NCBI RefSeq assembly: GCF_002148795.1
Contig: NZ_MPOB01000013.1
Coordinates: 1-64,000, forward strand
DNA from: Oceanibaculum nanhaiense
GTDB taxonomy: Bacteria; Pseudomonadota; Alphaproteobacteria; Oceanibaculales; Oceanibaculaceae
Direction of reading: 5' to 3'
Length of the DNA stretch: 64,000 bases
The notes beneath the pieces are model-generated. The model worked only from the letters and a program-made list of their open reading frames with translations. It did no database searches and was not told where the DNA came from. Of this stretch, positions 1 to 64,000 are shown piece by piece (position 1 is the first letter of the stretch; each line of letters begins with the position of its first letter). Made by a program: the position numbers and the translations under genes.

Positions 1-2
1 AT

Positions 3-209
3 AAAATAAAATGGCTCAACCATACGCAGGGAGAGAGAAATTATGAGAGTGTATCATTCATAATTAGAGATGATGCATTGCCAAGTCCTTTATCTGATGT
101 GCTAAAATTTAAAAAAGGAAGTGCATATACTGACAATAAAGAAGATGTGTACGGAAAGTTCAAGTTTGTATATTCGTCTGATATTATTTTTTGTTCAAAA
201 AACCGCTAA
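3..209 (+). CDS. C-terminal tail of an unrecognised AT-rich gene (5' end outside window)
   Basis: An open frame runs in from the left edge and stops at TAA 207-209, giving about 68 residues with a credible, non-repetitive composition (contains WLNHTQGERNYES and KGSAYTDNKEDVYGKF). It is AT-rich, unlike the GC-rich genes that follow, so it looks like acquired DNA or the edge of a genomic island. I do not recognise the family and propose no function. The frame has no obvious start inside the window; an out-of-frame ATG ORF that overlaps it looks less protein-like. It could also be a chance open frame in AT-rich DNA, though that is uncommon at this length. Confidence 0.45.
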   Translation, partial: KIKWLNHTQGERNYESVSFIIRDDALPSPLSDVLKFKKGSAYTDNKEDVYGKFKFVYSSDIIFCSKNR

Positions 210-411
210 GCATTATTTTTGGCCGTTAGGCCGAAGTGACGACGTTCTCTCGTTGACCCCACCGAATTTTTGTCATCATACTTTACAACATAAAGCTGCC
301 CTAAGGCGGTGCTGATGAACAGAGGCGGGGCGAAGTGGATGCAGCAACACATTGAATTCACGACGGAACCGCCTGTTTCGTGTCGCCACTCTCTCTTGAG
401 AGGCTGAGGGC
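210..411. other. AT-to-GC transition, no gene seen
   Basis: Non-coding stretch between the foreign-looking gene tail and the ABC permease. Composition moves from AT-rich to GC-rich at roughly 290-330. A purine-rich GAGGCTGAGGG just before 412 can serve as the ribosome binding site of the permease gene. No transposase, tRNA or clear att-like repeat is visible at the junction. Confidence 0.5.
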
Positions 412-1302
412 ATGGCGGCGGTCACCGAGGGCGGCAATGTTACTGGCAATGCCGCCGAGGCACCCGGCCTGCTCTCGCGTGCCGGCACGGCGATCCGGCG
501 CAACCCGACGATCTTCATCGGCGGGGCCATCCTGCTGATCCTGATCGTGCTGGCGGCCATCGCGCCGTGGATCACCGGCGACCCGCTGAAGCTCACCCCG
601 TCGCAGCGCCTGCGCCCGCCGTCGGAGCGCTGGTGGTTCGGCACCGACCAGTATGGCCGCGACGTCTATTCGCGCACCATCTATGGCGCCCGTGTCTCGC
701 TTGTGGTGGGGCTGGCGGTCGCCGCCTTCGCCAGTGTCATCGGGCTGACGCTGGGGCTGCTCTGCGGTTATTTCCGCAAGGTGGACGCCATCGTCATGCG
801 GGTGATGGACGGTATCATGTCGATCCCCTCGATCCTGCTGGCGATTGCGCTGATCACGCTGACCCGGCCCGGCCTCGGCATCGTGCTGGTCGCCATCGTC
901 ATCCCGGAGGTGCCGCGCATCGTGCGGCTGACCCGTTCGGTCGTGCTGTCGATCCGCAGCCAGCCCTATATCGAGAGCGCCATATCGGGCGGCACGCGCG
1001 GGCCGAAGCTGCTGGTGAAGCACATCCTGCCCAACACCATGGCGCCGCTGATCGTGCAGGCGACCTATGTCTGCGCCTCGGCGATGCTGGTGGAGGCGGG
1101 GCTGTCCTTCCTGGGCGCCGGCGTGCCGCCGGAAATCCCGAGCTGGGGCAACATCATCTCGCAGGGCCGCACCTTCTTCCAGATCGCGCCTTGGAGCATC
1201 CTGATCCCCGGCGCCTTCCTCACCCTCACCGTGCTGGCGGTGAACATGCTGGGCGACGGCTTGCGCGACCGGCTGGACCCGAGATTGTCGAGGCGCATGT
1301 GA
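412..1302 (+). CDS. ABC transporter permease, DppC/OppC family
   Basis: Second integral-membrane subunit of a peptide/nickel-type ABC importer, 296 residues, the normal length. The N-terminal OppC_N-type helix (around residues 33-55, very rich in I/L/A) is followed by the conserved [13 protein letters not shown] segment typical of DppC proteins and then by the binding-protein-dependent permease domain. The EAA-like coupling loop reads [12 protein letters not shown] before HILPNTMAP. It overlaps the next ATPase gene by 4 bp. The partner permease (DppB) and the solute-binding protein that normally precede this gene are absent; the upstream sequence is unrelated AT-rich DNA. The substrate is likely a small peptide, amide or amino-acid derivative, judging from the amidases downstream. 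Confidence 0.93.
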
Positions 1303-2300
1303 GCATCCTGAAGGTTCGCGACCTGAAGACCCATTTCTTCACGCAGGACGGCGTGGTGCGCGCCGTCGATGGGGTGTCCTTCGAGGTCAGCCAGGGCGAG
1401 ACGCTGGCCATTGTCGGTGAATCGGGCTGCGGCAAGTCGGTCACCTCGCTGTCGATCCTGCGGCTGATCCAGGCGGAAACCGGCCGTATCGTCGAAGGCT
1501 CCATCGAGTTCGAGGGGCGCGATCTCGTGAAACTCTCCGAGGATGAGATGCGGGCGATCCGCGGCCACGAGATCTCGATGATCTTCCAGGAACCGATGAC
1601 CAGCTTGAATCCGGTGCTGACCATCGGCACGCAGATCGCCGAGAATGTGGTGCGGCATATGCATGTGTCATGGAAGCAGGGGCTGGACCGCGCGCAGGAA
1701 ATGCTGGAGCTGGTCGGCATCGCGGACGCCAGGCGCCGGCTGTCGGAATATCCGCATCAGCTGTCCGGCGGCATGCGCCAGCGTGTGATGATCGCCATCG
1801 CACTCTCCTGCAATCCCAAGGTACTGATTGCCGACGAGCCGACCACCGCGCTGGATGTCACCATTCAGGCGCAGATCCTCGACCTGATGATCGAGCTGAA
1901 GCAGAAGATCGACGCCGCCATCATCCTCATCACCCATGATCTCGGCGTGGTGGCGGAAACCGCGCAGCGCGTCGTCGTCATGTATGCCGGCCGCAAGGTC
2001 GAGGAGGCGACGGTCGAGGAACTGTTCGAGAATCCGCTGCATCCCTACACGCGCGGTCTGATGCGTGCGGTGCCGCGCCTCGACATCGATGCCGAGGCAG
2101 AAGGGCGTCGCGCCCGCCTGCAGGAAATTCCGGGCCTGGTGCCGGTTCTGACCCAGCCGATCCCCGGCTGCGCCTTCGCGCCGCGCTGTACCTTCGCCAC
2201 CGACCGCTGCCACGCCGAACGGCCGCCATTGGTCGAGAGCCGGCCGGGCCATGTCGCCGCCTGCTGGGAAACCGCCCGCGTGCTGGAGAGTGCCGCATGA
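1299..2300 (+). CDS. Peptide-type ABC transporter ATPase, DppD/OppD family
   Basis: Cytoplasmic ATPase subunit, 333 residues from a GTG start that overlaps the stop of the permease gene (ATGTGA). This start gives [13 protein letters not shown], the usual beginning for the family; the longer upstream frame is a shadow of the permease. Walker A is GESGCGKS, the Q-loop lies in [11 protein letters not shown], the signature is LSGGMRQR and Walker B is [12 protein letters not shown], followed by the H-loop THDLG. A C-terminal oligopeptide-type extension carries the cysteines of [15 protein letters not shown]. It pairs with the next ATPase to power one importer. Confidence 0.95.
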
Positions 2301-3310
2301 GCGCCGAACATCCGAGCCTCGAAGTCCGCAAGCTGGTGAAGCATTTCCCGATTCTGGGTGGCTTTCTGCAGCGCCAGGTCGGTGCGGTGCGCGCGGTGGA
2401 TGGCGTGTCGTTCAGCCTGAAGCGCGGCGAGACACTGGGCGTAGTCGGCGAATCCGGCTGCGGCAAATCCACCGTCGGCAAGACGGTACTGAAGCTGCTG
2501 GAACCGACATCGGGCGAAATCCTGCTGGGCGGGGTGGATGTCACGCATCTCAGCCAGGGCCAGATGTGGGAACATAGGCGGCGCATCCAGACCGTGTTCC
2601 AGGACCCGTATTCCTCGATGAATCCCCGGCTGCGGGCGGGCACCATCGTTGGCGAGCCGCTGGAGAATTACAGCCTCGCGCACGGCAAGGAGAAGGACGA
2701 GCGGGTCGCGGCCCTGTTCCAGCGCGTCGGCCTGCGGCCGGAGAACATGCGCAAATACACGCATGAATTCTCCGGCGGCCAGCGCCAGCGTCTCGGCATC
2801 GCCAAGGCGCTGTCGGTCAATCCCGACGTGATCGTGGCCGACGAGCCGGTATCCGCGCTCGACGTGTCGGTGCAGGCGCAGGTGCTGAACCTGATGATCG
2901 ATCTGCAGGAGGAATACCGGCTCGCCTACCTGTTCATCAGCCATGATCTGGCGGTGATGCGCCATATCAGCCACCGCATCGCAGTGATGTATCTGGGCCG
3001 GGTGGTCGAACTGACCGACAAGCGCACGCTGTTCACGCGGCCGCTGCATCCCTATACCGAGGCGCTGCTGTCGGCGGCGCCGATCCCCGACCCGAAGAAG
3101 AAGCGCGCCGACCGGCTGATTCTGCAGGGCGATGTGCCGAGCCCCGCCAAGCCGCCGAGCGGCTGCCATTTCCACACCCGCTGCCCCTATGTGCTTCCCG
3201 AATGCCGGCAGATCGATCCGGCGCTGCTGGAGGTCGCCCCCGGCCAGCAGGTTGCCTGCCTCCGTCGACCGGTCGGCGGCGATGCCGCGCCGCTTACCCC
3301 CAGCATCTAA
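2297..3310 (+). CDS. Peptide-type ABC transporter ATPase, DppF/OppF family
   Basis: Second ATPase of the importer, 337 residues, joined to the first by a 4-bp ATGA overlap that implies translational coupling. It has Walker [10 protein letters not shown], the Q-loop [12 protein letters not shown], signature SGGQRQR, Walker [13 protein letters not shown] and the ISHDLAVM switch histidine. The C-terminal oligo_HPY-type region holds [11 protein letters not shown]. DppD/DppF pairs act as heterodimers, so together with the permease this gives three of the five usual subunits. The amidase gene starts 23 bp downstream and is probably cotranscribed. Confidence 0.95.
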
Positions 3311-3333
3311 CCCCCGTAACGAAAGCCTGTCGC

Positions 3334-4824
3334 ATGTCTGCCGAATCGCTGCTGTCCCTGTCCGCCGTCGAATTGCGCCGCCGCATCGGCACGAAGGAGG
3401 TTTCCCCGGTCGAGCTGCTGGAAGCCTGCATTGGGCGTATCGAGGCGGTGAACCCGGCGGTGAACGCGATTGCCGCCAAGGGCTACAAACGCGCACGGGA
3501 AGAAGCGAAGGCTGCCGAGGCGGCGGTGCTGAAGGGCGGCGACCTGGGGCCGCTGCACGGTCTGCCGCTCGGCGTGAAGGATCTGCAGGATACCGAGGGG
3601 TTGCTGACCACGCACGGTTCGCCGCTCTACCGCGACAATGTGCCGAAGAAGGATTCGGCGCAGATCGCGCTGGCCCGGAAGGGCGGGGCCATCGTGACCG
3701 CCAAGACCAACGTGCCGGAATTCGGCGCCGGGGCCAACTCGCGCAACCCGGTCTGGGGCGCCACCGGCAACCCGTTTAACCCCACGCTGAATGCCGGTGG
3801 CTCGTCCGGCGGTTCGGCGGCGGCGCTGGCCTGCGACATGCTGCCGATCTGCACCGGCTCCGACACTGGCGGCTCCTTGCGCATCCCCGCCGCGATCTGC
3901 GGCATCGTCGGCTTCCGCCCCTCGCCGGGGCTGGTGCCGATGGACGGGCGCGGCCTCGGCTGGACGCCGATCTCCGTGCTCGGGCCGATGGGGCGGACTG
4001 TGGCGGATACCCGCCTGCTGTTCGCCAGCCAGGTCGGGGTGGATGACCGCGATCCGCTGTCGCAGCCGGTCGATCCGCAGGAAATCGCCGCCTATCGACC
4101 GGTCGATCTGGGGACGTTGCGCGTCGCCTGGAGTGCCGATTTCGGCCTGTGCCCGGTCTCGTCCGAGATCAAGCAGCTGATGCGCGGCCGCATGAAAGCG
4201 ATGGGCCATCTGTTCAGGAGCTGCGACGAACTGGATTTCGATTTCGGCGAGGCGGACCGCATGTTCGACGTGGTGCGCGGGCAGAGCTACCTCGCGCGCT
4301 ATCACCATTCCTACAATAACGAGCGCGAGAAGCTGGGGCCGAACATCATCGCCAATTACGAGCTGGCGGCCTCCATGTCGCTGGCCGACGCGGCCTGGGC
4401 GCATACCGAGCAGACCAGCCTGTTCCGCCGGTTCCAGGCGCTCTACAAGGACTATGACCTGATCCTGGCGCCGACCACGCCGGTCTCGCCCTTCCCCTGG
4501 GCACAGCTCTATCTGCAGGAACTCGAAGGCCAGAAGCTGCGCAACTACTATCACTGGCTGGCGCTGACCTACTTCATCACGCTGACCACCAACCCGTCGA
4601 TCTCGCTGCCCTGCGGCGTCGATGCGCAGGGCATGCCGTTCGGGCTGCAGGCCATCGGCCGCTTCCGCGGCGATCTGGAGTTGCTGAACATCGCACAGGG
4701 CATGGAGCAGGCCTTTGCCGGCATTGCGGGCCTCGGCCGCCCGAAGCCGGATCTGGCGACGCTGGCGACGCCGCGTCCGGATCTGAAATCCATCGTCACG
4801 GCCCCGCCGGCGGAGAGTGTCTGA
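3334..4824 (+). CDS. Amidase-signature family hydrolase
   Basis: Hydrolyses an amide bond with the Ser-cisSer-Lys triad of the amidase-signature family. The lysine is in GLPLGVKDLQDTEG (near residue 80), the glycine/serine-rich core is NAGGSSGGSAAALA and the nucleophile region is GSDTGGSLRIPAA. At 496 residues from ATG it has the normal family length; a longer in-frame extension upstream overlaps the ATPase gene and is rejected. The family cannot be pinned to one substrate from sequence. Its position behind a peptide ABC importer and before amino-acid-processing enzymes suggests it cleaves an imported amide or peptide-like compound. Confidence 0.92.
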   Translation: MSAESLLSLSAVELRRRIGTKEVSPVELLEACIGRIEAVNPAVNAIAAKGYKRAREEAKAAEAAVLKGGDLGPLHGLPLGVKDLQDTEGLLTTHGSPLYRDNVPKKDSAQIALARKGGAIVTAKTNVPEFGAGANSRNPVWGATGNPFNPTLNAGGSSGGSAAALACDMLPICTGSDTGGSLRIPAAICGIVGFRPSPGLVPMDGRGLGWTPISVLGPMGRTVADTRLLFASQVGVDDRDPLSQPVDPQEIAAYRPVDLGTLRVAWSADFGLCPVSSEIKQLMRGRMKAMGHLFRSCDELDFDFGEADRMFDVVRGQSYLARYHHSYNNEREKLGPNIIANYELAASMSLADAAWAHTEQTSLFRRFQALYKDYDLILAPTTPVSPFPWAQLYLQELEGQKLRNYYHWLALTYFITLTTNPSISLPCGVDAQGMPFGLQAIGRFRGDLELLNIAQGMEQAFAGIAGLGRPKPDLATLATPRPDLKSIVTAPPAESV

Positions 4825-4837
4825 GAGTTTACAGAAT

Positions 4838-4918
4838 CGTCATCCTCGGGCTTGACCCGAGGATCCATAGAAGCGGCGCTGTGCGCTGGATGGTCGGATC
4901 AAGTCCGACCATGACGAC
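4838..4918. repeat. Cloverleaf-like palindromic intergenic repeat
   Basis: An 81-bp element between the amidase and the PLP enzyme. Its ends CGTCAT and ATGACG can pair, and inside are two strong hairpins (8-bp arms TCCTCGGG/CCCGAGGA at 4843-4863 and TGGTCGGA/TCCGACCA at 4891-4911) with a weaker middle one (AGCG/CGCT). The minus strand reads MDPRVKPEDDD, a peptide I recall as a frequent spurious small-protein call in alphaproteobacterial genomes, so this is probably one copy of a common dispersed repeat. No second copy was noticed in the window. It may also act as an RNA processing or termination element inside the operon. Confidence 0.8.
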
Positions 4919-4935
4919 AGAATAGAGAGCAGAAA

Positions 4936-6021
4936 ATGAACATCGAAAAGCTGAAGCGGGAGATCGCCCTCAATTATTCCACCCCGGCGGTGGTCATCGA
5001 CCTCGACGTGGTGGAGCGCAACATCGCCCGCGTGCAGGCGCTGTGCGACAAGGCGGGCGTGGCCAACCGGCCGCACATCAAGACCCACAAGAGCCCGGTA
5101 CTGGCCGCGCTGCAGCGTAAGGCCGGCGCGTCCGGCATCACCTGCCAGAAGCTGGGCGAGGCCGAGGTGATGGCCGATGGCGGGCAGGACGACATCTTCA
5201 TCAGCTACAATCTGCTGGGCGACGAGAAGATGGGGCGCCTCGCGAAGCTGATGCAGCGCGTGACCATGCGCGTCGCCGCCGACAATCCCATCGTGGTTGG
5301 CGATCTGGCCAAGGCCGCAGCTATGGCCGGAAAGTCGCTCGACGTGGTGGTGGAATGCGATACCGGGCGCAAGCGCTCCGGCGTCGAGAGCCCGGCGGGC
5401 GCGATTGCCGTCGCCCGCGCCATCAAGGAGGCCGACGGGCTGAATTTCGCCGGCTTCATGCTCTACCCGCCCGAGGATGCGATGGCGGAGACGCAGGTCT
5501 TTCTCGACACCGCAACGGCGGGCGTGCGCGACATGGGGCTGGAGGTCATGGTGGTGTCCTCCGGCGGCACGCCGAATCTCGTCAATCTCGGCAAGATCAA
5601 GGGGGCGACCGAGCATCGCGCCGGCACCTGCATCTTCAACGACCGGATGATGCTGGCCTGTGGTGCGGCCACGCTGGAGGATTGCGCGCTGACCGTCTAT
5701 TCGACGGTGGTGAGCCGCGCCGCGCCGGAACGCGGCATCCTCGACGCCGGCTCCAAGACGCTGACCGTCGAGACCATGCCGGGGCTGGACGGGCACGGGC
5801 TGATCCTCGACCACCCGCAGGCGCGCATCCCGAAATTCTCGGAGGAACACGGCTTCCTCGACCTGTCGGCCTGCAATGAGCGGCCGGGCGTGGGCGAGGT
5901 GGTGCGCATCGTGCCGAACCATGTCTGCGTCGTCTGCAACATGGTGGACCGCTATGTCACCGTGCGCGGCGACGAGATAATCGGCGAACTGCCGGTGGCC
6001 GCGCGCGGCCGGCTGAGCTGA
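4936..6021 (+). CDS. DSD1-family PLP enzyme (D-serine dehydratase / D-threonine aldolase-like)
   Basis: Fold-type III PLP enzyme of 361 residues, acting on D-amino or 3-hydroxy-D-amino acids. The N-terminal alanine-racemase-type barrel begins with STPAVVIDLDVVERN, and the cofactor lysine lies in NRPHIKTHKSP (around residue 53). The C-terminal metal-binding HxC pair typical of D-serine dehydratase and D-threonine aldolase relatives is seen in PNHVCVVCNMVDRY. The next gene starts 16 bp downstream, so the two are cotranscribed. The exact reaction (dehydratase, aldolase or 3-hydroxyaspartate aldolase) cannot be told from sequence. It suggests that the locus processes D-configured products released by the amidases or the deacetylase. 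Confidence 0.88.
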   Translation: MNIEKLKREIALNYSTPAVVIDLDVVERNIARVQALCDKAGVANRPHIKTHKSPVLAALQRKAGASGITCQKLGEAEVMADGGQDDIFISYNLLGDEKMGRLAKLMQRVTMRVAADNPIVVGDLAKAAAMAGKSLDVVVECDTGRKRSGVESPAGAIAVARAIKEADGLNFAGFMLYPPEDAMAETQVFLDTATAGVRDMGLEVMVVSSGGTPNLVNLGKIKGATEHRAGTCIFNDRMMLACGAATLEDCALTVYSTVVSRAAPERGILDAGSKTLTVETMPGLDGHGLILDHPQARIPKFSEEHGFLDLSACNERPGVGEVVRIVPNHVCVVCNMVDRYVTVRGDEIIGELPVAARGRLS

Positions 6022-6037
6022 GAAGAGGGAGCGGGCA

Positions 6038-7156
6038 ATGCACGATCTGGTGCTGAAGGGCGGCCGGGTGATCGATCCGGCGCAGGGGCTGGACAAGGTC
6101 ACCGATGTCGGGTTCGCGGGCGGCAAGGTGGCCGCCCTCGGCGACGGGCTGGAAGGCAAGGAAGTCCGCGACGTTTCCGGCAAGATCGTCACGCCGGGCC
6201 TGATCGATCTGCACACCCATGTCTATTACGGCGGCACCTCGCTGGGTGTCGATCCCGATTCCTATGCGCGGCAGGCCGGCTGCACCACGCTGATCGACGC
6301 CGGATCGGCCGGGCCGGGCAACATTCTGGGCTTCCGCAAGCATGTGATCGAGCGCTCGGAAACCCGCATCGTGCCGCTGATCAATATCTCCTATCCCGGC
6401 ATCTTCGCCTTCTCACTGAATGTGATGTTCGGCGAGAACGAGAATCTGCGCCTCATCTCCTCGCCGGAATGCCTGAAGGCGGCGCGCGAGCATGCCGATC
6501 TGGTGCGCGGCATCAAGGTTCGTGTTGGCCGCACCACCAGCGGCCCGATGGCGATTGCCCCGCTCGACATGGCGCTGGAGGTGGCGGACCATGCCGGGCT
6601 GCCGGTCATGGTGCATCTGGATTCGCCACCGCCCTACCGCAGCGAGGTCATGCCGCGCCTGCGCAAGGGCGATATCCTGACGCACTGCTTCCGGCCGTTC
6701 CCGAACAGCCCGGTGGCCGGCGACATGAATATCCATGACGATGTGCTGGAGGCGCGCGAACGCGGCGTGATCTTCGATATCGGCCATGGCAAGGGCAGCT
6801 TCGGCTTCGAGACCGCGCTGACGATGCTGAAACACGGCTTCCTGCCGGACGTGATCTCCAGCGACGTGCATGTGCTGTCGATCCAGGGGCCTGCCTTCGA
6901 CCAGCTGTCCACCATGTCGAAATTCATGGCCATCGGCGTGCCGCTGGTGGAGGTGATCCGCGCCAGCACGATCAATGCGGCGAAGGCGGTGAACCTTGAT
7001 GACCGCGGCACGCTGAAGCCCGGCCTGCTGGGCGATGCGACAGTGCTGGAGGTGGAGGAGGGCAGCTTCGATTTCCGGGATTCGACCGGAGAGACGCACA
7101 AGGGCACGCAGCATCTGCGCTGCGGCGGGATCGTGCTGAACGGCCGTTGGTGGTAG
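6038..7156 (+). CDS. Amidohydrolase/deacetylase-family metallohydrolase
   Basis: Metal-dependent TIM-barrel amidohydrolase of 372 residues, related to dihydroorotase and the EF_0837-type group of probable amidohydrolases. Metal ligands visible are the HTH pair in GLIDLHTHVYYGG, the candidate bridging lysine in RGIKVRVGRT, the histidines in VMVHLD and ILTHCF, and the aspartate in ISSDVHVLS. A purine-rich ribosome site (AGAAGAGGGAGCGGG) precedes ATG. Members often sit beside DSD1-like or selenocysteine-synthase-like PLP enzymes, which matches this context. The substrate is probably an N-acyl or cyclic amide of an amino acid; this is inference. Confidence 0.88.
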   Translation: MHDLVLKGGRVIDPAQGLDKVTDVGFAGGKVAALGDGLEGKEVRDVSGKIVTPGLIDLHTHVYYGGTSLGVDPDSYARQAGCTTLIDAGSAGPGNILGFRKHVIERSETRIVPLINISYPGIFAFSLNVMFGENENLRLISSPECLKAAREHADLVRGIKVRVGRTTSGPMAIAPLDMALEVADHAGLPVMVHLDSPPPYRSEVMPRLRKGDILTHCFRPFPNSPVAGDMNIHDDVLEARERGVIFDIGHGKGSFGFETALTMLKHGFLPDVISSDVHVLSIQGPAFDQLSTMSKFMAIGVPLVEVIRASTINAAKAVNLDDRGTLKPGLLGDATVLEVEEGSFDFRDSTGETHKGTQHLRCGGIVLNGRWW

Positions 7157-7174
7157 CGGGCGCTGGTGGTGAGG

Positions 7175-8116
7175 TCAGCGCACGCCGAGGAACGAGAGCA
7201 ACAGGGTCATCGTCGCCACCGACAGGGTGGTGGACAGGATGATCGCGGTTGCCGCCTGCGCATCGCCGGCATTGTAGCGCGCGCCGAACAGATAGACGTT
7301 CACGCCGACTGGCACCGAGGACACGATCACCGCGACATGCAGCCACAGCGGCTCCAGCGCGAAGACGTAATGGCCGATCAGGAACACCATCAGCGGGTGC
7401 AGCCCGAGCTTCAGCGCCGTCATCAGCGTCGCCTCGCCCAGCACCGCACCGCCGATGCGGTAGCCGGCCAGCGACGCCCCCATGGCAAAGATGGCGCAGG
7501 GCAGGGCGGCCCGGCCCAGCGTCGCGGTCAGCTGGTCCACCACCTTCGGCAGGTCGAAGCCGCTAAAATGCCAGGTCAGCCCCAGCAGAACGGCGACGAT
7601 GATCGGGTTGCGCACCAGCCCTTTGGCGATGTTGCGCGGAATCTGCCACATCTCCTGCCGGTTGCCGCGCGATCCCTCGATCAGGATGGTGATGACCGAC
7701 ATCAGCTGCCAGGAATGGAAGGCGATGATGAGGAACACCGGCAGCGCGCCTTCATCGCCATAGATTGTCAGGATCAGCGGAATACCCAGCAGCACCGTGT
7801 TGCCGAAGGCCCCGCCCATGCCAACGATGGAGGCGGTCGCGAAATCGCGTTTGAAGACGTATTTGCTGACCAGAAGGCCGGTCGCCCAGGCGATGTAGCC
7901 GCCGCCGAAATAGGCGATCAGGAAGCCCCACTCGACATCCTCTGGGAAATCCTGCGTCGCCATGGCGCGGAACATCAGCGCCGGGATCGCGAAATTGAAC
8001 ACAAAGGTGCTGAGGCCCTTGGTGGCGCCCTCCGAGAACAGGCCGAAGCGGGCGACGCCATAACCCAGGAACACGATCCCGAAGACCGGGACGATGATGT
8101 CCAGCAATATCTGCAT
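7175..8116 (-). CDS. AEC (auxin efflux carrier) family transporter
   Basis: Integral inner-membrane protein of 313 residues with about ten hydrophobic helices and the family-typical opening IIVPVFGIVFLGYGVARFG plus the FVFNFAIPALMFRAMA segment. AEC transporters move organic anions such as malate or malonate, or amino-acid-like compounds, by secondary transport. It is convergent with the amidohydrolase and divergent from the next amidase, with 92 bp between the two start codons. No strong Shine-Dalgarno is visible before its ATG. Substrate unknown; it may export or import an intermediate of the amide locus. Confidence 0.9.
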   Translation of the reverse strand: MQILLDIIVPVFGIVFLGYGVARFGLFSEGATKGLSTFVFNFAIPALMFRAMATQDFPEDVEWGFLIAYFGGGYIAWATGLLVSKYVFKRDFATASIVGMGGAFGNTVLLGIPLILTIYGDEGALPVFLIIAFHSWQLMSVITILIEGSRGNRQEMWQIPRNIAKGLVRNPIIVAVLLGLTWHFSGFDLPKVVDQLTATLGRAALPCAIFAMGASLAGYRIGGAVLGEATLMTALKLGLHPLMVFLIGHYVFALEPLWLHVAVIVSSVPVGVNVYLFGARYNAGDAQAATAIILSTTLSVATMTLLLSFLGVR

Positions 8117-8208
8117 GTCGGAACACGATCCGCTTGCGGTGAGTACGGCGCATCCTTTCGAGGACAGCCGGCTTTGTCGAGCACCAATCGCGCAAGGGAG
8201 ATCAGCCT

Positions 8209-9384
8209 ATGAAACAGGAGGTGAATGCCTTCGTTCCCGGCACATCCGTGAGGATCGCGGGGAAACCGGGCGGGCCGCTGTCGGACCTCAGCTTCGCGGC
8301 GAAGGATCTGTTCGATGTGGCGGGCCATCCGACCGGCGGCGGCAATCATGACTGGGCGAAGTATTATCGTATCCCCACGTCGCATGCCTGGACCGTTCAG
8401 GCGCTGCTCGATGCCGGTGCCACGCTGATCGGCAAGACCATCACCGACGAAATCTCGCTCGGTATCTTCGGCGAAAGCGCCTATGACGGCACGCCGCTGA
8501 ACAGTGCCGCCCCGGACCGGGTGCCGGGCGGTTCCTCCTCCGGTTCCGCCGCCGCCGTGGCGGCCGGGCTGTGCGACACCGCGCTGGGCACCGATACCGG
8601 CGGCTCGGTGCGCGTGCCCTCCAGCTTCTGCGGGCTATACGGCATCCGTCCGACGCATGGCCGCGTCAGTGTCGAAGGTCTGATGCCGCAGGCACCGAGT
8701 TCCGACACGGCCGGCTGGTTCGCCCGCGATGCCGCGGTTTTCGCGCGGGTGTCGGCGGTCATGCTGCAGGAGGCGATACCAGAGGCGTTGCCTACGAAAC
8801 TGCTGATCGCGACCGACGCCTTCGGTTTCGCCGATGCCGGAGTTGCAGAGGCGCTGCACCCGATGGTGGAACGGCTGGCCGCACTGCTCGGCAATTCCGA
8901 TGAGGTGCTGATGGCGCCACCGGGCCTGTCGGTCTGGGGCCGGGCGCAGCGCGTGCTGCAGCCCTATGAGGCGTGGCAGACCTTCCAACCCTGGCTGGAC
9001 GCCGTGAATCCGCGCCTCGCCTTTACCGTGGCGCGCGGGCTGATCGCCGGATCGCAGGTGACGCAGGAGGAGCGCAGCTGGGCCAGTCTGATGCGGCAGG
9101 AGGTGCGCGGCAGGCTGCGCCATCTGCTGCCGGCGGGCACCATCCTGTGCCTGCCGACGACGCCGTTCCCGGCACCCTTGCGCGGGCGGAGCGTCTCGGA
9201 ACAGCAGGCCGACCGCGACCGCATCCTGTGCCTGTGCGGGCATGGCGGGCTGGCCGGCATGCCGCAGGTGAATTTGCCGGGATCGACGGTGGGCGGGCTG
9301 CCCATTGGCCTCTCGATCCTGGGTGGCACCGGCACCGACGCGACCCTGGTTGCAGTGGCAAAAGCGATGGAGAACAATCAATGA
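8209..9384 (+). CDS. Amidase-signature hydrolase (AtzE/AtzF/HpxY-like context)
   Basis: Second amidase-signature enzyme of the locus, 391 residues, a compact form without extra domains. Triad positions are the lysine in LSFAAKDLFDVAG, the SSSGSAA core in RVPGGSSSGSAAAVA and the nucleophile region in GTDTGGSVRVPSS. An AACAGGAG-type ribosome site begins at the start. The stop overlaps the start of the AtzH-like gene (ATGA), an arrangement known from triazine and oxalurate pathways, where an AtzE/HpxY amidase travels with a DUF3225 protein. The small AtzG/HpxX subunit was not found here, so the enzyme may act alone. The substrate could be a ureide, biuret-type or other small amide. Confidence 0.9.
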   Translation: MKQEVNAFVPGTSVRIAGKPGGPLSDLSFAAKDLFDVAGHPTGGGNHDWAKYYRIPTSHAWTVQALLDAGATLIGKTITDEISLGIFGESAYDGTPLNSAAPDRVPGGSSSGSAAAVAAGLCDTALGTDTGGSVRVPSSFCGLYGIRPTHGRVSVEGLMPQAPSSDTAGWFARDAAVFARVSAVMLQEAIPEALPTKLLIATDAFGFADAGVAEALHPMVERLAALLGNSDEVLMAPPGLSVWGRAQRVLQPYEAWQTFQPWLDAVNPRLAFTVARGLIAGSQVTQEERSWASLMRQEVRGRLRHLLPAGTILCLPTTPFPAPLRGRSVSEQQADRDRILCLCGHGGLAGMPQVNLPGSTVGGLPIGLSILGGTGTDATLVAVAKAMENNQ

Positions 9385-9785
9385 CTGACATGACCCCGAA
9401 TATCCCCGAGGTGCTGGCCGAGGTAACGGCCCTGTTCGAACGCTACGAGAAGGCGCTGGCGGAGAAGGATGTCGATGTGCTGGACGACACGTTCTGGAAC
9501 AGCCCGCTGACCATCCGCTATGCCATGCACGAGAATGGCTACGGTTTCGACGAAATCCACAGTCACCGGGTGCGCCGGCCGAAGGGGCCGGGCATCAAGG
9601 AGAAGCGGCTGCGCCTGGAGATCATGACGCTGGGCCGCGACTTCGCCACCACCAACCTGGAATTCAAGATCCGCGACAAGGATCTGATCGGTCGCCAGAG
9701 TCAGACCTGGGTGCGCTTTCCCGATGTCGGCTGGAAGGTCGTCGCCGCCCATGTCTCCACCATGGACAAGGCGCCGCTCTGGTAG
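9381..9785 (+). CDS. AtzH/HpxZ-like DUF3225 protein (NTF2-like fold)
   Basis: Small protein of 134 residues starting at the ATGA overlap with the amidase. It has the family pattern of a helical N-terminus (EVLAEVTALFERYEKAL), the FWNSPLTIRYAMHENGYGF segment and a C-terminal strand pair WVRFPDVGWKVVAAHVS, all typical of the DUF3225/HpxZ group with a SnoaL/NTF2-like fold. Such proteins accompany amidases in oxalurate and cyanuric-acid catabolism; their molecular role is not settled. Coupled translation with the amidase supports a shared pathway. Confidence 0.85.
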   Translation: MTDMTPNIPEVLAEVTALFERYEKALAEKDVDVLDDTFWNSPLTIRYAMHENGYGFDEIHSHRVRRPKGPGIKEKRLRLEIMTLGRDFATTNLEFKIRDKDLIGRQSQTWVRFPDVGWKVVAAHVSTMDKAPLW

Positions 9786-9804
9786 CCGCCTGGCCAGTCT
9801 GGGG

Positions 9805-11499
9805 TTAGCGCAGCGCCTGAAGCCAGTTCTGCGTCCTTGCCATGTCCGGATCGCGGCCCTCCGCCGCGGTCCGGCAGATCTTCGCCACCTCGCGGTTCTT
9901 GAAGGCGCACTCGATGGCCAGCTCCTGCGCGCGTGCCTTCTCACCCTTGCGAAGGTGGTGATGGATCAGCGGCGGGTAGAGTGCGGCCGGGCGCTGGAAT
10001 TCCTCCCAGGCGTTGGCCAGAACCCGTGCGGCGCTATCCATTGAGCCGGCCTTGCGGTTCAGCTGTTCCAGATCCTTATAGACCGACAGCGGGACGTACG
10101 GATCGTTCAGCGCCAGTTCCAGATTCTGCATGGCGCGGTCCCGGTGTCCCTGTTCCAACCGCACCTTGTAGAAGGCATAGCGGGTCCATGCGTGGTTGTT
10201 GTACGGGCCGCTGACGGCGCTTCGTGCGGCTTTTTCGGCGGCGGACAGATCGCCCTTTTCGGCCAGGTCCAGCGCCGTGCTGGCATCCCTGTAAGCCTCG
10301 GCGAATTCCATGAATTCCTTCGACTTGCGGACCTGTTCGAGCGGTAGGGAGGTCATCGCCGGCGGAATCTCGTCGGCATATTCCCTGTCGAAATAATCCC
10401 TGATGGATTCGAGCCTGTCCGTGGCGCTGCGATGGTCGGCGGAGGCGCGGTCGAGCGCGGTGCTGAACTCCAGCGTCGCCGCCTGCAGCACATTGCCCAG
10501 CGCGCCGCCGATATTGCCCTGGCTGGTTTGCAGCTGGATTTCCTCCTCCAGCGCCTTCCTGACTTCCTGATAAGGGTCGGGCTTGCTGGCTTCGACGAGT
10601 TCCGCTTCCTCCATCTTCTGCATCAGCGCGAACATGCCGTCATAATTGTAGCCAGCGGCGATCAGCAGATCGAGCCCCAGCAGGTCGGCCTCATCCTCAT
10701 GTTCGCGTGTCCAGCTGGGGAACAGCCCCTTCGAGGTTGCCGTCATGGCAGCCTCCGCCACGATGAGGATGCGCGCGGCCTTCGCCGCCATCTCGTTACC
10801 CTTGCCGATCTGCTGTGCCAGGCCGGAGGCGAGGCCCAGCATCAGTTCGGCTCCCGATACGAGATTGCCCTGGCGCTGCTCGAACCAGTCGAGATCGTGA
10901 TGGCCGCGCAGCACATGGCTGATTTCATGCGCCAGCAGGGCTGCCAGTTCGTCTTCGCTGTCGGCCTGCAGGATGGAGGCCATCGGGATGGCGATGGTGC
11001 CGTCCGGCAGTGCCTTGGCCTCGCCATAGCGCTCGCTGGCCGTGACATAGATCATGATCGGCGCGCCGCGAATCGGTGAATGCTCCAGCAGCCGCCGCGC
11101 AATCCCGGCGAGATAGGCGTCCAGCACGGGCAGGGCGACGATGCCGCGTTCGTCCATCCGCAGCATGGTCATGCCGGAAATCTGCTCGAATTCCGGCTGG
11201 CTCACATCCTTCGCTTCGACCTTCTGTTCGGTACTGCCGGAAGCGTCACCGCCGCCACCGAAACTGAATGTGGCGGAGGAGGTCGAGGATTTTTCGGCGG
11301 CTTCCTGCATGGCCGCTTCCAGCGGCGGCTTCCACGCGCCCGGCGTCAGCGTATCGATGAATCGCCCGTCAAACTCGTCCTTGGTGTCCGTGCCGGGCAA
11401 GATGCGGTCGAGGAAAGCGTGCGCGGGGGCGGCTGGCCAGACAATGCTGGCCAGGAGAAGCGCGACAAGAGCAAGTCTGGCGGGGCGGGGGAATATCAT
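9805..11499 (-). CDS. M48-family zinc metalloprotease with C-terminal TPR-like region
   Basis: Exported zinc protease of 564 residues. A signal peptide (RLALVALLLASIVWPAAPAHA) precedes the mature chain. The zinc site HEISH is in LLAHEISHVLRGHHD, with a downstream glutamate in EHEDEADLLGLDLL, as expected for the BepA/LoiP-type M48 family. The C-terminal 200 residues are helical and alanine-rich, consistent with tetratricopeptide repeats as in BepA. It is the last gene of a tight operon, starting 9 bp after the small secreted protein. A role in outer-membrane protein quality control is plausible but inferred. Confidence 0.92.
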   Translation of the reverse strand: MIFPRPARLALVALLLASIVWPAAPAHAFLDRILPGTDTKDEFDGRFIDTLTPGAWKPPLEAAMQEAAEKSSTSSATFSFGGGGDASGSTEQKVEAKDVSQPEFEQISGMTMLRMDERGIVALPVLDAYLAGIARRLLEHSPIRGAPIMIYVTASERYGEAKALPDGTIAIPMASILQADSEDELAALLAHEISHVLRGHHDLDWFEQRQGNLVSGAELMLGLASGLAQQIGKGNEMAAKAARILIVAEAAMTATSKGLFPSWTREHEDEADLLGLDLLIAAGYNYDGMFALMQKMEEAELVEASKPDPYQEVRKALEEEIQLQTSQGNIGGALGNVLQAATLEFSTALDRASADHRSATDRLESIRDYFDREYADEIPPAMTSLPLEQVRKSKEFMEFAEAYRDASTALDLAEKGDLSAAEKAARSAVSGPYNNHAWTRYAFYKVRLEQGHRDRAMQNLELALNDPYVPLSVYKDLEQLNRKAGSMDSAARVLANAWEEFQRPAALYPPLIHHHLRKGEKARAQELAIECAFKNREVAKICRTAAEGRDPDMARTQNWLQALR

Positions 11500-11508
11500 C
11501 GCTGGCTC

Positions 11509-11880
11509 CTAGGGCTTGCACTTTTCCAGATTGCCACGCGTCGAGGCGTAGCTCGTCACCTGATCGCGGCAACGCACCTCGACGGTGATCTTCTCGTCGG
11601 TCTCTACCTGGTGTGGCGCCAGCCAGTAGTGCTTGCCGCCAATCTCCACCTTCAGCCGGTTGTTCGGCGCGACTTCCAGAATGGCGATCGGTGTCTCTAC
11701 CGTTTCGCCAGGCAGGGAGTCCACCCGTGGCCCGTCGGCGGCGCTATAGAGGTTCAGCTTCTTCGATTTTATGGCCATGACCTGACCCGGTTCTGCCAGC
11801 GTCGGCGTGGCGAAATGCAGGGCAAGGGACAAGGCGACGAAAGCGGCCACAGCCAAGAGGGGGCGGGGTGAGAATTTCAT
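11509..11880 (-). CDS. Small secreted protein, possibly SH3-like, function unknown
   Basis: A 123-residue protein with an N-terminal signal peptide (LLAVAAFVALSLALHF...LAEPG) and a short mature domain rich in strands; AIKSKKLNLYSAADGP and the following residues resemble a bacterial SH3-type opening, but this is a weak likeness. Two cysteines (VRCRDQ and LEKCKP) near the C-terminus could form a disulfide in the periplasm. It lies between the CHASE2 protein and the M48 protease with gaps of only 9 bp on each side, so all three are almost surely cotranscribed. Confidence 0.75.
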   Translation of the reverse strand: MKFSPRPLLAVAAFVALSLALHFATPTLAEPGQVMAIKSKKLNLYSAADGPRVDSLPGETVETPIAILEVAPNNRLKVEIGGKHYWLAPHQVETDEKITVEVRCRDQVTSYASTRGNLEKCKP

Positions 11881-11889
11881 CTTTTCCTC

Positions 11890-13551
11890 CTATGCAGGAA
11901 GCCGGGAGCTGCCCCTGCGCGCCAGATAGCGCAACAGGACGAGACCGCCCATGGCGGCAAGGCTTTTCGGCAGGTGAATGATGGTACGAGCCGCCGAGGC
12001 GGTGAAAATACCCCACAAATTGATGGGGGCGAGCTTCAGCTGCTCGAAGGCGAACAGCGCGATGCCGATCTTCGCCGCCCAGATCGCGGTCAGCCCGGCA
12101 AGGATCGCCAGGACGACAAAGATCAGCCATCCGCCGGTGCGAACCAGAATGTGCCAGGCCCCCGCACCGGCCGGAAAGGAGAGGTGCGTTGCGTCCAGTG
12201 TCCGGAGGAAGATCGATGTCAGGATCTGGACGATGATCAGTGCGGCGATGTTCGTCGCGAGGCTGGATGTCACCGGCCCGAACAGGGTGCCGCTGTCGTG
12301 GCGGACATAGCGGCTGCCGCCATTGCCATCGCCATAGACCAGCAGATTGTCCAGCGCCATGGCGTGCCAGAAGACACCGGGCAGGGGCTGGTGCGCCGGC
12401 AGGGCAACCAGATCGTCGGCCATCGCGAAGCTGCTGCCGATCAGGATGTATTTGTTCTCGAGATGCCGTTCCAGCACATCGCCGCCCTGTTTGTGCAGAT
12501 CGCCGGCTGCCAGGGTCACATGCGGCGGACAGATCTGCCGGTACGGAGAACCGCCATTCTCTGCCCTGGGCGCGATGCCGGCGAAATCGAGACCGGCCAT
12601 CCCCAGAAAGGCACCGGCAATGCGCAAGGGCCGGCTTTCCGGCAGATCGCGGCAGGCAAAGATGCCCGCCCCCTGCGTGCTGCCGCCACGCGGCGGCCAG
12701 ACGATGGACATACGCTGGTTCGGATCGTCATTGGCGATGCAGGTGCCGGCTGCCACACCGCCCCGGAACAGGGCGCAGGCGGCGGACAGGCGCCCGTTCC
12801 GGGAATCGTGCAGCGGGTAATAGGCCGGATTGTAGGTGACGCTGACCTCGCCCGCTGAAGGTCCCGGCAGGTCGAAGATAACGGTCTTGTCCTGGCCTTC
12901 GGCTTTCTCCCCGCCGGACAGGAAGATCGGAACCGGCGTGTCGTGGTAGCTGTCATAGTCGGCCAGCACGGCTTGCAGCCGGTCATATCCCGGCGCATTC
13001 CGCCGGCTCAGGAAACCAACATCGATGAACACCGCCTTTGGCTGGAAATCCAGGATCACTTCCAGCATGCGGGCATAGACGGAGTAGGGCGGCGGCCAGA
13101 TGCCCATCTCCGGCGATTCCTCGGCAAAGGCGGCAAGATCGTCATCGGTCATCAGAATGACCGTGATGTTGTCGCGCTGCGTGTCCGGATAGTCAGGCCG
13201 GATGATCTGGTAGAAGAAGGCATCCGACTCCAGCTGGGTCTTCTCCGTCAGATCGAACGGGTCGAGCAGGGCAACCAGCAGCGTCAGCAGGATCGCGGGC
13301 AGGGCCGTCAGTCCGGCCAGATCGGCCCAGCGGATGACCGGGGTGCCATAAGGGTACCAGCGCAGGGTGAAGACCGGGCGTGTGAAGGCCCGCTTCAGCC
13401 GCCGCCTTGCCCGCAGGGAACCGCGCAGGAGGCGTGCCCTTTGCGCTGGCCGTTCAGCGGTTTCGGGCGAAATGCCGCTATCCGAGGTTTCGCCCTGGAC
13501 CACCGTCATGCTCCGTGCGGTAAGGCTGCGCGTGGCATCGCACCCGCACAT
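11890..13551 (-). CDS. CHASE2-domain membrane protein without a recognisable output domain
   Basis: A 553-residue protein with a cytoplasmic basic N-terminus (to about residue 75), a membrane helix (LTALPAILLTLLVALL), an extracytoplasmic CHASE2-type sensor with the conserved DPFDLTEK...DAFFYQI, VFIDVGFLSRR and YILIGSSFAMADD blocks, and then several helices near the C-terminus. CHASE2 is normally followed by a kinase, cyclase or GGDEF module; none is seen, so signalling would have to pass through membrane helices or partners. An internal ATG at 13509 (MTVVQGE) is an alternative start. It heads the operon with the small secreted protein and the M48 protease. Confidence 0.85.
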   Translation of the reverse strand: MCGCDATRSLTARSMTVVQGETSDSGISPETAERPAQRARLLRGSLRARRRLKRAFTRPVFTLRWYPYGTPVIRWADLAGLTALPAILLTLLVALLDPFDLTEKTQLESDAFFYQIIRPDYPDTQRDNITVILMTDDDLAAFAEESPEMGIWPPPYSVYARMLEVILDFQPKAVFIDVGFLSRRNAPGYDRLQAVLADYDSYHDTPVPIFLSGGEKAEGQDKTVIFDLPGPSAGEVSVTYNPAYYPLHDSRNGRLSAACALFRGGVAAGTCIANDDPNQRMSIVWPPRGGSTQGAGIFACRDLPESRPLRIAGAFLGMAGLDFAGIAPRAENGGSPYRQICPPHVTLAAGDLHKQGGDVLERHLENKYILIGSSFAMADDLVALPAHQPLPGVFWHAMALDNLLVYGDGNGGSRYVRHDSGTLFGPVTSSLATNIAALIIVQILTSIFLRTLDATHLSFPAGAGAWHILVRTGGWLIFVVLAILAGLTAIWAAKIGIALFAFEQLKLAPINLWGIFTASAARTIIHLPKSLAAMGGLVLLRYLARRGSSRLPA

Positions 13552-13562
13552 CCGGGAAGATT

Positions 13563-13577
13563 AACCCATCTTGGGTT
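13563..13577. promoter_or_regulatory. Inverted repeat ahead of the CHASE2 operon
   Basis: AACCCA-TCT-TGGGTT, 6-bp arms with a 3-bp spacer, sits 11 bp upstream of the CHASE2 start codon and downstream of the glucosidase stop. It could be an operator or a short RNA hairpin near the ribosome binding region. No U-tract follows on either strand, so a terminator is unlikely. Confidence 0.35.
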
Positions 13578-13623
13578 GTGGAATAATGAAAAATGCGCGC
13601 GATGGACGGGTTTGTGCGTACCG

Positions 13624-15240
13624 CTATTCGACAAGCGCGAAGAAGGCGCCGAAGGGCGGCAGCGCGATCCGGTCATCCTGGATTTCGCCGGCGTCCAGAC
13701 CATGATTGTTCAGCTCTTCGCGCACCTGGTATGGCAGCGCCACGCTGCGCGGCGTGTCTTCCAGATTGAAGGCGGCGAGCAGCTTCTCCTCACCCAGGGT
13801 CCGGGTAAAGGCGACGAGATTGGATTCCGCCGTGAGGAAGTCGATACCGCCCAGAATCAGCGTCTCCTGGCCGTGCCGCCAGCGCAGGAACTTGCGGGTG
13901 AAGCTCAGCACCGAATTCGGATCAGCCTCCTGCGCGCCAACGCTGCGGCGCAGATGTTCGTTCGGGACCGGCAGCCAGCCATCGACGGTGGAAAACCCGG
14001 CATGGCGGTCATTGTCGTCCCACGGCATCGGCGTGCGGCAACCATCGCGCCCCGGGAAATCCGGGAAAAAATTCAGCCCGTACGGATCCTTGATCTGCTC
14101 ATAGGGCACGTCGGCTTCCGGCAGGCCCAGCTCTTCGCCCTGATAGAGGAAGATGCTGCCGCGCAGGCAGGTCAGCAGCGCGATCAGCAGCTTGCAATAG
14201 GCATCCGGCGCATCGCGCCCGCCCCAGCGGGTGGCGACGCGCGACACGTCATGATTGCTGAAGGCCCAGCTCGGCCAGCCATGGCGGCGGCTGTCATGGA
14301 ACGGAAAGAAGGTTTCCGGCAGCAGCTGGGTGTCCAGCGTTTCGCCCAGCAAAGCGAAGGAATAGGCCGTGTGCAGCGGGCCTCCCAGGCCGGCATATTC
14401 CTGCATGACCTTCAGGCTGTCGTCGGCGGCGATCTCGGCGATCAGGACGATATCGCCATACTCCTGTGCGACATTCCGCAGATACCGCAGGAAATCGAGG
14501 CTTTCCGGCTGCGTCTTGTCGTAGATATGGAGCTGGCGGTTATAGGGATTGTTGGGCTTCACGCCATCGGTCGGCGGGGCTTCCGGCGGGCGCGGCGGGT
14601 TGGAGCGCAGCAGCGGATCGTGCATCAGGAAATTGCAGGCATCGAGACGGAAACCATCGACGCCACGCTCCAGCCAGAAACGGCATTCGGTGATCAACGC
14701 TTCCTGCACCTCGTTATTGTGCAGGTTCAGGTCCGGCTGCTCCGGCAGGAAATTATGCAGGTAATATTGTTCGCGGCGCGGTTCCCAGGTCCAGGCCGGG
14801 CCGCCGAACATCGACAGCCAGTTGTTCGGCGCCGTGCCGTCGGGCCGTGGGTCGGCCCAGACATACCAGTCTTGCTTGGGATTGGCGCGCGTGCGGCGGG
14901 ATTCCTGGAACCAGCGGTGCCGGATCGAGGTGTGGCTCAGCACCATGTCGATGATGACTTTCAGCCCATGCCGGTGCGCGGCGGCCAGCAGCAGGTCGAA
15001 ATCCTTCAGCGTGCCAAAGATCGGATCGACTTCCCGGTAATCCTCGATGTCATAGCCGAAATCGACCATCGGCGAGCGATAGAAGGGCGATATCCAGATC
15101 GCATCGACACCAAGCTGCGCGACATAGGGAATCCGCCGCAGGATGCCGGGCAGATCGCCAATGCCATCGGCGTTGCTGTCCTGAAAGCTGCGCGGATAAA
15201 TTTGATAAATAACCGCGCCGCGCCACCAATCGCTCATCAA
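13624..15240 (-). CDS. GH13 alpha-glucosidase (oligo-1,6-glucosidase type)
   Basis: Glycoside hydrolase family 13 enzyme of 538 residues, the usual length for bacterial alpha-glucosidases. It opens with WWRGAVIYQIYPRSFQD; the nucleophile aspartate lies in GVDGFRLDACN, the acid/base glutamate in IVLIAEIAADD and the third carboxylate in FSNHDVSR. There is no signal peptide, so it acts in the cytoplasm on imported or internal alpha-glucosides. It diverges from gpsA across an AT-rich 243-bp region and flanks the glucosylglycerol-type cluster, so it may hydrolyse glucosylglycerol, trehalose or sucrose; the true substrate is not shown by sequence. Confidence 0.93.
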   Translation of the reverse strand: MMSDWWRGAVIYQIYPRSFQDSNADGIGDLPGILRRIPYVAQLGVDAIWISPFYRSPMVDFGYDIEDYREVDPIFGTLKDFDLLLAAAHRHGLKVIIDMVLSHTSIRHRWFQESRRTRANPKQDWYVWADPRPDGTAPNNWLSMFGGPAWTWEPRREQYYLHNFLPEQPDLNLHNNEVQEALITECRFWLERGVDGFRLDACNFLMHDPLLRSNPPRPPEAPPTDGVKPNNPYNRQLHIYDKTQPESLDFLRYLRNVAQEYGDIVLIAEIAADDSLKVMQEYAGLGGPLHTAYSFALLGETLDTQLLPETFFPFHDSRRHGWPSWAFSNHDVSRVATRWGGRDAPDAYCKLLIALLTCLRGSIFLYQGEELGLPEADVPYEQIKDPYGLNFFPDFPGRDGCRTPMPWDDNDRHAGFSTVDGWLPVPNEHLRRSVGAQEADPNSVLSFTRKFLRWRHGQETLILGGIDFLTAESNLVAFTRTLGEEKLLAAFNLEDTPRSVALPYQVREELNNHGLDAGEIQDDRIALPPFGAFFALVE

Positions 15241-15483
15241 TACCTCAAGAAAAATATTGGTTTATGTGTGTGGATTAATTGGTTTATTGTTCAGTAAATA
15301 CCGCTCTCATATTAATTGTTATTTCATTTTTTGGACTTTTCCATTCTAAAAAAACCTCCATGAATTTCTCGTCGGCGGGGGTGATGCCACAGGGGGTGGA
15401 ATTTAATGGGGTATCCACTATAATCGGAGGGATCATCCTATCCAATTTCGACTTTCAACGATGCGCGACAAAGGAGAGCGGAC
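15241..15483. promoter_or_regulatory. Divergent AT-rich promoter region with 22-bp-phased direct repeats
   Basis: Control region between the glucosidase and gpsA. Two copies of ATTGGTTTA (15256-15264 and 15278-15286) start 22 bp apart, about two helical turns, close to the glucosidase start. A perfect TATAAT (15419-15424) with only a weak -35 (GTGGAA 17 bp upstream) faces gpsA. AGGAGAG at 15472-15478 is a good ribosome site for the GTG start of gpsA. The weak -35 would suit activated transcription. No regulator gene lies adjacent. Confidence 0.45.
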
Positions 15484-16659
15484 GTGACCGCCAACGGTTC
15501 AGCCATGGATACACGAGCCATGGATACACGAGACGGTGGGGCCGACAACAGGCTTATGGCGGAGTCTCCCTTCGATAAGGTCGCCGTGATCGGTGCCGGC
15601 GCCTGGGGTACGGCCCTGGCGATGACCGCGCATCGTGCCGGCCGGCGCGTATCGCTATGGGCGCGCGAGGCGGAGATTGTCGAGGCGGTCGCCAGGGATC
15701 GCCGCAATCCGTTCCTGCCGGATTATCCCTTGTCGCCGGAAATCGCCGTGTCCGGCGATATGGCGGCGGTTGTGGCCGATGCCGGGCTGGTCATCCTGGT
15801 GGTGCCGTCGCAGTTTTTGCGGCCGATGACACGTGCGGTCGAGGCGGCGTTGGCGCCCGGCGTGCCGGTGGTGATCTGCGCCAAGGGCATCGAGACCGAC
15901 AGCGGCAAGCTGATGTCCCAGATCGTGGCGGAGGAGATGCCGGGCAGGCCGCAGGCCGTGCTGTCCGGCCCCAGTTTCGCTGCGGAGGTGGCGGAAGGCC
16001 AGCCGACTGCCGTGACCATCGCCTCGGAGGATGCGGTTGGCGGTGCGGTGGAGGCGACAGCAAGCCTTGCCGCGAAAATCTGCCTGGCGCTTGGCAGCGA
16101 TAATTTTCGCCCCTACATCTCTGACGATCCGGTCGGTGTCGAAGTTGGCGGCGCGGTGAAGAACGTACTGGCCATCGCCTGCGGCATCGCCGACGGGCTG
16201 GGGCTGGGCTCCAACCCGCGCGCGGCGCTCATCACCCGGGGGCTGGCCGAACTGAAGCGGCTGGCCGAGGCGCTGGGCGGCCGCCGCGAGACGGTGACCG
16301 GTCTGGCTGGTATCGGCGACCTGACGCTGACTTGTTCCAGCACGCAGTCGCGCAATTTTTCCTTCGGCCGTGCGCTCGGCCAGGGGCAGACGCCGCAACA
16401 GGCGCTGGCCGGCAAGAAATCCGTCGCGGAAGGTGCTGTGAACGCGCGCTCCGTCACCCAGCTCGCCCGCCGGCTTGGCGTCGAGATGCCGATCTGCGAG
16501 GCGGTGAACGCCATCCTGCATGACGGGCTGTCGATTCAGGATGCGGTGCAGGCACTGCTGACGCGTCCGATCAAGGCAGAATCCCGCGAACTGGAACCGC
16601 ATGTAACCCTGCCGCATCCTTCAGCGGCAACGGAACCGCAACCTAACGACATGGTGTAA
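15484..16659 (+). CDS. gpsA: NAD(P)-dependent glycerol-3-phosphate dehydrogenase
   Basis: Reduces dihydroxyacetone phosphate to sn-glycerol 3-phosphate. The Rossmann motif VIGAGAWGTALA, the SGPSFAAEVAEGQPTA block, the catalytic lysine in EVGGAVKNVLAIACG and the GLAGIGDLTLTC segment are all present. It has 391 residues because of an N-terminal extension of about 28 residues not usual for the family. GTG 15484 has a good ribosome site; ATG codons at 15505, 15520 and 15556 are in-frame alternatives. Its TAATG junction with the phosphatase gene links it to glucosylglycerol synthesis, where glycerol 3-phosphate is the acceptor. It may also serve phospholipid synthesis if no other gpsA exists. Confidence 0.95.
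   Translation: MTANGSAMDTRAMDTRDGGADNRLMAESPFDKVAVIGAGAWGTALAMTAHRAGRRVSLWAREAEIVEAVARDRRNPFLPDYPLSPEIAVSGDMAAVVADAGLVILVVPSQFLRPMTRAVEAALAPGVPVVICAKGIETDSGKLMSQIVAEEMPGRPQAVLSGPSFAAEVAEGQPTAVTIASEDAVGGAVEATASLAAKICLALGSDNFRPYISDDPVGVEVGGAVKNVLAIACGIADGLGLGSNPRAALITRGLAELKRLAEALGGRRETVTGLAGIGDLTLTCSSTQSRNFSFGRALGQGQTPQQALAGKKSVAEGAVNARSVTQLARRLGVEMPICEAVNAILHDGLSIQDAVQALLTRPIKAESRELEPHVTLPHPSAATEPQPNDMV
15501..15530 (+). repeat. 15-bp tandem duplication inside the gpsA start region
   Basis: AGCCATGGATACACG occurs twice in direct succession (15501-15515, 15516-15530). It encodes AMDTR twice and places two in-frame ATG codons 15 bp apart downstream of the GTG start. It keeps the reading frame, so copy-number change would alter only the N-terminal tail and the number of start codons. 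Confidence 0.9.
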
Positions 16660-17411
16660 TGCAAAATCTCAATCTCATTCTGGCGACCGATCTTGATGGC
16701 ACGTTCCTGGGTGGCAGCGACGAACAGCGCCGCGCCCTCTATGACCAGCTGAATCAGCGCGACGACGCGCTGCTGATCTTCGTCACCGGGCGCGATCTCG
16801 ATTTCATCCGCGGGCTGATCGAACAGCCGGGCATGCCGCGGCCGCACTACATCATTGGCGATGTCGGTACCACCATCGTCAATGGCCGTGATTTCGCCCC
16901 GCTGGCTGAGGTGCAGGACGAGATCGGCGCGCTGTGGGGGGATGCCGGCGACCGGGTGCGGGCGATGCTGGCGGACGAACCGGGGCTGGAATTGCAGCCC
17001 ACGCCGTTTCACCGCCGGGTCAGCTATTATTATCAGCCGGACGCGTTGCGTCCCGAGACGCTGCGCAAGATCGAGCAGGCCGGCTTTGACTGGCTGCTGT
17101 CGGCGGAAACCTTCCTGGACGTGCTGCCGAAGGGCGTGGCCAAGGGGCCGACGCTGCTGCGCACGGTCGCGGCGCTTGGCCTGCCGCAGGACCGCGTGCT
17201 GGTCGCCGGCGATACGCTGAACGATCTGTCGCTGTTCGAGACGCAGCTGAAGGGGGTCGCGGTCGGCAATTCAGAACCGAAGCTGATCGACGCCATCGAC
17301 GGCTATGACTGGGTCTATCGCAGCCCGTTGCCGGGCGCGGCGGGAATCGCCGATGCGTTGCGGCATTTCCGGATGCATCCAAAGGCAATCGAGGGGGAGA
17401 AAATCTCATGA
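16659..17411 (+). CDS. HAD-family sugar phosphatase, probable glucosylglycerol-3-phosphate phosphatase
   Basis: HAD hydrolase of 250 residues with motif I TDLDGTFLGG, motif II threonine in FVTGRD, the motif III lysine in LPKGVAKG and motif IV AGDTLNDLSLF. The C2-type cap and overall form resemble sucrose-phosphate and mannosyl-3-phosphoglycerate phosphatases, which also form the N-terminal half of fused bacterial GgpPS enzymes. Here it is a separate protein joined to the synthase gene by an ATGA overlap and to gpsA by TAATG. This supports dephosphorylation of glucosylglycerol phosphate. A trehalose-phosphate phosphatase role is the main alternative and would follow if the synthase were OtsA. 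Confidence 0.85.
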   Translation: MQNLNLILATDLDGTFLGGSDEQRRALYDQLNQRDDALLIFVTGRDLDFIRGLIEQPGMPRPHYIIGDVGTTIVNGRDFAPLAEVQDEIGALWGDAGDRVRAMLADEPGLELQPTPFHRRVSYYYQPDALRPETLRKIEQAGFDWLLSAETFLDVLPKGVAKGPTLLRTVAALGLPQDRVLVAGDTLNDLSLFETQLKGVAVGNSEPKLIDAIDGYDWVYRSPLPGAAGIADALRHFRMHPKAIEGEKIS

Positions 17412-18925
17412 GCAAATCGGATCTCGTCATCGTCTATCACCGCCAGCCCTATGAGGAGGCGATGGAGGGCGGTCGGCGGGTCTATCGGGAGAACAAGAGC
17501 CCGAACGGCATCGTGCCGACCCTGAAGAGCTTCTTCGGCCGCATTGCCGAGGGCCGCGGCGCCTGGGTCGCCTGGAAGCAGGTGGCGGCGAAGCAGCAGG
17601 AGAAGTTCGACCGCGTCATCCGGATCTCGGACAGCTATGGCGACTATGCGGTTTCCCGGCTGCCGCTGACGCCGGAACAGGTGAAGAGCTTCTACCATGT
17701 GACCTCGAAGGAGGCGCTGTGGCCGATCCTGCATTCCTTTCCCTGGCTGTTCCGTTACGAGAATGCCGACTGGAACACGTTCCGTGAGGTGAACTGGCTG
17801 TTCGCCGAGGCCGCCGCCGCGCAGGCCGAGGATGACGCGCTGGTCTGGGTGCATGACTATAATCTCTGGCTGGTGCCGAAATATCTGCGGCAGATCAAGC
17901 CGTCGCTGAAGATCGCCTTCTTCCACCACACGCCGTTTCCGGGCCCGGACGTGTTCAACGTGCTGCCCTGGCGCACCGAGATCGTGGACAGCCTGCTCGA
18001 TTGCGACCTGATCGGCTTCCATATCCCGCGCTATTCCAAGAATTTTGCCGATGTCGCGCGCTCGCTGCGCAATGTCGATGTCGATACGGCCGTACCGGTC
18101 GAGGACGGTATGTCGCCGGTCGGTATGGCGCTGTCGGAGCCGGTCGCCCCGGTGCGGCTGCGGCACAATGGCCGGACCGTCAACCTCGATGCTTTCCCGG
18201 TCGGTACCAATCCGGAGGTCATTACCGAGCTGCTGAATGGCGAGCCCAGCCGGCAGATTCAGAAGACCATCCAGGAGGAGCTGGAAGGCCAGCGGCTGAT
18301 CCTGGCGGTCGGCCGGACTGACTACACAAAGGGCATGAAGGAAACCTTGCAAGCCTATGAAAGGCTTCTGGAACGCCGGCCGGAACTGCATGGCAAGGTG
18401 AAGCTGCTGCTGGTCTCGGTCTCGGCCGCCAGCGGCATGAAGATCTATCGCGATACGCAACGCGAGATCGAGGGGCTGGTGGGCCGCATCAATGGCCGTT
18501 TCACCAATCTGCGCTGGTCGCCGGTCTTCCTGTTCTCCAACGCCATCCCGTTCGACCGGCTGATCGCCTATTACAAGATGGCGGATATCTGTCTGATCGC
18601 GCCGTTGCGGGACGGGCTGAACCTTGTTGCCAAGGAGTTCGTGGCGGCAAAGCAGGGCGATCTCGGCGTGTTGGTGCTGTCGGAATTCACCGGCTGCGCC
18701 GTCGAACTGCCGCAGGCCGTGTTGGCCAACCCCTATTCGGCGCGCGCCATGGATGCGGCGCTCGACCAGGCGCTCGACATGTCGGTCGAAGAACAGCAGG
18801 AGCGCATGCGCGCAATGTACCAGAATGTGCTGCATTACGACGTGTCACGCTGGGCGCACCATACGCTGGAACGTTTCGGCGAGATCGGCGAGGGCTTGCG
18901 CACCAAGCCGGAAGCGGCGGCCTGA
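17408..18925 (+). CDS. ggpS: GT20 glycosyltransferase, probable glucosylglycerol-phosphate synthase
   Basis: Transfers glucose from ADP-glucose to glycerol 3-phosphate, if the assignment holds. The 505-residue chain is a GT20 enzyme, but its N-terminus reads LVIVYHRQPYEE and KSPNGIVPTLKSFFG and continues with AWVAWKQV, as recalled for cyanobacterial GgpS, in place of the RVSGGL and GGLWFGW loops of trehalose-6-phosphate synthase. WVHDYNLWLVP, FFHHTPFPG, NLDAFPVGTNP, AVGRTDYTKG and PLRDGLNLVAKE are the shared GT20 blocks. Coupling to gpsA and a phosphatase, and a sugar importer just downstream, fit compatible-solute synthesis. A structure-based comparison of the acceptor pocket would settle acceptor choice. 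Confidence 0.85.
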   Translation: MSKSDLVIVYHRQPYEEAMEGGRRVYRENKSPNGIVPTLKSFFGRIAEGRGAWVAWKQVAAKQQEKFDRVIRISDSYGDYAVSRLPLTPEQVKSFYHVTSKEALWPILHSFPWLFRYENADWNTFREVNWLFAEAAAAQAEDDALVWVHDYNLWLVPKYLRQIKPSLKIAFFHHTPFPGPDVFNVLPWRTEIVDSLLDCDLIGFHIPRYSKNFADVARSLRNVDVDTAVPVEDGMSPVGMALSEPVAPVRLRHNGRTVNLDAFPVGTNPEVITELLNGEPSRQIQKTIQEELEGQRLILAVGRTDYTKGMKETLQAYERLLERRPELHGKVKLLLVSVSAASGMKIYRDTQREIEGLVGRINGRFTNLRWSPVFLFSNAIPFDRLIAYYKMADICLIAPLRDGLNLVAKEFVAAKQGDLGVLVLSEFTGCAVELPQAVLANPYSARAMDAALDQALDMSVEEQQERMRAMYQNVLHYDVSRWAHHTLERFGEIGEGLRTKPEAAA

Positions 18926-18964
18926 TCGCAGCTTTACGGGCAGGAGGGTACAAGGGACGGTTCC

Positions 18965-20266
18965 ATGGGGTGTCCACCCGGCAGCATATACGGCAGGGCG
19001 TTTGGCGTTCTTGCCGTGCTTCTCATCGGCGTTTGCGGCCTTTCGGCGGCGCCCGCCGCGCAGGGCGTGCGCATCGCGATCTCCTGCGGCGCCGTCGGGG
19101 TGGAGCTGGAACTGTGCCGCGAGGGCGTCTCCGCCTGGGAGGAGTTGACCGGCAACCGGGTTGAGATCGTCTCGACACCGAATTCCTCGACCGAGCGCCT
19201 GGCGCTCTATCAGCAGATGCTGGCGGCTGGTGCCAACGATATCGACGTGTTCCAGATCGACATCGTCTGGCCCGGCATATTGGGCGGCTATTTCATCGAT
19301 CTCGCCCCTTATGCGGATGATGAACCGGCACGGCATTTTCCCCAACTGATCGCGAATGACACGGTGGAGGGCAAACTGGTGGCGCTGCCCTGGTGGACCG
19401 ATGCCGGTGTGCTGTTCTACCGCCGCGATTTGCTGGAAAAGCACGATTTCGACCCGCCGGAAACCTGGGCGGAGCTGACCGCCATTGCCGGCACTGTGCA
19501 GCAGGCGGAGCGCGAGGCGGGCGAGAACGACCTTTGGGGCTATGTCTGGCAGGGCCGCGCCTATGAGGGATTGACCTGCAACGGGTTGGAATGGATCGAC
19601 GCGTTCGGCGGCGGCACCATCGTCGCCGATGACGGCACGATCACCGTGAACAATCCGCGTGCCGCCGAGGCGCTGGATCTGGCGGCCTCATGGATCGGCA
19701 CGATCTCCCCGCGCGGTGTGCTGAACTATGACGAGGAGGCAGCGCGCGGCGTGTTCCAGAGCGGCCGTGCGGTGTTCATGCGCAACTGGCCCTATGCTTG
19801 GTCGCTGGCGCAAGGCGAGGACAGCCCGGTGCGGGGCAAAGTCGGCGTGGTGGCGCTGCCATCGGGGTCGCCGGACGGGCAGCGCAGCGCCTGCCTCGGC
19901 GGCTGGCATCTGGCGGTCTCGCGGTTTTCCGATCACCCGGCCGAGGCGGCCGATCTGGCGCTGTTCCTGACCAGCGCCGAGCGGCAGAAGGTGCGCGCCG
20001 TGCGCGGTTCCTACAACCCGACGCGCCCGGCCCTCTACGAGGATGCGGAGGTGCTGGCGGTCAGCCCGTTCTTCGAGACGCTCTATAAAACCTTCGAGAA
20101 CGCCAATCCGCGCCCGGCGCGGGCGACCGGCACACGCTATAACCGCGTCTCCTACGCTTTTTCGCGCGCGGTGCATGAAATCCTGTCCGAGGGCATCGAC
20201 CCGGCACCACGCCTGGCCGAGCTGGAGCGCGACCTGCTGCGCCTCAGCCGTGGCGGGCAATGGTAG
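18965..20266 (+). CDS. Sugar ABC transporter substrate-binding protein (glucosylglycerol/trehalose type)
   Basis: Periplasmic family-1 extracellular solute-binding protein of 433 residues. The N-terminal hydrophobic stretch AFGVLAVLLIGVCGLSAAPAA is a signal peptide; a cysteine lies in it, but no strict lipobox is clear. Mature features typical of the MalE/ThuE/GgtB group include LALYQQMLAAGANDIDVFQIDIVW, LPWWTDAGVLFYRRDLL and GGWHLAVSRFSDHP. A purine-rich GGCAGGAGGG precedes the start. It begins 39 bp after the synthase gene and heads the importer genes, so uptake or recapture of glucosylglycerol, trehalose or sucrose is the most likely role. Confidence 0.9.
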   Translation: MGCPPGSIYGRAFGVLAVLLIGVCGLSAAPAAQGVRIAISCGAVGVELELCREGVSAWEELTGNRVEIVSTPNSSTERLALYQQMLAAGANDIDVFQIDIVWPGILGGYFIDLAPYADDEPARHFPQLIANDTVEGKLVALPWWTDAGVLFYRRDLLEKHDFDPPETWAELTAIAGTVQQAEREAGENDLWGYVWQGRAYEGLTCNGLEWIDAFGGGTIVADDGTITVNNPRAAEALDLAASWIGTISPRGVLNYDEEAARGVFQSGRAVFMRNWPYAWSLAQGEDSPVRGKVGVVALPSGSPDGQRSACLGGWHLAVSRFSDHPAEAADLALFLTSAERQKVRAVRGSYNPTRPALYEDAEVLAVSPFFETLYKTFENANPRPARATGTRYNRVSYAFSRAVHEILSEGIDPAPRLAELERDLLRLSRGGQW

Positions 20267-20278
20267 GGAGGAGGGAGC

Positions 20279-21192
20279 ATGACCAGCGACCTGACCCGTT
20301 CCCGCATCCGTTCCGCCTGGCTGTTCCTGGCGCCGATGCTGCTGGTGCTGGCGCTGGTTGCCGCCTGGCCGCTGGCCCGCACCCTGTATTTCAGCCTGAC
20401 CGATGCGGAACTGTCGCGGTTTGGCGAGTACAGCTTTGTCGGCTTCGCGAACTTCCTGGCGTCGGAGCGCGGCGTTACCTACGGCATCCTGGCAGACCCG
20501 CTATGGTGGAAGGCGGTCGGGAACACGCTGTTGTTCGCCCTGGTGTCTGTGTCCTTCGAGACCGTGTTGGGCGTCATTATCGCGCTGGTGCTGAACGCGC
20601 AGTTCCCCGGCCGCGCCCTGATGCGCGCCGCCGTGCTGATCCCCTGGGCGATCCCGACCGTGGTGTCGGCCAAGATGTGGGCCTGGATGCTGCACGACCA
20701 GTTCGGCATCGTGAACGATGCGCTGCTGCGCCTCGGCGTGATCGCGGCGCCGGTGGCCTGGCTCGCTTCCAGCGATCTGGCGCTATGGTCGGTGGTGGCG
20801 GTCGATGTCTGGAAGACCACGCCCTTCGTCGCGCTGATGGTGCTGGCGGCGCTGCAGATGCTGCCGCGTGACTGCTATGAGGCGGCACGGGTGGACGGCA
20901 TCCATCCGATCCGGGTGTTCTTCCATGTCACCCTGCCGCTGATCAAGCCGGCGCTGATCGTCGCGGTGATCTTCCGGCTGCTCGATGCGATGCGGGTGTT
21001 CGACATCGTGTACATCATGACCGGCAATGCCGAGGCGACGATGACCATGTCGGTCTATGCCCGCCAGCAATTCGTGGATTTCCAGGATGTCGGCTTCGGT
21101 TCCGCCGCCTCGACGCTGCTGTTTGCCGCCATCGCGCTGTTGACGGTGATCTACCTGATGGCAACGCGCGCCGATCTGGGCGGGAGGGCGCG

Positions 21193-21196
<4 letters not shown>
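20279..21196 (+). CDS. Sugar ABC transporter permease, MalF/UgpA type
   Basis: First inner-membrane subunit, 305 residues with about six helices, beginning SAWLFLAPMLLVLALVAAWPLARTLYF, the classic opening for the carbohydrate ABC permease family. The EAA loop reads YEAARVDGIHPIRVFFHVTLPLIKP. A near-consensus ribosome site GGGAGGAGGGAG lies directly before ATG. It overlaps the next permease gene by 4 bp. Together with the following permease it forms the transmembrane channel of the importer. Confidence 0.95.
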
Positions 21197-22020
<824 letters not shown>

Positions 22021-22026
22021 GGAAAC

Positions 22027-23043
22027 ATGGCGTCTGTCAGACTGGAAAAACTCCGCAAATCCTTCGGCAGGACCGAGGTGATCCGCGATATCGACCTGGA
22101 GATCGCGGATGGCGAATTCGTCGTCTTCGTCGGCCCGTCGGGCTGCGGCAAATCCACGCTGCTGCGGCTGATCGCCGGGCTGGAGGATGCCACATCCGGC
22201 GACATCTGGATCGGCGAGGACCGGGTAACGCTGACCGAGCCGGCAAAGCGCGGCGTCTCCATGGTGTTCCAGTCCTATGCGCTCTATCCGCATATGACCG
22301 TCCGCAAGAACATCGGCTTCGGTCTCAGCCTGTCCGGCACCGCGAAAGGGACGGTGGAAGAACGGGTAGGCCGTGTCGCGGGCATGCTGCAGATCGGCGA
22401 GTTGCTGGACCGGCGGCCGCGCGAACTGTCGGGCGGGCAGCGCCAGCGCGTCGCCATCGCGCGCGCCATCGTGCGCGAGCCGCGCGTCTTCCTGTTCGAT
22501 GAGCCGCTGTCCAATCTCGATGCCGCGCTGCGCGTGCAGACCCGCGTCGAGATCGCGAAGATGCACCATGATCTCGGTGCGACGATGATCTATGTCACGC
22601 ATGATCAGGTGGAGGCGATGACGCTCGCCGACCGCATGGTGGTGCTGAATGGCGGCCGGGTGGAGCAGGTGGGCAAGCCGGCCGACCTGTATCACCGGCC
22701 GGACAATCTGTTCGTCGCGCGCTTCCTGGGCTCACCGCCGATGAATCTGCTGCCGGTGAAGGCCGGTACCAAAGGGCTGGACTTGCCCGCCGCGCGCAAG
22801 GCCGAGACGCTGGGTGTCCGCTCGGAGGATATCGCCTTGAGTGCTGACGGCCCGCTGGAAGCGAAAGTGACGCTGGTGGAGGAACTGGGCGAGACAAGGC
22901 TGGTGCATGCAACGCTGTCCGACGGTACAGGCCTTGCCTTCCGCCATCGTGAAGACCCGTCGCCGCGCCGGGGGGACAGCGTCAGGCTGGCGCTCGATCC
23001 GGCGCGCTGCCATTTGTTCGACAAGGATGGAAAGCGGCTCTAG
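22027..23043 (+). CDS. Sugar ABC transporter ATPase, MalK/UgpC/GgtA type
   Basis: Cytoplasmic ATPase of 338 residues. Walker A is GPSGCGKST, the Q-loop is in MVFQSYALYPHMTV, signature LSGGQRQRVAIARAIV, Walker B FLFDEPLSNLDAALR and the switch histidine VTHDQVEAMT. The C-terminal 100 residues form the MOP/TOBE-like regulatory domain of the MalK group. It completes a five-component importer with the binding protein and two permeases. The stop overlaps by 4 bp the convergent end of the uracil-DNA glycosylase gene. Confidence 0.95.
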   Translation: MASVRLEKLRKSFGRTEVIRDIDLEIADGEFVVFVGPSGCGKSTLLRLIAGLEDATSGDIWIGEDRVTLTEPAKRGVSMVFQSYALYPHMTVRKNIGFGLSLSGTAKGTVEERVGRVAGMLQIGELLDRRPRELSGGQRQRVAIARAIVREPRVFLFDEPLSNLDAALRVQTRVEIAKMHHDLGATMIYVTHDQVEAMTLADRMVVLNGGRVEQVGKPADLYHRPDNLFVARFLGSPPMNLLPVKAGTKGLDLPAARKAETLGVRSEDIALSADGPLEAKVTLVEELGETRLVHATLSDGTGLAFRHREDPSPRRGDSVRLALDPARCHLFDKDGKRL

Positions 23044-23681
23044 CCAATCTTCTGGCCGATTGCCCGGAACACATCCTCGAACATCTCCGGTGTCAGCCGG
23101 CCGGTGTTCGTGTTGTAGCGCGAGCAATGATAGGAATCCGCCAGCAGCACACCGTCCGGCATTTCGTGCAGCGCGCCATGCCCGAAGGGATAGAGCACCT
23201 TGCGCACGCCATAGGCGGACAGCACGGAGGTATGCGCGATCGAGCCCAGCGCCAGGATGATGCGCAGGGAGGGCAGGGTGGCCAGCTCCGACTTCAGATA
23301 GGGCCGGCAGGCATTGATCTCCGCCGGGGTTGGCTTGTTCTGCGGCGGCACGCATTTCACCGCATTGGTGATACGGCAGCCCTGGAGGCGCAACCCGTCG
23401 GCCGGATCGCGGCCATAGTCGCCTTTCGCCCAGCCGAACTTTACCAGGGTCGGGTAGAGCAGGTCGCCGGCGTAATCGCCGGTGAAGGGGCGGCCGGTGC
23501 GGTTCGCCCCCTTCAGGCCGGGTGCAAGCCCGACGATCAGCAACTTTGCCGAGGCGTCGCCGAAAGGCGGGACGGGCGCGTTGAAGAAGCCGTCATGCTT
23601 CTGCCGGTTCTCTGCCCGGAACTCAGCCAGCCTTGGACAGATCTGGCAGTCGCGCGCGGGCTGCAGGGCGCCCGGTATCAC
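23040..23681 (-). CDS. Uracil-DNA glycosylase, family 5 (UdgB type)
   Basis: DNA-repair enzyme of 213 residues removing uracil (and probably hypoxanthine) from DNA. Motif 1 GLAPGLKGANRTGRPFTGD lacks the Asp of family 4 and fits the family 5 pattern GLAPA..GGNRTGR; motif 2 is SYHCSRYNTNTGRLT. Cysteines in RDCQICPRL, QGCRITNAVKCVPP and NACRPYL supply the expected iron-sulfur cluster ligands. The start overlaps the stop of the NYN-domain gene upstream, so they form a small operon. In thermophiles and high-GC bacteria this family guards against cytosine deamination. Confidence 0.88.
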   Translation of the reverse strand: MIPGALQPARDCQICPRLAEFRAENRQKHDGFFNAPVPPFGDASAKLLIVGLAPGLKGANRTGRPFTGDYAGDLLYPTLVKFGWAKGDYGRDPADGLRLQGCRITNAVKCVPPQNKPTPAEINACRPYLKSELATLPSLRIILALGSIAHTSVLSAYGVRKVLYPFGHGALHEMPDGVLLADSYHCSRYNTNTGRLTPEMFEDVFRAIGQKIG

Positions 23682-24334
23682 CGCCGGCCGCCGGAGCGAT
23701 CCTGGAAGATAACCTCGGCCTCGCCTTCGCCCTCGACCTCATCCTCGTCATCGAAATCGTCTGGGCCGGCGAAGCGTTCCTGGCGGTCGTCGCGGCGCGG
23801 CCCCTGATGCTTGCGCGCGATCTCACCTTCGATATCCATCAGTTCGATGAAACTGTCGGCCTGGCGGCGCAGCTCGTCGGCCACCATCGGCGGGTTGGAG
23901 CGCACGGTGCTGACCACCGACACGCGCACGCCCTTGCGCTGCACCGCCTCGACCAGCCGGCGGAAATCGCCATCGCCGGAAAACAGGATGATGTGATCGA
24001 CACGCTCGGCCATTTCCATCACGTCGATGGCCAGCTCGATGTCCATATTGCCCTTCACCTTGCGGCGGCCGCTGGAGTCGGTGAACTCCTTGGTCGGCTT
24101 GGTGACCATGGTGTAGCCATTGTAATCCAGCCAGTCGATCAGCGGCCGGATCGGCGAATACTCGGCATCCTCGACCAGCGCCGTGTAGTAGAAGGCGCGG
24201 AGCAGGCGGCCGTGCTGCGAAAAGAACCCGAGAAGCTTCTTGTAATCGATGTCGAAGCCGAGGGCACGGGCGGCTGCGTAAAGATTTGATCCATCGATAA
24301 AAAGAGCAGTCTTTTCTTCACTGTAAGATATCAT
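23678..24334 (-). CDS. NYN-domain (LabA/DUF88) putative RNA-processing protein
   Basis: A PIN-like NYN-domain protein of 218 residues with the conserved acidic active-site elements FIDGSNLYAAAR, KGNMDIELAIDVM and ILFSGDGDFRRLVEAV, which in this family coordinate Mg for RNA cleavage. The last 45 residues are a strongly acidic, disordered tail (PDDFDDEDEVEGEGEAE). Homologues are found across Alphaproteobacteria, usually without experimental data. It overlaps the uracil glycosylase gene by 4 bp and has an AT-rich promoter region of 188 bp shared with folK on the other strand. Confidence 0.88.
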   Translation of the reverse strand: MISYSEEKTALFIDGSNLYAAARALGFDIDYKKLLGFFSQHGRLLRAFYYTALVEDAEYSPIRPLIDWLDYNGYTMVTKPTKEFTDSSGRRKVKGNMDIELAIDVMEMAERVDHIILFSGDGDFRRLVEAVQRKGVRVSVVSTVRSNPPMVADELRRQADSFIELMDIEGEIARKHQGPRRDDRQERFAGPDDFDDEDEVEGEGEAEVIFQDRSGGRR

Positions 24335-24522
24335 TTCCTGGCTTTCTCGAATATGTGCTTGGTCAAAAGAATTGAAGGTTAATTTCTCGTCATTAACTGT
24401 TCTATTATCCCATAAACAGTCGGATTTCGCTATTTATCTAAGGTGCATAATTGGTTATGGCAAGGGGCGATATCCGCCTTTGTTCGGGATGATGTGCGGC
24501 GGAGTGGAAAAGAGGCGGGGCG
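24335..24522. promoter_or_regulatory. Divergent AT-rich promoter region between nyn and folK
   Basis: An AT-rich spacer of 188 bp that must hold the promoters of the NYN gene (minus) and of the folK-rpoZ unit (plus). I do not see a clear pair of consensus -35/-10 boxes with good spacing. GAGGCGGGGCG just before 24523 is the folK ribosome site. Confidence 0.4.
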
Positions 24523-25023
24523 ATGATTCTGGTGGCAATAGGCTCCAACCTGCCAGGTGCCGGGTTCGATACGCCGCGCGCGGTCTGCCTTGCCGCGCTG
24601 GAGGCGTTAGAGCGCGAACCGGACATCCGGGTCGTCGCACGCTCGCGCCTGTTCGAGAGCGCGCCGGTGCCCTTGTCCGATCAGCCCTGGTATGCAAATG
24701 GTGCCGTGCTTGTGGAAACCACGTTGCCGCCGGCGCCCTTGTTGGCGCGGCTGCATGAGATCGAGGCACGGTTCGGCCGTGTCCGGCAGGTCCGCAACGA
24801 GGCCCGCGTACTGGACCTCGATCTGCTGTGCTATAATGAGATTGTGAACGACAGGCCTGAATCGCCGCCGGTTCTGCCGCATCCGCGCCTGCGGGAGCGG
24901 GCTTTCGTGCTGCGGCCGCTGCTGGATATCGCGCGCGGCTGGCGTCACCCCGGCGATACGCTGGAGATTTCCGCCCTGCTGGCAGCGCTGCCGCCGGGAC
25001 AGGCACTCAATCCGATCCGTTAA
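24523..25023 (+). CDS. folK: 6-hydroxymethyl-7,8-dihydropterin pyrophosphokinase
   Basis: Folate-pathway enzyme that transfers pyrophosphate from ATP to 6-hydroxymethyl-dihydropterin. The 166-residue protein has the family signature parts [27 protein letters not shown] and the metal-binding [12 protein letters not shown] followed by [19 protein letters not shown]. The length is normal. Neighbouring rpoZ and rsh on the same strand is a recurrent alphaproteobacterial order. Confidence 0.95.
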
Positions 25024-25114
25024 GAGCACGGATTTTGTATGCTTTCCTTGTGTTGCGGCGCAGCAGTCGCTATATGTTCTCTTTCGTGTCGATTTCCAAT
25101 TTTCGGAGAGTTGT

Positions 25115-25528
25115 ATGGCCCGCGTTACGGTCGAAGATTGCGTTGAGCGGATTCCCAACCGGTTCGAGCTGGTGATGATGGCCAGCCATCGGGCACGGCA
25201 GATCGCATCTGGCGGGTCGCTGACAATCGAACGGGACAATGACAAGAACCCGGTTGTCGCCCTGCGCGAGATCGCCGACGAGACGATCGAGCTGGACACG
25301 CTGAGCGAGGCGCTGGTGAAGCGCGAGCAGCACACCCAGGAGCCGGACGAACTGGTCGAGGACGATACGCTTGAGCTGATGGCGAGCGAGGCCGGCATTC
25401 TCGGCCCGCAGGGCAGTGACGATCAGCCGCGCGTTGCCGCCGACGAGGACGATTCCGACGGCGAAGCCGAAGAGGCTGGTGCCAAGTTCGAGGATATCGA
25501 CGACGACATGCTGAGCGGCGAACGCTGA
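25115..25528 (+). CDS. rpoZ: RNA polymerase omega subunit
   Basis: Small subunit that aids assembly of RNA polymerase and binds ppGpp in proteobacteria. The N-terminal [29 protein letters not shown] is the canonical omega opening. The chain is 137 residues, longer than the about 90 of E. coli, because of an acidic tail ([16 protein letters not shown]) as in other alphaproteobacteria. CGGAGAG precedes ATG. It lies directly before the ppGpp synthetase/hydrolase, matching a functional link. Confidence 0.97.
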
Positions 25529-25591
25529 TCCGGTCTTAGCCGCCCTCCCGCCGGCATCGACATGGCGGAGAGGGCGGAAAATCCTATATAT

Positions 25592-25614
25592 TTAATGAAA
25601 TGCTTTTTCATTAA
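25592..25614. promoter_or_regulatory. AT-rich inverted repeat in front of rsh
   Basis: TTAATGAAA and TTTCATTAA form perfect 9-bp arms around a 5-bp loop, ending 18 bp before the rsh start codon. A GC-rich hairpin (arms near 25540-25552 and 25564-25577) lies just upstream after rpoZ. Neither is followed by a U-tract on the plus strand. The AT repeat could be an operator or a translation-controlling hairpin. Confidence 0.4.
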
Positions 25615-25632
25615 CTGGCTGGACGGCGCGCC

Positions 25633-27804
25633 ATGATGCGTCAATACGAATTGGTCGAGCGTGTTCGCTCCTACGATCCGCGTGCGGATGAGGCGAAGCT
25701 CGACCGCGCCTATGTCTATGCCATGAAGATGCACGGCTCGCAGAAGCGCGCCTCGGGCGATCCCTATTTCTCCCACCCCATCGAAGTCGCCGGCATCCTG
25801 ACCGACCTGAAGCTGGACGGCGATTCCATCGTCACCGCCCTGCTGCATGACACCATCGAGGATACCGACGCGACGCTGCCGGATATCGAGCAGCTGTTCG
25901 GCAAGGAGGTCGCGCGCCTCGTCGATGGCGTGACCAAGCTGACCCGCATCGAGCTGCAGTCCGACCAGTCCAAGCAGGCGGAGAATTTTCGCAAGCTGGT
26001 GCTGGCGATGTCGGAGGATATCCGCGTTCTGCTGGTGAAGCTGGCCGACCGGCTGCACAATATGCGCACGCTGCATTTTATCAAAAGCGAGGACAAGCGC
26101 CGGCGCATCGCGCTGGAAACGCTGGAAATCTATGCCCCGCTGGCGGAGCGCATCGGCATCCACACCTGGAAGGACGAACTCCAGGATCTGGCGTTCCGGC
26201 AGCTCCATCCCGATGCGCGGGAATCCATCGTCACCCGGCTGGCCTTCCTGCGCGAGCAGGGGGAGCCGCTGGTCGGCCGCGTCATCACGGCGCTGAAGAA
26301 GACCCTTGCCGAATACGGCATGCACGAGGTTGGGGTCTTCGGGCGCGAAAAATCGCCTTTCTCCATCTGGGAGAAGATGAAGCGCAAGAATGTCAGCTTC
26401 GAACAGCTCTCCGACATCATGGCGTTCCGTATCGTCGTGGACTCGGTCGAGCAGTGCTATCAGGCACTCGGCATCATCCATGCGCAGTTTCCTGTCGTGC
26501 CGGGGCGCTTCAAGGACTACATCTCGGTGCCGAAGCCGAACGGTTACCGCTCGCTGCATACCGGGGTGATCGGGCCGGAGCGCCAGCGCATCGAGATGCA
26601 GATCCGCACGCCCGACATGCACCAGACGGCAGAACTCGGTGTAGCCGCGCACTGGGACTACAAGCAGCATAGCGGTGAGCATCAGAAGGAAGGCCGAAAA
26701 TACCGCTGGATACGGGAGCTTCTGGACATTCTGGAAAGCGCCGCCGGGCCGGAGGAATTCCTCGAGCACACCAAGCTCGAAATGTACCAGGACCAGGTGT
26801 TCTGCTTCACGCCGAAGGGCGACCTGATCTCGCTGCCGCGCGGCGCCACCCCCATCGATTTTGCCTATGCCGTCCATTCCGAAATCGGCGACCGCTGCGT
26901 CGGTGCGAAGCTGAACGGCCGTCTGGTGCCGCTGCGCGCGCAGCTGAAGAACGGCGACCAGGTGGACATCGTCACCTCCAAGACGCAATCGCCGTCGCCA
27001 ACCTGGGAAGAATTTGTCGTCACCGGCAAGGCCAAGGCGTGCATCCGCCGCTTCATCCGCCAGCAGAAGCGCGACGAGTTCATGTCCCTCGGCCGCACGA
27101 TCACGGAAAAGGCGTTCCGGCAGGAGGGGATTCCCTTCACCGAAAAGGCGCTGGAGCGTGCGCCGCAAATCTTCAAGCTGGAAAAGCTGGACGATCTGTT
27201 TGCCCAGGTCGGCGAGGGGCTGCTGACCGGCCTGCATGTCGTGCACACGCTGTTCCCGGAGACCAAGCGCAACCGGACCGATGGCAAGCCGAGCGACGGC
27301 AAGATCGTGCCGATCGCGCGGGCGCGCAACAAGGCCCGCAAGGATCGCGAGGGCGCGGTCCCGATCCGCGGCCTGATCCCCGGCATGGCGATGCATTTCG
27401 CGAAATGCTGCCATCCGCTGCCCGGCGACCGCATTGTCGGCATCGTCACCACCGGCAAGGGGGTGACCATCCACACCATCGATTGCGATGTGTTGGAACA
27501 GTTTCACGATACGCCGGAACGCTGGTTGGATGTCGCCTGGGACGAACCGGGGGAAGGCGGCGACCGTCATGTCGGCCGGCTGTCGGTCATCATCTCGAAC
27601 GAGCCGGGCAGCCTCGGCAACCTGACCATGACCATCGGCAAGAATCGCGGAAATATCAACAATCTCAAGATTACCAACAGGTCACAGGATTTCTTTGATA
27701 TTCTGGTTGATGTCGAGGTCGAGGATGTGAAGCACCTGACCAACATCATCGCGGCGCTGCGCGCCAGCCCGATGATCAATTCCGTGGACCGCGCGCGGGG
27801 CTGA
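25633..27804 (+). CDS. rsh: Bifunctional (p)ppGpp synthetase/hydrolase Rsh
   Basis: Makes and degrades the stringent-response alarmone. Domains in order: HD hydrolase with the intact LLHDTIEDT motif (near residue 72), synthetase domain with VPKPNGYRSLHTGV, TGS domain (CFTPKGDLISLPRGATPIDFAYAVHSEIGD), a zinc-finger/helical region with FAKCCHPLPGDRIVG, and a C-terminal ACT domain (VIISNEPGSLGNLTMTIGKN). The motif at residues 292-295 is RFKD, the RxKD form of bifunctional enzymes, not the ExDD of RelA. At 723 residues it has the usual length. ATG 25636 is an equally possible start. It is the first gene of the pdxJ-lepB-rnc-era-recO-parC strand. Confidence 0.97.
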   Translation: MMRQYELVERVRSYDPRADEAKLDRAYVYAMKMHGSQKRASGDPYFSHPIEVAGILTDLKLDGDSIVTALLHDTIEDTDATLPDIEQLFGKEVARLVDGVTKLTRIELQSDQSKQAENFRKLVLAMSEDIRVLLVKLADRLHNMRTLHFIKSEDKRRRIALETLEIYAPLAERIGIHTWKDELQDLAFRQLHPDARESIVTRLAFLREQGEPLVGRVITALKKTLAEYGMHEVGVFGREKSPFSIWEKMKRKNVSFEQLSDIMAFRIVVDSVEQCYQALGIIHAQFPVVPGRFKDYISVPKPNGYRSLHTGVIGPERQRIEMQIRTPDMHQTAELGVAAHWDYKQHSGEHQKEGRKYRWIRELLDILESAAGPEEFLEHTKLEMYQDQVFCFTPKGDLISLPRGATPIDFAYAVHSEIGDRCVGAKLNGRLVPLRAQLKNGDQVDIVTSKTQSPSPTWEEFVVTGKAKACIRRFIRQQKRDEFMSLGRTITEKAFRQEGIPFTEKALERAPQIFKLEKLDDLFAQVGEGLLTGLHVVHTLFPETKRNRTDGKPSDGKIVPIARARNKARKDREGAVPIRGLIPGMAMHFAKCCHPLPGDRIVGIVTTGKGVTIHTIDCDVLEQFHDTPERWLDVAWDEPGEGGDRHVGRLSVIISNEPGSLGNLTMTIGKNRGNINNLKITNRSQDFFDILVDVEVEDVKHLTNIIAALRASPMINSVDRARG

Positions 27805-27942
27805 TCCAGGTAAGGGGCGATTGTCGCGATGACATCGCCGGGAGCGCACCAGCCTTGCGGCTCGCAGGATGGTCATGGGCTTTCCAACTTCTGCCCCGTC
27901 ATCATATCCTTAGTCGCTGTATTCGACCTGCGGAGAACGACC

Positions 27943-28713
27943 ATGTCGGCAAGCGCATCCTCCCGCCATCTGCGTCTCGGCGTGAACATCGATCATGTGG
28001 CGACCATCCGCAACGCGCGGGGCGGCGGCCATCCCGATCCGGTGCGCGCGGCGAAACAGGCCGCGCAGGCTGGTGCCGACGGCATCACCGCGCATCTGCG
28101 CGAGGACCGGCGCCATATCTCCGACACGGATATCGACCGGCTGGTGGGCGAGATCGACCTGCCGCTGAATCTGGAGATGGCGGCAACCGACGAGATGCTG
28201 GCCATCGCGCTGCGCCACAAGCCGCACGCGGCCTGCATCGTGCCGGAAAAGCGCACCGAGGTGACGACCGAGGGCGGGCTGGATGCGGCCCGCCTGAAGG
28301 ACGAGCTGATGCGCTACACGCAGGAACTGGGGGCGGCCGGTATCCGGGTGTCGCTGTTCATCGAGCCGGAGGCGGCACAGCTGGAGGCCGCAGTGGCGCT
28401 GGGCGCGCCGGTGGTGGAGCTGCACACAGGCGCCTATTGCGAGGCCACAGGTGCGGTGCGCGACCGGCAGCTGGCGCGCATCCTCGCCGCCGCGGCAAAG
28501 GCCGAAGAACTCGGGCTGGAATGCCATGCCGGCCACGGCCTCAGCTTCGACACGGTGGGGCCGGTCGCCGCGATCCCGACCATCCACGAACTGAATATCG
28601 GCCATTTTCTGATCGGCGAGGCGATCTTCAGCGGATTGGACAGCGCGATCAAGCGCATGCGGTCGCTGATGGACAAGGCCCGTGCCGAGGCAATCGGCGA
28701 ACGCTCGGCCTGA
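27943..28713 (+). CDS. pdxJ: Pyridoxine 5'-phosphate synthase
   Basis: Condenses 1-deoxyxylulose 5-phosphate with 3-amino-2-oxopropyl phosphate in vitamin B6 synthesis. The N-terminus LRLGVNIDHVATIRNARGG, the ITAHLREDRRHI block, NLEMAATDEM and VPEKRTEVTTEGGLD are all family hallmarks, and the end has GHGLSFDTVGPVAAIP and ELNIGHFLIGEAI. The ATG chosen has CGGAGAA upstream and gives 256 residues; a longer in-frame extension lacks family similarity. In most relatives acpS follows directly; here lepB comes next. Confidence 0.97.
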   Translation: MSASASSRHLRLGVNIDHVATIRNARGGGHPDPVRAAKQAAQAGADGITAHLREDRRHISDTDIDRLVGEIDLPLNLEMAATDEMLAIALRHKPHAACIVPEKRTEVTTEGGLDAARLKDELMRYTQELGAAGIRVSLFIEPEAAQLEAAVALGAPVVELHTGAYCEATGAVRDRQLARILAAAAKAEELGLECHAGHGLSFDTVGPVAAIPTIHELNIGHFLIGEAIFSGLDSAIKRMRSLMDKARAEAIGERSA

Positions 28714-28811
28714 TCGCAGGGAAACCGTCTTGCAAACCTTGTGATGGGGACGCTTTTCGGGCATATGCTTTGAAAGCTCGTCCTTCGCCTTCCGGCGGAG
28801 GCCATCCCCAT

Positions 28812-28843
28812 CAGCATGGTTCTGGCCCAACAGCATGGTTCTG
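28812..28843 (+). repeat. 13-bp direct repeat over the lepB start
   Basis: CAGCATGGTTCTG occurs at 28812-28824 and 28831-28843 with a 6-bp spacer. The first copy holds the lepB ATG; the second holds an out-of-frame ATG whose five-codon frame ends in a TGA that overlaps the alternative GTG start at 28849. Confidence 0.85.
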
Positions 28844-29577
28844 TCACAGTGAGTAAATCTGGAGGGATCGGCGAAACGATCCGCACGGTCGTTTATGCGA
28901 TACTCATCGCGCTTGGCATCCGCACTTTCGCCTACGAACCGTTCAATATTCCCTCGGGATCGATGATCCCGACCCTGCTGGTCGGCGATTATCTGTTCGT
29001 CAGCAAATTCTCCTACGGCTACAGCCGCTATTCGCTGCCCTTCGGCCTGCCGCTGATTCCGGGACGCATCCTGTTCACCGAGCCGGAACGCGGCGATGTC
29101 GTTGTGTTCAAGCTGCCGCGCGACAACGAGACCGACTACATCAAGCGCATCATCGGCCTGCCGGGCGACCGCATCCGCATGGTGGATGGCCGGCTCTACA
29201 TCAATAACGAGCTGGTGAAGCGGGAGCGCGTCGAGGATTTCGTGCCGGAGGAGGCGCCTTCGATGCGCGTTACCCAGTACATGGAGACGCTGCCCAATGG
29301 CCGCCGTCACCTTATTCTGGAACGCAGCGACAACGGCATGCTGGACAATACGCCGGAATATATCGTGCCGGCCGGGCACTATTTCGGCATGGGCGACAAT
29401 CGCGACGATTCGGTGGACAGCCGCGTGCTGGCCGGCGTCGGCTATATCCCGCGCGAGAATCTGGTGGGGCGGGCGGATGTGCTGTTCTTCTCCACCAATG
29501 GCACGGCCTCGCTGTGGGAAGTCTGGAAATGGCCCTTCTCGATCCGGTACGATCGGCTGTTCGATGGAATCCGCTGA
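28816..29577 (+). CDS. lepB: Signal peptidase I
   Basis: Inner-membrane serine protease that removes Sec signal peptides. One membrane helix (TVVYAILIALGIRTFAYEPFNI) precedes the catalytic serine in PSGSMIPTLLVGD (Ser49) and the general-base lysine in DYIKRIIGLPGDRI (Lys110); GMGDNRDDSVDSR is the last conserved box. It has 253 residues. A GGAGG lies 14 bp upstream of ATG 28816; a GTG at 28849 (VSKSGG) is an alternative start near where many homologues begin. The 102-bp gap after pdxJ contains no acpS. Confidence 0.96.
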   Translation: MVLAQQHGSVTVSKSGGIGETIRTVVYAILIALGIRTFAYEPFNIPSGSMIPTLLVGDYLFVSKFSYGYSRYSLPFGLPLIPGRILFTEPERGDVVVFKLPRDNETDYIKRIIGLPGDRIRMVDGRLYINNELVKRERVEDFVPEEAPSMRVTQYMETLPNGRRHLILERSDNGMLDNTPEYIVPAGHYFGMGDNRDDSVDSRVLAGVGYIPRENLVGRADVLFFSTNGTASLWEVWKWPFSIRYDRLFDGIR

Positions 29578-29592
29578 CCGGATGGCTTGACC

Positions 29593-30294
29593 ATGGCGCA
29601 GGGCGCCACCGATACCAAGATTGAGGCGCTGACAGCGCGGCTGGGGCATGTGTTCGCCCGGCCTGCGCTGCTGACCGAGGCGCTGACCCATCTGAGCGCT
29701 ACAGAACGGCGCTCGGCCGCCTATGAGCGGCTGGAGTTCCTGGGCGACCGGGTGCTCGGGCTGATTGTCGCCGAGACGCTGCTGGAGCGGTTCCCGCAGG
29801 AGCGCGAGGGCGATATCGCCAAGCGTCATGTCGGGCTGGTGCGCCGCGAGGCGCTGGCCCAGGTGGCCAGGACGATCCGGCTGGGCGATTATCTGATGCT
29901 GTCGCGCAGCGAGGCGGATGCCGGCGGGCGCGACAATGACGCGCTGCTGGCCGACGCGATGGAAGCGGTGATCGCCGCGCTCTATCTCGATGGCGGGCTG
30001 GAGGCGGCACGCCGCTTCGTACTGCGCGAGTGGGAGGCCCAGATGGCGGCGTCCGACCGGCCGCCGCAGGACGCCAAGACCGGTCTGCAGGAATGGGCGC
30101 AGGGGCGGGGGCTACCGCTGCCCTCCTATCGCGAGGTGGGCCGGGAAGGGCCGGCACATCAGCCGGTCTTCACCGTCGAGGTTACGGTAACCGGCCACAA
30201 GCCGGCCGAAGGGGCCGGCACCTCGAAGCGGATGGCGGAACAAGAAGCGGCGCAGGCGCTGCTCGACAGGCTGACAAAGGGAAAACGCACATGA
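29593..30294 (+). CDS. rnc: Ribonuclease III
   Basis: Double-strand-specific endoribonuclease for rRNA and mRNA processing. The nuclease signature ERLEFLGDRVLGL and the second catalytic segment ADAMEAVIAALYLD lie in the first half; the C-terminal double-stranded-RNA-binding domain ends with GAGTSKRMAEQEAAQALLDRL. ATG 29593 gives 233 residues; a TTG two codons earlier is also open. The stop overlaps the era start by 4 bp. Confidence 0.96.
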   Translation: MAQGATDTKIEALTARLGHVFARPALLTEALTHLSATERRSAAYERLEFLGDRVLGLIVAETLLERFPQEREGDIAKRHVGLVRREALAQVARTIRLGDYLMLSRSEADAGGRDNDALLADAMEAVIAALYLDGGLEAARRFVLREWEAQMAASDRPPQDAKTGLQEWAQGRGLPLPSYREVGREGPAHQPVFTVEVTVTGHKPAEGAGTSKRMAEQEAAQALLDRLTKGKRT

Positions 30295-31211
30295 CCGACA
30301 CTGCAGGTTCGACCGGCACGCGCTGCGGCTTCGTCGCGCTGGTCGGCGCACCCAATGCCGGCAAATCGACGCTGATGAACGCGCTGATCGGCGGCAAGGT
30401 ATCGATTGTCAGCCCGAAGGTGCAGACCACGCGTACGCGGGTCACCGGCATCATCGCCGAGGGCGCCAGCCAGATCATCTTTGTCGATACGCCCGGCATC
30501 TTCGTGCCGAAACGGCGGCTGGACCGCGCCATGGTGCGCGCCGCCTGGGACGGGGCGAAGGATGCCGACGAGGTCGTGCTGCTGATCGATGCCTCTCAGG
30601 GGCGCCTCGATGAGGATAGCGAGCGGATCATCGCCGGTCTGGAACAGGCCGGCCGCAAGGCCGTGCTGGTGCTGAACAAGATCGATCTGGTGAAGCAGCG
30701 CGACAAGCTGCTGGCCAGGGTCCAGGCGTTGAACGAGCGTTTTCCGTTCACCCGTACCTTCATGATCTCGGCAACCAGCGGCGACGGCATCGCCGATCTG
30801 CGCAGCTATCTGGCCGGGGAAATGTCGGAAGGGCCGTGGCTCTACCCCGAGGACGAGATGACCGATATGCCGCTGCGCCTGCTGGCGGCGGAGGTCACCC
30901 GCGAGAAGCTGTTCCTCAACTACCATCAGGAAGTCCCCTACGGCCTCACCGTCGAGACCGAGAAGTGGGAGGATTTCAAGGATGGCTCGGTGAAGATCGA
31001 CCAGACCGTCTATGTCCAGCGCGACAATCACAAGGCCATCGTGCTGGGCAAGGGCGGGCAGGCGATCCGCCGGGTGCGCGAGCAGTCGCAGAGCGAGCTG
31101 GAGGCGATGATGGAACGCAAGGTCCATCTCTTCCTGTTCGTGAAGGTCCGCGAATCCTGGGACGAGGATCCGGAGCGTTTCAAGCCCTGGGGGCTGGAAT
31201 GGAATGCGTGA
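30291..31211 (+). CDS. era: GTPase Era
   Basis: GTP-binding protein that helps mature 16S rRNA and assemble the small ribosomal subunit. G1 is GAPNAGKST, G2 lies in TTRTRVTG, G3 is DTPGIF, G4 is NKIDLV and G5 is ISATSGDG. The C-terminal KH domain contains the variant IVLGKGGQAIRRVREQS. The 306-residue chain has normal length. The start is fixed by the ATGA overlap with rnc; the longer frame upstream is a shadow of rnc. Confidence 0.97.
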   Translation: MTDTAGSTGTRCGFVALVGAPNAGKSTLMNALIGGKVSIVSPKVQTTRTRVTGIIAEGASQIIFVDTPGIFVPKRRLDRAMVRAAWDGAKDADEVVLLIDASQGRLDEDSERIIAGLEQAGRKAVLVLNKIDLVKQRDKLLARVQALNERFPFTRTFMISATSGDGIADLRSYLAGEMSEGPWLYPEDEMTDMPLRLLAAEVTREKLFLNYHQEVPYGLTVETEKWEDFKDGSVKIDQTVYVQRDNHKAIVLGKGGQAIRRVREQSQSELEAMMERKVHLFLFVKVRESWDEDPERFKPWGLEWNA

Positions 31212-31236
31212 CCGGCCTGTCCTTCCTGGCTGACTG

Positions 31237-31983
31237 ATGGACTGGACCGACGACGGCATCGTGCTGAGTGCGCGGCCGCACGGCGAAGGCTCGCTGGTCG
31301 TCTCGCTGCTGACAATCGATCACGGGCGGCATGCCGGGCTGGTGCGCGGCGGCGGGTCGGGCCGCCAGCGCGGGATGTTCCAGCCGGGCAATCTGGTCCG
31401 GGCAGGCTGGCGGGCACGGCTGTCCGAACATCTGGGCAATTACAGCTGCGAGCTGATGCAGGCCCATGCCGCCGCCTATCTGGAAGACCCGCTGAAGCTG
31501 TCGGCGCTTTCCTCGGCCTGCGCCGTCGCCGATGGCGCGCTGGCGGAGCGCGAGCCGCATCCGGCGGTCTATGAAGGTCTGCTGGCGCTGATCGGACTGC
31601 TGGACAGCGCGGTCTGGGCCGCCGCCTATGTGAAATGGGAAACCGGCTTGCTCACCGATCTGGGCTTCGGCCTTGACCTCACGCGCTGCGCCGCCACCGG
31701 CCTGAATGACGATCTTGCCTATGTCAGCCCGCGCACCGGCCGCGCGGTGTCGCTGTCGGCGGGCGAACCCTATCGCGACCGGCTGTTGCGCCTGCCGGGG
31801 TTCCTGATCGGCCGCGGCGCCGACACGCCGGAGGAAGTAATGCACGGGCTGGACCTGACCGGCTTCTTCCTGGATCGGAATGTGTTCGGCCTGAATAACA
31901 AGCCGCTACCGGCAGCGCGCATACGATTCATTGACCGGCTGCGGCAGTCGGCTACTATATCTGGTGGAGGTGTGACCGAATGA
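31237..31983 (+). CDS. recO: DNA repair protein RecO
   Basis: Recombination mediator that loads RecA with RecR. The N-terminal OB-fold part starts [24 protein letters not shown] and continues with [23 protein letters not shown]; the helical C-terminal part contains [23 protein letters not shown], common in alphaproteobacterial RecO. Only one of the usual four zinc-type cysteines is kept there. It has 248 residues. The stop overlaps the start of parC (ATGA). Confidence 0.95.
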
Positions 31984-34223
31984 CCAAAAGCCAGACGACC
32001 GGCGAAATCCGCGATACAGGCCTCGCGGAAGCGCTGAGCGAGCGGTATCTGTCCTATGCGCTCTCGACCATCATGTCGCGTTCGCTGCCCGATGTGCGCG
32101 ATGGGCTGAAGCCGGTGCACCGCCGGCTGCTGTTCGCCATGCGGCAGCTTGGGCTGGTCTCCAGCCAGGGCCACAAGAAATCGGCCCGCGTGGTCGGCGA
32201 TGTCATCGGTAAATATCACCCGCATGGCGATTCGGCGATCTATGACGCGCTGGTGCGGCTGGCGCAGGATTTCGCGCAACGCTATCCGCTGATCGACGGG
32301 CAGGGCAATTTCGGCAATATCGACGGCGATAATGCGGCTGCCATGCGGTACACCGAGGCGCGGCTGACGCCGGTGGCCGAGCTGCTGCTGGAGGGCATCG
32401 ACGAGGATGCTGTCAATTTCCGCCAGACTTACGACGGCGAGTCGGAAGAGCCGGTGGTGCTGCCGGCGGCCTTCCCGAACCTGCTGGCCAATGGCAGCCA
32501 GGGCATCGCCGTCGGCATGGCGACCAGCATTCCGCCGCACAATGTGGCGGAGCTGTGCGGCGCGCTTGGCCATATCGTGAAGGAAGAGATGCTGGGCGGG
32601 GCTGGCCCGGTGTCCACGGCGGCGCTGCTGGCCCATGTGAAGGGGCCGGACCTGCCGACCGGCGGCACGATTGCCGAGGCGCAGGAGGCCATCCTGCAGG
32701 CTTACGAGACCGGGCGTGGCAGCTTCCGGGTGCGGGCGCGCTGGCAGGTGGAAAAGCTGAATCACGGGCTGTTCCAGATCGTCGTCACGGAAATTCCCTA
32801 TCAGGTGCAGAAATCCCGCCTGGTCGAGAAGATCGCCGAGCTGATGCAGGCCAAGAAGCTGGCCATGCTGGGCGATGTGCGCGACGAATCGACCGAGGAT
32901 GTGCGCCTGGTGCTGGAGCCGAAGTCGCGCAATGTCGATCCCGCGGTTCTGATGGAAAGCCTGTTCCGGCAGACCGAGCTGGAGAACCGCATCTCGCTGA
33001 ACATGAACCTGCTGGACCGCGAGGGCGTGCCGCGCGTGATGACGCTGCGCGAGGTTCTGATCGACTATCTGCTGCATCGCGAGGAGGTGCTGCGCCGGCG
33101 TACCACGCACCGGCTCGACCATATCGCCCGGCGGCTGGAGATTCTCGGCGGCTACCTGATCGCCTATCTGAACCTGGACGAGGTGATCCGCATCATCCGC
33201 GAGGAGGATGAGCCGAAGCAGGAGCTGATGACCCGCTTCGAACTGTCCGATTTGCAGGCCGAATCGATCCTCAACATGCGGCTGCGCTCCCTGCGCAAGC
33301 TGGAGGAGATCGAAATCCGCAAGGAATTCGATGCGCTGACGGAAGAGCAGACAGACCTCACCGACCTGATGGCGAAGGAACATCGGCGCTGGAAAATCGT
33401 CGGCCATCAGGTCGCGGATCTGCAAAAGCGCTTCGGCCAGGACACGGTGCTGGGCAAGCGCCGCACCGATATCGAGGGGCCGCCCTCGGAGACGGTGGTG
33501 CCGCTGGAAGCCATGGTCGAGCGCGAGCCGGTGACCGTGCTGTGTTCCGCCAAGGGCTGGGTGCGTGCGCTGCGCGGCCACAATGTCGATGTGGCGGAAA
33601 CCAAGTACAAGGAAGGCGACGAGGCGCGGTTCGTCATCCCCTGCGAGACGACGGACAAGCTGCTGATGTTCACCGCCGACGGCAAGTTCTTCACCATCGG
33701 CGTGGACAAGCTGCCGCGCGGCCGCGGCTTCGGCGAGCCGATCCGGCTGATGATCGATCTGGCGCAGGACAAGGACATCGTCGCCCTGATGGTGCACAAG
33801 CCCGGTCGGCGGCTGCTGGTTGCCTCCGATGACGGGCGCGGTTTCCTGGTGAAGGAGGAGGATGTGCTGGCGCACACCCGCGGCGGCCGGCAGGTTGTCA
33901 ATCCGGGCGAGGGGGCGTCGGCCACCATCTGCATCCCGGCCGAGGGTGACAGTGTCGCCGTGGTCGGCAGCAACCGCAAGCTGCTGGTCTTCGCGCTGGA
34001 CGAAATCCCGGAGATGCAGCGCGGCCGCGGCGTGATCCTGCAGAAATATGCCGGCGGCAAGATGACCGACGTAAAGGTGTTCAACCTGGCGGATGGCATC
34101 AGCTGGACACTGAATGGCGGGCGGGTACGCACCGAACCGGATTTGCTGACCTGGCGCATGAAGCGCGCCGGGGCCGGCCGTCTGGTGCCGCGCGGCTTCC
34201 CGCTGAACAACCGCTTCACCTGA
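31980..34223 (+). CDS. parC: DNA topoisomerase IV subunit A
   Basis: Catalytic subunit of the type IIA enzyme that unlinks daughter chromosomes. It opens with [31 protein letters not shown]; the active-site tyrosine is in [13 protein letters not shown] near residue 125. The quinolone-determining region [17 protein letters not shown] is intact. The C-terminal beta-pinwheel ([28 protein letters not shown]) is shorter than that of GyrA and lacks a GyrA box, hence ParC. It has 747 residues, as in other alphaproteobacteria. Overlap with recO shows cotranscription. Confidence 0.95.
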
Positions 34224-34294
34224 GGCTGATCGAAGGCTATAAGCCGGCCTTTCCCCGGCGGGTTTGCCGGGCGTACCATGGGAGACACTGAAAC

Positions 34295-34888
34295 ATGACG
34301 AGCATCAACGGATCGCAGGCGCTGGTGCAGCGCTATTGGCCCTCGCGCGAACAGGCCGGGCTGGGCCAGGGTGCCGTTCGTGCCCTGGCGCTGATCGCCT
34401 TCGGCAGCCTGTTCCTGGCCGTCATGGCGCAGATCAAGGTGCCGATGTGGCCGGTGCCGATCACGCTGCAGACCTTCGCCATTCTGTTGCTGGGTCTGAC
34501 GTACGGCTTCCGCCTCGGCACGGCGACGATCCTGGCGCATGTCGCGCAAGGCGCCCTGGGGCTGCCGGTGTTCGCCGGCGGTGCTGGCGGGGTTGCCGTG
34601 CTGATGGGCCCGACCGGCGGCTATATTGCCGGCTTCGTGCTGGCGGTCATGCTGACCGGCTGGCTTGCTGACCGCGGCTGGTCGCGGCGGATCCTGCCGG
34701 CGATTGCGGCACTGGTGATCGGCAATCTGGCGATCTATGCCCTGGGTGCCGGCTATCTGAACACGGTTTTCCTCGGCGACTGGCAGAAGACGCTCGCGGT
34801 TGGCGTGCTGCCCTTTCTGCTGGGCGATGCGCTGAAGATCGGTCTCGCGGTTTCCGTCTTGCAGCTGGGATGGCGCCGTCGGAACTGA
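34295..34888 (+). CDS. bioY: Biotin transporter BioY
   Basis: Membrane S-component for biotin uptake, 197 residues with six helices. Family signatures are AQIKVPMWPVPITLQTFAILL, the GLPVFAGGAGG segment and MGPTGGYIAGFV. No bioM/bioN energising genes are adjacent, so it would act alone or with an ECF module elsewhere. A strong terminator directly follows. It begins 71 bp after parC. Confidence 0.95.
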   Translation: MTSINGSQALVQRYWPSREQAGLGQGAVRALALIAFGSLFLAVMAQIKVPMWPVPITLQTFAILLLGLTYGFRLGTATILAHVAQGALGLPVFAGGAGGVAVLMGPTGGYIAGFVLAVMLTGWLADRGWSRRILPAIAALVIGNLAIYALGAGYLNTVFLGDWQKTLAVGVLPFLLGDALKIGLAVSVLQLGWRRRN

Positions 34889-34893
34889 GGCGA

Positions 34894-34927
34894 AAGAAGG
34901 GCCCCTGCATAAGCCGGGGCCTTTCTT
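34894..34927 (+). terminator. Rho-independent terminator after bioY
   Basis: A 12-bp stem (34894-34905 with 34916-34927, one G-U pair) around a 10-base loop. The right arm ends in GGGGCCTTTCTT, so the U-rich tail is part of the stem base. It ends 39 bp after the bioY stop and insulates the TRAP genes downstream. Confidence 0.8.
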
Positions 34928-35042
34928 ATATGGCTTTTTTGGCGGCACTTCGCTAAATAGCTGCGCATTGTAGGTCGCTGTATCCGCCGGCAAGAGTGGA
35001 CATGCGAGACATAGGGTTGGTGAGTAGCGAGCGGGAGGCTTT

Positions 35043-35588
35043 GTGAGCGCCCTTGAGTTTTTTGTCCGTCTGGTTGACTCGTTGAACGAGTATATCGGGC
35101 GTTTCGTGTCCTGGTTCACCCTGGCCACGGTCATCATCTGTTTCGTCGTCGTGGTCCTGCGCTATGCCCTCGGCATCGGCATACTGTGGCTGCAGGAACT
35201 CTATGTCTGGTCGCACGCCATCGTGTTCATGGTCGGTGCCGGGTACACCATGCTCCATGGCGGGCATGTCCGGGTCGATATCTTCTACGACCGGCAGAGC
35301 GTGCGGAAGAAGGCCTGGACCGACATCTTCGGCACAATCGTGTTTCTGCTGCCCTGGCTGGCGGTGGTCGCCTATTTCGCCCTGGCCTTCTTCCAGGCGT
35401 CCTACAGGGTCGGCGAATCCTCCCCGCAAGGCGGCGGCATGCCAGCGCTTTACGTGCTGAAGGGCCTGATCCTGGTGTTCTGCTTCCTGGTCGGCTTGCA
35501 GGGCCTGGCGATGATCGGCCGCTCTATCCTTATCCTCAAGGGTCATACCGGCTTCCTGCCGGCGCCCGAAGAATTCACCAAGCGCTAG
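35043..35588 (+). CDS. TRAP transporter small permease (DctQ/TakQ type)
   Basis: Four-helix membrane subunit of a tripartite ATP-independent periplasmic transporter, 181 residues from a GTG start. Conserved parts are the tryptophan-rich WLQELYVWSHAIVFMVGAGYTMLHGGHVRVDIFYD block and the final helix KGLILVFCFLVGLQGLAMIGRS. It is 9 bp upstream of the large permease. The matching binding protein is convergent at 37242-38348. Confidence 0.93.
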   Translation: MSALEFFVRLVDSLNEYIGRFVSWFTLATVIICFVVVVLRYALGIGILWLQELYVWSHAIVFMVGAGYTMLHGGHVRVDIFYDRQSVRKKAWTDIFGTIVFLLPWLAVVAYFALAFFQASYRVGESSPQGGGMPALYVLKGLILVFCFLVGLQGLAMIGRSILILKGHTGFLPAPEEFTKR

Positions 35589-35597
35589 GACAGCCCG

Positions 35598-37160
35598 ATG
35601 GATAAGGCGCTTCTCGGCGAACTGGTCGCCATGCTGATGTTCGTCGTCACGATCTTCATCGTGCTGGTGGGCTATCCGGTTGCTTTCACCCTGGCCGGAA
35701 CGGCACTGCTCTTCAGCGTTCTGGGCCATCTTCTCGGCGTTTTCGACTATGCCTTCCTGACCAGCCTGCCGGCCCGCTATTTCGGCACCATGGTCAATGA
35801 AGTGCTGGTGGCGGTGCCACTGTTCGTCTTCATGGGCGTGATGCTGGAACGGTCCCGCATCGCCGAGGCGCTGCTGGAGACGATGGGCCAGCTGTTCGGC
35901 ACGATGCGCGGCGGCCTTGGCATTTCCGTGATCCTGGTCGGTACGCTGCTGGCGGCCTCGACCGGCATCGTCGGCGCCACCGTCGTGACGATGGGCCTGC
36001 TCAGCCTGCCAGCGATGATGCGCGCCGGCTACGATCCGAAGCTGGCCAGTGGCATCATCTGCGCGTCCGGCACGTTGGGGCAGATCATCCCGCCCTCGAC
36101 GGTGCTGATCTTCATCGGTGACATGCTGCAGGGCGCCAATCAGGCCGCCCAGCTCGCCAAGGGCAATCTGGCGCCCGATCCGGTATCGGTCGGCGATCTG
36201 TTCGTCGGCGCGCTACTGCCCGGTCTCCTGCTTGTCGGGCTCTATATTACCTGGATCCTGATCCGCTCCGTCGTCAGCCCGCAAAGCTGTCCGGCGATCG
36301 AGATGACGTCGGCGCAGCGCCGCGGCCTGCCGCTGCGCGTGGTGAAGGTGATGATACCGCCGCTGCTGCTTATCATCGCCGTGCTGGGATCGATCCTGGG
36401 CGGGTTTGCCACGCCGACCGAGTCGGCGTCGGTCGGCGCCGTCGGCGCGACCCTGCTGGCGGCGATGAACCGTCAGTTCAATCTGGTCATATTGAAGCAG
36501 GTGATGCGCTCCACCATGACCATCACCTCGATGGTCTTCATCCTGCTGCTGGGCGCGTCCGTCTTCTCCGTCGTGTTCCGTGGCCTGGGTGGCGAGAAGG
36601 TGGTGGAGGACGTGCTGTCCAGCCTGCCGGGCGGGCAGTTCACCGCGGTTCTGGCGGTCATGGCCCTGATGTTCCTGCTGGGCTTCTTCCTCGATACCTT
36701 CGAGATCATCTTCATCGTGGTGCCGATTACCGCCCCGGTGCTGCTGATGATGGGGGTCGATCCGGTCTGGCTGGGCGTCATGATCGGCGTGAATCTGCAG
36801 ACCAGCTTCCTGACGCCACCCTTCGGCTTCGCGCTGTTCTATCTGCGTGGCGTGGCGGCGCGGCTGGTGTCGACCGGGGCGATCTATCGCGGTGCGGTGC
36901 CGTTCGTGGCTATCCAGGTCATCGCCATCGGCCTGCTTTGGTCCTTCCCCGACCTGGCGACCTGGCTGCCGAAGATGGTGTTCGGCAGTGACATGCCGGC
37001 GGCGGCCTCCACGCCGGGCGCGCCGGTCCAGTCGCTGGACGATCTGATTCGCGGCAGCACCGGCGGCAAGGACGATCTGATCCCGATGGACGACAGCACC
37101 CGCCAGGGCGGCTCCCAGGGTGGCCCGGACCCGATGGACCCGACGCAGCAATTCAAGTAA
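35598..37160 (+). CDS. TRAP transporter large permease (DctM/TakM type)
   Basis: Twelve-helix sodium-coupled permease of 520 residues. The N-terminus (MLMFVVTIFIVLVGYPVAFTLAG) and the conserved ASTGIVGATVVTMGLLSLPAMMRAGYDPKLASG and CASGTLGQIIPPSTVLIF blocks define the family. It is longer than the usual 430 or so residues because of a hydrophilic insert near 150-230 (AKGNLAPDPVSVGDL) and a tail of about 45 residues (RGSTGGKDDLIPMDDS), as in the TakM-like subgroup. A bidirectional terminator follows. Confidence 0.94.
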   Translation: MDKALLGELVAMLMFVVTIFIVLVGYPVAFTLAGTALLFSVLGHLLGVFDYAFLTSLPARYFGTMVNEVLVAVPLFVFMGVMLERSRIAEALLETMGQLFGTMRGGLGISVILVGTLLAASTGIVGATVVTMGLLSLPAMMRAGYDPKLASGIICASGTLGQIIPPSTVLIFIGDMLQGANQAAQLAKGNLAPDPVSVGDLFVGALLPGLLLVGLYITWILIRSVVSPQSCPAIEMTSAQRRGLPLRVVKVMIPPLLLIIAVLGSILGGFATPTESASVGAVGATLLAAMNRQFNLVILKQVMRSTMTITSMVFILLLGASVFSVVFRGLGGEKVVEDVLSSLPGGQFTAVLAVMALMFLLGFFLDTFEIIFIVVPITAPVLLMMGVDPVWLGVMIGVNLQTSFLTPPFGFALFYLRGVAARLVSTGAIYRGAVPFVAIQVIAIGLLWSFPDLATWLPKMVFGSDMPAAASTPGAPVQSLDDLIRGSTGGKDDLIPMDDSTRQGGSQGGPDPMDPTQQFK

Positions 37161-37189
37161 GCGGCGGCGGCTTCGCGACCGGCATGAAA

Positions 37190-37219
37190 AAACCCGCCCC
37201 GGTCATCCGGGGCGGGTTT
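37190..37219. terminator. Bidirectional terminator between the TRAP permease and binding-protein genes
   Basis: AAACCCGCCCC (37190-37200) and GGGGCGGGTTT (37209-37219) form a perfect 11-bp stem with an 8-base loop, and T-rich or A-rich flanks on each side. It lies between two convergent genes and can stop both transcripts. Confidence 0.9.
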
Positions 37220-37241
37220 GTCGTTTTCAGCCTTACGCCGG

Positions 37242-38348
37242 TCAGCCCGGATATTTGAACGGCAGCAGGCGGGCGTTGGTCAGGCTCTGGTCGGTGATGC
37301 GGGTATAGGCCATCGCCAGCTTGCGGGCGGCCAGGAAGGCCTCGGCGACCTTCTTCACCATCGGATCGGAGCTGGCCAGGATTTCCTCCATCAGCTCGCC
37401 CGACTTGTTGCCGTAAGCCTCCAGCACGTCGCGCGGGAACTGCTTCAGCTGCACGCCGTGATCGCGGATCAGCGACTGCAGCGCCGGGCCGGAACGGGCG
37501 TTGAACTCCGCCAGGATATAGTCGTTCTCGGCCGAGCAGGCGGCCTTCACGATTTCCTTCAGATCGTTCGGGAGCTTTTCGTAGATGCCCTTGTTCACGG
37601 TGCACTGGAGCATCGGCCCCGGCTCCTGCACGCCCGGATAATAGTAATTCTTGGCGACCTGATGGAAGCCGAGCGCCAGGTCGTTATAAGGGCCGACCCA
37701 TTCCGCGGCGTCGACCGCGCCGGATTGCAGCGCCGGGAAGATTTCGCCGCCCGGCAGCAGAACCACGGTCATGCCCAGCTTCTGCCAGACCTGGCCGCCC
37801 TGGCCGGCGGTGCGGAACTTCATCCCCTTGATGTCTTCCAGGCTGTTGATTTCCTTGCGGAACCAGCCGGCCATCTGGGTGCCGGTATTACCGGCGGCGA
37901 AGGGCTTAAGATTGTAATTGGCGTAGACTTCGTCCCAGAGCTGCTGACCGCCGCCCCAGTGGATCCAGGCATTCATCTCGAAGGAGGTCATGCCGAACGG
38001 CACCGCGCAGAAGAACGGCGCGGCGACGGTCTTGCCCAGATGGTAATAGGCGGCGTCATGACCGATCTCGGCGGTGCCGGCGGACACGGCGTCCCACACC
38101 TGAAGGGCGGGGACCAACTCGCCACCGGCGAAGACCTTGATGCTCAGGCGGCCGTCGGTCATATCGGTGATGCGCTTGGCAAGGCGCTCGGCGCCGGTGC
38201 CCAGGCCCGGCAGGCCCTTCGGCCAGCTGGTGACCATGCGCCATTCGATCTTGCCCTGGCTGATCGCGGGGGTGGGGAAGGCGGCGGCGGTCGCCGCGGC
38301 GCCCACGCCGCCGATTGCCGCGCCCTTTAGAAATTTCCGGCGTTCCAT
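37242..38348 (-). CDS. TRAP transporter substrate-binding protein, TakP-like, Tat-exported
   Basis: Periplasmic DctP-family protein of 368 residues. The chosen start gives MERRKFLKGAAIGGVGAAATAA, a twin-arginine signal; a 31-residue in-frame extension upstream is rejected. The region GGQVWQKLGMTVVLLPGGE followed by IFPALQSGAVDAAEWVGPYND matches the subgroup that binds 2-oxoacids or lactate as Ca/Na complexes (TakP), and the family arginine lies in MKFRTAGQGG. It is encoded convergently to its presumed permeases and thus has its own promoter. A 2-oxoacid or hydroxyacid substrate is likely but inferred. Confidence 0.92.
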   Translation of the reverse strand: MERRKFLKGAAIGGVGAAATAAAFPTPAISQGKIEWRMVTSWPKGLPGLGTGAERLAKRITDMTDGRLSIKVFAGGELVPALQVWDAVSAGTAEIGHDAAYYHLGKTVAAPFFCAVPFGMTSFEMNAWIHWGGGQQLWDEVYANYNLKPFAAGNTGTQMAGWFRKEINSLEDIKGMKFRTAGQGGQVWQKLGMTVVLLPGGEIFPALQSGAVDAAEWVGPYNDLALGFHQVAKNYYYPGVQEPGPMLQCTVNKGIYEKLPNDLKEIVKAACSAENDYILAEFNARSGPALQSLIRDHGVQLKQFPRDVLEAYGNKSGELMEEILASSDPMVKKVAEAFLAARKLAMAYTRITDQSLTNARLLPFKYPG

Positions 38349-38369
38349 ACGTTTGCTCCCTGTTGTTGT

Positions 38370-38385
38370 CGGGTCTTTTGACCCG
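38370..38385. promoter_or_regulatory. Hairpin in the leader of the TakP-like gene
   Basis: CGGGTC-TTTT-GACCCG, perfect 6-bp arms with a 4-base loop, 22 bp upstream of the binding-protein start. It could be an operator or a 5'-UTR hairpin for the minus-strand gene. No other strong element is visible in the 188-bp gap before bpt, apart from a 12-bp direct repeat GTGTCACGGATA at 38517 and 38534 that overlaps the bpt stop. Confidence 0.35.
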
Positions 38386-38536
38386 TGATTTTGCTTACTT
38401 GCCGTGCGGTTTTTTGAGTCCGCAGAATCAAATATGCGCACGGATTATATTCGGTCCGAAGGCCGCCGCAACCGGCTACCACGTCCGCGGCTGAAGTTTG
38501 CGGGAAACTTCTTTCGGTGTCACGGATATAGCAGTG

Positions 38537-39343
38537 TCACGGATAGAGGCCGGGATTGGCAAACATGGTGGGAGCCGGCCTGTCTGTGCCGCAGTTCGAT
38601 ACCGCGGGGTTGTCCGGGTCCAGGCTTTCCCAGCCATTGCTTCCCAGACCTTCCAGCGGGGTGAACCGGGTCTTGTAGGCCATCTTCTGGCTGCCCTTGA
38701 TCCAGTAGCCGAGATAGAGATAGTCAAGCCCGGCCTGGCGCGTGCGGTTGACCGCGTCCAGGATCATGAAGGTGCCAAGGCCGTGCCGGGGCGCCGCCGG
38801 ATTGTAGAAGCTATAGACCGCCGACAGCCCGTCGCTCTGCCGGTCCGCCAGCATGACAGCGAGCAGCTTTTGTTCGGGATCGCGATATTCCACCAGCCAG
38901 GTGTCGATCGGCGAGACCTCCACCATGTCGCGATAATCCTCATAGGTCATGAAGGACATCTCGCCGCCGAGGTGCCGTCCGGCCTGATAGGCCGTGAACA
39001 GCCGATATTGTTCCCAGCTGGCCACGGCGGGAACCGCTTCTCCGTGCAGATGCGCATTGGCGCGCATGATCCGGCGCTGGCTGCGGCTGAGACGGAAATC
39101 CTGGACGCGTAGGCGGACCGGTACGCAGGCCTGGCAGCCGGGACAGGCCGGCCGATAGACCAGATTCTGGCTGCGCCGGAAACCGGCAATGGCAAGCTGG
39201 TCGTAATGGGCCTGGGTGACCGACTTGCCGAGATCGGCGACCAGGCGCCGCTCCACACGGTTGTTCAGATAGGGGCAGGGCATCGGCGCGGTCCGGAAGA
39301 AATAGACCGGCGCGGTCAGAATATTGCGATCCCCCAGGAACAT
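38537..39343 (-). CDS. bpt: Aspartate/glutamate leucyltransferase (Bpt, N-degron pathway)
   Basis: Attaches leucine from Leu-tRNA to N-terminal Asp or Glu, marking proteins for ClpAP/ClpS. The cysteine-rich N-terminal motif CPYLNNRVERRLVADL and the RPACPGCQACVPVRLRV motif are diagnostic, as is the GNAT-like DTWLVEYRDPEQKLLAVMLADR...SAVYSFYNP region with YLYLGYWIKGSQKMAYK. It is 268 residues, with the last 25 or so beyond the usual family end. It starts 9 bp after the alpha-E gene stop and may share its transcript. Confidence 0.93.
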   Translation of the reverse strand: MFLGDRNILTAPVYFFRTAPMPCPYLNNRVERRLVADLGKSVTQAHYDQLAIAGFRRSQNLVYRPACPGCQACVPVRLRVQDFRLSRSQRRIMRANAHLHGEAVPAVASWEQYRLFTAYQAGRHLGGEMSFMTYEDYRDMVEVSPIDTWLVEYRDPEQKLLAVMLADRQSDGLSAVYSFYNPAAPRHGLGTFMILDAVNRTRQAGLDYLYLGYWIKGSQKMAYKTRFTPLEGLGSNGWESLDPDNPAVSNCGTDRPAPTMFANPGLYP

Positions 39344-39352
39344 GATCGTGTC

Positions 39353-40297
39353 CTATACGAAAAATTCGCGCTGAATATCGCCAGCGATATCCGTGGCCTG
39401 GTGTTGAATCCAGTCCGCGAACTCGTGCAGCCCTTCCTTGATGACGCTGTCGATTTTCTGTTCGTCCAGCGCCGCCCGAACCTCGTCCAGCCGTTCCAGC
39501 GCCGCCGCTCCGCCGCGCAGACCATAGCGGCTGCGCATCCGGTGCAGCAAATCATCCACCATATGAAAGCACATGGTGACCGACCGAGGGAAGCTGCTGT
39601 CGAACAGCAGGAAGTCGGCCACCAGAGTCGGGCTGAATCCGCGCGAATGAGCCCGGCGGAACGCGTGGTAGCCGGCGACGCAGCGCAGCAGCGCGTTCCA
39701 TTGGCTGGTGTCGATGGCCGCCCCCAAAGCCTGATTGGAGGGCGCCAGCAGATGGTATTTGATGTCCAGGATACGGGAAGTCTGGTCGGCGCGTTCCAGA
39801 TATTTCCCAAGCAGGTAGAAATACCAGCTGGCATCCCGGTAGAAAGTGCCCTCGGTGATGCCGAAATGGGTCTGGCAGGTTTCCTTGATCTGCGCGCAGG
39901 TCTGTGACACGCCAGCCATGGCGATGTCGGCCGGGGTCATCGAATTAAGATTGTTGTAGAACACGTTGATATGCGTCCACATCTCGGTGCTGATCAACGG
40001 CCGAAGGGTTCGCGCATTCTCCCGCGCGGCACGGACCGAAGACAGGATCGAGCTGGGGTTGTTCCGGTCCAGCAGATAGAAATCCAGCACAGCCTTGGCC
40101 GTTGCCTGGGTGTGGCGTTCGTAGAAGCGGGCATCGTCGGAATAGATCGAGACCACGGAACTCCAGTTCACGCTGCCGCTGCGATCGCGTGTGAAGGTCT
40201 CATGCACATCGAGGATGCGGGCCAGGTTTTCCGCCCGCTCCACATAGCGGGCCATCCAGAACACAGATTCGGCGTAGCGTGACAGCAGGACACTCAT
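39353..40297 (-). CDS. Alpha-E domain protein (DUF403)
   Basis: All-helical protein of 314 residues with the family opening LLSRYAESVFWMARYVERAENLARILDVHETF and the RSVTMCFHMVDDLL segment. Alpha-E proteins are genomically tied to circularly permuted ATP-grasp ligases and are thought to take part in making or modifying a peptide-like product; no reaction has been shown as far as I know. It overlaps the ATP-grasp gene by 4 bp. The transglutaminase-like and proteasome-like partner genes often found with the pair are missing here. Confidence 0.92.
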   Translation of the reverse strand: MSVLLSRYAESVFWMARYVERAENLARILDVHETFTRDRSGSVNWSSVVSIYSDDARFYERHTQATAKAVLDFYLLDRNNPSSILSSVRAARENARTLRPLISTEMWTHINVFYNNLNSMTPADIAMAGVSQTCAQIKETCQTHFGITEGTFYRDASWYFYLLGKYLERADQTSRILDIKYHLLAPSNQALGAAIDTSQWNALLRCVAGYHAFRRAHSRGFSPTLVADFLLFDSSFPRSVTMCFHMVDDLLHRMRSRYGLRGGAAALERLDEVRAALDEQKIDSVIKEGLHEFADWIQHQATDIAGDIQREFFV

Positions 40298-41760
40298 GAT
40301 TCCAGCACCCAGGTGTCCTTTGAGCCGCCGCCCTGCGAGGAATTCACGACAAGCGACCCGCGCTTCATGGCGACCCGGCTGAGGCCGCCGGGCAGCACCC
40401 AGGTCTTGCTGCCGGTCACGGCAAACGGCCTGAGATCGACATGACGCGGTTCCAGCGCCTGCTCGATGAGGGTCGGGCAGACCGACAGCTTCACCATCGG
40501 CTGGCTGATGAAATTAGCGGGATCATCCAGCAGTTTCGCACGGATATCCGCCAGTTCCTCAAGGGTTGCACGTGGACCGATGATCACGCCGTAACCGCCC
40601 GATTCGCCGACCGGCTTCACAACCAGCTTGGACAGATTCTCCAGCGTATAGCGCAGCCCCTCCGGTTCCCGGCAGATATGGGTCTCGACATTGTTCAGGA
40701 TGGGGTCTTCGTCGAGATAATATTTGATGATGCGCGGCATGTAGGCATAGACGGCCTTGTCATCGGCGACGCCGGTGCCGACCGCGTTCGCCAGGCCGAC
40801 ATTGCCGGCGCGGTAGGCGCGCATCAGCCCCGGCACACCCAGTATGCTGTCCGGACGAAACACCTCGGGGTCGAGGAAATCATCGTCGATTCGCCGGTAG
40901 ATGGTATGCACCGGCTGCAGGCCGGAAATGGTGCGCATATAGACCCGGTCATTCTCGACAATCAGGTCGCGGCCTTCGACCAGCGGCACGCCCATTTCGC
41001 GGGCCAGGAAGATGTGCTCGAAATAGGCCGAATTATAGGTGCCGGGAGAGAGCAGGACGACCGACGGGTCCTGGATGTCAGCCGGCGCGATGTCGGCGCA
41101 GGCTTCCAGCAGCATCTGGCCGTAATTGCCGACCGGACGGATGCCCACACCGCTCATCAGGTCGGCGAAGGTGCGCTGCATCATGTGGCGGTTCTCCACC
41201 ACATAGGACACGCCGGAAGGGCAGCGGCCATTATCCTCCAGCACCAGAAACTCACCGGCCTCGTCGCGTACCAGATCGACGCCGCAGACATGGACATAGG
41301 TGTCGTGCGCGACCTTCACGCCGACCATCTGCTGACGGAAATTCTTGTTGCCGAAGATCAGTTCGGCCGGAACGACCCCGTCCTTCAGGATTTTCTGGTC
41401 GCCATAGATATCCTTCAGGAACAGGTTGAGCGCCGTGACCCGCTGGACGACGCCACGCTCCAGATGGTCCCAGTCGGCTGCCGACAGCACCCGCGGAATC
41501 ACGTCGAAGGGCAGGATGCGGTCGATTGCGTCACTTTCGGAATAGACGGTGAAGGTGATGCCAAGGTTGAATAGCTCACGTTCGGCGGCGCGCGCGCGGC
41601 GCACCAGCTCTTCCGTGCTCATGCCCTGAAGCCGCTCGATCAGGCCGGCATTATGTTCCGCTGGCCGGTTGGACGTACCGAAAAGCTCGCAATAATAACC
41701 TGATGCGTCGTAGTCGGAGAGCAGGGGCTGCGGTTCCGTTCCGTCCATCATTACCTTCAT
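40294..41760 (-). CDS. Circularly permuted ATP-grasp protein (DUF404/DUF407)
   Basis: Predicted ATP-dependent carboxylate-amine ligase of 488 residues. Conserved blocks are the N-terminal RVLSAADWDHLERGVVQRVTALNLFLKDIYG, HVCGVDLVRDEAGEFLVLEDN, RTISGLQPVHTIYRRIDDDFLDP and the nucleotide-binding VVKPVGESGGYGVIIG. The C-terminus ends in LVVNSSQGGGSKDTWVLES. The start lies in a set of 14-bp repeats; ATG codons at 41760, 41751 and 41748 are in frame. Substrates are unknown; with alpha-E it likely builds a small peptide or modifies one. Confidence 0.92.
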   Translation of the reverse strand: MKVMMDGTEPQPLLSDYDASGYYCELFGTSNRPAEHNAGLIERLQGMSTEELVRRARAAERELFNLGITFTVYSESDAIDRILPFDVIPRVLSAADWDHLERGVVQRVTALNLFLKDIYGDQKILKDGVVPAELIFGNKNFRQQMVGVKVAHDTYVHVCGVDLVRDEAGEFLVLEDNGRCPSGVSYVVENRHMMQRTFADLMSGVGIRPVGNYGQMLLEACADIAPADIQDPSVVLLSPGTYNSAYFEHIFLAREMGVPLVEGRDLIVENDRVYMRTISGLQPVHTIYRRIDDDFLDPEVFRPDSILGVPGLMRAYRAGNVGLANAVGTGVADDKAVYAYMPRIIKYYLDEDPILNNVETHICREPEGLRYTLENLSKLVVKPVGESGGYGVIIGPRATLEELADIRAKLLDDPANFISQPMVKLSVCPTLIEQALEPRHVDLRPFAVTGSKTWVLPGGLSRVAMKRGSLVVNSSQGGGSKDTWVLES

Positions 41761-41800
41761 TATTCTGCGGGCATTATTCTGCGGGCATCATTTTCCGGGC
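41759..41800. repeat. Three 14-bp repeats over the ATP-grasp start codon
   Basis: ATTATTCTGCGGGC at 41759-41772 and 41773-41786, followed by a degenerate third copy ATCATTTTCCGGGC (11 of 14 matches). The first copy overlaps the start codon of the minus-strand ATP-grasp gene. The third copy runs into ordinary promoter-region sequence. Confidence 0.85.
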
Positions 41801-41894
41801 TGGACCGGATCGCTTTCATGTCGTCCCTGCCGCGAGCAGGATTTCCGGTTATTGAATCATATTTGAAAGGGTTGGCTGAAACCGCCCGACAATC

Positions 41895-42034
41895 AAGCGC
41901 TTTCGGCCAAGCGCTTTCGGCCAAGCGCTTTCGGCCAAGCGCTTTCGGCCAAGCGCTTTCGGCCAAGCGCTTTCGGCCAAGCGCTTTCGGCCAAGCGCTT
42001 TCGGCCAAGCGCTTTCGGCCAAGCGCTTTCGCCC
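41895..42034. repeat. Tandem array of ten 14-bp units with a palindromic core
   Basis: AAGCGCTTTCGGCC is repeated ten times head to tail (starts at 41895 and every 14 bp to 42021); nine copies are exact and the last has one change (GGCC to GCCC). Each unit contains the perfect 8-bp palindrome AAGCGCTT and the 4-bp palindrome GGCC. The array fills about half of the 298-bp gap between motB and the ATP-grasp gene, upstream of the latter. No frame is closed by a stop on either strand inside the array, which creates spurious ORFs with a 14-residue period. It is a likely variable-number locus or a multi-site protein-binding region. Confidence 0.97.
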
Positions 42035-42058
42035 AACCACTTTTCCGGTGCGGACTTA

Positions 42059-43222
42059 TTAGCGCGGCGCAGGCGCCAGGGCCTGCTGCGGCCGTGCAGA
42101 TGTCTCGGCGGCGGTATTGCCGGTGCGCTCGCGATAAACCTGATCGCGCAACAATACGATGCTGATGCGGCGGTTTTGTGCCGAACGCGGGTCTTCGGGA
42201 ACGAAGGGATCCTTATCGGCTTTGCCGACGACCCAGCCGATGCGGTCTTCCGGCAAACCGGCAGCGACGAGGGCGCGCCGGCTGGCGTTGGCACGGTCGG
42301 CCGACAGCTCCCAGTTCGTATAGCCATTGCTGGCGCGGTAGGGCAGGGCGTCGGTATGGCCGGTGATGGTGATCTTGTTCGGCAGCCGGCCGATGACCTG
42401 GCTGACCTTGTCCATCAGCTGCTGGGTGTAATCGTACATGTTGCTGCCGCCCAGCGGGAACATCGCGCGCTCTTCCTGATCGACAATCTGGATGCGCAAC
42501 CCGTCCGGTGTCTGCTCGACCACGATGTTCTCGTTCAGGCCGGACAGCGAGGGATCGGACTCGATGGCGGTGCGCAGCTGTTCCTCGGCGATCTCGAACT
42601 GCTGGCGCTCACGCTGGGCCATGGCCTCGGCAAGCTGTTGCTCGTTAAGCTGCGCCTGTCGGGTCTTGCCACTCCCGGATTCCGATTCCGGGCCCTGGCC
42701 GACATTCGGCTCCTGGCCCTGGCCACGGTTGGTCAAATCGCCATCGGCATCCTGATTGCTGTTACCGCGGCCTTTTTCCGGGCCGGAGCCAATCTCGGAA
42801 TAGCGGCTGCCGCTCTCCAGCTCCTGGCTACCGAACTTGGATTCGATATGATCGGGATCGTCGGAATCGGGTTCGTTCGCCTCGGTCCGCTCAGCCTGTG
42901 GCCGGGTCTGCGCCGGGGTGGAAATCATCGGCGGTGAAGAGGCCGATTTCAGCGCGCCGGGCACGGTGACGGAGGTGCCGCCAAGCACGCCGCCAGAGCC
43001 GGATCGGCTGGAGCGCGAAATGGCGCTTGGATCGAAATAGTTGGAGATGCCCATCTTCTGCTCCTCCGTGGTTGCGTTCAGCAGCCACAGGAGCAGAAAG
43101 AACGCCATCATCGCGGTCACGAAGTCGGCATAGGCAACCTTCCAGGCGCCGCCATGATGGCCGCCATGGCCACCCTTCTTGACCTTCTTGATGATAACTT
43201 CTGGATGGTTGTCGCCAGCCAT
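42059..43222 (-). CDS. motB: Flagellar motor stator protein MotB
   Basis: Peptidoglycan-anchored stator subunit of 387 residues. A basic, His/Gly-rich N-terminus (KKGGHGGHHGG) precedes the single helix AYADFVTAMMAFFLLLWLL, in which Asp33 is the proton-binding residue. A long, polar Gly/Ser/Asp/Glu-rich linker (about residues 70-190) leads to the OmpA-like domain with TITGHTDALPYRASNGYTNWELSADRA. It starts 44 bp after motA. The linker is longer than in E. coli MotB but such linkers occur in alphaproteobacteria. Confidence 0.95.
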   Translation of the reverse strand: MAGDNHPEVIIKKVKKGGHGGHHGGAWKVAYADFVTAMMAFFLLLWLLNATTEEQKMGISNYFDPSAISRSSRSGSGGVLGGTSVTVPGALKSASSPPMISTPAQTRPQAERTEANEPDSDDPDHIESKFGSQELESGSRYSEIGSGPEKGRGNSNQDADGDLTNRGQGQEPNVGQGPESESGSGKTRQAQLNEQQLAEAMAQRERQQFEIAEEQLRTAIESDPSLSGLNENIVVEQTPDGLRIQIVDQEERAMFPLGGSNMYDYTQQLMDKVSQVIGRLPNKITITGHTDALPYRASNGYTNWELSADRANASRRALVAAGLPEDRIGWVVGKADKDPFVPEDPRSAQNRRISIVLLRDQVYRERTGNTAAETSARPQQALAPAPR

Positions 43223-43266
43223 TCCGGTTCTGCTTTCCTATCGTTCCATTATGTCTGTTCGGTGCG

Positions 43267-44127
43267 TCAGACGGGCGGTAGGGCGGCGACCGCCTCTTCG
43301 ACCTCATAGAAGGTCGGGCGGACATGGCTCCACAGCGCCTTGCGCGCGAATTCCACCGAGACTGCCGGGGCATAGCCCGACAGATGCGCTAGCAGACCAG
43401 CCTTGATGACTGCCAGATACTTGGCATCCGCCTCGTTGGTGTTCTTGATAGCGCCAGCCAGCGGTCCGACGAACCCATAGCATAGCAGAATGCCGAGGAA
43501 GGTGCCGACCAGCGCCGCGCCGATAAGGCCACCCAGCACTTCCGGCGGTTCGGTGATCGACGCCATGGTCTTGATGATGCCCAGCACGGCGGCCACGATT
43601 CCCAGTGCGGGCAGGCCGTCCGCCATGGTCTGCACCGCGCCGCCGACGGTTTCGGCTTCGTGATGGTGGGTTTCCAGCTCCTCGTCGATCAGGGATTCCA
43701 TCTCGTGCGGATTATCTGTGCCTAGCGTCATCATGCGCAGATAGTCGCACAGGAATTCCATCGCATGGTGATCGGCGGCGAATTTCGGGAAGGACTGAAA
43801 GAGGGAGCTTTCCTCCGGGCGCTCGACATGACTTTCGATCGCCAGCATGCCCTTGGTCTTGGCGAGCTTGAAGATGGCGTAGAGCAGGCTGAGAAGCTCC
43901 AGATAGTCGTCCTTCTTGTATTTCGGGCCCTTGAAGGCGATGCCGAAGGCCTTGCCGGTCTTGCCCAGAATATGCTTCGGGTTGGCGACGACATAGGCGC
44001 AGCAGGCGCTGCCGAAAATGAGCGTGAACTCGAAGGGCTGCCAGAGCAGGCTCATCTTGCCGCCCATGGCCATATAGCTGCCGAAGCAGCAGATCAGCAC
44101 GCCAATCCAGCCTAGAATGATGAACAT
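43267..44127 (-). CDS. motA: Flagellar motor stator protein MotA
   Basis: Four-helix proton-channel partner of MotB, 286 residues. It starts FIILGWIGVLICCFGSYMAMGG, carries the large cytoplasmic loop with HVERPEESSLF and TLGTDNPHEMESLIDEELE, and has the conserved GGAVQTMADGLPALGIVAAVLGIIKTM helix with its channel-lining proline region. No other flagellar genes are in the window, so the stator pair is detached from the main flagellar clusters. A small hairpin (CGTCTT/AAGACG, 44162-44178) lies in the leader. Confidence 0.96.
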   Translation of the reverse strand: MFIILGWIGVLICCFGSYMAMGGKMSLLWQPFEFTLIFGSACCAYVVANPKHILGKTGKAFGIAFKGPKYKKDDYLELLSLLYAIFKLAKTKGMLAIESHVERPEESSLFQSFPKFAADHHAMEFLCDYLRMMTLGTDNPHEMESLIDEELETHHHEAETVGGAVQTMADGLPALGIVAAVLGIIKTMASITEPPEVLGGLIGAALVGTFLGILLCYGFVGPLAGAIKNTNEADAKYLAVIKAGLLAHLSGYAPAVSVEFARKALWSHVRPTFYEVEEAVAALPPV

Positions 44128-44335
44128 GCCGTTCGTTCCTCTGTCTTAACGCCGACCCGGCCGTCTTCTCGAAAGACGATCCTGACGCGCCATGCGGGCC
44201 TTCTGAATAAGGAGTCTTCGTTAATATTTCTTTTAGCACAAGAAACGACAGACGTCTTTTGTTCACAAACAGGCGACTGGCGGCACTTGATCGCAGGGGA
44301 TTCTAGCAAGCGCCGTGCCATATTCGCCATGTGTT
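44128..44335. promoter_or_regulatory. Promoter region of motA-motB
   Basis: A 208-bp gap, AT-rich at about 44210-44265, between the end of the threonine dehydratase gene and motA. It should hold the stator promoter. I do not find a convincing flagellar sigma-28 match. Only the short hairpin near 44162-44178 stands out. Confidence 0.3.
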
Positions 44336-45559
44336 CTATTCTTCCGGCGTTGCCCCGCCCAGAAGCCGCGTCGGATATCCCGCCTGATTCAGCCGTTCCA
44401 CGATTTCGCGCACATGATCGGGGGTGCGCGTCTCTATGACCGCATCCAGCTCCGCCAGCTTCACCGGTACGTTGTAGAACAGGCGCTGGTGATAGATTTC
44501 CACGATATTGCCGCCGCAATCGCCGATCAGCCCGGCAATTTTTGCCAGCACACCGGGGCTGTCGCTGATTTCGCTGCGGATACGCACCAGCTTGCCGTCG
44601 CGCGCCAGCCCGCGCAGCAGCACGGATGACAGCATCCGCGTGTCGATATTGCCGCCGCAGATCACGACACCGGTACGGCGGCCGCGAAACCGTTCCGGAT
44701 ATGCCAGCAGCGCCGCGATGCCGGCCGCGCCCGCACCCTCGGCGACGATCTTCTGGATTTCGGTCAGATGCTGGACGGCGCGCTCAATGGCGCTTTCGTC
44801 AACCAGCAGAATATCGTCCACCTTCTGCCGGATGATCTCCAGCGGCAACACGCCGGGCGTTTTCACGGCGATACCCTCGGCCAGGGTCTGGCCGCCCGAT
44901 GTCGGCTCCTGGCCATGCAGCGCCTGGTACATCGAGGGATACAGTGCGACCTCGACGCCGATAACCTCGATATCGGGTTTCAGCGTCTTGGCGGCGGTCG
45001 CGATACCGGCGATCAGCCCGCCGCCGCCAATCGGAACAACGAGGACCTCCAGCGCCGGATCGTCGGCCAGCATTTCCAGCGCCAGCGTGCCCTGGCCGGC
45101 AATGATGTCCGGATCGTCATAAGGATGCACAAAGGTGAGGTTTTCTGCCTCCGCCAGTTGCCGCGCGAAGGTCGCGGACTCGCTCAGCGTTTCGCCCTTG
45201 AGGACGACGCGCGCGCCATAGCGGCGGGTACGCTCGACCTTCATGAAAGGCGTGTGTTCCGGCATTACGATGGTCGCGGGAATACCCAGTTCGCGGGCGA
45301 CATAGGCGACGCCCTGGGCATGATTGCCGGCCGACATGGCGATCACGCCATTGGCGGTGGCCGAAGCGGGCAGGCGGCTCATCCGCACATAGGCGCCGCG
45401 CGACTTGAAGGAACCGGCGCGTTGCAGATTCTCCAGCTTCAGATGCAGGTCGAGCCCAAGCTCCTCGCTCAGACCGACAGCCGGCACCAGCGGGGTGCGG
45501 ACAAGCTTGCCGGCGAGTAGGGCGGCGGCTTCTTCGATATCGTGCAGCGTGACGGTCAT
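44336..45559 (-). CDS. Threonine ammonia-lyase with C-terminal ACT domain
   Basis: PLP enzyme of 407 residues that converts threonine to 2-oxobutyrate and ammonia. The cofactor lysine is in RAGSFKSRGAYVRM, the phosphate-binding glycine loop is VPIGGGGLIAG and SAGNHAQGVAYVARELG is conserved. A single short ACT domain at the end (IRSEISDSPGVLAKIAGLIGDCGGNIVEIYHQR) marks the TdcB-plus-ACT form found in many alphaproteobacteria; the two-ACT biosynthetic IlvA is larger. It could support isoleucine synthesis or threonine degradation. Confidence 0.92.
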   Translation of the reverse strand: MTVTLHDIEEAAALLAGKLVRTPLVPAVGLSEELGLDLHLKLENLQRAGSFKSRGAYVRMSRLPASATANGVIAMSAGNHAQGVAYVARELGIPATIVMPEHTPFMKVERTRRYGARVVLKGETLSESATFARQLAEAENLTFVHPYDDPDIIAGQGTLALEMLADDPALEVLVVPIGGGGLIAGIATAAKTLKPDIEVIGVEVALYPSMYQALHGQEPTSGGQTLAEGIAVKTPGVLPLEIIRQKVDDILLVDESAIERAVQHLTEIQKIVAEGAGAAGIAALLAYPERFRGRRTGVVICGGNIDTRMLSSVLLRGLARDGKLVRIRSEISDSPGVLAKIAGLIGDCGGNIVEIYHQRLFYNVPVKLAELDAVIETRTPDHVREIVERLNQAGYPTRLLGGATPEE

Positions 45560-45606
45560 GCCTGGCCTGAAAGGATCATCGGAAAGAAGCGCGTAGCATA
45601 GTCCGA

Positions 45607-47982
45607 TCAGGGGGCGGGTGTCAGGCGCAGTTCCCGCATGCCGGTCGCCTGCGGTGGGGTGATGCGCAGATAACGCCCCTTGCTCCAGTCTTCGGCCAGA
45701 TCGTCATAATGCGGCGAGAACGGATTTGCGGATTGCCCCGGCGCCTGGATGAACAGCGAGCCATCGAGGTCGGCGAGGTCGAACACCGCCCGCAACCCCG
45801 CCCCATGCACATGGCGGTAAGGCGCTTCATCGTTGCTGAGGATGCTGGTGCCGCGATTGACTGTGCTGTTGCTGCCGTCGGTTTCCACCACCACGTCCAG
45901 CAGCGGGCCGAGCAGCGGGATGCGGCCCAGCACCATGCCGGAGAAGCGCGCACGGTGAACATCTCCCCAGCGCCATGCCGTCATGTCGGCGCCATGATCC
46001 GCCGACAGTTCCGCCACCGCATCGTCCAGTGCCGCGCGCGCGATGTCGGTGCAGCTTTCCTGCCGGTCCGCCGTCGAAATATCGTCGCACCAGCCACCGT
46101 CGCCGCGCAGTATGCCCGCAAGCTGATGATTTTTCAGGAAAGGCACTTCCTGCCCGGTCGGGGCGAAGTCGTCCGCCAGTAACCGCCGGGGCAGGTGACG
46201 CAGCCAGCCATGATAGAGCAGCGGTTCCGGGCGGTCGCGGTCCATCAGCCCGTCCCAGCCAGACAGCAGGCGCCTGGCCGGCCCGTCCGGCACCATCGGC
46301 AGGATCACCTCCAGCAGTTCCGGCGCGGCGAGATCGAGCGCGTCATGCTGCAGCGCCGTCATCGCTGGCGTACTGGGCTTGTCCTGCGCATTGAGCTGTC
46401 CTGCGATGCGGCGGGCGCGGTGAGGCGTGTCGAAGTCACGCCCCAGAAAATGCGGATAGTCCGGTCCGGCGACGGCGTTGTTGGCATTCAGCACACGGCC
46501 GGAGGGCGGGTTGAAATGCTGCGGCAATGCCTCGAACGGCAGGAAGCCGGTCCAGTCATTTTCTCCGGTCCAGCCAGGGACAGGCAGGAAACCGTCGCCG
46601 GACAGGCGGATTGGCACCTTGCCGGCGGTCACCATGCCGATGGAGCCCTCGATATCGGCAAAAGTGATATTCTGCTGCGGTGCATGGAAATCGCGCAGCG
46701 CTTCGTGGAAATCCGCCGCGCTTTGCGCCCGGTTCATGCGAAACAGCGCCTCCGCCGAGCGGTCCTCGGGGGCGAGCAGGGTCGCCGACAGGGAAAGTGC
46801 GAATTCCTCCGGCTTCCCATAGGTGGCCAGCGCCTGCCGGCTGCCGCCATGCGTGTCGGAGATAATCGGACCATGACGGCTGGCGCGGATGGTCACGGTT
46901 ACGTCCTCGCCGCCACGTACCGCAATGACCTCCTCGCGTGTCTCGAACGGAAGGCTGCCCTCGGGCGACAGGTAGCGGGTCGGGTCGGCAGGATCGATCT
47001 TCTCGATGAAGATGTCCGAGGTGTCGCCATGGGTGGTGGTGAAGCCCCAGGCGACACGGCCATTATGGCCGATCAGCAGCATCGGCACGCCCGGTACGGT
47101 CGCACCCGCCTGTAACAGGCCGGGGACTACGATCCGCGCCAGATACCAGAGAGACGGGTTGCTCAGCCCGAGATGCGGATCATTGGCCAGCAGCGGCTTG
47201 CCGCTGGCGGTATGGCGGCCATCCAGCGCCCAGATATTGGAGGCAAGCCGGGGCGTCAGGGCAGGGGGCAATGCTGCCAGCGCGCGCGCCGCAAGCTCAG
47301 GCGGCAGCGGCGCCATCGCCGCCGGCACGCGCCGCGCATCGGGATCGGCGTGCCAGAACTGATCGATCTGTTGCGGCGTGAAATGCGGGGCGAGCTGGGC
47401 GCGTTTCAGTTCGGCATGCCAGTTGCCGGTCAGCTGCATCGCCATCAGCTTGCCCCAGACCAGGCTGTCGGCGGGCCGCCAGGGTTCCGGCTTGTGGCGC
47501 AACAGCACGAATTCCGGCGGCAGTGCGCCGCCGTGCGTCTCCAGCCAGGCATTCACCCCCTCGGCATATGATTCCAGCGCCAGGCGCAGGCCGGGCGAGG
47601 CCTGCTCCACCCCACGCTCCGCCAGGCGATACACACCCAGCGTACGCATCAGTCGGTCATACTCCAGCGTGGCCGATCCGGTCAGCTCCGACAGCCGCCC
47701 GGCGCCCAGCCGCCGCATCTGTTCCATCTGCCACAGCCGGTCCTGGGCATGGACGTAGCCGAGCGCCCGGTAGGCATCGGCCTCGCTGGCGGCGCGAATG
47801 GTGGGGATGCCATGTTCATCGCGGATCACCGAGACATCGGCGGCAAGGCCGGGCAGGGGGGCCGTGCCCTCGGTCTGCGGCAATGAGGTGCGCAGCCAGA
47901 GCAGACCGCCGGCACTGGCAAGGACCAGTAGCAGGAGCAGTACGCCAGCCGCTATTCCGATTCGTTTCAGCCAGCGCCGCAT
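45607..47982 (-). CDS. Penicillin-acylase-family Ntn hydrolase
   Basis: Exported or membrane-anchored amidohydrolase of 791 residues, made as a self-cleaving precursor. An N-terminal anchor (IAAGVLLLLLVLASAGGLLWL) is followed by the alpha part, with ADVSVIRDEHGIPTIRAASEADAYRALGYVHAQDRLWQMEQ. The autocatalytic nucleophile serine starts the beta part at SNIWALDGRHTASGKPLLANDPHL (near residue 250). Relatives cleave beta-lactam side chains or acyl-homoserine lactones, so quorum quenching is one possibility. It lies 70 bp downstream of the malonyl-CoA synthetase gene on the same strand. Confidence 0.92.
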   Translation of the reverse strand: MRRWLKRIGIAAGVLLLLLVLASAGGLLWLRTSLPQTEGTAPLPGLAADVSVIRDEHGIPTIRAASEADAYRALGYVHAQDRLWQMEQMRRLGAGRLSELTGSATLEYDRLMRTLGVYRLAERGVEQASPGLRLALESYAEGVNAWLETHGGALPPEFVLLRHKPEPWRPADSLVWGKLMAMQLTGNWHAELKRAQLAPHFTPQQIDQFWHADPDARRVPAAMAPLPPELAARALAALPPALTPRLASNIWALDGRHTASGKPLLANDPHLGLSNPSLWYLARIVVPGLLQAGATVPGVPMLLIGHNGRVAWGFTTTHGDTSDIFIEKIDPADPTRYLSPEGSLPFETREEVIAVRGGEDVTVTIRASRHGPIISDTHGGSRQALATYGKPEEFALSLSATLLAPEDRSAEALFRMNRAQSAADFHEALRDFHAPQQNITFADIEGSIGMVTAGKVPIRLSGDGFLPVPGWTGENDWTGFLPFEALPQHFNPPSGRVLNANNAVAGPDYPHFLGRDFDTPHRARRIAGQLNAQDKPSTPAMTALQHDALDLAAPELLEVILPMVPDGPARRLLSGWDGLMDRDRPEPLLYHGWLRHLPRRLLADDFAPTGQEVPFLKNHQLAGILRGDGGWCDDISTADRQESCTDIARAALDDAVAELSADHGADMTAWRWGDVHRARFSGMVLGRIPLLGPLLDVVVETDGSNSTVNRGTSILSNDEAPYRHVHGAGLRAVFDLADLDGSLFIQAPGQSANPFSPHYDDLAEDWSKGRYLRITPPQATGMRELRLTPAP

Positions 47983-48052
47983 ACCTGTCGCTCCCTTTTC
48001 CGCATACCCGGAAGATATGGGAGGAAAATCTGAAACGTCAGGGGGTTAACGG

Positions 48053-49573
48053 CTATTTCGCGAACAGCGCCTTGTACTGGTCGCGCAGCAGGTTCTTCTG
48101 CACCTTGCCCATGCTGTTGCGCGGCAATTCGGCGACGACAAACATCTGCTTCGGCACCTTGTAGCCGGCGAGGCGCGCTTTCAGGTCGACGATGACGGCC
48201 TCGGGTGCTGGCGGGGTCTGTCCGGCGCGGGCGGTTGCCACGGCCACCACGGCCTCGCCGAAATCCGGGTGCGGCACGCCGATGACAGCTGATTCCTCGA
48301 CACCCGGCATCTGGTCGATCTCTTCCTCGACCTCCTTCGGATAGACGTTGAAGCCGCCGGAGATGATGAGATCCTTGGCGCGCCCGGAAATCCAGACATA
48401 GCCGCGCTCATCCACACGGCCGACATCGCCGGTGATGAAGAAGCCGTCTTCGCGGATTTCCGCCTTGGTCTTTTCCGGCATGCGCCAATAGCCCTTGAAC
48501 ACATTCGGGCCGCGCACTTCGATCACGCCGGTCTCGCCGACCGGCAGCGCCGTGCCATTCTCGTCGGCGATGCGAACCTCGACATCGGGCAGGGCCATGC
48601 CGCAGCTGCCGGCCAGCCGATCGCCCTCATAGGGGTTGGAGGTCAGCATGCCGGTCTCGGTCATGCCATAGCGCTCCAGGATGGCCTGGCCGGTGCGCTC
48701 GCGGAACTGGTTGAAAGTGTCGGCCAGCAGCGGCGCGGAGCCGGCGACGAACAGTCGCATATGCTTGGTCAGGTCGCGGGTGAAGCCGGCATGCGCCAGC
48801 AACCGGACATAGAAGGTCGGGACGCCCATCATCACGGTGGCGCGCGGCATCAAGGCCACGATCTCGTCGGCATCGAACTTGGGCAGGAAGATCATCGAAC
48901 TGCCGTTCAACAGGATGCAGTTGGTGGCGACGAACAGCCCGTGGGTATGAAAGATCGGCAGCGCGTGCAGCAGCACGTCGCCCGGCTGGAAATGCCAGAC
49001 CTTGTGCAGCGTCAGTGCATTGGAGGCAAGGTTCCAGTGCGTCAGCATGGCGCCCTTGGAGCGGCCGGTGGTGCCGGAGGTGTAAAGGATGGCGGCCAGG
49101 TCGTCGCGGTCGCGCGCCACGGTGGCGAAATCGGGGGACAGCCCCTTCGCCTGCTCGATCAGCGTGCCGTCCTGTGCGCCGCCCAGCGTCAGTACATGCG
49201 GCGTGCCGGCCTTCTGCGCACAGGCGCCAACCCAATCCTCGGTGCCGGGACGGCAGACCGCGATGCGGGGTTCGGCGTCGGTCAGGAAATACTCGATCTC
49301 GGCCTGCCGGTAGGCGGTGTTCAGCGGCAGATAGGCGGCGCCGACGCGCAGGCAGGCGAGATAGAGGAAGATGGCCTCCGGCGACTTATCCACCTGCACG
49401 GCGATGCGGTCGCCGGGCGTCACGCCCAGTGCAACCAGCAGGTTGGCGATCCGGCCGCTCCAGCTCTCCAGATCCGCGTAGCTGTAGCGCTTGCCGTCGC
49501 CGGTCTCGATGAACAGTTCCGCGCGGTCGGCGGGAAAACGGCTTTCGAACAGCTCGTAGAGATTATCGCTCAT
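48053..49573 (-). CDS. matB: Malonyl-CoA synthetase
   Basis: Acyl-adenylate-forming enzyme of 506 residues that makes malonyl-CoA from malonate, CoA and ATP. The P-loop is ILYTSGTTGRSKGAMLTHWN, and LPIFHTHGLFVATNCILL, MGVPTFYVRLLAHAGF, RYGMTETGMLTSNPY and ISGGFNVYPKEVEEEIDQMPG closely follow recalled Rhizobium MatB. The start at 49573 (MSDNLYEL) is preferred over one four codons earlier. No malonyl-CoA decarboxylase is nearby. A terminator separates it from the TRAP genes upstream. Confidence 0.9.
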   Translation of the reverse strand: MSDNLYELFESRFPADRAELFIETGDGKRYSYADLESWSGRIANLLVALGVTPGDRIAVQVDKSPEAIFLYLACLRVGAAYLPLNTAYRQAEIEYFLTDAEPRIAVCRPGTEDWVGACAQKAGTPHVLTLGGAQDGTLIEQAKGLSPDFATVARDRDDLAAILYTSGTTGRSKGAMLTHWNLASNALTLHKVWHFQPGDVLLHALPIFHTHGLFVATNCILLNGSSMIFLPKFDADEIVALMPRATVMMGVPTFYVRLLAHAGFTRDLTKHMRLFVAGSAPLLADTFNQFRERTGQAILERYGMTETGMLTSNPYEGDRLAGSCGMALPDVEVRIADENGTALPVGETGVIEVRGPNVFKGYWRMPEKTKAEIREDGFFITGDVGRVDERGYVWISGRAKDLIISGGFNVYPKEVEEEIDQMPGVEESAVIGVPHPDFGEAVVAVATARAGQTPPAPEAVIVDLKARLAGYKVPKQMFVVAELPRNSMGKVQKNLLRDQYKALFAK

Positions 49574-49623
49574 GGCGGCATCCACCCGGTGGGATCGTTT
49601 ATTGCTAGCGATGGTCTATAGCG

Positions 49624-49675
49624 AAAAGAAGAGGGGCGGCACAAGCGAAGCCTTGGCTCCGTCCATGCCGCCCCT
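49624..49675 (-). terminator. Terminator after the fused TRAP permease gene
   Basis: On the minus strand AGGGGCGGCA and TGCCGCCCCT (49666-49675 with 49632-49641) form a perfect 10-bp stem with a 24-base loop that holds a further small stem, followed by CTTCTTTTCGC. It lies between the permease stop and matB, so matB likely has its own promoter in the following 50 bp. Confidence 0.75.
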
Positions 49676-49712
49676 TCGGGTCAGTATCCGGTTCTCCGGT
49701 CAGGCTTCCCGA

Positions 49713-51860
49713 TCAGGCTTCAACATCAGCCTTGAGCGGCGCCTTTTCCGCCGGGTTGCGCATCTTCTGCCAGAAGAACAGCGCGATGCCCATGATGATG
49801 CCGATGATGTCGGTTATGAAACCACCCGAAATCAGCATCAGTGCCGCGACAAACAACACGACACGCAGCAGCATCGGCAGACGGCCATGGAACCAGTTCT
49901 GCACCGCGCCGGACAGCATGTAGACGCCGAAGCAGGCCGTGACCGCATTGCGCAGGATCACGTGCCATTCGCCTTCCATCAGCAGCCCGTGGCTGTAGAA
50001 GAACATGTACGGCACGATGAAGGCTGCCAGGCCAAGCTTGAAGGCGGTGACCGAGGTCTTCATCGGGTCCGCGCCGGCAATGGCACCGCCGGCATAGGCC
50101 GCCAGCGCCACGGGCGGCGTGATGGCCGACATGACGGCGTAGTAGAACACGAAGAAATGCGCCACCAGCGGCGGAATGCCGAGCTGGATGAGGCCCGGCG
50201 CCACCACCGAGGCCGCCACCGCGTAGGCGGCCGTGGTCGGCATGCCCATGCCCAGCACGATGGAGATCACCATGGCAAAGAACAGTGCTGCAAGCTGGCT
50301 CTTGTCAGCGATGTCGAGCAGGACCGATGAGAAGCGCAGCCCGACGCCGGTCAGGCCGATGACGCCGACGATGATGCCGGCGCAGGCACACACCGCGATG
50401 AGCTGGATCGACATCTTCGTCGTCGCCTCCAGCGCCAGCAGAACGCCGCGCGGTCCCATCTTGCTTGGACTGAGCCAGCTGACGACCAGCGCGCTCATCA
50501 GACCCAGCGTGCCGGCGCGGATGACCGAATAGCCCATATAGAGCGCGCCGATCAGGATGAGGATTGGCAGGAACAGATAGATCTGCTTCAGCAGCTTGGA
50601 GAGGACCGGCAGTTCATCCTGGCGCAGGCCGCGCATGCCCATCTTGGCGGCTTCGAAATCCACCATGAAGAAGATCGACAGGAAATACAGGCAGGCCGGG
50701 ATCAGCGCGGCGACAATCAACTCGGTATAGGGGATGCCGGTGATCTCCGCCATGATGAAGGCGCCGGCGCCCATCACCGGCGGCATGATCTGGCCGCCAG
50801 TGGACGCCGCTGCCTCAATAGCGCCTGCCGATTGCGGGCGGTAGCCCACCTTCTTCATCAGCGGAATGGTCAGCGAGCCGGTCGCCACGACGTTGCCGGC
50901 CGAGGTGCCGTTGATCATCCCCATCAGGCCGCTGGCGAACACCGCCACCTTGGCGGGGCCACCCCGTGCGCGGCCGGCGAGAGCGAAGGCAAAGTTCACG
51001 AAATAATCGCCGACCTTGGAGACCTGAAGGAACGCGCCAAAGGCGATGAACAGGATGATGTAGGTGGAGGAAACCGCCGTCGTCGGGCCGAGGATACCGC
51101 TATCCGTGTAAATGTAGCTGAAGAAGCGGTCCATCTTGTACCCGTCATGGTTCAAGATGCCCGGCAGATAGGGGCCGGCGAAAGTGTAGAGGATGAAGAT
51201 GCCGGCAATCACCAGAAGTGCCAGGCCGGCCACCCGGCGCGTCAGTTCCAGGATCAGCAGGACGCCAGCCAGCGCAAAGAGGAAATCGCCCTGGGTCGGC
51301 ATGACGCCGGCGCGGAACTGTAGCGCGGCCAGGTTGAACAACAGATAGCCGGCGACCGACAGGCTGTTGACGGCCAGAATCCAGTCATACCAGGAGATGC
51401 GGTGGTCGCGGGGCTTGAACAGCCAGCCGGCGCCGATGGCGACAAGGCTCGACATCACCAGCGGCCAGCCGGAGGTGCCGAACACCCAGGCGGCAGGCAT
51501 CGCATCGCCAGCGACGAAGGCATAGACGATGCAGAAGAAGGTATAGCCGCCGAGGCCGAGGGCGATCAGGAACGGCACATATTCGATGGGTTGGATCCAG
51601 GTGGCATCGCCATCGAGTCCATCCGTCGTCCAGGCCGCGACCATCAGGTAGCCGATGGCCAGGCCGCCGGCGACATGCATGATGCGGAAGCTCCACGTCT
51701 CGATGGGAAAGACGTTCAGCACCATCAGATGGAAGGTCGCATAACCGATACACAGCACGGTCAGCAGAAGCTTCTGCCAGCCTTTCAGCTGCCGTTCGTT
51801 GCTGGGGGGCGGCTCGTCCGCGACTTGCACGGATACGCCCGAATCCTTTTGGTCCTGCAT
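49713..51860 (-). CDS. TRAP transporter fused 4TM/12TM permease (TAXI type)
   Basis: Integral-membrane permease of 715 residues that joins the small and large TRAP subunits in one chain. The N-terminal part includes LKGWQKLLLTVLCIGYATFHLMVLNVFPIE; the large-subunit half has FASGLMGMINGTSAGNVVATGSLTIPLMKKVGYRPQSAGAIEAAASTGGQIMPPVMGAGAF, the family signature. ATG 51860 (MQDQKDSG) is favoured for its upstream purine run; ATG 51914 would add 18 residues. Partners: the TAXI binding protein upstream. Substrates of this subtype are often dicarboxylates or glutamate, not settled here. Confidence 0.93.
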   Translation of the reverse strand: MQDQKDSGVSVQVADEPPPSNERQLKGWQKLLLTVLCIGYATFHLMVLNVFPIETWSFRIMHVAGGLAIGYLMVAAWTTDGLDGDATWIQPIEYVPFLIALGLGGYTFFCIVYAFVAGDAMPAAWVFGTSGWPLVMSSLVAIGAGWLFKPRDHRISWYDWILAVNSLSVAGYLLFNLAALQFRAGVMPTQGDFLFALAGVLLILELTRRVAGLALLVIAGIFILYTFAGPYLPGILNHDGYKMDRFFSYIYTDSGILGPTTAVSSTYIILFIAFGAFLQVSKVGDYFVNFAFALAGRARGGPAKVAVFASGLMGMINGTSAGNVVATGSLTIPLMKKVGYRPQSAGAIEAAASTGGQIMPPVMGAGAFIMAEITGIPYTELIVAALIPACLYFLSIFFMVDFEAAKMGMRGLRQDELPVLSKLLKQIYLFLPILILIGALYMGYSVIRAGTLGLMSALVVSWLSPSKMGPRGVLLALEATTKMSIQLIAVCACAGIIVGVIGLTGVGLRFSSVLLDIADKSQLAALFFAMVISIVLGMGMPTTAAYAVAASVVAPGLIQLGIPPLVAHFFVFYYAVMSAITPPVALAAYAGGAIAGADPMKTSVTAFKLGLAAFIVPYMFFYSHGLLMEGEWHVILRNAVTACFGVYMLSGAVQNWFHGRLPMLLRVVLFVAALMLISGGFITDIIGIIMGIALFFWQKMRNPAEKAPLKADVEA

Positions 51861-51950
51861 CTTCCCCGTACTCTTTTTTGTTGTATCGAACCTGGTCGGT
51901 TGCCGCACCTGCATCGCGCCCGAACGGCAATCGGTATCACAGGCCTTCTA

Positions 51951-51990
51951 TAAAATAACGGCTCCCCCTCGGATTGGCGAGGAGGAGCCG
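51951..51990 (-). terminator. Terminator/attenuator between the TAXI binding protein and its permease
   Basis: On the minus strand CGGCTCCTCCTCG (51990-51978) pairs over 13 bp, with one G-U, with CGAGGGGGAGCCG (51971-51959) around a 6-base loop, followed by TTATTTTAT. It directly follows the binding-protein gene. Partial read-through would give more binding protein than permease. Confidence 0.85.
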
Positions 51991-52019
51991 TATCATACGC
52001 CTATATGCAGGCTAGGACG

Positions 52020-53018
52020 TTAGCCTTTGTACTCCGGCGGCAGCAGCTTCTTGTCCACCGGCAGGTTCTTTTCCTTGTAGTAGCGGATCGCACCCGGGTG
52101 GAACCACATGAAGCTGTTGTTCACGTAGTTCTTCGGCAGGGTGTCCTTCGCCGACTTGTGGATCTGCATCATGCGGTCATTGTTGTCGAGAACGACCTTC
52201 ATGACCTCATAGACCAGGCTTTCCGGCATATCCTTGTTGGCAATGCCGAAATTCCACATGGCTACCGTGTGCTGCTCTTCCGTCTGGCTCTTGTAGGTAT
52301 TGGCCGGAATGGTGAAGGCCGACACCGACGGGAAGGCTTCCAGGATTTTCTTCTGCTCATCCTTGGTGAAGGCGAACAGGCTGACCGGAACCTGCGCCTC
52401 GATCTGCGCGAAAGCCGCGATCGGCAGGCCGGCGCCGAAGGCGAAGCCGTCGATCAGGCCGTCCTGCACCTGGCCGGAAAGATCGTTCGCGCCGCCGAAC
52501 TGCGGCTTCACATTGACGCCCAGTTCCTTGAACCACAACGGGAAGTAAGTGCCCGGCGTACCGCCACGCGGGCCGACGCCGACGGTCTTGCCGTCAAGGT
52601 CCTTGATGCCCTTGATGCCGGACTTTTCCAGCGCGACGATCTGGAACGGGGTCATGTACATCGGGAAGGTGGCGCGGACGTTCTTCATCTCCACGCCCGG
52701 CGCGATCGGGCTCTTGCCGATCCAGCCATCATAGCCTGGCCCCATTGTGGCCATGGAGAACTGCACATCGCCCGACTGCACCAGCGCCATGTTCTGCACC
52801 GGGCCGCCGGTCACCTCGGAACTGGTGTTAACGCCCAGCATCTCCTGGACCAGGTTCGCCCAGCCGGCGCCATAGACGAAGTAGGTGCCGCCCTGCGAGG
52901 CGGTGCCGACCTTGATCGAGCTGGGCCAGCCGGTTTTGTCCTGTGCGTCGGCCGCTGCCGGTACAAACAGCGCAGCCGCGACGGCAATAGTACTAATACG
53001 CAATAGATTGAGCTTCAT
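52020..53018 (-). CDS. TAXI-family TRAP transporter solute-binding protein
   Basis: Periplasmic binding protein of 332 residues. The start with AGGGAGG upstream gives MKLNLLRISTIAVAAALFVPAAADAQ, a clean signal peptide; the 33-residue in-frame extension is rejected. Mature hallmarks are IKVGTASQGGTYFVYGAGWANLVQE and KTVGVGPRGGTPGTYFPLWFKELG. TAXI proteins pair with fused TRAP permeases such as the gene downstream. The terminator between them sets their expression ratio. Confidence 0.94.
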   Translation of the reverse strand: MKLNLLRISTIAVAAALFVPAAADAQDKTGWPSSIKVGTASQGGTYFVYGAGWANLVQEMLGVNTSSEVTGGPVQNMALVQSGDVQFSMATMGPGYDGWIGKSPIAPGVEMKNVRATFPMYMTPFQIVALEKSGIKGIKDLDGKTVGVGPRGGTPGTYFPLWFKELGVNVKPQFGGANDLSGQVQDGLIDGFAFGAGLPIAAFAQIEAQVPVSLFAFTKDEQKKILEAFPSVSAFTIPANTYKSQTEEQHTVAMWNFGIANKDMPESLVYEVMKVVLDNNDRMMQIHKSAKDTLPKNYVNNSFMWFHPGAIRYYKEKNLPVDKKLLPPEYKG

Positions 53019-53316
53019 TGGGGCCTCCCTAAAGCCAACTTTGGATATCCGATGTGCGCCTTGCCACATGTATTGCGGTTCTGTCATGGCGCTTGGCACA
53101 CCATCGGCACGCATCATTTAGTTAAACGAGTTATGGAATTCTGCAACTGCTTTTGCCTGATGCGGGGGAAGGAACTGCGGCAATTCGATTGCGAAACCGG
53201 CTGTCCGGACAGCATCGCGGATGCGATCCAGCTGCGATATGGTATTGATATAAAAACATCATTAGAGTGGCTTTGCCGGTCCGGTCAGTGCATTGCGTTA
53301 CTTAAAGGAGAAATCC
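53019..53316. promoter_or_regulatory. Divergent control region with a perfect 14-bp palindrome
   Basis: No gene is seen in this 298-bp stretch between the TAXI protein and the alpha/beta hydrolase; it must hold both promoters. GCTGTCCGGACAGC at 53200-53213 is a perfect palindrome and a candidate dimeric-regulator site. AAAGGAG at 53304-53310 is the hydrolase ribosome site. No consensus sigma-70 pair was located with certainty. Confidence 0.45.
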
Positions 53317-54255
53317 ATGAAACCCAGCCAGGGAAGCTTCGCAAGCACGGCGACGGGGGAAACCGTCTGGCTTGGTTTTACGGAATGGGGGGAGAGGCGC
53401 GCCGATCGGGTCGCCATCTGCGCCCATGGCCTGACGCGGCAGGGGCGGGATTTCGACCAGCTCGCCCAGGCGCTGCTCGCCGACTACCGGGTGATCTGTC
53501 CGGATGTGGCGGGGCGCGGTCGGAGCGGCTGGCTGTCGCACAAGGAAGATTACCATTACGGCACCTATCTGAAGCACGCGAAGGATTTGCTGACCTATCG
53601 CGGGCTTGGTGCTGTCGATTGGGTTGGCACCTCGATGGGCGGGCTGATCGGCATGCTGCTGGCGGCCGAGGATGACTCGCCAATCCGCCGGCTGGTGCTT
53701 AACGATGTTGGCCCGTTCATTCCGAAGCAGGCGCTGGAGCGGATCGGCCAGTATGTTGGCGAGGAACTGGTGTTCCCGAACCTGCAGGCGGTAGATGAGC
53801 ATTTCCGCAAGATCTACGCCAGCTATGGCGACCTCAGCGATGCGGAGTGGAGCGCCATGGTGCTGCACAGCGTCGAGCGCCAGCCCAACCACACCTATAC
53901 GCTGCATCTCGATCCGGCCATCGGCGATGCCTTCCGCAAGACCCCGCTGCAGGACATCGATATGTGGAGCATCTGGGACAAGATCGAATGCCCGGTGCTG
54001 GTCCTGCGCGGCGAGAAATCGGATGTGCTGCTGCGCGAGACGGCACAGGAGATGACGCGCCGCGGCCCCAAGGCGGAACTGATCGAGATTCCGGATTGCG
54101 GGCATGCCCCCTCGCTGATGATCGAGGATCAGATCGCCATTGTCCGCGACTGGCTGCATTCCTGGGTCGAGCGCGACAAGGCGGAAATAGAGGAGGCGCG
54201 TGCCCGCGCGGAAGCCGAAGCCGCGGCTGCATCTGAGGGAGGGCAGGGCAGTTAG
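53317..54255 (+). CDS. Alpha/beta hydrolase
   Basis: Cytoplasmic esterase/hydrolase of 312 residues with the nucleophile elbow GTSMGG (near residue 110), the oxyanion region AICAHGLTRQGRDF, DVAGRGRSGWL, an acidic residue in LVLRGEKSDVL and the base histidine in IPDCGHAPSLM. A strong AAAGGAG before ATG 53317 fixes the start; a TTG eight codons earlier is less likely. The last 25 residues are an Ala/Glu-rich tail (EIEEARARAEAEAAAASE). It precedes a second, different hydrolase by 31 bp. Substrate unknown. Confidence 0.9.
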   Translation: MKPSQGSFASTATGETVWLGFTEWGERRADRVAICAHGLTRQGRDFDQLAQALLADYRVICPDVAGRGRSGWLSHKEDYHYGTYLKHAKDLLTYRGLGAVDWVGTSMGGLIGMLLAAEDDSPIRRLVLNDVGPFIPKQALERIGQYVGEELVFPNLQAVDEHFRKIYASYGDLSDAEWSAMVLHSVERQPNHTYTLHLDPAIGDAFRKTPLQDIDMWSIWDKIECPVLVLRGEKSDVLLRETAQEMTRRGPKAELIEIPDCGHAPSLMIEDQIAIVRDWLHSWVERDKAEIEEARARAEAEAAAASEGGQGS

Positions 54256-54286
54256 CCCGCCGCTTGGCGGCACAGCGGGCGACGGC

Positions 54287-56399
<2,113 letters not shown>

Positions 56400-56485
56400 C
56401 TATAGCCATCGCGGGCAGGCGCGCGCAAGAAAGCCCTGATCGTTGTAGCCACGGCGGACCGGCTATGAGCCCCCCTAGGAGGCCC

Positions 56486-57007
56486 CTAAGAGGAGAGTGG
56501 AATTTCGATCGTTTCGCAGGGCTGCGGCATCTCTCGCCCCTGATTGCCGGCCCCGAAATGCGAGACCGTGGCCCCCAGGATAATGGAAGCGTTCTCGCCA
56601 GCATCCGACAATGGCAGCAACAGCCGCTCGCCGCGCAAATGGGGGTGCGTCGCCGCATGTATGGCGCCGCGAACATACACGATGGACGGCCCCTCGATGG
56701 CGCGGCGGTACTTCGGGATGATCTTCTCGGACTGCGTGTCCGTCAGTGTTTCGTCCAGATAAGTGCCAACGAGGTTACGATGGTGGAATATGTTCATTTC
56801 TTCGCCGGCCAGGCGATAACGGAACCGCCCGCTTTCGGCGATATAATCGCACATCCAAACGAACGGCAGGACCGTCCAGATTGCAACCGGATCGATATCC
56901 CGCCGGTTAGGAATCAGTGCCCCTTTACGAACCCTGAACCAATGGTCGTAGAGCGACTGCAACCTGGGATCGATGTCATTGGATAAGATACCCATCAATC
57001 GCGCCAA
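56486..57007 (-). CDS. PAS-domain protein (PAS_5/DUF1457 type)
   Basis: Stand-alone PAS protein of 173 residues, with LQSLYDHWFRVRKGALIPNRRDIDPVAIWTVLPFVWMCDYI and FRYRLAGEEMNIFHHRNLVGTYLDETL, features of a sensor family spread in Rhodospirillales and other alphaproteobacteria. There is no output domain, so it would act through partners. An ATG four codons downstream (MGILSND) is an alternative start. It neighbours an AT-rich region with phage-like regulators. Confidence 0.85.
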   Translation of the reverse strand: MARLMGILSNDIDPRLQSLYDHWFRVRKGALIPNRRDIDPVAIWTVLPFVWMCDYIAESGRFRYRLAGEEMNIFHHRNLVGTYLDETLTDTQSEKIIPKYRRAIEGPSIVYVRGAIHAATHPHLRGERLLLPLSDAGENASIILGATVSHFGAGNQGREMPQPCETIEIPLSS

Positions 57008-57231
57008 ACGTGCCGTTTTGATTTGTTGTTGTTCTAATAGTAGAATTTTTACGAATGTTAGTTAACTTAAAGTTACCTGTCTAGAAAATATTTTAACGCA
57101 AGGCAATGAATGTCGAGTGTGACGAAAAATTTTCATATCTAAGCTAAATCCTCTTTAGATAGATTGAATAAAGCATCTGGATTTATTCAAGATACGTTTT
57201 GAGGTGCCATTCGGTAACGAACGGGAATATT
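57008..57231. other. AT-rich gap, inverted repeat, no gene seen
   Basis: A 224-bp AT-rich stretch between the PAS gene and the Ner-like gene, clearly lower in GC than its surroundings. TTGAATAAA (57164-57172) and TTTATTCAA (57182-57190) form a perfect 9-bp inverted repeat with a 9-base loop, 42 bp past the Ner-like stop codon; it may end that transcript or be an operator. The PAS promoter must also lie here. Confidence 0.45.
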
Positions 57232-57477
57232 CTAGGGAGAGTTTCGCTGGCGGCGGATACGCGATCCATCGGCAGTCCAGCGGTCGGGCCAAAGTTCGTG
57301 GAGCGGAACATTGATGAAATGGCTGATGACGATCTCGGCTTTCGCATATTTGGTCAGCAATGCTTTGCGGCAGGCTGATTCGCTTAGGCCATTGGTGAGC
57401 GCAAGTGCCGTTAACGTCATTCCTTTTTTTCTTACGGCAGCGGTGATGTCTGCCGGGTGCCAACCTGTTCGTGGCAT
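57232..57477 (-). CDS. Ner/Nlp-like winged-helix DNA-binding protein
   Basis: An 81-residue protein of the phage Ner / E. coli SfsB (Nlp) type. The sequence PRTGWHPADITAAVRKKGMT followed by LTALALTNGLSESACRKALL and VPLHELWPDRW shows the typical helix-turn-helix region and C-terminal LWPDRW. In phage Mu, Ner represses the early promoter and lies divergent to the repressor gene c. Here it is likewise divergent to a CI/S24-like gene. AAAAAAGG precedes the ATG by about 8 bp. The longer minus-strand frame upstream is not family-like. Confidence 0.85.
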   Translation of the reverse strand: MPRTGWHPADITAAVRKKGMTLTALALTNGLSESACRKALLTKYAKAEIVISHFINVPLHELWPDRWTADGSRIRRQRNSP

Positions 57478-57537
57478 TTTAGGGACCTTTTTTAATACAT
57501 TTGGAGTGATAAGCACCCATATGGAGCAAGGGAAGTA

Positions 57538-57567
57538 AACATACGTGCAGGATAATTCTAACGTCAA
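57538..57567 (-). promoter_or_regulatory. Putative promoter of the Ner-like gene
   Basis: Minus-strand TTGACG (57567-57562) and TATGTT (57543-57538) are separated by 18 bp and lie about 60 bp upstream of the Ner-like start codon. The 172-bp AT-rich gap must also hold the divergent repressor promoter. Confidence 0.5.
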
Positions 57568-57649
57568 TTCTGAATGGAGAAGTGTACGGCAAAAACTGCA
57601 TAAAAAATTATGCCTTAACCGCAAATGGTAACAAGCTAAAGAAGAGGCA

Positions 57650-58411
57650 ATGAGCTTCGATCCAATGGATGACGCAGAAAGCCCATCGTTACGACCATTG
57701 ACAAAGGATGGTCGAAGCAGGACCGAAGGGTTCTCCGAACGGGTCATGATGCTGGCACAGAATGTTGGCGGCATCATGGAATTGGCCAAACGGGCAGACC
57801 TGTCGCACCAGGTTGTCCGAAAGTATGTGCGCGGGGTTTCCGATCCTTCGCGCCAGCGGCTTGTCGCCCTGGCACGCGCCGGGGAGGTGCGTCTGGAGTG
57901 GCTTGCGACAGGCGAGGGCGGAATGCGTGCGGATGAGCACGGCCGAGATGGAGAAAAGCCGCAGGGCCCGGCCCAGGGCGATCTGGTGCCGGTCCCACTG
58001 ATCGGAACCAGCCATCTCGACACCGGTTGCACAGTGCACCCGTCTGGACAACCGCCCGACGGGGAGCCGGCGCTGATCTATCTCGACATGAAGCATATGC
58101 CTGATCTGCCGGGGTTGCAGGCGTCGCAGCTTGCGATCCATGTCATGCGCGGCGACAGCATGGAGCCGACGATTCCGGCGAACACCCCCGTGCTGATCGA
58201 CCGCAGCGAAGATGGTGCGCGGCCCGCCGATGACGTGTTCGTCTTCTGCCTGGAGGGGCGGGTGCTGATGAAGCGCCTGCAATGGCTGCCGGGGCGCAGG
58301 CTGCGCGTGCGCAGCGATAACCCGACCTATGAGGGGTACGACATCGATCTCAGTGTCGATCAGCCTTTTCTGCTGATCGGCCGGGTGCTCTACGCGTTGC
58401 GCCTGGTTTGA
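57650..58411 (+). CDS. CI-like repressor with S24 (LexA-type) peptidase domain
   Basis: Transcription regulator of 253 residues. The N-terminal helix-turn-helix (FSERVMMLAQNVGGIMELAKR, ADLSHQVVRKYVRG, then VSDPSRQRLVALARAGEVRLEWLATG) is that of phage-type CI repressors. The C-terminal S24 domain has the nucleophile serine in VMRGDSMEPTIP and the lysine in GRVLMKRLQW. The linker has no clear Ala-Gly cleavage site. It diverges from a Ner-like gene, as in transposable phages, though no other phage gene is present. It may be a domesticated switch controlling other loci. Confidence 0.88.
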   Translation: MSFDPMDDAESPSLRPLTKDGRSRTEGFSERVMMLAQNVGGIMELAKRADLSHQVVRKYVRGVSDPSRQRLVALARAGEVRLEWLATGEGGMRADEHGRDGEKPQGPAQGDLVPVPLIGTSHLDTGCTVHPSGQPPDGEPALIYLDMKHMPDLPGLQASQLAIHVMRGDSMEPTIPANTPVLIDRSEDGARPADDVFVFCLEGRVLMKRLQWLPGRRLRVRSDNPTYEGYDIDLSVDQPFLLIGRVLYALRLV

Positions 58412-58511
58412 GTCGCTCGCCTCGTGCTGCGCACCCGCCGACCTGGCAGCCGATTGACAGGCGGGCGCGGCTTCGTATGATCCGGCGAAAAGCCGCCGGG
58501 GGGCGTCCGAC

Positions 58512-59663
58512 ATGAATTTTCTGCTCGATGACGACCAGCGTCTCATTCAGGAGACGGCGCGGCAGTTTGCGTCGGAACGCATGGCGCCGTCCGCGGCGGC
58601 ATGGGACGAGCAGGAAATCTTCCCGGTCGAATGCCTGCGCGAGGCCGCTTCCCTTGGCTTCGCCGGCATCTATTGCGGCGAGGCCCATGGCGGCAGCGCG
58701 CTTGGCCGGCTCGACGCGGCGCTGATCTTCGAGGAACTGGCCTCGGGCTGCGTCTCCACCGCTGCTTACATCTCGATCCACAATATGGCGTCCTGGATGA
58801 TCGATTGTTTCGGCAATGACGATCAGCGCGCCCGCTTCCTGCCGAAGCTCATGACGATGGAGCATTTCGCCAGCTATTGCCTGACCGAGCCAGGGGCGGG
58901 GTCGGATGCAGCATCGCTGAAGACCAGGGCGGTGCGGGATGGCGACCATTATGTGCTGAACGGCTCCAAGGCCTTCATTTCCGGCGGCGGCGACAGCGAC
59001 ATCTATGTCGTCATGGTCCGCACCGGCGAAGCGGGACCGAAGGGGATTTCCTGCCTGGTGGTCGAGAAGGGCACGCCTGGCCTGTCCTTCGGTCAGAAGG
59101 AACGCAAGATGGGCTGGAACAGCCAGCCGACCCGCGCCGTCATCTTCGAGGATTGCCTTGTGCCGGTCGCCAACCGACTGGGCGCAGAGGGCGACGGCTT
59201 CAAGATCGCAATGAAGGGCCTGGATGGCGGACGCATCAATATCGCTGCCTGTTCGCTTGGCGGCGCCCGCACGGCCATGCTGGCAGCGCGCGACCATATG
59301 CAGGTGCGCACCCAGTTCGGCCGCATGCTGGGCGAATTCCAGGCGCTGCAGTTCAAGCTGGCCGACATGGCGACAGAGCTGGACGCCGCGCGCCTCATGG
59401 TGCATCGCGCCGCTTGCTCGCTGGACCGCAGCGACCCGGATGCCACGCTGCAGGCGGCGATGGCCAAGCGCTTCGCCACCGATGCCGGATTTGCCGTCTG
59501 CAATGAGGCGCTGCAGATCCATGGCGGCTATGGCTATCTGCGGGATTATCCGGTCGAGCGGATCCTGCGCGACCTGCGGGTGCATCAGATTCTCGAAGGC
59601 ACCAACGAAATCATGCGGGTGATCATTTCCCGCCAGCTTCTGACCAGCAATCAACAGCCTTGA
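58512..59663 (+). CDS. Acyl-CoA dehydrogenase, probable isobutyryl-CoA dehydrogenase
   Basis: FAD enzyme of 383 residues. The FAD- and substrate-binding blocks [39 protein letters not shown] and the C-terminal [15 protein letters not shown] are canonical; the catalytic glutamate is expected in the LEGTNEIMR loop region. The neighbours (3-hydroxyisobutyryl-CoA hydrolase and 3-hydroxyisobutyrate dehydrogenase) assign it to valine breakdown, as the isobutyryl-CoA step. It begins 100 bp after the repressor gene, which has no related function. Confidence 0.92.
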
Positions 59664-59679
59664 ACATTCAGGAAGAAAC

Positions 59680-60774
59680 ATGACGCAACCGTCAGACAAT
59701 CAGCAGCAGGACATTTCCTTCACGGTCGAGGGGGGCGTTGGCATCGTCTCGCTGAATCGCCCAAAGGCGCTGAACGCGCTGACCCTGGAGATGATCCGGG
59801 AACTGGACCCACAGCTCGCGGCGTGGGAATCCGACCCGTCGGTGAAGGCGGTGCTGATCCGGGGCGAGGGCGGCAAGGCGTTCTGCGCCGGCGGCGATGT
59901 GCGCGCGGTATGGAAGTCGATCATGGAGGAGAATGGCGGCAAGCCCAGCGGGCTGTCGCGCGATTTCTTCATCAATGAATACCGGCTGAACCGTCGCATC
60001 CATCATTTCAGCAAACCCTATATCGCGCTGCTGGACGGCATCACCATGGGCGGCGGCGTCGGCCTGTCGCGCCATGGCGCGTTCCGCATCGTCACTGAGA
60101 CCAGCATGATCGCCATGCCGGAGACCGCCATCGGCCTGTTCCCCGATGTCGGCGGCAGCTGGTTCCTGAACCAATGTCCGGGCTGGACCGGCTATTACCT
60201 GGCGCTGACCGGCGCACGGCTGGATGCGGCGGACGCGATCTATACCGAAATGGCCACGCATTTCGTACCGCAGGCGAAGCTGCCCGATCTGCAGGCGGCG
60301 CTGTGCGCAGCCGACTGGTCGGCGGGAACCGCTGAGGCGGTGGTCCGCAAGATCGTGCAGTCTTTCGCTGATGCTGCAGGGCAGCCGAAACTGGCGGCCA
60401 ACCGCTCGGCCATTGACACATGCTTCCAGAAGAACAGCGTGCCGGCGATCCTGGCCGCGCTGGAGGCGCAGGGCGGCGCCTTCGCGCGGGAGGCGCTGGA
60501 AACCCTTGCCCATCGCTCGCCGACCTCGATGTGTGTCACCCTGGAACAGTTACGCCGGGGCCGTGGGTTGCCGATCGAGCAGGTGCTCGCAATGGAGTAC
60601 CGCATGACCCAGGCCTGCATGCGCGGCCATGATTTCTTCGAGGGCATCCGCGCCGTGCTGGTGGACAAGGACCATGCCCCGAAATGGCAACCGGCCCGGA
60701 TTCAGGACGTTACGCAGGAGCTGGTCGAAGGACATTTCGCGGCACCGGAGGGCGGCGAGCTGAGCTTTGCTTGA
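59680..60774 (+). CDS. 3-hydroxyisobutyryl-CoA hydrolase
   Basis: Crotonase-superfamily thioesterase of 364 residues, the HIBCH length and not that of the about 260-residue enoyl-CoA hydratases. Key blocks are GGKAFCAGGDVRAVWKSI, LDGITMGGGVGLSRHGAFRIVTE and MPETAIGLFPDVGGSWFLNQCPG, where the glutamate and aspartate sit as in HIBCH. It starts 16 bp after the dehydrogenase gene. It releases free 3-hydroxyisobutyrate in valine catabolism. Confidence 0.93.
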   Translation: MTQPSDNQQQDISFTVEGGVGIVSLNRPKALNALTLEMIRELDPQLAAWESDPSVKAVLIRGEGGKAFCAGGDVRAVWKSIMEENGGKPSGLSRDFFINEYRLNRRIHHFSKPYIALLDGITMGGGVGLSRHGAFRIVTETSMIAMPETAIGLFPDVGGSWFLNQCPGWTGYYLALTGARLDAADAIYTEMATHFVPQAKLPDLQAALCAADWSAGTAEAVVRKIVQSFADAAGQPKLAANRSAIDTCFQKNSVPAILAALEAQGGAFAREALETLAHRSPTSMCVTLEQLRRGRGLPIEQVLAMEYRMTQACMRGHDFFEGIRAVLVDKDHAPKWQPARIQDVTQELVEGHFAAPEGGELSFA

Positions 60775-60838
60775 AGCAGGCGGATAAAGCCGGAGACAAC
60801 AAGAACGCACCGGTATATCCGGCGAACGGGAGGGTGAA

Positions 60839-61729
60839 ATGAAGAAAATCGGGTTTGTCGGTCTGGGCAATATGGGCGGCCCGATGGCCGCCAATCTGGT
60901 AAAGGCCGGCTTTGAGGTGACGGGCTATGATCTCGTCTCCGCCAATCTGGATGCGGCGGCCAAGGGCGGCGTCCGTCCGGCGGCGAGCCTGGCGGAGGCG
61001 GTCAGCGGGGCGGAGGCGGTGGTGACCATGCTGCCGGCCGGTGCGCATGTCCGGGCGGTCTATCAGGATGCCGGCGGTATTCTCGAATCGGTGCCGCGCG
61101 GTTGCCTGCTGATCGACAGCTCGACCATCGATGTGGCCAGCGCCCGCGCGGTCGCGGCGGCAGCGGATGAGGCCGGTATGGAGATGCTGGACGCGCCGGT
61201 TTCCGGCGGCACCGGCGGCGCCGAGGCCGGCACGCTGACCTTCATGGTCGGTGGCGCGGACCGCGCCTTCGGACGGGCGGGGTCGATCCTGCAGGCGATG
61301 GGCAAGACGATTGTGCATGCCGGCGGTGCCGGCAATGGTCAGGCCGCCAAGATATGTAATAATATGATTCTCGGTATTTCGATGATTGGCGTGTCCGAGG
61401 CTTTCGCGCTTGCGGAAAAGCTTGGACTCGACCATCAGAGGCTGTTCGACATATCGTCTACGTCTTCCGGGCAGTGCTGGTCGCTGACCAGCTATTGCCC
61501 GGTTCCGGGACCGGTTCCGACTTCGCCGGCGAATCGCGGCTACCAGCCGGGGTTCACGGCGGCGATGATGCTGAAGGATTTGAAGCTTGCGCAAGAGGCT
61601 GCCGCACAGTCTGGCGCGTCAACGCCTCTAGGCGCGGAAGCAGCGCAGCTTTACAATCTGTTTTGCGCCCAGGGAAAGGATCGGCAGGATTTTTCCGCGA
61701 TCATCAATATGCTTCGCGGCGCAGAGTGA
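60839..61729 (+). CDS. mmsB: 3-hydroxyisobutyrate dehydrogenase
   Basis: NAD-dependent enzyme of 296 residues that oxidises 3-hydroxyisobutyrate to methylmalonate semialdehyde. The Rossmann loop is VGLGNMGGPMAANLVKAG, the substrate loop DAPVSGGTGGAEAGTL, and the catalytic lysine is in GNGQAAKICNNMILGISMIG. GGGAGGG precedes the start. It closes the three-gene valine set; the following semialdehyde dehydrogenase (mmsA) is not in the window. Confidence 0.95.
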   Translation: MKKIGFVGLGNMGGPMAANLVKAGFEVTGYDLVSANLDAAAKGGVRPAASLAEAVSGAEAVVTMLPAGAHVRAVYQDAGGILESVPRGCLLIDSSTIDVASARAVAAAADEAGMEMLDAPVSGGTGGAEAGTLTFMVGGADRAFGRAGSILQAMGKTIVHAGGAGNGQAAKICNNMILGISMIGVSEAFALAEKLGLDHQRLFDISSTSSGQCWSLTSYCPVPGPVPTSPANRGYQPGFTAAMMLKDLKLAQEAAAQSGASTPLGAEAAQLYNLFCAQGKDRQDFSAIINMLRGAE

Positions 61730-61814
61730 AAGCGAATTGTGTTGACGACATGGCGTGTGTTAAGCGAAGGAAATGAAAGCAAAGTCGATAGACTGAGTGC
61801 TTAAGAGAAGCGCC

Positions 61815-61841
61815 ATGCAACTGGGGGCGAGCATACTGTGA
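61815..61841 (+). CDS. Possible 8-codon leader ORF overlapping the MarR-type gene start
   Basis: ATG at 61815 encodes MQLGASIL and ends at a TGA that overlaps the GTG start of the regulator (GTGA). An AGAGAAG lies 5 bp before this ATG. If translated, it could couple or limit translation of the regulator. It may instead be a chance frame. Confidence 0.3.
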   Translation: MQLGASIL

Positions 61842-62314
61842 AAGATTCGTATCTGGAGGCGATTAAGCTAATTGAGAGGCTGCATCGCCAATTCCTCGAA
61901 GTCGTAAAAACCGAACTGGATCGCAACGGCATTGAAGATATTAACAATGTTCAGGCGCTGATTCTCTTCAATATCGGCAGTGATGAGCTGACCGTGGGCG
62001 AGCTGACCAACCGGGGTTATTACCTGGGGTCGAACGTCTCCTACAATGTCCGAAAGATGGTCGAGAACGGCTATCTGATCCAGGAACGGTCGCCACATGA
62101 CCGGCGTTCGATCCGTGTCCGCCTGTCCGACAAGGGGCTGGCGCTATGCAAGAACATCGCCGCCATGTTCGAACGCCACGCCAACGACCTGGCCAAGGGG
62201 ATAAGCAGCACCAAGGCCCTGGAAACGGCCAGCGAATCCTATCGGGTGCTGGAGCGTTACTGGGCCGATATGCTGGATTTCCGCGGCCGGTCCTCGATGC
62301 TGGGTACTGGCTGA
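61838..62314 (+). CDS. MarR-family regulator, LdtR-like
   Basis: Winged-helix regulator of 158 residues from a GTG start. The segment ELTVGELTNRGYYLGSNVSYNVRKMVENGYLIQERSPHDRRSIRVRLSD contains the recognition helix and the wing arginines typical of MarR, and its wording NRGYYLGSNVSYN recalls LdtR of Rhizobiales/Liberibacter, which controls an L,D-transpeptidase gene. The stop of a possible leader ORF overlaps the start. It is convergent with an LrgB-type gene, another cell-wall related function, but no transpeptidase is in the window. Confidence 0.82.
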   Translation: MKDSYLEAIKLIERLHRQFLEVVKTELDRNGIEDINNVQALILFNIGSDELTVGELTNRGYYLGSNVSYNVRKMVENGYLIQERSPHDRRSIRVRLSDKGLALCKNIAAMFERHANDLAKGISSTKALETASESYRVLERYWADMLDFRGRSSMLGTG

Positions 62315-62315
62315 G

Positions 62316-63035
62316 CTAAAGGAACAACGCCGCCAGCAATGGCAACAATACCGCCGTCGCCAGCGCATTCAGGCCCATACCGAGGCTTGCGAACGCCCCC
62401 GCAACCTCGTTGACCTGAAGTGCGCGCGCGGTGCCGATGCCGTGCGCGGCGATGCCTGTCGCCAGTCCACGGGCACGCCAGTCACGGATTCCCAGCAGGT
62501 TCAGCGTCCAGGTCGCCAGCATCGCGCCGGCGATGCCGGTCAGCAGAACCAGCACGGCAGTCAGCGAGGGCAGGCCGCCCAGCTTCTCTGAAATGCCCAT
62601 GGCAATCGGCATGGTGACCGATTTCGGCGCGATCGACAGCAGGGTCTCGCGTGTCGCCCCCATCGCCCAGGCGACGCCGACGGCGCTCGCCGCCGCTGTC
62701 GCCGACCCGACGATCACGGTCGTGATGATGGCAAGGGCCGACCGTTTCACCGCCTGGAAGTGGATGTAGAGCGGGATCGCCAGTGCCACCGTTGCCGGCC
62801 CCAGCAGGAAATGTACAAACTGCGCGCCGTCGAAATAGGTCTGATAGGGCGTCTCCGTGACCCACAACAGCGCCACCAGCAGGATGACGGCGATCAGCAC
62901 CGGGTTCGCCAGCGGAAACAGCTTCAGCCGCGTATAGATGAAATGCCCGGCCTGATAGGCGATCAGCGTCAGCGTGAGGCCGAGCAGCGGCGTGGTGGAG
63001 AGATAGACCCATATCTCGCGCAGATCGGCATTCAT
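62316..63035 (-). CDS. LrgB/CidB-family membrane protein
   Basis: Inner-membrane protein of 239 residues with about seven helices, with the family blocks NPVLIAVILLVALLWV, FVHFLLGPATVALAIPLY, GVAWAMGATRETLLSIAPKSVTMPIAMGISEKLGG and ATGIAAHGIGTARALQVNEVAGAFASLGMGL. LrgAB/CidAB proteins modulate murein hydrolase activity or, in other bacteria, transport pyruvate or glycolate. It overlaps the CidA-like gene by 4 bp. Confidence 0.93.
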   Translation of the reverse strand: MNADLREIWVYLSTTPLLGLTLTLIAYQAGHFIYTRLKLFPLANPVLIAVILLVALLWVTETPYQTYFDGAQFVHFLLGPATVALAIPLYIHFQAVKRSALAIITTVIVGSATAAASAVGVAWAMGATRETLLSIAPKSVTMPIAMGISEKLGGLPSLTAVLVLLTGIAGAMLATWTLNLLGIRDWRARGLATGIAAHGIGTARALQVNEVAGAFASLGMGLNALATAVLLPLLAALFL

Positions 63036-63415
63036 TGCCCATTCTCCGACCGCTTGGCCTCAGGCGCGTTCCGGCGGCCGCTCAGCCGCTCGAATCCCAG
63101 CATGACCAGCGCGCTGACCGCGATGGTAACCACGGTGGAGACCAGCAGGGACACGCTGATCGCGGCCCATTGATCGGCGATCAGCGACAAATACAGCACC
63201 ACGCCGACGCCGGCCGGCACGAACAGCAGCGACAGGTGTTGCAGCAGCCCGCCCGCGGTGACACGCAGGCTGTCCGGCAGGTTTCCGCGCAGCGTCAGCG
63301 TCAGGAACAGTAGCGCCATGCCGATCACCGGGCCGGGCAGGGGCAGGCCGCCCAGCCGGGCGATGGTCTCGCCGATAAGCTGGAAGAGAAGCAGCAGCGT
63401 AATCGCATTCAGCAT
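63032..63415 (-). CDS. CidA/LrgA-family holin-like membrane protein
   Basis: Small four-helix membrane protein of 127 residues with the family opening LLLLFQLIGETIARLGGLPLPGPVIGMALLFLTL and the segment HLSLLFVPAGVGVVLYLSLI. It forms a coupled pair with the LrgB-type gene downstream. Function could be holin-like export or small-acid transport; sequence alone does not decide. It diverges from the CorA-type gene across 102 bp. Confidence 0.92.
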   Translation of the reverse strand: MLNAITLLLLFQLIGETIARLGGLPLPGPVIGMALLFLTLTLRGNLPDSLRVTAGGLLQHLSLLFVPAGVGVVLYLSLIADQWAAISVSLLVSTVVTIAVSALVMLGFERLSGRRNAPEAKRSENGQ

Positions 63416-63517
63416 GAAACCCCCTGTCGGTTTTTACGGCTTGGCGGTTGCCCGGCGGCGGCGCCTGCCGTTACGGTTTGGTATCGTGCGATTTCGGGCA
63501 GATGAAGGAAAGAGGCG

Positions 63518-64000
63518 ATGGCGTTGCTCTACGGGTCCAGCTATCAGATTCCCGGAACATCGCCGGGCGCGCTGATCGCGCCGGCGGACCAGCCGGCGGG
63601 CGAGGCGGTGCTGACCCTCACGCGCTTCGATTCCGGCACGGTCGAGGAAGCCCCGCATGTGACGCCGGAGGATTGCCGGACCTGGCTGGCGGAAGCGGCC
63701 GATGCCGCGGCGCAGCTGCCGGCGGCAGAGGGGACGGCCGGCAAGCATCCAAACCGGCCGATCTTCTGGCTGCATGTCACCGGCACGCCGGACGCTGACC
63801 TGGCGCGCCGGCTGCAGGACAGTCTCGGGCTGCACCCGCTGGCGCTGGAAGATGTGATGAATGGCGGCCAGCGCCCCAAGGTGGAACTCTATGACGAGCA
63901 TCTGTTCGTCGTCCTCACCCATGCCGACTATTCCGGCCTCGATCTGCGGCTGTTTCAGACCAGCCTGTTCCTGAAGGGCAATCTGGTCATCAGCATCGAT
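63518..64000 (+). CDS. CorA-type divalent cation transporter, N-terminal part (cut by window end)
   Basis: The frame is open from ATG to the window edge, giving 161 residues of the cytoplasmic funnel domain. LGLHPLALEDVMNGGQRPKVELYDEHLFVVL is the characteristic CorA/ZntB segment, and an acidic helix comes before it. AAGGAAAGAGGCG precedes the start. The membrane helices and the GMN loop that would tell Mg transport from zinc efflux lie outside the window. Confidence 0.88.
   Translation, partial: MALLYGSSYQIPGTSPGALIAPADQPAGEAVLTLTRFDSGTVEEAPHVTPEDCRTWLAEAADAAAQLPAAEGTAGKHPNRPIFWLHVTGTPDADLARRLQDSLGLHPLALEDVMNGGQRPKVELYDEHLFVVLTHADYSGLDLRLFQTSLFLKGNLVISID

Follow-up and report, generated by a model that had tools for sequence, protein, structure and literature searches.

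How did ten nearly identical copies of a 14-bp unit come to lie between motB and an ATP-grasp gene in Oceanibaculum nanhaiense, and do they act on the genes that follow? The window analysed here is a 64,000-nucleotide stretch at the start of contig NZ_MPOB01000013.1, in which motA, motB and the ATP-grasp, alpha-E and bpt genes are all encoded on the minus strand. The array reads in the same direction and is located directly after the motB stop codon.

A near-exact ten-unit array between motB and the ATP-grasp gene

42059..43222, minus strand: motB, with MotB_plug and OmpA domains, the upstream neighbour of the array
41895..42034, minus strand: ten-unit tandem array, minus-strand unit GGCCGAAAGCGCTT, from the sequence and TRF
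40294..41760, minus strand: circularly permuted ATP-grasp gene with its likely start codon at 41748
39353..40297, minus strand: alpha-E gene; the ATP-grasp gene ends within it
38537..39343, minus strand: aminoacyl-tRNA-protein transferase gene (ATE_N/ATE_C), bpt-like

The plus-strand unit is AAGCGCTTTCGGCC; read as the genes are, on the minus strand, it is GGCCGAAAGCGCTT. Nine of the ten units are identical, and the motB-side unit (42021-42034, GGGCGAAAGCGCTT) carries one change, GGGC for GGCC. The sequence and TRF thus bear out, to the base, the nine exact and one near-exact 14-bp units described in the sequence-only reading, as well as the palindromic core AAGCGCTT that it saw in each unit and the placement between the end of motB (42059) and the first ATG of the ATP-grasp gene (41760). 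The likely ATP-grasp start is the ATG at 41748, which is preceded by AAGG. The 14-bp period runs unbroken from 41894 to 42031, and TRF reports 10.2 copies at 41894-42036 with a 99% match and a score of 279. When the window was dinucleotide-shuffled 100 times (6.4 Mb in all), TRF scores reached at most 70 and copy numbers at most 2.6; the array is far above chance expectation. It also has the highest TRF score among arrays in 864 kb of the O. nanhaiense genome, a background sample made up of 800 kb of stretches and the window. As 14 bp correspond to 1.33 helical turns, adjacent units are rotated by approximately 120 degrees around the helix, in agreement with the earlier remark that neighbouring sites lie on turning faces.

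Because the array is free of stop codons in every frame, the open reading frames that run over it (41760-42008, 41818-42165 and 41893-42327) are by-products, and a coding reading was rejected, the array being absent from relatives. The order of motB followed by the ATP-grasp gene is kept in many Rhodospirillales; despite this shared neighbourhood, we know of no link between motB and the ATP-grasp/alpha-E sets. Azospirillum loci carry another conserved box, CCTGTTCAAA...TCATACT, in the equivalent gap.

A single related copy in the sister genome points to a recent expansion

The three other Oceanibaculum genomes (G001, G002 and G003) share the gene order, and none has the array; the motB/ATP-grasp gaps of G002 and G003 contain no such repeat. 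In G001, the closest relative, whose ATP-grasp protein is 95% identical, one related copy (GACGGAAACCGCTT, 11 of 14 bases) stands at the equivalent point, and in a pairwise alignment with this genome the extra units appear as an insertion. In other genomes, 56 gaps with the same motB to ATP-grasp synteny were examined, and none contained a comparable array. Furthermore, the paired palindrome at 14-bp spacing was not found in 385 genomes of the class, the window's genome excepted, and the two-unit motif was not found in approximately 85,000 other prokaryotic species genomes and had no match in the genome_contigs or viral_contigs collections. Comparison of these sequences indicates that the expansion most likely happened in the O. 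nanhaiense lineage after the split from G001. The homogeneity of the units means that the amplification is recent or that the units are still being evened out; recent amplification, as proposed from the window, is well supported by the one diverged copy at the G001 site and by the absence of an array from the other genomes.

Two properties of a minisatellite or VNTR are seen in the array: its units are head-to-tail and highly alike, their 14 bp falls within the class of approximately 7-100 bp, and copy number at the same site differs between genomes, ten versus one in this between-species comparison.

The array abuts a conserved block and a candidate promoter

41872..41898, minus strand: genus-conserved 27-bp block GCTTGATTGT-N6-GTTTCAGCCAA, once per genome in 4/4 Oceanibaculum genomes
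41868..41896, minus strand: candidate promoter TTGATT-17-AACCCT, a proposed element with a weak -10
41874..41908, minus strand: quasi-palindrome with the gene-side array unit as its left arm

The gene-side unit shares GCTT (41895-41898) with a 27-bp block that always lies in the motB/ATP-grasp gap of the four Oceanibaculum genomes, with no mismatch at its 21 specified bases. Because it is conserved and suitably placed, the block probably serves the ATP-grasp/alpha-E/bpt genes as promoter or operator. The equivalent gap of three outgroup loci (L083, L015 and L017) holds a TTG-containing hexamer, 17 bp and TAGCCT. The array abuts a block with promoter-like spacing, but a sigma-70 consensus scan found no promoter. 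Conservation of the block includes part of the -35/-10 spacer and is unusually strong for a plain promoter, for which reason the block may hold an operator.

At the site equivalent to the quasi-palindrome, a 12-bp stem capped by a 3-nt loop is present in G001, and the window's genome carries an imperfect version of it. A genus-wide conserved RNA hairpin was rejected, since the stem at this seed site occurs only in the window's genome and G001, and its absence from G002 and G003 implies that the block is conserved by sequence and not as a stem. Within the array, an adjacent unit pair can form a hairpin with the 8-bp stem AAGCGCTT and a 6-nt loop, and as single-stranded DNA the complete array folds far better than its shuffles do (z = -7.0 and -7.7 for the two strands).

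Expansion of an ancestral single copy

In our view, the array is probably a young, lineage-specific minisatellite, a promoter tandem repeat that arose from one ancestral copy through slippage or misalignment of the template. The starting point would have been a single 14-bp stretch, namely the left arm of the hairpin-forming sequence immediately before the conserved candidate promoter or operator; after an initial duplication, slippage of strands or their misalignment at the hairpin would have raised the number to ten. Hairpin-forming repeat sequences are prone to both, and we infer slippage as the origin of the array. Its copy number is probably unstable and may still be changing. Since the array takes the place of the DNA just ahead of the candidate promoter, it may have an effect on the ATP-grasp/alpha-E/bpt genes; any such effect would be at most mild and non-dedicated, acting through the altered upstream DNA. 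The variable-number switch suggested in the sequence-only reading is possible by analogy with known promoter repeats.

Intergenic 13-16 bp arrays with 2-3 copies are common in the window's genome, and some small intergenic arrays are missing or shorter in G001; the ten-copy array is therefore the extreme of an ordinary small-array process. A point against slippage alone is that ten near-identical copies are an outlier relative to the next-longest non-coding arrays in the sample, which have about 3-5 imperfect copies. The locus offers a clean case for how arrays start, in that a very young ten-copy array can be set beside its ancestral state, a single copy still visible in the sister species. 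Repeats that expand next to promoters are known to allow rapid and reversible shifts in expression, and have been described mainly in pathogens; the host here is a free-living marine bacterium. The array is most likely an ordinary minisatellite, useful as a strain-typing marker.

Comparison with known repeats and the case for an expression tuner

Several described systems resemble the array in part. The M. tuberculosis dop, lpdA and cysG repeats (PMC12817950) likewise consist of near-exact head-to-tail units directly upstream of a probable promoter, and their copy number differs between lineages as it does here between species; however, their units of 54-58 bp contain the promoter, whereas ours are 14 bp long and lie upstream of the candidate promoter. 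Four copies of the lpdA promoter repeat, compared to one, give 12.5-fold more expression (PMC12817950). In H. influenzae, the hmw1A/hmw2A repeats form a short-unit, many-copy array that is also absent from the loci of some strains; these heptanucleotide repeats, which like our array lie approximately 100 bp upstream of a gene, are reported to alter adhesin expression (PMC2651432). They differ in having 7-bp units in up to 38 copies and in serving adhesins, where our array precedes housekeeping-type genes. The typing VNTRs of Burkholderia pseudomallei (PMC1853098) are similarly intergenic, with 4-10 copies and no assigned function, but their units are mostly 6-9 bp, against 14 bp here, and they are known to vary, while the present comparison covers one genome per species.

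Such precedents raise the idea of a selected, phase-variable tuner, in which frequent copy-number change would set the promoter output of the ATP-grasp/alpha-E/bpt genes. The lpdA (PMC12817950) and hmw (PMC2651432) cases, in which promoter tandem repeats alter expression, speak for it, as does the direct contact between the array and the conserved candidate promoter block. We nevertheless regard it as unlikely: the array is restricted to one species, there is no known reason for switching these genes, and, unlike in M. tuberculosis, the promoter is not part of the repeated unit. Anbu-operon relatives have been described as constitutive and dispensable (PMC5666114). It is improbable, too, that the array is a fast-changing operon tuner in which slippage of the hairpin arm by the -35 region would generate cell-to-cell differences; if true, the tuner would diversify a little-understood peptide-ligase system in a free-living marine bacterium.

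A role in RNA, as a protein-binding cluster or as a dispersed element

Alternatively, transcripts reading out of motB might fold the array into a long hairpin and, in the manner of REP-type elements, stabilise the end of the motAB message or lower read-through into the ATP-grasp gene. As RNA, the gap has a folding energy of -135.9 kcal/mol (z = -5.3), and the array follows right behind the stop codon of motB, on the strand that encodes it, an arrangement consistent with such an element. However, the hairpin has no U tract (T tract in the DNA) and hence an intrinsic terminator was rejected, relatives without the array retain the gene order, and there are no dispersed copies of the kind found in REP families. 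REP/BIME elements are palindromic units behind stop codons with a strong RNA fold that are dispersed in many copies; the array shares the palindromic units after a stop codon and the strong fold, but its unit occurs at one locus only instead of in intergenic copies across the genome. Rfam returned only a chance-level match (Ms1, 16.3 bits versus a gathering score of 162). We consider an RNA element doubtful, and a reading at the RNA level is not needed to explain the array.

Ten evenly spaced palindromes next to a conserved regulatory block could also suggest an operator cluster, or a sponge, for a protein that reads AAGCGCTT. Such a site should be conserved or enriched at other promoters, and it is neither: the palindrome is missing from this site in G001, G002 and G003, the 12-bp core occurs outside the array 21 times compared to 17 for a control pattern (up to one mismatch), and AAGCGCTT occurs 22 times in 800 kb against 12.6-15.4 expected, i.e. 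near expectation. With neighbouring sites rotated by approximately 120 degrees, a bound protein would not find them on a shared helix face. This makes an operator cluster very improbable, and the proposed sponge is disfavoured by the same control-level core, the unconserved unit and the lack of a common face.

The genome-wide search for the unit that the sequence-only reading had asked for was carried out and revealed no second array locus, only three single sites with two mismatches elsewhere in the genome, at or below control level. A dispersed element was therefore rejected, the array being confined to a single locus in the genome with none in the class genomes or the contig, viral and plasmid sets. 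The suggestion of a replication or nucleoid site likewise found no support, as there is one locus in one species and the plasmid collection gave no match to the array; its neighbours, motAB and the ATP-grasp gene, also differ from the setting of plasmid iterons, which lie next to the gene of a replication initiator.

That the array is an assembly artefact or has a wrong copy number is scarcely credible: the assembly is draft-like, with 40 contigs, and 140 bp is near short-read length, but short-read assembly usually collapses copies instead of inventing them (an argument also made in PMC12817950), and both flanks are unique and in the same order as in the sister species. The copy number of ten is read from this 40-contig assembly, and long reads may revise it.

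Other small arrays at the locus and in the sister genome

41758..41800, minus strand: second 14-bp array, 3.1 copies of the minus-strand unit CCCGCAGAATAATG, just before the likely ATP-grasp start

This second array lies approximately 95 bp from the ten-copy array and spans the first in-frame ATP-grasp ATG. It is likewise absent from G001 and is lineage-specific. The gap-length estimate relative to G001 (-174 for each of two window arrays) covers both arrays jointly, and a few rows of these estimates are unreliable. Arrays with a period not divisible by three number 30 in 864 kb of the window's genome and 13 in 819 kb of the sister genome, an approximately twofold excess that may reflect biology or assembly and sampling. 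At the end of bpt, TRF found no array in the window, and it is here, at the other end of the cluster, that G001 has a 14-bp, 3-copy array of its own (L127:12038-12080).
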